The notes below the pieces were generated by a model. The model was not told the origin of the DNA and made no database searches. It saw nothing but the letters and a program-made list of their open reading frames with translations. Both the position numbers and the translations under genes were made by a program. Shown here one piece after another: positions 1 to 27,146 of a DNA stretch of 27,146 bases (its first letter is position 1; the number at the start of each line of letters is the position of its first letter). Source of the DNA: a virus; IMG/VR virus record IMGVR_UViG_3300034109_000388, positions 1-27,146 of that record. The stretch is one strand, 5' to 3'.

Positions 1-1
1 C

Positions 2-397
2 GAGCCGCTGACCCCCGAGATCACCCGCATCACCGGCCTCCGCGACGAGGATTGCGCCGGACAGCCCCCATTCATCGAGGCCCTCCCCCGCATTCGGCGC
101 ATCTTCTCCCGCGCCCACACCGTGATTGCCCACAACCTCCCATTCGATAAGGCGATCCTTTGGGGCGAGTTGGCGCGCACCGATTTTCGGGATTTCCCTT
201 GGCCCGCGGAGGAGTTGTGCACCGTCGGGCTGTACCGAGAGGCGTGGGGGCGGAACCCGAAATTGACCGAGCTGTATGAGGCGGTGAAGGGCGAGCCGCT
301 CGCACAAACGCACCGGGCGCTGGACGATGTGATGGCCTTGGTGGAGGTGATCCGCGAGGAGGAGTTGTGGCGATTGGCGAGGGGGGCGAAGGGATGA
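2..397 (+). CDS. DEDDh 3'-5' exonuclease (DnaQ-like), 5' end cut off by window
   Basis: The frame is open from base 2, so the true start lies before the window. The visible 131 residues hold the later DEDDh motifs: 'PLTPEITRITG' near the start, the Exo II region 'VIAHNLPFDKAIL' (N and D ligands) and the Exo III motif 'THRALDDVMAL' with its H-x4-D arrangement. This is the layout of the proofreading epsilon subunit (DnaQ) and related RNase T-type exonucleases. The stop overlaps the next start as ATGA (394-397), so the two genes are probably translationally coupled. Because a DnaE-type polymerase follows one small gene later, I infer that this enzyme supplies its proofreading. It could equally be a general exonuclease in recombination. 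Family assignment is firm; the partner is inferred. Confidence 0.88.
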   Translation, partial: EPLTPEITRITGLRDEDCAGQPPFIEALPRIRRIFSRAHTVIAHNLPFDKAILWGELARTDFRDFPWPAEELCTVGLYREAWGRNPKLTELYEAVKGEPLAQTHRALDDVMALVEVIREEELWRLARGAKG

Positions 398-579
398 TGT
401 GTCCGTATTGCCGGACCGAAAAGGACCCGGACAGCAAAACGAAAGTGCACGAGACGCGGACATTTTGGGATCGCCGCGGTTTTTTCCATGTGCGGCGGCG
501 GCATGAATGCCTCCGGTGCGCGGAGACATTTTGGACGGTGGAGCGGTCGCCGATCGTGAATAAAGGGGGTGGGGGATGA
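394..579 (+). CDS. Small zinc-ribbon protein resembling the NrdR N-terminal zinc finger
   Basis: This 61-residue protein begins MMCPYC and ends in a Gly-rich tail. It has two CxxC pairs (C3/C6 and C39/C42). Between them are a 'HETR' segment and the basic run 'VRRRHECLRC', followed by 'TFWTVER'. This matches the order of the NrdR zinc ribbon (CPxC, SR, RRRRxCxxC, RFTTxE), but the ATP-cone domain that makes NrdR a nucleotide-sensing repressor is absent. The ATG at 394 was chosen because it overlaps the exonuclease stop; an upstream in-frame GTG at 367 is less likely. The stop overlaps the dnaE start at 576-579. A nucleic-acid-binding or polymerase-accessory role is an inference. Resemblance to NrdR is from motif reading only. 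Confidence 0.75.
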   Translation: MMCPYCRTEKDPDSKTKVHETRTFWDRRGFFHVRRRHECLRCAETFWTVERSPIVNKGGGG

Positions 580-3368
580 GCGGGGAGATTCCACAATTAA
601 GGGTGCGCACTGAATTTTCCTTTCGCGAGACTTACGCCCCGGTGGATCGCGTCGCGGCGGCGATCCGGGAGCTGGGCGCCCCGGCGGCGGCTATCGTGGA
701 CGGGAGCACCTGGGGGCACGTTCGATGGGCTAAGGCCGCGGCCCGCGAGGGCGGGTGGAAGCCGTTGTTTGGGGCGGAGTTCACGGTGCGCTCGGAGGAT
801 GGGCGAAAGCCTGTATGTTGGGCGCTCGCCGAGGACACACGATCCTTCTACAACCTAAGCACCGCGGCGCGGCTTCCCGATGCGAATATCCCATCGTTGT
901 TTCGGGCCGCGGCGGGGGTTATTCGATTTGCGGGGGCGGCGCTTACTGATCCGGAGACTTTCGATTTTATCGACCTGAACCCGGCCTCCCCCCTACAACA
1001 TCGCGCCGCTCTCCGGCTACACGCCGCGACGGGGCGCCCGCTCGTGGTAACGTCGGATGCATACTATGCGCGGCGCTCCGACTACAAAGCATTCCTCGCA
1101 ATCGGGGGCCGCGAACGCGTCACACCTCAACATATCCTCTCGATCCCCGAGTTGCGCTCGGCGATCCCGGCCCTCTCGGCCGCACAATTCGATCGGGCGG
1201 TGGACGCGGCGCACGAGATCGCGTCACGATGCGCCGGGGCGCTGCCGACGGCGCCGATGATTCACGTGGAGGGGGATTTGCGGCGGCTCGTCGAGGAGGG
1301 GCGGCTCGAGCGGCTCCGCCTCGGGCATATCGCGGAATGGACCGAGGTGCACGAGGCCCGGGTGAGGCGGGAGTTGGAGGTGATTGCGGCGAAGGACTAT
1401 GAGAGCTATTTTCTTGTGGTCGCGGATTTGGTTCGATGGGCGAAGGAGCGGATGCTTGTGGGGCCGGGGCGGGGGTCGTCGGCGGGGTCGTTGGTTTGTT
1501 ATTTGCTGCGGATTACTGAGGTGAACCCGCTCGATCACGATTTGCTATTCGAGCGATTCATCGACTTGAATCGGTCGGATTTGCCCGATATTGATATTGA
1601 TTTTAGTGATACGAAACGCGACATGGTGTTCGAGTATTTAGCCGAGCGATATGGGCGGCGAAATGTGGCGCGGATCGGTAATGTGTCCACGTTAAAGGCC
1701 CGGAGCGTGATTGCGCGGGTGACGGAGCGGCTGGGGATTCCGGAAAAGGAGAAATTTGACGTACTGAATGTGCTTGTGGAGTATTCCTCGGGCGATGCGC
1801 GGTATGGGCACGCACTCGAGGACACCCTCTCGCAAACTGACCCCGGGCGGCGGTTTGCCGCGAAGTACCCAGAGGCGGCGGTGATGTTTGAGCTCGAGAA
1901 TCACGCCTCACATACGTCGGTGCATGCGGCCGGGGTGATCGTGTGTAATGATGCGATTGCGGACTATTGCACCGTGGGCCCGGACGGCGTGGCGCACCTT
2001 GATAAGCCGGACACGGAGCGACTCAATCTGTTGAAAATTGATGCGCTCGGGCTCCGGACCCTCGGCGTGATCGAGGATGCGGGAGTGGTGACGGGGGATC
2101 AGTTGTATGCACTCCAACTGAACGATCCGGAGGTGTTCCGGGTATTTAATGAGCGGCGCTATTCCGGCATCTTCCAATTCGAGGGTCATGCCCAGCGACA
2201 GGTAGCCGCCGAGATTCGCATCGACAACTTCCGCACCATCGACCACATCACCGCTCTCGCCCGCCCCGGCCCCCTCGGCGGCGGCGCCTCGCAACGCTAC
2301 ATCGAGCGCGCAGCGGGCCGCGAAGCCGTTACATTTCGCCACCCTTCGATGTCGGAGTATCTAGCGAAAACAATGGGCGTCGTATTGTATCAAGAACAGG
2401 TGATGCGGATATGTTTCGAGATCGGAAAGTTTGATTGGAAGGTTGTTAGCGAGATTCGCAAAGCGATGTCCGCCTCCAAGGGCAAGGAGTATTTCGACCG
2501 GCGCGGCGACGAGTTTATGCGCGGGGCCGCATCGCTCGGTATCCCGGAGGGGGATGCCGCGGTCATATGGAATGAGATCTGTACGTTTGGCGGTTGGGGG
2601 ATGAACGCGAGCCACACCGTGTCGTATTCCGTAATCAGTTATTGGTGCGGATGGATGAAGCGGTATCACCCGCTCGAATACACCGCGGCGTGTTTGCGGA
2701 ATGCGAAGGACGAGGCGCAAGCCTACGACATATTGCGCGAGGCTGTCGAGGGCGGCTTGGAGTATGTTGCGTTTGATGTTGAGCGGAGCGGCGTGGATTG
2801 GTCGGTCGAGGGCGGCGAGCTGATTGGCGGGTTTATGAATCTCGTGGGGTATGGGCCCGCGAAAGCGGTTGCGGCCGTGGAGGCGCGGCGCCTCGGGAAA
2901 CTTGACCGAGAGAAAATCGCGAAGGCTACGGTGCGATTCGCCGAGTTGTACCCGCTGTGGACGAAGTATCGCGAACTGTACCGAGACCCAGAACGATATG
3001 GATGCCGCGCGGGGTCGATTGTTTCGAGGTTTGACGATATGCCGCCGAGAGGGGATGTGCTGTCGGTGTGCCGGGTGATTCGAAAGGAGTTGAGGGATGA
3101 GAATGAGGTGAGGAGGATACAAAAACGCGATGGCCGCCGCATGTCGGGGCAAACGCTCTTTCTCGACGTTATCGTGACGGATGACACCGGGATTCCGATC
3201 CGGCTCCGGGTCGATCGGCGGCGATTCGAGCCGCTCGGGAGGATCGCGGCGGAGAGGTTACAACCGGACGATGAGCTATTGGTGAGGGGGTCGAGAATCC
3301 CGAACTTCGCAATGATACAGGTGGAGCGGATGCGGTGTTTGAATCGGGAGGGGCTGCTGGATGCGTAA
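576..3368 (+). CDS. dnaE: DNA polymerase III alpha subunit (DnaE-type, C-family), phage-encoded
   Basis: At 930 residues this is shorter than bacterial DnaE (about 1160). It has an N-terminal PHP-like domain, then the C-family palm with 'GPGRGSSAGSL' and 'PDIDIDF' (D338 and D340, equivalent to E. coli D401/D403). Further along are 'HTSVHAAGV', 'KIDALGLRTL' (D489, equivalent to D555), 'GIFQFEG', 'LARPGPL', 'LYQEQVMRI' and 'GGWGMNASHTVSYSVISY'. A helix-hairpin-helix-like 'GYGPAKAV' and a C-terminal OB-fold region follow. All three catalytic Asp are present. In the PHP part the E. coli 'HLRVHSDYS' segment reads 'QLRVRTEFS', so two His metal ligands are lost and PHP proofreading is unlikely. I see no clear beta-clamp peptide or tau-binding domain. 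The start is ATGA-coupled to the zinc-ribbon gene. Identity is secure. Confidence 0.96.
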   Translation: MSGEIPQLRVRTEFSFRETYAPVDRVAAAIRELGAPAAAIVDGSTWGHVRWAKAAAREGGWKPLFGAEFTVRSEDGRKPVCWALAEDTRSFYNLSTAARLPDANIPSLFRAAAGVIRFAGAALTDPETFDFIDLNPASPLQHRAALRLHAATGRPLVVTSDAYYARRSDYKAFLAIGGRERVTPQHILSIPELRSAIPALSAAQFDRAVDAAHEIASRCAGALPTAPMIHVEGDLRRLVEEGRLERLRLGHIAEWTEVHEARVRRELEVIAAKDYESYFLVVADLVRWAKERMLVGPGRGSSAGSLVCYLLRITEVNPLDHDLLFERFIDLNRSDLPDIDIDFSDTKRDMVFEYLAERYGRRNVARIGNVSTLKARSVIARVTERLGIPEKEKFDVLNVLVEYSSGDARYGHALEDTLSQTDPGRRFAAKYPEAAVMFELENHASHTSVHAAGVIVCNDAIADYCTVGPDGVAHLDKPDTERLNLLKIDALGLRTLGVIEDAGVVTGDQLYALQLNDPEVFRVFNERRYSGIFQFEGHAQRQVAAEIRIDNFRTIDHITALARPGPLGGGASQRYIERAAGREAVTFRHPSMSEYLAKTMGVVLYQEQVMRICFEIGKFDWKVVSEIRKAMSASKGKEYFDRRGDEFMRGAASLGIPEGDAAVIWNEICTFGGWGMNASHTVSYSVISYWCGWMKRYHPLEYTAACLRNAKDEAQAYDILREAVEGGLEYVAFDVERSGVDWSVEGGELIGGFMNLVGYGPAKAVAAVEARRLGKLDREKIAKATVRFAELYPLWTKYRELYRDPERYGCRAGSIVSRFDDMPPRGDVLSVCRVIRKELRDENEVRRIQKRDGRRMSGQTLFLDVIVTDDTGIPIRLRVDRRRFEPLGRIAAERLQPDDELLVRGSRIPNFAMIQVERMRCLNREGLLDA

Positions 3369-3777
3369 ACCAGAACAAAGGTTATGGGACCGGATGCGGG
3401 AGCACGTTGGCCGCGAGGTGCGGCTCGAGCGGGTGGAGAATGTGATGACGGTGGGGATGCCCGATGTGTTGAGTTGTGCGGGCGGGAATGTTGTTTGGGT
3501 CGAGTTGAAAGCGGTCGAGGAGCCGCCCGCGAGGATCGAGACGAGAGTGCTTGGGACGAAGGGTTTGAGCCGCGAACAGCGCAACTGGCACTACGATTGG
3601 CGCCGCGTCGGGGGCTCGAGCGTGATTCTAGTCGGGGTGGGGCCGCGGTTTATATACCTGCTCGACGGGGCGCACGCCGACACAATTAACAATTACAACC
3701 TCGGTGAGCTCCGCTCCCACGCGCTCGCGCTCGATTGGGACGGGTTGGTTGGGGTATTGAAAGGGGCGGGGAAATGA
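3361..3777 (+). CDS. VRR-NUC domain nuclease
   Basis: A 138-residue protein with the compact PD-(D/E)xK core of the VRR-NUC family: 'VGMPDVL' (D35), 'VWVELKA' (E48 and K50) and 'LSREQRNWHYDW' (conserved Q). Single-domain phage VRR-NUC proteins are Holliday-junction or flap-type nucleases by analogy with the eukaryotic FAN1 domain; the substrate here is not known. The ATG at 3361 follows a good ribosome-binding site (GGAGGGG, 8 nt upstream) and overlaps the dnaE stop by 8 nt. The stop overlaps the helicase start (ATGA, 3774-3777). The position between polymerase and helicase suggests processing of branched replication or recombination intermediates. Confidence 0.9.
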   Translation: MRKPEQRLWDRMREHVGREVRLERVENVMTVGMPDVLSCAGGNVVWVELKAVEEPPARIETRVLGTKGLSREQRNWHYDWRRVGGSSVILVGVGPRFIYLLDGAHADTINNYNLGELRSHALALDWDGLVGVLKGAGK

Positions 3778-5261
3778 AAACGAAACCCATGGCGCATCAA
3801 CTCGAGGCCCTCCGACGGCTGCAAGGCCGCGACGCATATGCGCTCTTCATGGAACAGGGAACGGGGAAAACATGGACGTTGCTCGCTGACGCCGAGCGGT
3901 TGTATGCGGCGGGGCGGATTGATGGGGTGTTGGTTGTGGCGCCGAAAGGGGTGCACCTAAACTGGATCAACCGCGAAATCCCCACTCACCTCAACGCACC
4001 GACCGTCGCGGCGGCTTGGCGCTCGGGAGCGAACCGCAAGCAACTCGCCGCGCTCGAGCGGTTATTCGAGCCGCGGGAGGAGGGCGAGATCCCGCCTTTG
4101 AGGGTGTTGGCGGTGAACATCGAGGCGCTCATAACAGATGCTGGGTATGCGATGGCGCGGAGGTTTTTGGGGGCGGTGAGGGCGATGATGATTGTGGATG
4201 AGTCGAGCCGCATCAAGAACCCGGATGCGCGGCGGACGAAAAATGTTATGTCGCTGAGGCCGTTTGCGGAGTATGCGCGGGTGGCGACGGGGACCCCGAT
4301 CACGAATGCGCCGGTGGATGTGTTTGCGCAGATGGAATTCCTCGAAAGCAGCCTTTTGGGCACGACGAGCTATCGGGCTTTTGTCGCGGAGTATGCCGAG
4401 TTGGTACCGGCCGGACATCCGCTCATGCGACAACTCGCGCAACGAAACCCCCGAGCCGCCGCGGCGCAAATAATCGCCCGGAATGAGGATGGGTCGCCGC
4501 GTTGGCGAAATCTCGATCGATTACAACAGTTGCTCGAGCCACATTCGTTTCGGGTACTGAAGCGGGATTGCCTCGATTTGCCCGAGAAAATCTACAAAAC
4601 GCATTACTTTGAGATGTCCTCGGCGCAATCTCGCGCCTATCGACTAATGCGCGAGGAGTTGCGGCTCGAGTTGGAGGGCGAGGCGGCGCTCGTCGTGACG
4701 CAACTCGGCTCAATGATCAAACTACAACAAATCACCTCCAACTTCGCTATCCCACCGGGCGGCGGCTCCCCGATCTACATCTCCGAGGACAACCCGCGGC
4801 TCGCCGCGCTCCTCGGCTTATTCGAGGACATCGAGGGCTCGGTGATCGTTTGGGCGAGGTTCCGCGAGGAGTTGTCGGCGATCGCTCGGGCGCTCCGGGC
4901 GGCGAAGATCGAGTTTGTGGAATATCACGGCGGCATCTCTCAGCCCGCTCGCGAGGAGGCTGTCGACAAGTTTCAATCCGGCCGCGCGCAAGTGTTCCTC
5001 GGCCAACCCCAATCGGGCGGCATCGGCCTCACCCTCACCGCAGCGGAAACAGTCGTGTACTTTAGCAACGATTTCAATCTCGAAACCCGGCTCCAATCCG
5101 AGGACCGAGCGCACCGAATCGGAACCCGGCGCAACGTCCTGTACATCGACATCGTGGCCGAGGGCACGCTCGACGAGGCGATTGCGCGGGCGCTACAACG
5201 TAAAACGAATGTGGCCGCCGCGATCCTTGGGGATTTGGCGAGTGGGGAAATCGAGCGATAA
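3774..5261 (+). CDS. SNF2-family (superfamily 2) DNA helicase/translocase
   Basis: This 495-residue protein has both RecA-like lobes. Motif I is 'MEQGTGKTW' (K32 binds ATP). Motif II is 'IVDESSRIKN' (D142 E143, the SNF2-type DExx box), and motif III is 'VATGTPITN'. In lobe 2 are 'VIVWARFREEL', 'EYHGGIS', motif V 'SGGIGLTLTAA' and motif VI 'QSEDRAHRIG' (Q441, R445, R448). The pattern and length fit minimal phage SNF2-like ATPases, which usually sit next to a VRR-NUC gene as here. The start is the ATG at 3774, which overlaps the VRR-NUC stop; upstream in-frame GTG/TTG codons were rejected. Likely role: ATP-driven dsDNA translocation, perhaps displacing proteins or remodelling forks with the nuclease (inference). 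Confidence 0.93.
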   Translation: MKTKPMAHQLEALRRLQGRDAYALFMEQGTGKTWTLLADAERLYAAGRIDGVLVVAPKGVHLNWINREIPTHLNAPTVAAAWRSGANRKQLAALERLFEPREEGEIPPLRVLAVNIEALITDAGYAMARRFLGAVRAMMIVDESSRIKNPDARRTKNVMSLRPFAEYARVATGTPITNAPVDVFAQMEFLESSLLGTTSYRAFVAEYAELVPAGHPLMRQLAQRNPRAAAAQIIARNEDGSPRWRNLDRLQQLLEPHSFRVLKRDCLDLPEKIYKTHYFEMSSAQSRAYRLMREELRLELEGEAALVVTQLGSMIKLQQITSNFAIPPGGGSPIYISEDNPRLAALLGLFEDIEGSVIVWARFREELSAIARALRAAKIEFVEYHGGISQPAREEAVDKFQSGRAQVFLGQPQSGGIGLTLTAAETVVYFSNDFNLETRLQSEDRAHRIGTRRNVLYIDIVAEGTLDEAIARALQRKTNVAAAILGDLASGEIER

Positions 5262-5293
5262 TCGCCTGACCAACTTAGAACGGAGAATGGAAA

Positions 5294-5647
5294 ATGAGTG
5301 AACCGAAAAAGCGCCCGCGAGTGTACGCGCCGCAACAACCATCACGCTACGACACAGCGACGCGGCTTTGGGTCCCGACGATCAATCTGAGGGCGGCGGA
5401 GTCTTGGGGCGAGGTGGTGGTTGTGTTGCCGCCGAATGCGAACCGGCTGCACACAGCTCCGCTAGTCGCTGCGCTTAAGGAGCGAATGAGCTCGTATGGA
5501 GAGCACGACTACATCGTGGCAGTGGGCGATCCGTCGTTGATCGCGGCCGCGGCTTGTATCGCGGCGAGGGCGACGGGCGGGGTGGTGAGGATGTTGAAGT
5601 GGGAGCGGATGAGCGCGCAGTATATCCCGGTGGAGATAGTGATATGA
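5294..5647 (+). CDS. Conserved phage-type protein of unknown function (117 aa)
   Basis: I do not recognise a named family. The N-terminus is basic ('MSEPKKRPRVYAPQQ'), and the rest has alternating beta/alpha character: 'EVVVVLPP', 'YIVAVGDPSLIAAAACIAA', 'GVVRMLKWER'. It has no signal peptide or membrane segment; the Ala-rich stretch is an amphipathic helix rather than a transmembrane one. The start at 5294 has a GGAG site 8 nt upstream (5282-5285) in the only sizeable gap in this part of the operon (32 nt after the helicase). Its stop overlaps the next start as ATGA (5644-5647). Phage replication operons often carry an alpha/beta protein like this after the helicase, but I cannot assign a function. 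Confidence 0.8.
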   Translation: MSEPKKRPRVYAPQQPSRYDTATRLWVPTINLRAAESWGEVVVVLPPNANRLHTAPLVAALKERMSSYGEHDYIVAVGDPSLIAAAACIAARATGGVVRMLKWERMSAQYIPVEIVI

Positions 5648-6141
5648 GCGATTTGCAACGGATCGTGACGTTGGCGCGGATTTTCGTGGCGCAGCGCGAA
5701 CAGGTCGAGCGCCTCGAGGAGCAACTCGCCGAGGCGAAAGCGGAGGCGCGGAAACTCGAGACGGAGGATTTGCCCGAGTTGATGCGGGAGGTGGGGCTGG
5801 CGCGGTTTGAGCTCGAGGATGGGAGCGTGATCGATGTGGTGGATGATGTCGAGTGCTCGGTCAGCGAGGAGCGCCGCGCGGCGGCTATGGGGTGGCTCGA
5901 GGCGAATGGGTTTGGCGGGTTGATTAAGACTGAGGTGATTGTGCGCTTTGGTAAAGGAGAACACGACGCGGCGCAACGCTGCGCCGAGGAGACGGGCGGC
6001 GAGGCCCGCGAAACGATCCACCCCTCGACGCTAAAGGCCTTCGTGAAGGAGCAATTAGCCGCGGGCCGTCCCGTCCCATTCGACACATTCGGCATCCGAC
6101 CCTTCAGCCGCGCGAAAATAAAGCCGCCGCGGGGCAAATAA
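5644..6141 (+). CDS. Coiled-coil protein of the replication operon, unknown function (165 aa)
   Basis: Starts at the ATG overlapping the previous stop. Residues ~10-45 form a charged coiled coil ('REQVERLEEQLAEAKAEARKL'). A compact domain follows ('DLPELMREVGLARFELEDGS...VDDVECSV'), then 'RRAAAMGWLEANGFGGLIKTE'. The end segment 'IHPSTLKAFVKEQLAAGR' runs into 'PFDTFGIRPFSRAKIK'. This domain order recurs in phage replication regions as a conserved but uncharacterised protein; I do not know a proven function. The coiled coil suggests oligomerisation. It is followed by a terminator-like hairpin at 6149-6181, so it may end one transcript of the operon. Confidence 0.85.
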   Translation: MSDLQRIVTLARIFVAQREQVERLEEQLAEAKAEARKLETEDLPELMREVGLARFELEDGSVIDVVDDVECSVSEERRAAAMGWLEANGFGGLIKTEVIVRFGKGEHDAAQRCAEETGGEARETIHPSTLKAFVKEQLAAGRPVPFDTFGIRPFSRAKIKPPRGK

Positions 6142-6148
6142 CAATTCT

Positions 6149-6181
6149 CCCGAGGGATTCTCGCCGCGCGAATCCCTCGGG
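6149..6181 (+). terminator. Strong hairpin, probable weak or partial terminator
   Basis: A perfect 12-bp inverted repeat (CCCGAGGGATTC at 6149-6160 and its complement at 6170-6181) encloses a 9-nt loop. It starts 8 nt after the stop of the coiled-coil gene. Only CCTTTAG follows, so the U-tract is short. It may attenuate transcription, or protect or process the 3' end of the upstream message, instead of fully stopping transcription before the last gene. Confidence 0.6.
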
Positions 6182-6223
6182 CCTTTAGATCCCGCGCGGC
6201 AACTTTCAAACCGAGGTGCCACA

Positions 6224-7072
6224 ATGGCCAATAAGCAACTTAAAACTGTATCACCCGAACCCAAACCCACCTCCACCGCTCTCGCGAATCCGGCGCTCGA
6301 TTTCGCCGCCGACGCCGGAGCGGGGATGGAGGGGGCTGGGTCAGAATCCTTCGCTATTCCGTTTTTGAATGTGCTACAAAAGGGCTCCCCACAAGTGGAC
6401 GAGGCCTCGGGCGCAGCGATCGAAGGGGCGCGGGCGGGGATGTTGTACGAGAATGTGACGGGGCGGCTGTACGATGGCCGCGAGGGGGTGCTGATAGTGC
6501 CTTGTGCGTATAGGCGGGTGTTCCTGCGCTGGGGGCCGAAATCGGGCGAGGGCGGCGGAGGGTTTCGCGGCGAGATGTCGCCCGAGGCGGTTGCCGGGAT
6601 GCGCGGCCGGGGGCAAATCGTCGAGTTGGATGGGCGGTTGTATGTGCCGCTCGAGGATGGGACGGTGCACGAAAAGCGTTGCGACGCGATCCGGGACACC
6701 CGGAATCATTACGTCTTGGTGATTGACCCGGCGACGGGCGGCTGGACGGAGGCGCTGCTCTCGTTGCGCTCGACGCAAATCAAGAAAAGCAAAATGCTGA
6801 TGTCGATGCTCGCCTCGGTGAAAGTCAGCGGGGCGGCGGGGCTCGTGACGCCGCCGACGTTTGCGAACCTTGTGCGCATTTCGACCACCCCGGAGAGCAA
6901 CGACGAGGGCACGTGGTTTGGGGTCCGATTCGAGGCCGCGGGGCTCGTCGATCGAGCGGAGGTGTATGCGGCGGCTAAGGCCTTCCACGCGAATGTGGCG
7001 AAGGGGGCTGTGGAGACTCGATATGAGGAGGATGGAGGAGTAGAATCGACGCGTGCGGCCGGTGGCTTTTAA
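6224..7072 (+). CDS. Conserved phage protein of unknown function, replication operon end (282 aa)
   Basis: The start at 6224 follows GAGGT at 6213-6217. The N-terminal ~45 residues are Pro/Ala/Thr-rich and probably disordered. Then comes a conserved-looking domain: 'FAIPFLNVLQKGSPQVDE', 'EGARAGMLYENVTGRLYDG', 'GVLIVPCAYRRVFLRWGP', a Gly-rich loop, 'RNHYVLVID', 'EALLSLRSTQIKKSKMLMSML', and a C-terminal Tyr/Glu-containing tail. I recall proteins with this order in siphovirus replication modules, sometimes suspected to be ssDNA-binding, but have no firm family name. It has no catalytic motif. It lies between the hairpin at 6149-6181 and the operon terminator at 7109-7136. The separate ribosome-binding site suggests expression independent of the coupled genes before it. 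Confidence 0.82.
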   Translation: MANKQLKTVSPEPKPTSTALANPALDFAADAGAGMEGAGSESFAIPFLNVLQKGSPQVDEASGAAIEGARAGMLYENVTGRLYDGREGVLIVPCAYRRVFLRWGPKSGEGGGGFRGEMSPEAVAGMRGRGQIVELDGRLYVPLEDGTVHEKRCDAIRDTRNHYVLVIDPATGGWTEALLSLRSTQIKKSKMLMSMLASVKVSGAAGLVTPPTFANLVRISTTPESNDEGTWFGVRFEAAGLVDRAEVYAAAKAFHANVAKGAVETRYEEDGGVESTRAAGGF

Positions 7073-7084
7073 GGTTGTCTCCTG

Positions 7085-7105
7085 CTGCTAGTCTTCCCCT
7101 AGCAG
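7085..7105 (+). other. Small hairpin upstream of the terminator
   Basis: CTGCTAG at 7085-7091 and CTAGCAG at 7099-7105 pair in a 7-bp stem with a 7-nt loop. It is followed by TTT and then immediately by the main terminator stem, so the two hairpins stack in tandem at the 3' end of the replication operon. Confidence 0.5.
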
Positions 7106-7108
7106 TTT

Positions 7109-7136
7109 GGGCGCCCGTTGCGGCGCCCGTTTTTTT
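7109..7136 (+). terminator. Rho-independent terminator of the replication operon
   Basis: GGGCGCC (7109-7115) pairs with GGCGCCC (7122-7128) around a 6-nt loop and is followed by G and seven T (7130-7136). This is a textbook intrinsic terminator for plus-strand transcription, 37 nt after the last plus-strand stop. Read on the minus strand the U-tract is on the wrong side, so it should not stop the late operon arriving from the right. Confidence 0.9.
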
Positions 7137-7145
7137 GCGCGGCCG

Positions 7146-7625
7146 CTAGATCAGGGCGCACTCCGCCTCGCGGCGCCGAACCAACCCGGGCAAAACCCTT
7201 CCGCCGCCCCTCGTCCATCGGCGCAGCTCGTGCCGCGCGGCTTCCCAGTTGCGCTCGTTCACGCGGCGCCGGAGCGTGGATGTTTGTAGCCGCCCGACGC
7301 CCAAGTTGTAGGCAAAATCCACAAGCGCATTTAAGCGCCTAGAATCGCCGATCACCACCGGACAAGCCCTTATAACCCCCGGCGCATAAACGCGGCGGAG
7401 CGATTGAATTAACAGCTCCTCGGCATATTCCCGCGTGATCGAGGGGTCGTGCTTGGTGACTGGGTCGCCGCCCGGGTATTGGGTTGATCCGTAGCCGATA
7501 GTCCAAACCCCCGCCGGGCACAAATAAGGCCGCGCAGAGAATCCCTCGAACTCACGACACAGCGCCGCGGCCAACTCGAGGTTCAAGCCAAACCTCGTTG
7601 TTTCAATGTCCGATCCAAAAACCAA
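7146..7625 (-). CDS. Endolysin, GH24 lysozyme (muramidase)
   Basis: A 159-residue T4-lysozyme-type enzyme that cleaves the MurNAc-GlcNAc bond of peptidoglycan. The catalytic segment is 'FEGFSARPYLCPAGVWTIGYG': E27, C36 and T42 give the E-x8-(D/C)-x5-T spacing of the GH24 triad, with Cys in the Asp position as in several phage members. Later motifs 'LNALVDFAYNLG' and 'LRRWTRGGGRVLPGLVRRREAE' also fit. No signal-anchor or signal peptide is visible, so export should depend on the holin. The start is uncertain: the only conventional codon is TTG at 7625, with no clear ribosome-binding site, overlapping the holin gene by 43 nt. Translational coupling to the holin gene would explain this. Confidence 0.93.
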   Translation of the reverse strand: MVFGSDIETTRFGLNLELAAALCREFEGFSARPYLCPAGVWTIGYGSTQYPGGDPVTKHDPSITREYAEELLIQSLRRVYAPGVIRACPVVIGDSRRLNALVDFAYNLGVGRLQTSTLRRRVNERNWEAARHELRRWTRGGGRVLPGLVRRREAECALI

Positions 7626-8080
7626 TAATTAAAGGTTGCCGAAACGAGCGCCGCGAAATCCGGCGACATAATCATTCGGAACACCTCCCTGACCGGGAGG
7701 CCCTCGGCGTGCGCAATGACCGCGAACCAAATGTGCGACGCCGACCAAATCGCCAATATCCAATACGTTACAACGGGCCGAACCGATGCGGATAGCGATG
7801 CCACCCAGCCTCCAGCAGCCTTAGCCATCTCGGTTTGCGAATTGATCGCAGCCTCAAACGCCGCCATCACCCCGCTATCGATCGCCTTATCACGCTCCGC
7901 CCCAATCTCGGCCAACTTCATCTCGCCGCGCACTTGCTCCAACTCGCACTGCCGACTGAACATCGCCATCTCGTGCGCCCGCTCGTTTTTCCGATCCAAG
8001 AACTTGAGCACCTCGGGCGCTAACCGAAACAACCCGCCAAAGATCGTCCCAAAGATGCCGCCGCCGATAAGGTCTAACAT
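7583..8080 (-). CDS. Holin, 3-TM type (gene-transfer-agent holin-like)
   Basis: A 165-residue membrane protein. The N-terminal hydrophobic Gly/Phe segment is 'LIGGGIFGTIFGGLF'. A long charged amphipathic helix with coiled-coil character follows (residues ~28-85). Then come 'ASVRPVVTYWILAIWSASHIW' (transmembrane) and a C-terminal 'FAALVSATFNYWFLDRTLKQ' (transmembrane or re-entrant). The 'SVRPV..YW' and 'WFLDRT' signatures match what I recall of the 3TM holin family. It lies directly upstream of, and overlaps, the endolysin gene, which fits a holin that releases the enzyme through the inner membrane. It follows the small membrane-anchored protein by one base (stop 8082, start 8080). Confidence 0.8.
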   Translation of the reverse strand: MLDLIGGGIFGTIFGGLFRLAPEVLKFLDRKNERAHEMAMFSRQCELEQVRGEMKLAEIGAERDKAIDSGVMAAFEAAINSQTEMAKAAGGWVASLSASVRPVVTYWILAIWSASHIWFAVIAHAEGLPVREVFRMIMSPDFAALVSATFNYWFLDRTLKQRGLA

Positions 8081-8081
8081 G

Positions 8082-8315
8082 TTACTTGTCGGCTTTCGAT
8101 TCGAGGCGATCGAAGATCTTTTGCAACATGTCCTTGACCTCTTGGAGATCCTCTTTGTAATCGGCTTTTAGAACATAGTTGTGCGGCAACTCTTTTTCCA
8201 AATCGCTCAGGTCGCGTTGCAGCCGCTGTTGCGCTTCCCATAAGATCCGCAACCACCATCCCGCGGCCGCGCATGCAACAGAGATCCCAAGGTTGATAAT
8301 GGTTTGCGAATCCAT
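8082..8315 (-). CDS. Small membrane-anchored coiled-coil protein, probable lysis-cassette member
   Basis: A 77-residue protein: short polar N-terminus, one hydrophobic segment (residues ~5-26, 'INLGISVACAAAGWWLRILW'), then a charged helical domain with heptad character ('LQRDLSDLEKELPHNYVLKADY' through 'MLQKIFDRLESKADK'). The start at 8315 was chosen because upstream in-frame sequence is Cys/Arg-rich and lacks a coherent domain. A GGA site precedes it. Topology is that of an inner-membrane spanin or another bitopic lysis factor, but no lipobox outer-membrane partner is seen and the domain is short. The family recurs beside phage holins; its function is not established. Confidence 0.75.
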   Translation of the reverse strand: MDSQTIINLGISVACAAAGWWLRILWEAQQRLQRDLSDLEKELPHNYVLKADYKEDLQEVKDMLQKIFDRLESKADK

Positions 8316-8319
8316 GTGT

Positions 8320-8673
8320 CTATTCCGGTTTGATTGGCCAATCGATTTCGGCGGGAAACCCCGGTTGATTTGGCAGGTCACGCAGAGCTTGTCGGTAGGC
8401 GGTCCATGCGGCTTGCTCCTCGGGCGACATCGCCGCCCATCGATCCGAGAGCATTCGCACGTCGGACTCTTGCAGCATCGCGTTGCGCATAAATCGGGCC
8501 CGCTGCCCCTCGAGCTCAAGATTGCGCTCGGGCCGCAAGAATTCACCATCAGCGTACAACCAACCCGGCTCAATCTCATCGTTGCACTCGACCCAACCGT
8601 GCTCCGCGGCTACGTCCGCCGCGGCTTCGACAATATTGGTAACCGTTCCATCATGAATCACTGCGCATCTCAT
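8320..8673 (-). CDS. Tail fibre assembly / tail assembly chaperone-like protein
   Basis: A 117-residue protein starting MRCAVIHDG with a GGAG site 7-10 nt upstream; longer in-frame starts add low-complexity Ala/Arg sequence and were rejected. The N-terminal half has 'GTVTNIVEAA', 'GWVECNDEIEPGWLYADGEF'. The C-terminal half carries the signature 'RFMRNAMLQESDVRML' then 'AAWTAYRQALRDLPNQPGFP' and 'EIDWP', typical of the phage tail assembly chaperone family found after tail fibre genes. It lies 13 nt after the tail fibre stop, which fits a dedicated chaperone for fibre trimerisation or attachment (inference from family and position). Confidence 0.85.
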   Translation of the reverse strand: MRCAVIHDGTVTNIVEAAADVAAEHGWVECNDEIEPGWLYADGEFLRPERNLELEGQRARFMRNAMLQESDVRMLSDRWAAMSPEEQAAWTAYRQALRDLPNQPGFPAEIDWPIKPE

Positions 8674-8686
8674 GCTTTCGCTCCAT

Positions 8687-11386
8687 TTACCATGAATACA
8701 CGCGGCACAACCCGTTGCCGCCCGCGCCGCCCGCGCCGCTCCCGGGGCCACCGCTAAGTTGCCCGCCGCATCCGCCTCCTCCGCCTCCGCCAGCTATGCC
8801 GCCCTTACCTCCTGCGCCTCCGGCTAATGTGAGGTTGAATGCAGAGGCAGATGTGAATGTTGGAAGGGTAGTGGCTGTCCCAGTCACATGATTGGTATTT
8901 TGCGACCTAAAACCTATGTATGACGATCCCGTCCAAAGCAATCCGCCGCCAACTGCCGCCCAGCCGCCGATTGATGTCCAAGAAATCCCGTTAGACGATG
9001 AATAAAAGTTTCCAGCGATTTCTGCTACAAACAACGAGTTTACATAAAACAATGACCCTTCTGAGCTAGAGAAAAGTGTGGTGCCGGTGATATCAGCGAA
9101 CGTAACGCCGTGATTGGTCGAATATTTGGCGCGTGGCGTATTGCTATGCGTAAACACTACAGTCCCAGACCCATTGCTTACAACGTCGTATGCCGTCGCC
9201 ACGCCTGATAGGCCGCTAGGTGTTGACCACGTCGAGCCGTCCGGCGAATAAACGACATAAGGCGCGGCATCTGACGTCACAATATAATTTGTTCCGCTCC
9301 ACGCAAAACCGCGTAGGGTTGCGCTCCGGGCAAATGGCAACTCCCATCGCGTCCACGACGTGAGATTGGTCGACATCCAAAGGCCATTATTATGGAGCAT
9401 ATTGAATGTGTTGAAGTATGTTCCTAGAACAAAATACCGGCCATTCAAATAATAAACCGACCGGATCACTGTGCGCTCGGGCAACCCAGTAACAGCTGTA
9501 AATGTGGAGAAATCAGTTGTTGTCTTAACTTCTAACCCATTTATATTGAAGACGACAAATTTAGATCCATCCCATAACATATAAGCAACATCGGTATCTT
9601 GCGGCGCAATGATCGTGTGTCCTGTGGCGCCGTCGGGAGTGGTTAAAATGTAATTTGTCGGGTAATAAGGCGCAGTCCCATAACTTTCATTCCTCAAAAC
9701 CGCGGCGTACACAGACCCGTTATAACAAGCCGTCTTTCTCGCGGCCCCTAACGACCAAGTTGTGCCGAAAATGCCGCCAGTCCCGCCTCCGCCTCCGCCT
9801 TGACGAAAGCCGCCGTTTTGTCCTTTTCCGCCGCCGAGCCCGAATCCCGGGCCGCGGGCACTTATATATTCATATGTCCCGCCGTGACCCCCGGTTACGA
9901 TCCAAACATTTGCCGCATCAGTAGTCTGTCCGCCGCTACTGCCGCCGCCGCCGCCGCCTTGGAAGGAGTTGCCGCCCTCAGGGAGGGCGCCAGGGCTGTT
10001 ATTAACAACCCCGCCGCCGCCCGTGCCGCCGCCATATCCGCTGGACCTAGAATTGATATCAGAACCCAACAACGCTGACGCAACACTTGGCATTGTCGCG
10101 CCAAACCCGCCATAATACCCGAACGTTGTGCCTGCATACATGGAATTCGGCTGACCATAGTCACCCAAAGCACCTCCGCCCATCCCGGGTGTAGATGGAA
10201 TAGCAGTGCTGGCTTGCCCGCCTTGACCATAATAGCCGCCATACGCATGTAAATGCCAGCCAAAACTTGTATTCCCGCCAGCCACACCGTTATTTCCAAA
10301 ATCATTGGCATAAACAGGAGCGCCTCCTGCACCGCCTGCGCCAATCGTTACTGTGACTGAGCTTGGAAGGTCCGATGCCTTAAACACCCGCGACGTGTAT
10401 GCGCCGCCGCCGCCTCCGGCGCCTGCCGCCCTGGCGTTGGCCCGTCTGCCCGAGCCGCCTCCGCCTCCGGCGCCCCAAGCCTCAACCATAACAAAGTTGG
10501 CACCAGCAGGCTTAGTCCATGTGCCGGAGGAGGTGAACTCTTGAAAATTCGCGCCCGATGGTAAAGCTGACCAATTTGGCGCGGCGCCCGCGCCTTGTGA
10601 AGTAAGGACATGCCCCGATGTCCCGGGCGAAAGCATCGCTGTGTCGCCTGTATCAGCCTGATAAGGGATCGAGCCTGTTACGCCGCCCGACAAATCGCCG
10701 ATAGTCTGTCCAGCGGCGAAGGTGATCGCCCCGGTCATCGTCCCGCCCGACAAGCTCAGGTAACTCCCCGCCGGCAAATACGTCGCGAGCCAAGCCGACC
10801 CGTTGTACACGCGCATCTCGTTGGCGGTGGTGTTGAAGTAGAGTGCGCCAGTGATTAGCGCATTCCCATCATTATCGGTCGATGGGTCGCTCGCCTTCGC
10901 ACCCAAAAACCGATCATCAAACGCATCATAACTCGCCGCCGCCGCCGAGGCGCTCGAGGCCGCATTGCTCGCGGAGGTGCTCGCGGCGGATTCACTCGCG
11001 GCCGCATTGCTCGCGGAGGTGCTAGCCGCCGAGGCGCTCGACGATGCCGCCGAGGCGCTCGACGAGGCGGCATTCGCATAATGTTTCGCGCTGTACTCTG
11101 TCCCGTCCACCGTCGAGCCGGTTTGCGTCGCCCATTCTTTTGCGGACCCGGCCGGAACCGCGGACCCAACCGCGTATTCCTTCGCACTGTATTCGCCGCC
11201 AGAAACGGTCGAGCCGGTTTGCGTCGCCCAATCCTCAGCTAGCGACAAAGCATCTTGCACCTCAACCCCCAAGGCATTCGCCTCGGTCGCAAAATCCGGC
11301 AACGCCGCAAGAAACGTATCAGCGCGGGTCGCAAAATTCGCCGGGTCATCCCGGGTCGGCGGTGTTGGTAGCGGTGTGATAGCCAT
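8687..11386 (-). CDS. Tail fibre / receptor-binding protein with glycine-rich domain and Asp-box propeller-like region
   Basis: An 899-residue fibre. Residues ~1-110 are an N-terminal attachment region with two near-identical 'WATQTGSTV..GEYSAK' repeats. Residues ~110-155 are Ser/Ala-rich repeats as in lambda Stf-like shafts. Next is the 'TGALYFNTTANEMRVYNGSAW' module. From ~282 a glycine-rich domain begins ('FTSSGTWTKPAGANFVMVEAWG') and continues with many poly-Gly runs to ~548. Residues ~549-850 contain repeated Asp-box-like units ('YSPDGSTWSTP', 'STNLTSWTRW', 'SSSNGISWTSIG'), suggesting a beta-propeller. The last ~45 residues return to Gly-rich sequence and end 'GNGLCRVYSW', the usual end of such domains. 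The propeller thus appears inserted in the glycine-rich domain. Role: host recognition at the tail tip. Confidence 0.9.
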   Translation of the reverse strand: MAITPLPTPPTRDDPANFATRADTFLAALPDFATEANALGVEVQDALSLAEDWATQTGSTVSGGEYSAKEYAVGSAVPAGSAKEWATQTGSTVDGTEYSAKHYANAASSSASAASSSASAASTSASNAAASESAASTSASNAASSASAAAASYDAFDDRFLGAKASDPSTDNDGNALITGALYFNTTANEMRVYNGSAWLATYLPAGSYLSLSGGTMTGAITFAAGQTIGDLSGGVTGSIPYQADTGDTAMLSPGTSGHVLTSQGAGAAPNWSALPSGANFQEFTSSGTWTKPAGANFVMVEAWGAGGGGGSGRRANARAAGAGGGGGAYTSRVFKASDLPSSVTVTIGAGGAGGAPVYANDFGNNGVAGGNTSFGWHLHAYGGYYGQGGQASTAIPSTPGMGGGALGDYGQPNSMYAGTTFGYYGGFGATMPSVASALLGSDINSRSSGYGGGTGGGGVVNNSPGALPEGGNSFQGGGGGGSSGGQTTDAANVWIVTGGHGGTYEYISARGPGFGLGGGKGQNGGFRQGGGGGGTGGIFGTTWSLGAARKTACYNGSVYAAVLRNESYGTAPYYPTNYILTTPDGATGHTIIAPQDTDVAYMLWDGSKFVVFNINGLEVKTTTDFSTFTAVTGLPERTVIRSVYYLNGRYFVLGTYFNTFNMLHNNGLWMSTNLTSWTRWELPFARSATLRGFAWSGTNYIVTSDAAPYVVYSPDGSTWSTPSGLSGVATAYDVVSNGSGTVVFTHSNTPRAKYSTNHGVTFADITGTTLFSSSEGSLFYVNSLFVAEIAGNFYSSSNGISWTSIGGWAAVGGGLLWTGSSYIGFRSQNTNHVTGTATTLPTFTSASAFNLTLAGGAGGKGGIAGGGGGGGCGGQLSGGPGSGAGGAGGNGLCRVYSW
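10935..11085 (-). repeat. Ser/Ala-repeat coding region of the tail fibre shaft
   Basis: Imperfect direct repeats encode the Ser-Ala-Ser/Ala-Ala-Ser helical shaft. The block GCCGCATTGCTCGCGGAGGT (plus-strand reading) occurs at about 10960 and again at about 11003, and GCCGAGGCGCTCGA recurs around 10940, 11028 and 11048. Such arrays can change copy number by slippage and so vary fibre length between isolates. Confidence 0.75.
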
Positions 11387-11387
11387 C

Positions 11388-12314
11388 TTAAGTCAACCCC
11401 TCAATTTCCATACGACACAAGGAGCGTGTCGGGTAAGCAATATCAATCGCAAAATCGCGATAAAACCCATAAACAATCAGCGGACTATAGTCCGTGCTGT
11501 CCGATCCAATGTACACACTAGGCACAGCGCGAACATCGGTTAAAAGTTTCTGCACATGCCGCAACTGGGTATTATCGAGGAGAAACGACGCCGACATGCG
11601 GCGGCTGAATGCGCGCTCGACGAACGTTGTTATGCCGGTGGCGGGGTCGGTCTGCTTTATAGAATAGTCAATGATCCCGATCGAGGCGCCTTGCTCGGTG
11701 CCATATGCGCCGAGCACATACTCGACCCCATACAAAAATTCCCCAACCCCCACGGCCCCCGAACTTGTAACAGTAACGGATATTTCTGCCGTCAGATACA
11801 GCGGCAGCCCCGTCACAATCAATTCTGTTAGCGGCTCGAACGGGGAGAAAAAATACTCATACCAATCGTCAATCCCCGCCGTGCTGCCCTCGAGCGAATA
11901 CGTTTGATCAAACAACGGAGGGCTCGCCCCCGCATCCGTCACAACCACTTGAACCTCGGTCCCGATAAGGCCTAACAGAGCGATCGAATCCACGAAATTC
12001 GGCGAGGGCGCAATCGTTATAGTAAGCGAATTGGTTGCGGAGGTTACTGTTGAGACCTGCCGATCGAACGCCGCGCATTTATTACACACCCCCAAATCGG
12101 TCCACTTCGTGGCGTCGGTCCCGGGGGTGTAGGTGTTAGTGTTGACGAGAGAAATCCAAATATGATAAACAGTATAAGCGCCATAACTTACCGGGTACAG
12201 CACCTTTGCGTCTTTAGAATACGACGAACCGCTAGTCCAAACCGGCGTGGGCTCGGGCGCATTATTAAACACAACCATCGACGGATCATATGGCGCGGGC
12301 TTTATCAGCTTCAT
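11388..12314 (-). CDS. Distal tail / baseplate structural protein, unclassified (308 aa)
   Basis: I do not recognise a named family. The sequence is beta-rich and Thr/Ser/Tyr-rich. Near the N-terminus is a carbohydrate-binding-like pattern ('VWTSGSSYSKDAKVLY' through 'TPGTDATKWTDLG', then 'CNKCAAFD'). The C-terminus has 'RRMSASFLLDNTQLRHVQKLL' and 'VYGFYRDFAIDIAYPTRSLC'. The start overlaps the tape-measure stop (ATGA, 12311-12314) and the stop is one base before the tail fibre start. As the only gene between tape measure and fibre it must supply, or help supply, the tail tip and fibre docking site. This role is from position, not from motif. Confidence 0.8.
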   Translation of the reverse strand: MKLIKPAPYDPSMVVFNNAPEPTPVWTSGSSYSKDAKVLYPVSYGAYTVYHIWISLVNTNTYTPGTDATKWTDLGVCNKCAAFDRQVSTVTSATNSLTITIAPSPNFVDSIALLGLIGTEVQVVVTDAGASPPLFDQTYSLEGSTAGIDDWYEYFFSPFEPLTELIVTGLPLYLTAEISVTVTSSGAVGVGEFLYGVEYVLGAYGTEQGASIGIIDYSIKQTDPATGITTFVERAFSRRMSASFLLDNTQLRHVQKLLTDVRAVPSVYIGSDSTDYSPLIVYGFYRDFAIDIAYPTRSLCRMEIEGLT

Positions 12315-15300
12315 ACAACCACCGTGTCGAGAGGTTGATCGGCGTCGGTCTTAACGGTTAGCCCGCGAACATCCCAGTTGTCTTGGAGGCGAGCCATCTT
12401 CGAGGTGCTAATCGCGGTGGATCGTGTCTCGGCTCGCATTAATGTTACCTCGTCGCGCAGCGAGCGAATCTCCGCCGCGACAACATTCTCCCCGCCCACA
12501 GCCGGGTTGTATTGCGCGGGGACAACTGCTTCGCCGCGATGGAGCATTGCGACCATGTCTTGCGGGACAAAGTTGGTTCCGGTCGCTAGAGTTGGCATCC
12601 CGCCGGTGCCCGGCGAGCGCCCCTCGCCCACAGCCACCGCTTCCGCCTCCGCGACAACTTGCGTGAGTTTGGACTTTGCGATGGCGTCGGAGAGCGCCGC
12701 GGCAAGATTGGAATCGAGGAGGGCGATGGCCTCGGATGGGGAGGCCTTTTGCGTGTAGTCGTAGGTGGCTGGGGCGGTAACGTCGCCGAACCGTTGTCCA
12801 TTCGAGAGGGTTCCGCCCGCGAAGGCGCCGCCCTTATTTTTTCCGCTCGATTCGAGCCCAGCGTAAAACTGGGTAACAGTGATCCCGGTCCCGGCGAGGG
12901 CGGAGTTGATCGAGGCGAGGGTGCCTGAGATGGCGGCTTTTACATCGTTGGAGGCGATTTCGCCGCCTGACGGACCGCCTACAAAGTTCACCGCGCCCGT
13001 CGATGGGTTTACATCGTAACGTCCGCCCGCTCTCGTTTCTCCGCCGTCGAGGGCTTTCGCGAGGAGATATGCCCCAGCTAAAACCGCAGCCACAGGAGCC
13101 GCCGCCGCTAAGGCCCCGGATACCCCGGACGCAGCCCCTCCGGCCGCTGCTGCCGCCGCGCCAGCGCCTTCCCCAAGAACCGCGAGCCCGCCCAACTCGG
13201 CCGCTCCGGCCGCCCCGGCTGCTGCCGCCGCACCAGCTGCCCCGGCTGCTGCTGCCGCTCCGCCTCCGGCCGCGACAATCGGGGCCGCAGCGGGAGCCGC
13301 GGAGCCGAGCCCGATCGAAGTCATTATTGAGCTCACGACGCTACGCACAGCGGTTGTGATCGGCGCGGTAAGGGCGGTGATCCCTTGCGAGATGCCGTCC
13401 ATGAAGGGTTTGATGATCGACTCAGCCACAAAAGCCTTGAACCGATTGCGTAACACATCGAGCAAATTATCAAAAAACCCTTTCCCTGATTCAAACCCGC
13501 GCATCAGCGCGTCGGTAAGGCCCTTGGATAATTCGTCAGTGGTTTTCTTCCATTCGGTCGCCGAATCCTTAGCGATTTGAACGTGGATGCCCTCTTGCTT
13601 AAGCGCCGCGAGATTGCGCAAACCGGCGGCTTGTTGTCGGTATTGCTCCGCAACCTCAGCGTCAAAATCCGCCTCGAGCGCCAACTGTGCCGCGCGATCC
13701 GCCGAGGCTGCGCGCTCCTCGAGTTTGGCGATTTCGAGCAACTGAATCTCGGTTTTGCTCGCACCATACATCACGTTGGCTTCGGCTTGTTTAATGATCT
13801 CGGCGTCGAGCGCGAGTGTGCCCTTGGTGAGCTCGGTGACCGAGGAGGATCGAGCTTTTGCGTAGGACAGCGTTGCGGCCTCCGAGGCCTTCATCGTGGC
13901 GCTTAGATCCTTTTCTGAGATCATCTGCTCAAGCATCGTGCCGATCTCCGCCCGCCGCTCCTCGGTCATTCCGCCGAGCGCCGCCGAGTATTGCTCGAGG
14001 ATTTTGAGTGCGGCTTTTTGCCCTTCGGTTAGCCCGGAGAGCGTGCCTGTCTCGGAGGATGTGGCAGCGATGTTTGCTTGGATTTCGGCGGTGAGCTTCT
14101 TGTATTGCTTTTCTTGTTCCTCGGCGGCTTTTTTCGCATCGTCGCGCTTCTTGGCTTCTTCCTCGAGCGCAATGTTGGCGCGGAGAATCTCGACAATCTC
14201 GAGCTTTCGCGCCTCGGTTAGCTTCAGCGAGCCGTTTTGAATCTGAATCATTACATCGAGCGCCGACCGTTGCGCCGCGGTTAGTTTGCCGTTGTTCGCC
14301 TCCTCGAGCAACATCTCGGCATTTTGTTCGCGGAGCTTCTCGATCAACTTCTTGTATGCTTCCTCTTGCTTTTTGATTTCCTCAATCTGCTCTTTTGTGA
14401 GCGCCACTGCGCGCTCTTGCGCCGGGGAGGCATTCGCCTCCATAAACGCGGCTCGCTGCACCTCGGTTTCGTAGACTGATTTGGTTGCGGCCTCGGCTCG
14501 CTTATTCTCAGCAACCATCGCCGAAATCGCATTCACCGCCGGGATCGCCGCCGCCGTGATACCCATAATGGCGAGCGCCACCGGGTTGGCTAAGAATGCC
14601 GCGGAGAGCGCCACAACGCCAGCCGTGAGCGCGGCCACTGCAGCCGTTATCGCCGGGAGCGCCGCGATTAGGGCGCCGCCGGTGAAGATCCCAGCCCAAA
14701 TCAGGAGTTGCGTGCGGTTGGCGTCAATCGCATTTCCGAGCGCCACCACCCCATTCCCCATCGACTCCACTGCGCTCGTCAACCCGCGCACCGATTCCAC
14801 GAGAGCGGCGCCGAATAGGCCTTGCGAGATTTTCAAAAAAGTCTGATCCCACGTATCCGCCAAATTACTAATCGCGCCATCCAGTGTCTTGGCTCGGGTT
14901 TCCATCGCCCCGGCAAAATCCACATCCCCAATCCGCCGCAAATACGCTTCGATCTCAGCGGCATTCTTGCCGATCGTTTCGCTGACGCCGCGGAATGTTA
15001 GTGTGACACGGTCGCCTTCGCTCGAGGCCTTGATGCCGAACTCTTTGAGCCGCTCGAATTCGCCGGTGGCGGCGTCGGCCACCGCCTCGATCATCTGGTT
15101 GAGGGATTTGCCCATTGCCGAGGCGGTGTTTCCGTAACTGCGGAGCGCCTCCTCGGATGGATCGAGCCCGAGCGCTTTGAGCTTGGTGAATGCGCCGGTG
15201 ACCTCGGCGAGCGAATAGGGGGTGTTGGCGGCGAAGGTTTTGATCCACGCGAAGTTGATCTCTGCGGCCCGGGCCGATCCGGTTACAGTGATCAGACTCG

Positions 15301-15523
15301 AATTCAACACATCGAACTCGCGCTGTACCTCGATCACCTTTCCAACAAACGACTGAACCGAGAACCCCGCCGCGAACGCCGTCAGCGCGGCCCCGGCCGT
15401 CTTGATGCTTTTCTCGACCGAGCCCATGGAATCCTCGACGGTCGATTGCACGCGCTTCATGTCCTGTTGTAACCGGACAATGTTCGCCGCCATCTCAATC
15501 GTCAATGTCCCAACGGTGTTCAT
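12311..15523 (-). CDS. Tail tape measure protein
   Basis: 1070 residues. The N-terminal tape-measure domain is recognisable: 'ANIVRLQQDMKRVQS', 'FDVLNSSLITVTGSA', 'FAANTPYSLAEVTGAF', 'LKALGLDPSEEALRSYGN', 'FERLKEFGIKAS'. A hydrophobic stretch (residues ~270-330) contains membrane-helix-like segments, as is usual. Residues ~370-560 are coiled coil with an internally repeated unit ('LTAAQRSAL', 'LTEARKLEI', 'LTEGQKAAL', 'MTEERRAEI'). Residues ~744-815 are an Ala/Gly tract. The protein sets tail length and is ejected ahead of DNA. At about 1.5 angstrom per residue a tail of roughly 160 nm is expected. Start and stop both overlap neighbours as ATGA. Confidence 0.96.
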   Translation of the reverse strand: MNTVGTLTIEMAANIVRLQQDMKRVQSTVEDSMGSVEKSIKTAGAALTAFAAGFSVQSFVGKVIEVQREFDVLNSSLITVTGSARAAEINFAWIKTFAANTPYSLAEVTGAFTKLKALGLDPSEEALRSYGNTASAMGKSLNQMIEAVADAATGEFERLKEFGIKASSEGDRVTLTFRGVSETIGKNAAEIEAYLRRIGDVDFAGAMETRAKTLDGAISNLADTWDQTFLKISQGLFGAALVESVRGLTSAVESMGNGVVALGNAIDANRTQLLIWAGIFTGGALIAALPAITAAVAALTAGVVALSAAFLANPVALAIMGITAAAIPAVNAISAMVAENKRAEAATKSVYETEVQRAAFMEANASPAQERAVALTKEQIEEIKKQEEAYKKLIEKLREQNAEMLLEEANNGKLTAAQRSALDVMIQIQNGSLKLTEARKLEIVEILRANIALEEEAKKRDDAKKAAEEQEKQYKKLTAEIQANIAATSSETGTLSGLTEGQKAALKILEQYSAALGGMTEERRAEIGTMLEQMISEKDLSATMKASEAATLSYAKARSSSVTELTKGTLALDAEIIKQAEANVMYGASKTEIQLLEIAKLEERAASADRAAQLALEADFDAEVAEQYRQQAAGLRNLAALKQEGIHVQIAKDSATEWKKTTDELSKGLTDALMRGFESGKGFFDNLLDVLRNRFKAFVAESIIKPFMDGISQGITALTAPITTAVRSVVSSIMTSIGLGSAAPAAAPIVAAGGGAAAAAGAAGAAAAAGAAGAAELGGLAVLGEGAGAAAAAAGGAASGVSGALAAAAPVAAVLAGAYLLAKALDGGETRAGGRYDVNPSTGAVNFVGGPSGGEIASNDVKAAISGTLASINSALAGTGITVTQFYAGLESSGKNKGGAFAGGTLSNGQRFGDVTAPATYDYTQKASPSEAIALLDSNLAAALSDAIAKSKLTQVVAEAEAVAVGEGRSPGTGGMPTLATGTNFVPQDMVAMLHRGEAVVPAQYNPAVGGENVVAAEIRSLRDEVTLMRAETRSTAISTSKMARLQDNWDVRGLTVKTDADQPLDTVVV

Positions 15524-16376
15524 CGTTTGCGTGCCTGTAACATGAGCCGAAACTGATCGGAGATTTTCTTGCTAACAACAGCCCTATCAAACATGTTCAC
15601 CGGGTCGCCATAGGGCGGCGCGCAATCCGGCTTTTCACTTCGCGCCAGTTGGTCTAAGTATGCCCGAGACATATGCCGCAAAATCGCGAATTCCCACGGC
15701 TGCAGATCGATCCCCAACCCACGAGCCCAAGCGTCAATCTCCCCCGCCGACAACGCCACATACCCATTAGGCGTCCCAGCGCACATCCCCAAATCAAGCC
15801 AATACGCAAGCAAATACTCCTCCCCATCGAGCGGAGGATACAGGGGCTTGCCGCCGCGGTCGAGGATGTCTTGGGCGCGGGTGCGCGGCTCGGATTTAGC
15901 CCCGGCCACAGCCGATCCGCGCGGCTCGCGTGGAACAGTGTTAAACCAAGCAACTTGCCGCGCATACAGCGTTAATCCTTCGCCGAGGGTTGTGTAAAAT
16001 TTGCCCAGTCGCCGATCGCCTTATTCACCTGCTCGGTGATAAAGCCGATGCCGGCGTCCATGTAGGCTTGCTTGAACATCTCGGTCCCGGTGAAATCCTT
16101 GTATACAAAATTGTTAAAAGACACAGTACACGCAGCGAGAAACTCCGCGTCTAATTCGCGTTGCTCGCCGTCTTTCATCTTCTTCCCGCCCTTTTTAACA
16201 AATTCCAATACAGCGCGATTCCTGACGCCTTGCGCACGCTGAAAAGGCCGCGAACCCGGCCCATACACCGTTATCGAGAGTGGATCGCCCGTATCATTCG
16301 CTAGCGGCTCCCCGTCCGGAGTTTCCAGCTCGATAATAGTGGTTTCATTAACAGCCAACTTCGATATATCAAACAT
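15520..16376 (-). CDS. Tail assembly chaperone, frameshifted long form (lambda gpGT-like)
   Basis: The second frame (15520-15909 and upstream) has no ATG; its only conventional start is a poorly placed GTG at 15909. The frame is open upstream without a stop through the end of the first chaperone gene, where it is exactly -1. Joining at the slippery heptamer A AAT TTT (15996-16002) gives a product of about 285 residues: 127 from the first frame, then 'YTTLGEGLTLYAARQVAWFN' and the second domain ('GEEYLLAYWLDLGMC', 'PWEFAILRHMSRAYLDQLA', 'VVSKKISDQFRLMLQA'). Its position before the tape-measure gene is that of lambda G/GT, whose long form links tail tube and tape measure during assembly. The frameshift is inferred from sequence and family precedent. 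Confidence 0.88.
15972..16376 (-). CDS. Tail assembly chaperone, short form (lambda gpG-like)
   Basis: A 134-residue protein starting MFDISKLAVNETTIIELETP, with 'GEPLANDTGDPLSITVYGPGS', a basic middle 'FVKKGGKKMKDGEQ', 'DFTGTEMFKQAYMDAGIGF' and 'NKAIGDWANF'. The ATG at 16376 has AAAGGA about 10 nt upstream. An in-frame ATG at 16487 overlaps the previous stop as TAATG and would add a 37-residue Pro/Arg-rich leader that does not resemble a domain, so I prefer 16376. The ribosome-binding site at 16376 lies in a hairpin stem (16388-16440). The short form is normally made in large excess over the frameshifted form and coats the tape measure protein. Confidence 0.88.
   Translation of the reverse strand: MFDISKLAVNETTIIELETPDGEPLANDTGDPLSITVYGPGSRPFQRAQGVRNRAVLEFVKKGGKKMKDGEQRELDAEFLAACTVSFNNFVYKDFTGTEMFKQAYMDAGIGFITEQVNKAIGDWANFTQPSAKD
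15996..16002 (-). other. Programmed -1 frameshift slippery site A AAT TTT
   Basis: In the short-form frame the codons read GCA AAT TTT ACA, forming X XXY YYZ = A AAT TTT. After a -1 slip both tRNAs re-pair (AAA, TTT) and decoding continues at TAC in the long-form frame. The short-form stop TAA follows at 15974-15972, 21 nt after the site. I do not see an unmistakable downstream pseudoknot by eye. Confidence 0.85.
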
Positions 16377-16387
16377 AACAATACAAT

Positions 16388-16440
16388 CCTTTCGCGGGTT
16401 TTTATTGCCCGTGCCCGGCGCCCGTTGACCCCGCGAAAGG
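16388..16440 (-). promoter_or_regulatory. RNA hairpin covering the ribosome-binding site of the tail chaperone gene
   Basis: On the minus strand CCTTTCGCGGG (16440-16430) and CCCGCGAAAGG (16398-16388) are perfect 11-bp complements around a 31-nt loop. The AAAGG of the second arm is the Shine-Dalgarno sequence of the ATG at 16376, so the folded RNA would hide it. The previous gene stops at 16487, 47 nt before the stem, so its ribosomes would not open the stem unless they restart at the overlapping ATG (TAATG at 16489-16485) and read the 37-codon leader. Confidence 0.6.
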
Positions 16441-16486
16441 TCAGGCGGACGACGGGTCGGTGCTCGGGGCGCCTCAGCGCGAGGCA

Positions 16487-16963
16487 TTAAGATGCGAGAG
16501 ATTCAACGATACCAACGCCAGCCGAATTCACCGTCAACTCGAGCGTACAGGTGGCAGTTGTGATCGAATCGACCGAACCAACATTCACCTTCCAGGTCAT
16601 CACCTTGGCGCGGAAATAATACTTGTCGCCATTTTGCGTCGTGACCTTGAATGAATAATCCGTATCAGCGAGCGCCGCGGCCTTCATGATAATTTGACCG
16701 GCATCGTCGGTGTCAAGCCCGAGTGTTAGGGCCATCGAGCCTTCGTTGAAGGAGCCTTTGAACTTTTGCGTGCCGCGGGTGCCAACTGGGTTGTGAGTCA
16801 CGAGCGCAAATTCGCGGCCGAACTCGCCCATGTCGGTGATTTCGCCGACGAGCGCCGGAGCCGGGGAGGCATTAAACAGCGTGTTATAGCCCGATGCGTC
16901 GAATGTCGCCGGAGCCGAGGATGTCACCCGGAGGGTGGAGCCAGCAGAGGTTGCTACAGTCAT
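16487..16963 (-). CDS. Major tail (tube) protein
   Basis: A 158-residue beta-rich protein: 'TVATSAGSTLRVTSSAPATF', 'ALVGEITDMGEFGREFALVTHN', 'GTRGTQKFKGSFNEGSMALTL', 'YSFKVTTQNGDKYYFRAKVMTW', 'ITTATCTLELTVNS'. The pattern of short beta strands, the 'GxKxTGSFN'-type loop and the place before the tail assembly chaperones identify it as a lambda gpV-like tube subunit that stacks as hexamers around the tape measure. AAGGAAA lies about 6-12 nt upstream of the ATG at 16963. Its stop overlaps an ATG (TAATG), which may matter for the chaperone gene. Confidence 0.92.
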   Translation of the reverse strand: MTVATSAGSTLRVTSSAPATFDASGYNTLFNASPAPALVGEITDMGEFGREFALVTHNPVGTRGTQKFKGSFNEGSMALTLGLDTDDAGQIIMKAAALADTDYSFKVTTQNGDKYYFRAKVMTWKVNVGSVDSITTATCTLELTVNSAGVGIVESLAS

Positions 16964-16988
16964 GGTTGTTTCCTTTTACAAAAAAGTT

Positions 16989-17387
16989 TCACTCATAGTA
17001 TCGGAGCACATAGTCAGCGGATTGCGTCCAGATTCCCAAATCATTATCCTTCTCCACAACCCCCGCAACGCCGAGCCTACAACTGATGATTGTTTTTCCG
17101 GCGATGACAATATTATGTCGGAAATCCAAAAGTGCGCGCAAAGCACTGTGAATGCTTTTTACGGTCGCAATATCTCGGGCTAGCGGATTCAACTGCACCC
17201 GCGCCACAGACTCTTGCCGCTCGGTGGCGTAATTTAAGTGTGGGGCCGGGGTATTGGTAACCACTTGATAAACGAGGGCCGGATAGGCGGTGTTCTGCGG
17301 CAACTGACTCAAGGCACGACGCGAACCGACGAGCGCCGTGATGGAGGCGTCGGAGAGCCAAGTTGATACGATTTGTTCTGCGCTCAT
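16989..17387 (-). CDS. Tail terminator / completion protein (DUF3168-like)
   Basis: A 132-residue protein with the features of the DUF3168 tail-terminator group: 'STWLSDASITALVGSRRALSQL', 'YPALVYQVVTN', 'ATERQESVARVQLNPLARDI', 'VKSIHSALRALLD' and 'GIWTQSADYVLRYYE'. Proteins of this type cap the head-proximal end of the tail tube and join it to the head. The ATG overlaps the stop of the gp10-like gene (ATGA, 17384-17387). Confidence 0.88.
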   Translation of the reverse strand: MSAEQIVSTWLSDASITALVGSRRALSQLPQNTAYPALVYQVVTNTPAPHLNYATERQESVARVQLNPLARDIATVKSIHSALRALLDFRHNIVIAGKTIISCRLGVAGVVEKDNDLGIWTQSADYVLRYYE

Positions 17388-17935
17388 GGCATGCTCCAGA
17401 TCTTTTGCGCCTCGGCAATAATCCTATCGTGAATATATTTCCGCATCGCCTCAATCGACTCTTTTTGATAGCCATCGAACGCCCGCCGCATATAGCCGAT
17501 TGGCCGAATGCCGGGGTGAATGGCGGAGGCCCGCGCGATCCGCGAGCCGGTGCGCGAGGGGAATGAGAGGGGCTTGCGCTTTTCGGTCGAGACTTTTCCC
17601 TTTTTCGTGGCGCCGATCTTATAGGGGCGGCGAACGCTTTTGCCACCGCCGACGTAATAAGACGCTGTCCCAAATTCGAGCATATGCGCGTAGAATGCCT
17701 TTGCGTCGCCGGCACGAACCTTTGCAATACCGACGCCGCGACGCACATCGGTCGAGGATTTGATCGAGCGGGCTAAATCCTTCTTATCCGACACAAAGTT
17801 GCGGGCCTCGTCCCGAAACACATTCACCCCCGCCCGCAAGCCGCCGCGCATAATGTTGCGCTCGAATCGCACAGGGAACTCTTGAAGGGCGGCGTACAAC
17901 TCGGATAGACCTTGCGCCTCAAACTCAAGTGCCAT
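17384..17935 (-). CDS. HK97 gp10-like head-tail joining protein
   Basis: A 183-residue protein with the signature of the HK97 gp10 family: 'LSELYAALQEFPVRFERNIMR', 'LRAGVNVFRDEARNFV' and 'FYAHMLEFGTASY' (the H-x2-EFGT motif). A basic loop follows ('KIGATKKGKVSTEKRKPLSF'), then 'HPGIRPIGYMRRAFDGYQ'. It acts at the head-tail connection, with the terminator encoded next. It overlaps the upstream head-closure gene by 11 nt. Confidence 0.92.
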   Translation of the reverse strand: MALEFEAQGLSELYAALQEFPVRFERNIMRGGLRAGVNVFRDEARNFVSDKKDLARSIKSSTDVRRGVGIAKVRAGDAKAFYAHMLEFGTASYYVGGGKSVRRPYKIGATKKGKVSTEKRKPLSFPSRTGSRIARASAIHPGIRPIGYMRRAFDGYQKESIEAMRKYIHDRIIAEAQKIWSMP

Positions 17936-18269
17936 CGATGGAGCCCTCGGTGCAATCGAACACTAGCTGCTTGTTGTCCTCGTCGGGATTGCTAACGGAG
18001 ATGATGTTAAATATCCTCGACCCATACAAAATCCTCCACGCATCCACCGTTTGCGGCGGGAGGAGCGCGGCGGAGTATCGCGTTGTGATTTTGTACAGCG
18101 ATTCAGAGTTGACAACGAGGGTTTGCATCGATTCCTTCGAGCGCAGCGCCCTGATATGTGCCCAGACGGTCGCAACCGTTACCCAGCTGTCTGTCGGTTG
18201 CCCATAGGCGTCGAGCGTAGAGCTGGGGCGCTGAATGGTGATGCGTTGATTGAGCCGTCCGATCCTCAT
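17925..18269 (-). CDS. Head closure / head-tail adaptor protein (SPP1 gp16-like)
   Basis: A 114-residue protein with the family opening 'MRIGRLNQRITIQRPSST' and 'AYGQPTDSWVTVATVWAHI', then 'SKESMQTLVVNSESLYKITTRY', 'WRILYGSRIFNIISVSNPDE' and 'LVFDCTE'. This is the small beta-barrel adaptor that binds below the connector ring to close the filled head. It lies 4 nt after the connector gene stop. Confidence 0.92.
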   Translation of the reverse strand: MRIGRLNQRITIQRPSSTLDAYGQPTDSWVTVATVWAHIRALRSKESMQTLVVNSESLYKITTRYSAALLPPQTVDAWRILYGSRIFNIISVSNPDEDNKQLVFDCTEGSIDGT

Positions 18270-18273
18270 CGCC

Positions 18274-18873
18274 CTACACGCCCATTTTGATTCGATAAGG
18301 CATCAATAAATACTCGGTCGCCATCGGTACTTCGGTCACGATATTAGCAACATTGATCGCTTCGCGGTTTTCATAAAGATGCCCGATCAACATTAACATT
18401 CCGCGCTGAATCGCCACCGGAACATTGTACATCGTCGGGCTTCCCGCATCCATCCCAGCCGACATCGTGATTGTGATCGCGTTCACGCGAGCCTTAGTTG
18501 CAGGCCACGGCTCGGTGGGTTGAAGCCGCGCGGGTCGATCATACGGATCAAGCAAGTATTTCGTAGACGAGAGGGTTTGTGTGGCGCCGTCCGGGTCGAT
18601 GTAGCTCACAGAGGTAATCGAGCGCACAGGCCATATCCCCAAATCGATCTCATCCTCCGGAAACTCGTCAAGCGTTAACAGATAAGTCTGCTCCACGAGC
18701 CCGAGGCCGGTGAAGGCCTCGGCGCTTTGTCGCGCGGCAGTGATCAGCGCCGTCACCAACGCATCATCAGGATGCGTCGGCGGCGATCCGCTCGTGTCCA
18801 ACCGGAGATGGAGCCGCGCTTGAGCCAGCGTGATCGGCTCGGCCGCGACATCGTTCAATGGAGTCAATTTCAT
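18274..18873 (-). CDS. Head-tail connector protein (HK97 gp6-like)
   Basis: A 199-residue protein with the gp6-type pattern: 'PITLAQARLHLRLDT', 'HPDDALVTALITAARQSAEAF', 'LVEQTYLLTLDEFPEDEIDL', 'WPVRSITSVSYIDPDG', 'AIQRGMLMLIGHLYENREA'. Alpha-helical N- and C-terminal parts flank a beta region. Such proteins form the 12- or 13-mer ring under the portal. It starts at an ATGA overlap with the glycosyltransferase gene (18870-18873), so it is co-translated with that gene. Confidence 0.92.
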   Translation of the reverse strand: MKLTPLNDVAAEPITLAQARLHLRLDTSGSPPTHPDDALVTALITAARQSAEAFTGLGLVEQTYLLTLDEFPEDEIDLGIWPVRSITSVSYIDPDGATQTLSSTKYLLDPYDRPARLQPTEPWPATKARVNAITITMSAGMDAGSPTMYNVPVAIQRGMLMLIGHLYENREAINVANIVTEVPMATEYLLMPYRIKMGV

Positions 18874-19580
18874 CTTTTATCCCTCAGCGCCGCGTATGCC
18901 TCCGCGGCTTTATCGCCAACCCACATCCGGAGTATTTCGCCCGAGGCATCCACATCGCCAACGAACCCACGATTATGCCCCGATCCGATCCCGGCTCGCC
19001 CTGGCAACCCTTTCATCCCAATAACCGATCGCCCATAGAATAGTCTGTGCGCGATGAATTTCTGATAAAGCAAAATGTCATAAAATGTTTCTTGCCTCGA
19101 GACAATCGCCCGGAACAACGCGAGCGCCGCCCCGCGCATCGCCGTCGAGCAAAGGCTAGCATGCTTTACATTGCCCATGTCGCGGTATCGCCTCGAGCCA
19201 ATGTGATAATAATGGGCGGAGATTTCACCTGCAAGCTCAAATAATCTCAGGTGCGCATCGACAATCTCAAGCCAACCCGGCGCATACCAATCATCATCCT
19301 CAATTATCACAACCCGCTCCGAGGCGTCGATTTGCTCGAGCGCGTGGCGAAGGTTTGCGCCTTGCGTATTTTCTCCCGGGCTCCAGTACGGACGGCGCCG
19401 ATGCACCTCGACAAACCACCCATCCCGACTCAACGAAACAACTTGTGGCTCAGCGCCATCGTCCACAATAACCCAACGCACAGGCCCGCGAAAGGTTTGC
19501 GCCGCCATCCACCTCTCGCATAATGCGAACGCCTCGGGCCTTGCGCCAGTTGTCGTCAGTAAGGTCACCCCCTCAGACAT
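18870..19580 (-). CDS. GT-A fold glycosyltransferase (family 2-like)
   Basis: A 236-residue protein. Residues 1-42 form the nucleotide-sugar-binding start of a GT-A fold ('VTLLTTTGARPEAFALCERW' then 'VRWVIVDDG', D40/D41). 'RVVIIEDDDWYAPGWLEI' carries the DxD-type metal/UDP site (D95-D97). Later are 'YHIGSRRYRDMGNVKHASLC' and 'IGMKGLPGRAGIGSGHN'. It has no membrane segments. The ATG at 19580 has an excellent GAGGAGG site 7 nt upstream; upstream in-frame starts were rejected. It sits inside the capsid/connector operon and overlaps the gene before it by 16 nt and the connector gene after it by 4 nt. Acceptor unknown; a virion protein is possible because the gene is late-expressed (inference). 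Confidence 0.88.
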   Translation of the reverse strand: MSEGVTLLTTTGARPEAFALCERWMAAQTFRGPVRWVIVDDGAEPQVVSLSRDGWFVEVHRRRPYWSPGENTQGANLRHALEQIDASERVVIIEDDDWYAPGWLEIVDAHLRLFELAGEISAHYYHIGSRRYRDMGNVKHASLCSTAMRGAALALFRAIVSRQETFYDILLYQKFIAHRLFYGRSVIGMKGLPGRAGIGSGHNRGFVGDVDASGEILRMWVGDKAAEAYAALRDKR

Positions 19581-20221
19581 TTGATCGCCTCCTCGAGCGA
19601 CATCCGCTCGAAACAATCCAATGCCGTTTCGCGGCTCGCATTAATTACCCGGACCCCCTCCCGCGTTAAATCCGCCGCGAGAGCAGGGAACTTTGCACGC
19701 CACATTTCGTAGGGCTGATGTTGGGTGAGGGTGGGAGGGTGCTGACCGAACCAATGCGCGTCGCCGCGCAACGACGGCCCACAATCAAACCCTAACAACA
19801 GGATTTGCGCCGCGCCCCATAAATAGGCGAGATTGATGGCTTGATAGCCGGAGTTGCCGCCTTGATGAATGACGTCGTGGAGCCCGAGCCCGGGCCGGTT
19901 TTCACTCCCGATCCGATTCAGGCCGAATCGCTTTGCTGCCCACTCGTCTTGGGTCCAGAGCTCACCTGCAAATCCGCTGAGACGGACCGTTTCGTAGTGG
20001 ACTTTCCACCACCCACCGTCGCACGCGTAGAGCGCGGCTGCGCTGGGGGCGAGCCGATAGGTGTCATTGATCGCGATTGTCGGTGAATCGGTTTGAGCGA
20101 TCCTTCGGCAATCTCCCTCGGTAAGACTGGGGCCGCTGGCGAGGATTGTGACAGTGCGCCCGCTCCAACGGCCAGCGGCGCGGTTTGCCTTGGGCTTATG
20201 ACGACTGTCGGCGAAGGGTTT
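19565..20221 (-). CDS. GPSL-motif protein (MptE/DUF115- or sialyltransferase-like fold), lacking a normal start codon
   Basis: The frame opens after TGA at 20257-20255. It encodes 'GRWSGRTVTILASGPSLTEG', 'TIAINDTYRLAPSAAALYAC', 'GGWWKVHYETVRLSG', 'GGNSGYQAINLAYLWGA', 'ILLLGFDCGP', 'GDAHWFGQHPP', 'YEMWRAKFPALAADLTREGV', 'INASRETALDCF'. The N-terminal GPSL and later 'SGYQAINLA...LGFD' resemble the DUF115/MptE and Campylobacter-type sialyltransferase fold. No ATG, GTG, TTG, CTG, ATT or ATA occurs between the frame opening and the GPSL motif. The frame is -1 to the gene starting at 20355 and meets it at A AAC CCT (20215-20221). A slip there would give a protein of about 263 residues. Alternatives are a frameshift mutation, a sequencing indel, or a rare start. 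The coding sequence looks real; its initiation is unresolved. Confidence 0.8.
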   Translation of the reverse strand, partial: KPFADSRHKPKANRAAGRWSGRTVTILASGPSLTEGDCRRIAQTDSPTIAINDTYRLAPSAAALYACDGGWWKVHYETVRLSGFAGELWTQDEWAAKRFGLNRIGSENRPGLGLHDVIHQGGNSGYQAINLAYLWGAAQILLLGFDCGPSLRGDAHWFGQHPPTLTQHQPYEMWRAKFPALAADLTREGVRVINASRETALDCFERMSLEEAIKCLRG

Positions 20222-20355
20222 ACAATTTCGATCAACCCCACAGATTCCAACTGATCAGCGAGCAACGCCGGTAGCCGCAAGCGTTGTTTCCTCGATACAC
20301 CGCCGATCCGCGTGTCACTAAAATGACACAGCGCAATCGCTTCAACAACTTCCAT
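19918..20355 (-). CDS. Small capsid-region protein with N-terminal conserved domain; tail overlaps the GPSL frame
   Basis: The ATG at 20355 has AAAGGA 8 nt upstream and overlaps the preceding small gene by 14 nt. The first 47 residues ('MEVVEAIALCHFSDTRIGG...LPALLADQLESVGLIEIVNP') form a small domain of the kind seen after phage major capsid genes. Beyond this the same frame runs another ~98 residues of Pro/Ser/Ala/Arg-rich sequence ('PLAVGAGALSQSSPAAPVLP') that overlaps the GPSL coding frame completely. Related phage proteins often do end in such a Ser/Pro-rich tail, so a product of up to 145 residues is possible. Alternatively the N-terminal part feeds the GPSL frame through a -1 frameshift at 20215-20221. 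No function known. Confidence 0.6.
   Translation of the reverse strand: MEVVEAIALCHFSDTRIGGVSRKQRLRLPALLADQLESVGLIEIVNPSPTVVISPRQTAPLAVGAGALSQSSPAAPVLPREIAEGSLKPIHRQSRSMTPIGSPPAQPRSTRATVGGGKSTTKRSVSADLQVSSGPKTSGQQSDSA
20215..20221 (-). other. Candidate -1 frameshift heptamer A AAC CCT
   Basis: In the frame of the gene starting at 20355 the codons read GTA AAC CCT TCG, giving X XXY YYZ = A AAC CCT. After a -1 slip the reading is AAA CCC TTC, which enters the GPSL frame. C-type slippery sites are usually weaker than A- or T-type ones in bacteria, so this is suggestive only. It is the point where the two frames can be joined without meeting a stop. Confidence 0.45.
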
Positions 20356-20530
20356 GATCTTTGTCCTTTCGCGGGGGCGCCGACTCGCCTTTGTAGGGCG
20401 AGGTGCGCCATTGAGCGTAGCAAAATGCCGCGCGTTGCGCCTCGTCCGGGAAATCTCGCCGAGCCTCTGCATCCGACATACATCGGCTCATGAACTCGGG
20501 TTGGCTTTCGGATGGACGGGGCGCTGGCAT
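20342..20530 (-). CDS. Small conserved phage protein, head region (62 aa)
   Basis: A 62-residue protein: 'MPAPRPSESQPEFMSRCMSD', 'EARRDFPDEAQRAAFCYAQW', then a basic Lys/Arg-rich tail. The 'SRCMxDxxxxxxFPDxxQRxAxCYxQW' pattern with two Cys is a recurrent motif of small phage proteins near HK97-type head genes; function unknown. The start at 20530 lies 4 nt after the capsid gene stop and has no strong ribosome-binding site, so reinitiation after capsid translation is likely. The end overlaps the next gene by 14 nt. Confidence 0.75.
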   Translation of the reverse strand: MPAPRPSESQPEFMSRCMSDAEARRDFPDEAQRAAFCYAQWRTSPYKGESAPPRKDKDHGSC

Positions 20531-20534
20531 GGCT

Positions 20535-21719
20535 TTAGAACGTGCCCTTGATAAATGCGGCTGGGCGGTACACGGTCAGTGCAAGCCGCTCCTCGGCGAG
20601 CAACGTGGCCATGTTTTTCTTGAAGTTGTCGCCATCCTCATACGAGATTTGAACGGCGGCATCCATCCGATCCCACACCTGAGCGCCCATCGAGAATGCA
20701 CCCACTAGGAATGTCCCGGAGGCAATCGAGTTTGTTGCAACAATGCGCTTGCCCCACAGCTGAGGTCCGGCCATCACCATGGGGTTAGCCATGATGTACG
20801 TGCCATCGGTCGCTTTCGTGAGCTCGATCGCTTCCCAATCAGCCGGGTTAATCACGATGGCATCCACCGGATACTCGCTCAGGGCGGCTTGCGTGATCGC
20901 CTTGCGCAGGGTGTCGATGTCGGTGTCGCCAGTGGCGCCGCGGTTATAGGCGGTGAAGTTGCCCGAGGTGAGCAAGCCGCTGATATTCCCCGAGGCCCCG
21001 GAGCCGTTGAGGAGTTGATCCTCCTCCTCGAGCTTCAGACCGTAGGTGAGGCGCCCGTTCACATAACTTTGCAGCTGAGGGGCATCGTCCAGGATCTGAC
21101 GGGAGACAGGGATAAAGTGAGCCAGCGTGACAACCGGAGCATTCGCCAACGTGAAAGTGATGCCGGACTCGGGCTTGGTCACATTCTCGCGGTTGGGCGA
21201 GGAGTACTGAGGACCGGCGTTGTTGGTGAATACATTCTCGCGCGTAAACTGCACGAGATTCGACGCCGTTTGCCCGGTTGGCATAAGGTCGCGGATGGTT
21301 AGAACGCGATTTGGGTTGGCGATAATGCCTGGAACGCGCATATCGGCCACGAGCGGCTGATTTTGCCCGGTGGCGTTAACGATAGCGGTCTTGACCTCGA
21401 TGCGAGCGAACTTGCTGCGGCCCTCGGCCATGTTTTTGAAGGACTCGGATTTGACGAACTGCTCGCCGACCGACTCTTGAGCGCGGGAGGAGGACTCGTG
21501 ACCTGCGGAAACTTTACGCTCCAGCTCGAGACACTTGTCGGTCAGCTCGGCCGCTTTGGTGCTGAGCTTTTCGATGGCGGATTTGGTTTCGCCTTCGATG
21601 CGCTTGGTGGATTCGATTTCGCCGTTGGCTTTCTCCATCCAAGTTTTTAATTCACGCGAGGATTCGAGGAGCCGCGATTGGGTGTCGGCGAGAGCTTTGA
21701 TTTCAGATAAGTCAGCCAT
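20535..21719 (-). CDS. Major capsid protein, HK97 gp5-like with N-terminal scaffolding (delta) domain
   Basis: 394 residues, close to HK97 gp5 (385). Residues 1-~110 are a charged coiled-coil delta domain serving as scaffold. The mature fold runs from ~111: 'PGIIANPNRVLTIRDLMPTG', 'FTRENVFTNNAG', 'TKPESGITFT', 'HFIPVSRQILDDAPQLQSYV', 'GLKLEEEDQLLNGSG', 'MGAQVWDRMDAAVQIS', 'DNFKKNMATLLAEERLAL', 'YRPAAFIKGTF'. Aligned by eye with HK97, K182, N369 and E376 match K169, N356 and E363, the isopeptide crosslinking residues. Cleavage probably falls near K110/T111. AGGA lies 8 nt upstream of the ATG, which is 10 nt after the protease stop. Confidence 0.97.
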   Translation of the reverse strand: MADLSEIKALADTQSRLLESSRELKTWMEKANGEIESTKRIEGETKSAIEKLSTKAAELTDKCLELERKVSAGHESSSRAQESVGEQFVKSESFKNMAEGRSKFARIEVKTAIVNATGQNQPLVADMRVPGIIANPNRVLTIRDLMPTGQTASNLVQFTRENVFTNNAGPQYSSPNRENVTKPESGITFTLANAPVVTLAHFIPVSRQILDDAPQLQSYVNGRLTYGLKLEEEDQLLNGSGASGNISGLLTSGNFTAYNRGATGDTDIDTLRKAITQAALSEYPVDAIVINPADWEAIELTKATDGTYIMANPMVMAGPQLWGKRIVATNSIASGTFLVGAFSMGAQVWDRMDAAVQISYEDGDNFKKNMATLLAEERLALTVYRPAAFIKGTF

Positions 21720-21729
21720 GATTTAGATC

Positions 21730-22452
21730 CTATAATGATTGAGACGAGATAAGGTTTGCTAGAATTTGGCGTTGTAACTCCTCGGGCAACTCCACTGCTT
21801 CGGGATCGCCCCGATCAGCCGAATGCGCAAGCACACGCTTAATTCGGCCAACTGTCGCGGTGGCCAGTCCGCGGGAGAACCCTGCTGCATCACGCAGAAA
21901 GGCCTCAACATCCTTTAGCGATTCGACCCGCTCGAGCGCAAATTTTACGCTCGACAGATCCACCCTCGCCATATCATCGGCCGGAAAAGTCACGATGGAG
22001 ACTTCGGCCAACTCGGAAATGTTTTTAATAATTCGAACAGTATGCCCGTTCATCTCGGAGTATTCCACATCATCCTCCGACAATCGATAACCTATCGACA
22101 ACCCGTCGATTGTTTCATGCTGCATCGCGGCCTTTATCACGGCGGCATCCGGGTGCCCCGGCGTCAACTCCCCCGTCATTATCAACCCAATGTCGTCCTC
22201 TTTGATCGATGTCCATTTGCCAACGGGGATGTCCCACGATTTGTGGTTTATGAACATCTTGGGCATCCGCGCCGCGCCCGAGCTGATTTGCTCGATGACG
22301 GATTTGTAGGCCCCCGGCATTATCGTGTCGCGGTATGAATCGATGCCGCCGAACGTCGAGGCATAACCCTCGAATGTCCCCGTGCCGTCGCCTTTCGATG
22401 AGGCAAACTTCAGCTGCGCGGTGCCGAGAGCAATGTGCTTGTAGCCGTTCAT
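21730..22452 (-). CDS. Prohead protease, short form from internal start
   Basis: An in-frame ATG at 22452 has the ribosome-binding sequence AGAAAGGA six nt upstream, better than many gene starts here. From it 240 residues are encoded, starting MNGYKHIALGTAQLKFASSK, which is the usual beginning and length of an HK97-type prohead protease (H70 and S119 catalytic). It may be the main protease product, with the long form a minor fusion, or both may be made. Which form predominates cannot be told from sequence. Confidence 0.65.
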   Translation of the reverse strand: MNGYKHIALGTAQLKFASSKGDGTGTFEGYASTFGGIDSYRDTIMPGAYKSVIEQISSGAARMPKMFINHKSWDIPVGKWTSIKEDDIGLIMTGELTPGHPDAAVIKAAMQHETIDGLSIGYRLSEDDVEYSEMNGHTVRIIKNISELAEVSIVTFPADDMARVDLSSVKFALERVESLKDVEAFLRDAAGFSRGLATATVGRIKRVLAHSADRGDPEAVELPEELQRQILANLISSQSL

Positions 22453-23025
22453 TTTGGATCCTTTCTGAATTTTTGTGAGCGCCGAGAATCGATGCCCAAC
22501 GCGTGTGTCCGTCGGTTCATACCCATCCTCCGCCTCTCGATACACCCGAATCAGCGCCGCCGGGTCATCCTCGGTCCCGGTCACCGTAAACGAGGAGTTG
22601 GGGATGTTAATTGTCCCATCGCGCTCGATGCGCTCGATGCGGCCGCGAGCGGAGCCGCCCGAGGAGCGCCAACGTACAAAATCCCCTACACCGAGCGAAT
22701 CAGGCGCGGCCTTAGCGGCTTGGATCTTGTCCCATTCCTTATTTGCCCATGACTTCCCGGGATCGCCTCCCCACAGCGCCCATGCGATCCGGCCCGCACT
22801 CGGGTAGCCGTCTTGATTTGGATAAAACCCGGCGCCCTCTTTATCAACCTCGTGCCGGGCGAAATACGAAACCATCCGCCCAATCGTCTCATCCGACAAA
22901 TCCACCCGGTTCACTATATCCCGAGCCCGAGCCACCCCGACGGCAGTGCCGCCGCGGTTATATTCTTTGCGCCAATCGAGGCCCCGTTGAGCCTCGGTGG
23001 CCATTGCGCTAGTTGGCACCGGCAT
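21730..23025 (-). CDS. Prohead protease with extra N-terminal domain (long form)
   Basis: 431 residues from the ATG at 23025, which has GGAGG 8 nt upstream and overlaps the portal stop by 17 nt. Residues ~10-100 are a separate conserved module ('EAQRGLDWRKEYNRGGTAVG', 'RMVSYFARHEVDKEG', 'GYPSAGRIAWALWGGDPGKS'). Residues ~105-185 are a small beta domain ('VGDFVRWRSSGGSARGRIER', 'SFTVTGTEDDPAALIRVYR'). From residue 192 the HK97 gp4-type (U35) serine protease begins. Catalytic H261 ('INHKSWDIPVG') and S310 ('DGLSIGYR') are visible. The protease cuts the capsid delta domain and itself during maturation. The role of the N-terminal modules is unknown; they occur beside portal and protease genes in other phages, as far as I recall. 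Confidence 0.9.
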   Translation of the reverse strand: MPVPTSAMATEAQRGLDWRKEYNRGGTAVGVARARDIVNRVDLSDETIGRMVSYFARHEVDKEGAGFYPNQDGYPSAGRIAWALWGGDPGKSWANKEWDKIQAAKAAPDSLGVGDFVRWRSSGGSARGRIERIERDGTINIPNSSFTVTGTEDDPAALIRVYREAEDGYEPTDTRVGHRFSALTKIQKGSKMNGYKHIALGTAQLKFASSKGDGTGTFEGYASTFGGIDSYRDTIMPGAYKSVIEQISSGAARMPKMFINHKSWDIPVGKWTSIKEDDIGLIMTGELTPGHPDAAVIKAAMQHETIDGLSIGYRLSEDDVEYSEMNGHTVRIIKNISELAEVSIVTFPADDMARVDLSSVKFALERVESLKDVEAFLRDAAGFSRGLATATVGRIKRVLAHSADRGDPEAVELPEELQRQILANLISSQSL

Positions 23026-24265
23026 TTTGCGCGCCTCCGGGCAAAGGATTTCCGGGCGAGCCGGGGAGTTTATCGAGTGGGGCAAGGGCGAGTTGCACCG
23101 TTAGCAAATCCCCGCCATCCATCGGCGGGAGGTTTTCCATCTGTCGCCATTCATTTCGCGTCATCAATCCGTTTTGCACCGCGGTCGATGCGGCGGTCAG
23201 CCGATCCTTAAACGAGCCGCGCAAAATCGCATCGAGCGAAAACTCCGCCACATAACGCTCGCGCTGCCGAGGTGTGAACACGCGGCGATCGATCGCTTGC
23301 TCGAGGGATTCAAGCATTGGACGGAGACGAAATTTGTAAAACCCCTCGATCAGTTGTTCGATGCCGGTGCCCCATGTTGTGGTTTTGGCAGTGTCATTGA
23401 TCATTACCGATGGAACGCCGAACCATCGCGCAATATCCTCCACGGCGAACCGTCGAGTGTCGAGGAGTTGCATATCGGCCGGAGACAACGACAGCGGCTC
23501 GAATTTCGCCCCAGCCTCCAACACCAACAAATCATCATTTGCCCCCTCGACCAACCCGGCATAATTCTCGCGAATCTTCTCGCGCTGCTCTTTGGTCAGC
23601 AACTTATCAATCAGCAGCACCCCGGGTCGCTTTCCGCTCTTTCTGTAACTCGACTCGGTGTGATTTTGCGCCGCGATGGCGACGCCGACCGAGGAGCGCA
23701 TGAAATCGAGGCGAGACATCCCGATGATGCCGTTGCCCTTGTCGCGCCAATGGAGAATCGAGCGCGCATCATATATCGTCACAACCCCATCGTAATTGTA
23801 TTCATAAATAATCGATCCATCACTCAGCACCTTCACCTCGACCTGATCCGAGGCGAGCGGCAACATCTCGATCACTTCCCCATCCGCACCACGCACGAGC
23901 CGCGCATAAGCATTCCCGCGCAGCAAATAATTCATCGTCATAAACTGCCAAAACTCCACCGGAGTATGCCTCCGGTTGGGGTTATCGTGGAGCAACGTCC
24001 ATAAGGTCGAATCTCTCGCGAGCGCCTTGTGCCCATCGGCTCCGGGCTCCCGCTCATACACAAACAGCGGCAGCGATGCGATGTTATCAGTTAGCAACTC
24101 GACGCACGACCAAACTGCCGAGACTTGCAACGCCCCATCGATCCCGTAATCCTTGTTGCTGTCGTAGACCCGGGTGAACGGCTCGCCGTATTGCGTGCCG
24201 TCTTGTTGGCCGGTGGAACCTATGGCGCCGAACCATCTGCGGAGGGATTGGAAAATTGTTGCCAT
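23009..24265 (-). CDS. Portal protein (HK97 gp3-like)
   Basis: 418 residues with the family pattern: 'ALQVSAVWSCVELLTDNIAS', 'LPLFVYER', 'TLWTLLHDNPNRRHTPVEFW', 'MTMNYLLRGNAYARLVRGAD', 'GIIGMSRLDFMRSSVGVAIA', 'FKSG/SYRKSGKRPGVLL'-type segment, 'AVEDIARWFGVPSVMINDTA', 'TTWGTGIEQL' and 'LMTRNEWRQMENLPPMDGGD'. It forms the dodecameric DNA channel at the unique capsid vertex and docks the terminase. It is 8 nt after the terminase large-subunit stop and overlaps the protease gene start. Confidence 0.97.
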   Translation of the reverse strand: MATIFQSLRRWFGAIGSTGQQDGTQYGEPFTRVYDSNKDYGIDGALQVSAVWSCVELLTDNIASLPLFVYEREPGADGHKALARDSTLWTLLHDNPNRRHTPVEFWQFMTMNYLLRGNAYARLVRGADGEVIEMLPLASDQVEVKVLSDGSIIYEYNYDGVVTIYDARSILHWRDKGNGIIGMSRLDFMRSSVGVAIAAQNHTESSYRKSGKRPGVLLIDKLLTKEQREKIRENYAGLVEGANDDLLVLEAGAKFEPLSLSPADMQLLDTRRFAVEDIARWFGVPSVMINDTAKTTTWGTGIEQLIEGFYKFRLRPMLESLEQAIDRRVFTPRQRERYVAEFSLDAILRGSFKDRLTAASTAVQNGLMTRNEWRQMENLPPMDGGDLLTVQLALAPLDKLPGSPGNPLPGGAQNAGAN

Positions 24266-24273
24266 ATCAGCCC

Positions 24274-25833
24274 TTATGTCACTAGCACCAACGGCGCATT
24301 AACAAATCCATCCAAATCGCCCGACTCCTCCGCCGCGGCCGCGCGAGCGGCAATCCCCATCGCCATCGCCAACGCCACCGCGCCGTCGATCCGTCCGGTG
24401 GCTTTCGCTTTGTTGAGTTTGCGATTCCCTGCTGGATCCTTCTCGATGCGGGCATTCGCCATACACATCGTTAACACCGGATGCGCGCCGTGCGCCAGCT
24501 GCCGGTTGAGCAGCGCCCCTTCCAGTGTATCGATTGCGGGTGCCATGTCTTTGAACCCTTGGCCAAATGGGAACAAGGCGAATTCTGCGCCAATTCGCTC
24601 GAATTCCTTCAAAAGCAAATCCATTCGCCACCGATCAAATGCCACCCCAGCCAGCCGCTCGATCCCGCCCAACTCCTCGACCAAATCCCGCGCCACGCTC
24701 TCGTAATCAATACTGGCGCCCGGAGTAGTGCGGATGTAGCCCTGATCAACCCAAATGTCGTAGGGTGCCCGATCGCGCCGCGCCCGATCTTTTAGCCCGC
24801 CCAACGGCGTCCAAAAAACACTCCGCACGTGCCAACGCCCCTCCCACCACGCCACCAACTCGAGCGCCGTGAGGTCATTTCGCCCCGACAAATCCAACCC
24901 ACCATACACCACCCCCTCCTCAAACGCCACCGGGTCCGGCTCTGCCGCCCCCGCCTCCCAAACGCTCCGCGAGATAAACGGCGCGACGGCCTCGACGCGT
25001 TGATTCAGGATCAAGTTGCGAAACGTCGGTTCAAACGACGGCATCCGAGCCGCCCGCGCGGCTTGTTCTTCGACGTCGCGGAGCGATCGAAATTTGCCCA
25101 GCGCAGGGTTAGCCGCCGCCCAAGCATCCCGATCCTCTAAGCCGCAATCTAGCGGCGCCGCGTATAGGTGAGAAACGATCCGAGGATCGGCGCTCGCGGC
25201 CGCATCGTCCAACCAAGTGCTAAACAGATCGCGATCGCTCGGCGCTTGGGTCGAGATCGCCAACAGCAGCGCGTCATCATAAGCGCCTTGACTCGTGATA
25301 ATCGCGTCCACAAAATCATTTTGTACGCCGCGCACCTGCCCAACTTCGTCGAGAATCGCTAGAACGGGACTCTTGCCGTGGGCGGTGCGGCCCTCGGCGC
25401 TGATCGCTTGATACTCGACGTTGCGTGTGAGGCCTACGAGTTTTTTCAGAGACGGTACAGGGCGCACGACTTTACTCAACTCGGGCGAGAGCGAAACGAT
25501 TTTGGACGCATAGTTGTAGACTTCGGCGGCTTGTTCCTTCGATTGGGCGCCGGAAACGATCCGAGAGTTGAGCCGTGCTTCGGGCCCGGCGATATGTGCG
25601 AGGGCAATACATGCGATTGTGGCGGTTTTTGCATTCTTCCGCGCCATCGACAGGTAGCCACGCCGCGTCCCGGCCGGGTTATCGTAGATGGCGAGGATGA
25701 ACCGGCGCTGAAAGGGTTCAAGCCGGACCGGCTGACCGAGGAGATCACCCTCGGGCACCCGGCAATATCGCTCGATAAACGCGCAGACCCTCTCGCCCCG
25801 CGTCGGTTTATGTCGCGAGTAGCTCATCGTCAT
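24274..25833 (-). CDS. terL: Terminase large subunit (HK97-type TerL)
   Basis: 519 residues. The ATPase domain has a Walker A of the terminase type at residues 63-70 ('MARKNAKT'), Walker B 'VLAILDEVGQ' (D162, E163) and coupling motif 'LAISTQ' (191-196). The C-terminal RNase H-like nuclease has D314 ('GGLDLSGRNDLTAL'), D400 ('VAFDRWRMD') and D483 ('RIDGAVALAMA'). It cuts concatemers and drives DNA into the prohead. The start at 25833 has GAGG 6 nt upstream; a second ATG is two codons later. It overlaps the small terminase gene by 26 nt. Confidence 0.97.
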   Translation of the reverse strand: MTMSYSRHKPTRGERVCAFIERYCRVPEGDLLGQPVRLEPFQRRFILAIYDNPAGTRRGYLSMARKNAKTATIACIALAHIAGPEARLNSRIVSGAQSKEQAAEVYNYASKIVSLSPELSKVVRPVPSLKKLVGLTRNVEYQAISAEGRTAHGKSPVLAILDEVGQVRGVQNDFVDAIITSQGAYDDALLLAISTQAPSDRDLFSTWLDDAAASADPRIVSHLYAAPLDCGLEDRDAWAAANPALGKFRSLRDVEEQAARAARMPSFEPTFRNLILNQRVEAVAPFISRSVWEAGAAEPDPVAFEEGVVYGGLDLSGRNDLTALELVAWWEGRWHVRSVFWTPLGGLKDRARRDRAPYDIWVDQGYIRTTPGASIDYESVARDLVEELGGIERLAGVAFDRWRMDLLLKEFERIGAEFALFPFGQGFKDMAPAIDTLEGALLNRQLAHGAHPVLTMCMANARIEKDPAGNRKLNKAKATGRIDGAVALAMAMGIAARAAAAEESGDLDGFVNAPLVLVT

Positions 25834-26281
25834 CCGTCACCTCGGCGAGCGCCCGCTCGGCTTGTTGTTGGAGGCGCCGCGCCTTGACAAGATCCTCTTT
25901 TCGCTCGCCGGTGCTCGAGCCCGAGATCCGCAACGACCTCATCAGCGCCAACTGACGCCGCGACAACTGCTCGAGGACCGAATGACGCGGATTCATGATT
26001 TGTGTCCCGCGGGCATTCTCCACCACACTCCCCTCGGATTCGAGCGCGAGCGATTCAGCCTCGATGTCCGATTGGCAACGGGCGAGTTGCGCCGCCGCGA
26101 TCAAGTCTGCATCCGTCCACTCGTCCCGCGCTCGAGCGCGCATTATGGCGTCCCAAAACGGTTTATCATTCGTCCTAAGCCTCACGTGCTCGGGCGGAGC
26201 GGGTAAAGGTTGCGCCGCCGACAACATCGCGTGGATCGCCGCGGAGGTTGTGTTGGCTTGCGTCTTTTTCGGTTTACTCAT
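25808..26281 (-). CDS. terS: Terminase small subunit
   Basis: 157 residues: basic N-terminus 'MSKPKKTQANTTSAAIHAML', then 'PFWDAIMRARARDEWTDADL', 'AAQLARCQSDIEAESLAL', 'VVENARGTQIMNPRHSVLEQ', 'LSRRQLALMRSLRIS' and an acidic C-terminus. The 'WTxADL...RGTxxMNP...LExLxRRxLAL' pattern is that of small terminase subunits encoded directly before HK97-type large subunits. It binds the packaging site and recruits TerL. AAGGGA lies 7 nt upstream of the ATG. Confidence 0.9.
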   Translation of the reverse strand: MSKPKKTQANTTSAAIHAMLSAAQPLPAPPEHVRLRTNDKPFWDAIMRARARDEWTDADLIAAAQLARCQSDIEAESLALESEGSVVENARGTQIMNPRHSVLEQLSRRQLALMRSLRISGSSTGERKEDLVKARRLQQQAERALAEVTDDDELLAT

Positions 26282-26296
26282 CTGCTTTCCCTTCTG

Positions 26297-26398
26297 TTAA
26301 AATGCCCGCCGAATCTGCGGCTCGCGCACGCGCGAGGGGGCCCAAGCGGTTTTCATCTGCGACTTTCCCCAACTTTTTTGCCTCCCTCTCCCGGCCAT
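26297..26398 (-). CDS. Possible 33-aa basic peptide in the HNH-terS gap
   Basis: The 128 nt between the HNH stop and the terS start hold one short open frame with its own start and a plausible GAGGG site: 'MAGRGRQKSWGKSQMKTAWA' and a basic end. Its third codon positions are GC-rich like the other genes. A competing frame (26274-26459, 61 aa, with 'REREAKKLGKVADENR') overlaps both neighbours. Neither is recognised. The gap may instead hold a packaging signal, so this call is weak. Confidence 0.25.
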   Translation of the reverse strand: MAGRGRQKSWGKSQMKTAWAPSRVREPQIRRAF

Positions 26399-26409
26399 CG
26401 ATTGTACCC

Positions 26410-26697
26410 TCACCCCTCCACCGGCCATCCGTCCGGGCCGATCCGAGGCCTGTAAACATAGCCCAAATCGCTCGCCGTCTTGCGGCGATGGTGTTCGGAG
26501 CAAAGTGGCTGAAGATTCTCGGCTTCATTCGATCCCCCATTACACAGCGCCACAACGTGATCAATCTCCGTCGCCGCCTCCGATCGCCCTTCACGCTCGC
26601 ACTCGACGCATAGCGGCCGCTCGCGCAATATTTCCCTTCGCCATCGCACCCATTTGTGGCCGCGGATACGAGTTGACTCATCAATCTTTTTAATCAT
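26410..26697 (-). CDS. HNH endonuclease, packaging-associated
   Basis: 95 residues from the ATG at 26697 (AAGG about 7 nt upstream). The Zn-stabilised HNH fold is visible: C30-x2-C33, 'EIDHVVALCNGGSNEAENLQ' (D46, H47 and the Asn of the motif), then 'LCSEHHRRKT' (C66, H69, H70). HNH proteins next to terminase genes are part of the packaging machinery of many cos-type phages (HK97 gp74 is the model) and stimulate terminase cleavage. It is the first gene of the late minus-strand operon, about 55 nt after the promoter. Confidence 0.93.
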   Translation of the reverse strand: MIKKIDESTRIRGHKWVRWRREILRERPLCVECEREGRSEAATEIDHVVALCNGGSNEAENLQPLCSEHHRRKTASDLGYVYRPRIGPDGWPVEG

Positions 26698-26756
26698 ATT
26701 GAGCCTTGTTGAAAAAATAAAATTCAGATTGATGTTGCCCGCGAATAAATTCATTT

Positions 26757-26785
26757 GCTATACCTCTAGCAGCCGCGAAAGTCAA
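26757..26785 (-). promoter_or_regulatory. Sigma70-like promoter of the late (structural) operon
   Basis: On the minus strand TTGACT (26785-26780), a 17-nt spacer, and TATAGC (26762-26757). This matches consensus at 5 of 6 and 4 of 6 positions with optimal spacing. Transcription would start near 26750, giving a leader of about 50 nt before the HNH start at 26697. It is the only good promoter match I found ahead of the minus-strand gene block. Confidence 0.7.
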
Positions 26786-26879
26786 CTAAGCATCTCGATG
26801 CAGTTTGCGAATTTCGCAGCAGAAAAAAACCCGGAAACCCGCAAATCCCTGTGGATGCTATTGTTTTCCTATTTTTTCG

Positions 26880-26894
26880 GTATTTATAAAATAC
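26880..26894. promoter_or_regulatory. 15-bp palindrome, possible operator
   Basis: GTATTTATAAAATAC is a perfect inverted repeat with 6-bp arms and a 3-nt centre, about 95 bp upstream of the late promoter -35 element. The size fits a binding site for a small dimeric regulator; no regulator gene is in the window. Confidence 0.35.
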
Positions 26895-26998
26895 TATTTT
26901 TTGCAGAGAGTATCGCCTAACTCGGGTAACTCGGGTTTTGCGGGTTTTTATAACGGTTTTTCTCATTAGAATCAGCGGCTTAGCAAAAACCCTCAAAA

Positions 26999-27146
26999 CA
27001 CAGTTGCGGGTTTTTTCCGGGTTTTTTCCGGGTTTTTCCGGGTTTTTTCACGATTCCGCGGCCACTTATCAACTGGTTATCAACTTTTGCTTTGTTTTCC
27101 ATCGAATTTCCGCCGAAAGTTTATGCAAATGCTTTCACAGTTGCGG
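26999..27146. repeat. Flanking direct repeat CACAGTTGCGG
   Basis: The 11-mer occurs at 26999-27009, immediately in front of the CGGGTTTTTT array, and again at 27136-27146, the last bases of the window. The second copy is cut by the window edge, so another array could follow it. Confidence 0.55.
27007..27049. repeat. Tandem array of CGGGTTTTTTC, four copies
   Basis: Copies at 27007-27017, 27018-27028, 27029-27038 (one T shorter) and 27039-27049. Degenerate CGGGTAA/CGGGTTTT units precede it at about 26921-26950. The length fits iterons or protein-binding repeats. Confidence 0.8.

Follow-up and report, generated by a model that had tools for sequence, protein, structure and literature searches.

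Immediately behind the major capsid gene of a metagenomic virus, a small open reading frame (ORF-A) and a sialyltransferase-like ORF carrying a GPSL motif overlap in such a way that a conserved programmed -1 ribosomal frameshift is the best explanation, and we consider it very probable. The window analysed is a 27,146-nt stretch, a single IMG/VR virus record (IMGVR_UViG_3300034109_000388). Under the proposed mechanism ribosomes would start at the ATG of ORF-A and make a domain resembling lambda gpFI. A stem 5 nt downstream would then hold them at the heptamer A AAC CCT, where a fraction would slip back one base and go on to produce a fusion with the sialyltransferase-like GPSL domain. Most ribosomes would continue unshifted and yield the frame-0 product with its tail. 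For the frameshift itself our confidence, drawn from comparison of many loci, is a shade higher still, whereas we give about an even chance to the tethering of the enzyme to the head through the gpFI-like domain, which is argued by analogy.

Frame arrangement in the window and its relatives

ORF-A begins at ATG 20355 and is open in frame 0 to 19918 on the minus strand. The GPSL ORF lies in its -1 frame, which opens after a TGA at 20257-20255 and ends with a stop at 19567-19565 (minus strand). The sequence-only reading had stated that this frame opens without a usual start, and the window sequence confirms it: no ATG, GTG, TTG, CTG, ATT or ATA precedes the motif in the window, and the sole start-like codons found there are two ATC. 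As no start codon is available for GPSL, every enzyme molecule would carry the head domain. Translation through A AAC CCT gives a fusion of 263 aa (Table 1).

Table 1. Coordinates of the features discussed, numbered from the first letter of the window
Feature	Position	Strand	Remarks
Major capsid protein gene	20535..21719	-	PF05065, E 5.7e-52
Small ORF between capsid gene and ORF-A	20342..20530	-	Overlaps ORF-A start; in 17 relatives
ORF-A, unshifted, 145 aa, frame-0 tail overlapping the enzyme frame	19918..20355	-	
ORF-A N-terminal domain, frame 0, 47 aa up to the slip, then S	20212..20355	-	ATG 20355
Slip heptamer A AAC CCT, with the C_CCU tetramer in the A site	20215..20221	-	
Spacer TCGCC, 5 nt, heptamer to stem	20210..20214	-	
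Stimulatory stem, 5' arm (GACAGT + GT)	20201..20209	-	RNAalifold, covariation
Stimulatory stem, 3' arm (GC + ACTGTC)	20150..20159	-	RNAalifold, covariation
Second possible stem, 5' arm GCCGCTGGC	20171..20179	-	Pairs with 20132-20140
Second possible stem, 3' arm GCCAGCGGC	20132..20140	-	Codons of the ASG motif
Frame -1 part of the fusion, linker and GPSL domain, 216 aa + stop	19565..20215	-	phrog_4603
GT2-like gene 3' of GPSL, sugar-related cassette	18870..19616	-	PF00535, E 0.0077, below cut-off
Tape-measure gene	12311-15523		

A scan of genome contigs with the window's protein as query returned no relatives; these were gathered from viral contigs and genomes by profile scans. The overlap of frame 0 with frame -1 is present in 107 of 127 parsed loci (raw counts, which include related sequences), 95 of the 107 having no ATG, GTG or TTG in the -1 frame before the motif. 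The other 20 loci encode the enzyme as a separate gene, mostly from an ATG 24-45 nt before the motif. Nearly all loci of the window's group in which a start could be placed have a distance of 212 or 215 nt from the ORF-A start to the motif, and L003, which is 77% identical, shows both frames and heptamer as in the window. We put the spread of the overlap at no fewer than 105 related loci, in contigs and in prophages of many genera. Among them are prophages of Lysobacter, Achromobacter, Bordetella, Halomonas and Pseudomonas isolates, together with Pseudomonas phage Psp6, Tetraselmis viridis virus S20 and phage D3.

The sequence-only reading had named a mutation or one-base sequencing error as its main alternative, with GPSL being in reality a normal or a broken gene. 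The window is indeed one metagenomic virus record. However, it shows no indel signature, and the start-less frame relation is also found in L003 and at over 40 loci within the group, as well as in prophages of cultured isolates and in D3 and its relatives. Moreover, it is the enzyme frame that constraint follows. More than 100 independent contigs share the arrangement and refute this explanation, and we attach a negligible probability to it. The close homologues lack an ATG and keep the heptamer. Homologues with a normal ATG, which had been held to count against a frameshift, do exist (PAJU2, P1 and others), but theirs is a separate, unfused architecture, and so they do not refute it.

Codon-position diversity in the window's group is 0.36/0.18/0.56 before the slip, following frame 0, and 0.37/0.36/0.54 past the slip, following frame -1. 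As judged from these sequences, protein constraint changes frame at the heptamer and both overlapping frames are constrained. The frame-0 tail stays open longer across relatives than protein-preserving resampling predicts. The idea that this tail is selected to be basic was dropped, given that its observed net charge equals that of resampled sequences.

The junction also occurs in cultured phages, namely D3 (L021) and its relatives PMG1 (L155) and U7 (L156), all three of which have C CCA AAG where orf6.5 and orf7 of D3 meet. No joined CDS is annotated in D3 and its relatives, orf6.5 and orf7 of D3 being given as two genes. The annotated orf7 of D3 and of several relatives begins at an internal start that lies beyond the GPSL motif, and therefore the deposited protein lacks the motif; PMG1 is annotated with an upstream start. 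A search of an incomplete open literature library found no earlier description of the fusion, which seems to have been missed in genome annotations.

The upstream start of PMG1, a GTG 60 nt upstream of the motif in D3 and the ATC codons of the window, the only start-like codon there, would all fit a GPSL protein translated separately from a non-standard start, coupled to ORF-A and with no frameshift. However, no start codon is positionally conserved, and in several loci the -1 frame opens very near the slip (in L112, 12 codons before the motif). Nor does the ORF-A stop lie near such a start; it is found 58-265 nt past the motif in the loci compared. What is conserved is the slip element, the 5-nt spacer and the covarying stem, and we judge separate translation to be very unlikely.

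The slip element and its downstream stem

The -1 step had been placed at a heptamer of the X XXY YYZ form, and A AAC CCT does occupy the register required for a -1 slip. Across the window's group a heptamer in slip register recurs at equal distance from the motif, the sequence at this fixed place being AAACCCT or AAACCCC, CCCAAAC or CCCAAAG, or TTTCCCT (L090); in L044 just C CCC is kept. In the CCCAAAC subgroup three bases have been lost between the conserved AAAC and the stem, with the heptamer three bases further upstream, and despite this loss the gap between heptamer and stem is still 5 nt. An XXXYYYZ heptamer is found in 26 of 50 non-redundant loci (the set left after 80% identity reduction, phylogeny not modelled), compared with 3.0 expected from same-length windows of long ORFs and 8.9 expected from synonymous resampling with the protein kept. 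This enrichment and the recurrence across the window's group argue that the heptamer is more than a chance occurrence.

Outside the window's group the loci have in common a C followed by a proline codon, CCC, CCT or CCA, an element that can be summarised as NNC CCY about 5 nt before the stem. It is present in 42 of the 50 loci, against 6.7 expected from equally long windows within long ORFs and 21.9 after protein-preserving codon resampling (z 6.3); CCG preceded by C has no clear enrichment in these 50 loci. An out-of-sample set comprised 27 new loci that share less than 80% identity with one another and with the overlap set analysed before. One of the 27 is a separate gene and all 26 others have the slip element. 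By a stricter rule L009, L073, L078, L083, L093 and L095 have no clear slip element, and the assignment of the slip at single loci outside the window's group is best regarded as putative.

In E. coli, slippery tetramers have been ranked A_AAG >> U_UUC > U_UUU > C_CCU = C_CCC > A_AAA, with C_CCA and C_CCG weak and C_CCA_AAG the most efficient heptamer measured (PMC4066793). The slip-codon preference across our loci matches this tetramer ranking, and the top heptamer is the one that D3, PMG1 and U7 carry. A_AAC_CCA was below threshold in the E. coli measurements, so the slippage that we infer for the window may be of low frequency.

Downstream of the slip, RNAalifold on 31 non-redundant members of the group predicts a stem beginning 5 nt 3' of the heptamer, with an energy of -4.37 versus -0.20 (sd 0.46; z -9.0) for column shuffles within codon phase, and no stem in the stretch upstream of the slip. 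Covariation within this stem was assessed on 34 aligned sequences. Here 93.2% of stem cells are paired, 52 cells have changed on both sides, 7 of 8 stem pairs show compensatory change and none of 500 shuffles reaches the covariation score. Sliding the stem partner cuts pairing to 31-53%, and RNAalifold applied to the 34-sequence alignment yields the identical stem unprompted. A single-sequence fold of the first 60 nt after the window's slip is uninformative (z 0.73). The two heptamer subtypes have the 5-nt spacing in common. Moreover, given the slip codon, the best downstream stem score peaks at a spacer of 5 nt, and in the out-of-sample loci the peak is again at 5-6 (19 versus a background of 8-11). 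The stem argument rests on the group covariation test together with this spacer test.

In prophage-type loci the stem located in this way is GGCCGCTGGC/GCCAGCGGCC, with variants that include GACCGTTGGCG/CGCCAGCGGTC and GGCCACTGG/CCAGTGGCC; its covariation is modest (7 cells) but above all shuffles. A protein-preserving test for stems between the GRW and ASGP codons is only weakly positive (p < 0.05 in 8 of 50 fused loci and 0 of 20 unfused), which we attribute to the position of both arms in conserved codons. The second possible stem of the window (9 bp, synonymous-resampling p = 0.03) corresponds to the prophage-type main stem, and its role in the window is uncertain. A second slip candidate, C CCA at 20194-20191, lies nearer to it. 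Slippage in the window could therefore be imagined at C CCA AGG (20194-20188) instead of A AAC CCT, with the stem 20179-20171/20140-20132 as its stimulator, since C CCA lies about 9 nt upstream of 9 bp that match the prophage-type main stem. However, in E. coli C CCA by itself hardly provokes slippage. The downstream site recurs in L003 but not across the group, unlike the upstream heptamer, spacer and covarying stem, and we think it improbable as the site of slippage.

Slippage of RNA polymerase, giving a mixed mRNA population and no ribosomal frameshifting, might be suspected from A or T runs near the junction in L051, L058 and L074. There is, however, no homopolymer of more than 3 bases at the site of the window (AAACCCT) or of D3 (CCCAAAG), and a covarying stem at fixed spacing to the slip codon is a signature of the ribosome, which leaves hardly any probability for this origin. 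The spacer-and-stem stimulator of ribosomal frameshifting, like the gpFI likeness of the small domain and the wide spread of the arrangement as far as phage D3, goes beyond what had been read from the window.

The predicted domains and the head operon

The sequence-only reading had proposed that a small head-region domain is fused to a protein resembling glycosyltransferases, and comparison of homologues upholds this. Homologues of ORF-A form one small domain family across loci, and the N-terminal domain in the window shares 85% identity with that of L003 over its whole length. Its AlphaFold model (pLDDT 92) matched the C-terminal domain of lambda gpFI (2LSM) in Foldseek with a probability of 1.00 (TMq 0.77, TMt 0.62, 24% identity, rmsd 4.2), no PDB match of the domain being significant by E-value (2LSM, E 0.088). 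2LSM was also a weak profile match to the ORF-A family (E 0.27), and hhalign of the family against gpFI 104-130 gave E 5.7e-4 in a single comparison (prob 29.5). On the predicted model the small domain folds like the C-terminal domain of gpFI, a fold that is widespread among many unrelated small phage proteins. The likeness extends to gene position between capsid and head-closure genes, lambda FI, between E and FII, occupying the place of ORF-A. The two differ in that gpFI has this fold at its C-terminus and involves no frameshift, whereas in the fusion it precedes an enzyme domain.

The GPSL domain matches phrog_4603, 'alpha-2,3-sialyltransferase', with E 2.5e-44 over positions 1-175 of the 178 in the profile. 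GT29 structures match the fold of its AlphaFold model (pLDDT 96.6) with a probability of 0.98 and a TM of about 0.45. Sequence similarity to characterised sialyltransferases is marginal, as for CstII (E 0.22), and PF01973 (MptE-like, formerly DUF115) scores 22.6 bits on GPSL, below its cut-off of 34.6. By its model the domain is sialyltransferase-like in fold, and this fold and the sugar-related neighbours suggest that it may transfer a sugar. Its closest known counterparts are the phrog_4603 members P1 PmgO, D3 Orf7 and PAJU2 ORF010, with which it has the enzyme domain and the GPSL motif in common, and the CstII (GT42) and GT29 folds, which its predicted sialyltransferase-like fold resembles; P1 and PAJU2 make the enzyme from its own ATG, unlike the fused form of the window.

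Longer and duplicated forms of the domain were also observed. In L081 (2483-3997) the GPSL domain continues in frame into a glycosyltransferase-family-9-like (GT9-like) domain, and similar long ORFs with a second large domain are present in L053, L072, L082, L112, L113, L117 and L131; going by their sequences, some of these would be three-domain frameshift products. P1 (L020) has pmgO and pmgP, and phiNP (L022) two ORFs, that encode GPS-motif proteins side by side, which suggests duplication of the enzyme domain.

The pair is part of an HK97-type head and tail operon on the minus strand of the window, in the order terminase, portal, protease, major capsid, small ORF, ORF-A/GPSL pair, GT2-like gene, head-tail connector, closure and tail genes. 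The small ORF before ORF-A has the motif F..RCM.D....FP..QR.AFCY..W, which is kept in 17 contigs. The gene after GPSL appears exchangeable: the GT2-like gene of the window has similar counterparts in L003 and L006, and in L004 and L013 its place is taken by a protein that looks, by eye only, like a methyltransferase. We read the slot as a sugar or modification cassette inserted within the head operon.

That the site lies outside the tail chaperone is borne out by its location behind the capsid gene. A first frameshift had been assumed at the tail chaperone itself, and this is plausible. A G/GT-like pair sits just before the tape-measure gene, consisting of an ORF at 16487-15972 and, in the -1 frame, a second ORF that is open over 16020-15520 (minus strand), with A AAT TTT in register at about 16002. 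The ORF-A/GPSL site resembles lambda G/GT and its relatives in its proposed -1 heptamer slip within a structural operon, which would give a short major and a long minor product. It differs in lying behind the capsid gene and not before the tape-measure gene, in the proteins concerned and in having an enzyme-like extension.

A putative enzyme on the phage head

Lambda gpFI binds the prohead lattice and helps terminase to dock (PMC4856287). If ORF-A acts likewise, a limited number of enzymes could be placed on the prohead or virion. The fold, the weak profile matches, the shared synteny with gpFI and the prohead binding of gpFI are what suggest the gpFI-like domain as a tether that would dock on the head or prohead. 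The fusion could also be real and serve another role, the small domain stabilising or dosing an enzyme that modifies the host envelope, for instance in superinfection exclusion. Unfused homologues (PAJU2 ORF010 and P1 pmgO) and the sugar-related neighbour genes speak for such a role. Its gpFI-like fold and its conserved place directly after the capsid gene speak against it, as may the label 'structural protein' that the depositors of PAJU2 ORF010 gave to this protein. We regard this role as quite conceivable, if somewhat short of an even chance, and the target of sugar transfer may accordingly be on the virion or on the envelope.

Frameshift-extended head proteins are also known from the capsid genes of Lactobacillus phage A2, T3/T7 gene 10 and Listeria phages (reviewed in PMC5009743). 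In those cases it is the capsid protein that acquires the extension, in many instances Ig-like domains, whereas here a gpFI-like accessory protein would gain a glycosyltransferase-like domain. We tentatively hypothesise, with rather more doubt than belief, that a widespread class of Proteobacteria phages uses a programmed -1 frameshift, typically at C_CCY before a fixed stem, to put a small set number of glycosyltransferases on the head via a gpFI-like capsid-binding domain, the unshifted product serving as a packaging chaperone.

The frameshift would be a new conserved recoding site in the phage head operon, outside the tail chaperone, with the arrangement present in more than 100 contigs including that of the cultured phage D3. 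Since most of the slip elements are weak proline tetramers followed at constant distance by a stem, they offer a test of the rules of bacterial -1 frameshifting beyond E. coli insertion sequences. Moreover, the fusion gives a testable idea for the puzzling 'sialyltransferase' genes of phage head operons, namely that they are attached to a lambda-FI-like domain. If this is true, phage heads would either bear an enzyme or undergo modification by it, and the rate of slippage would fix its copy number.
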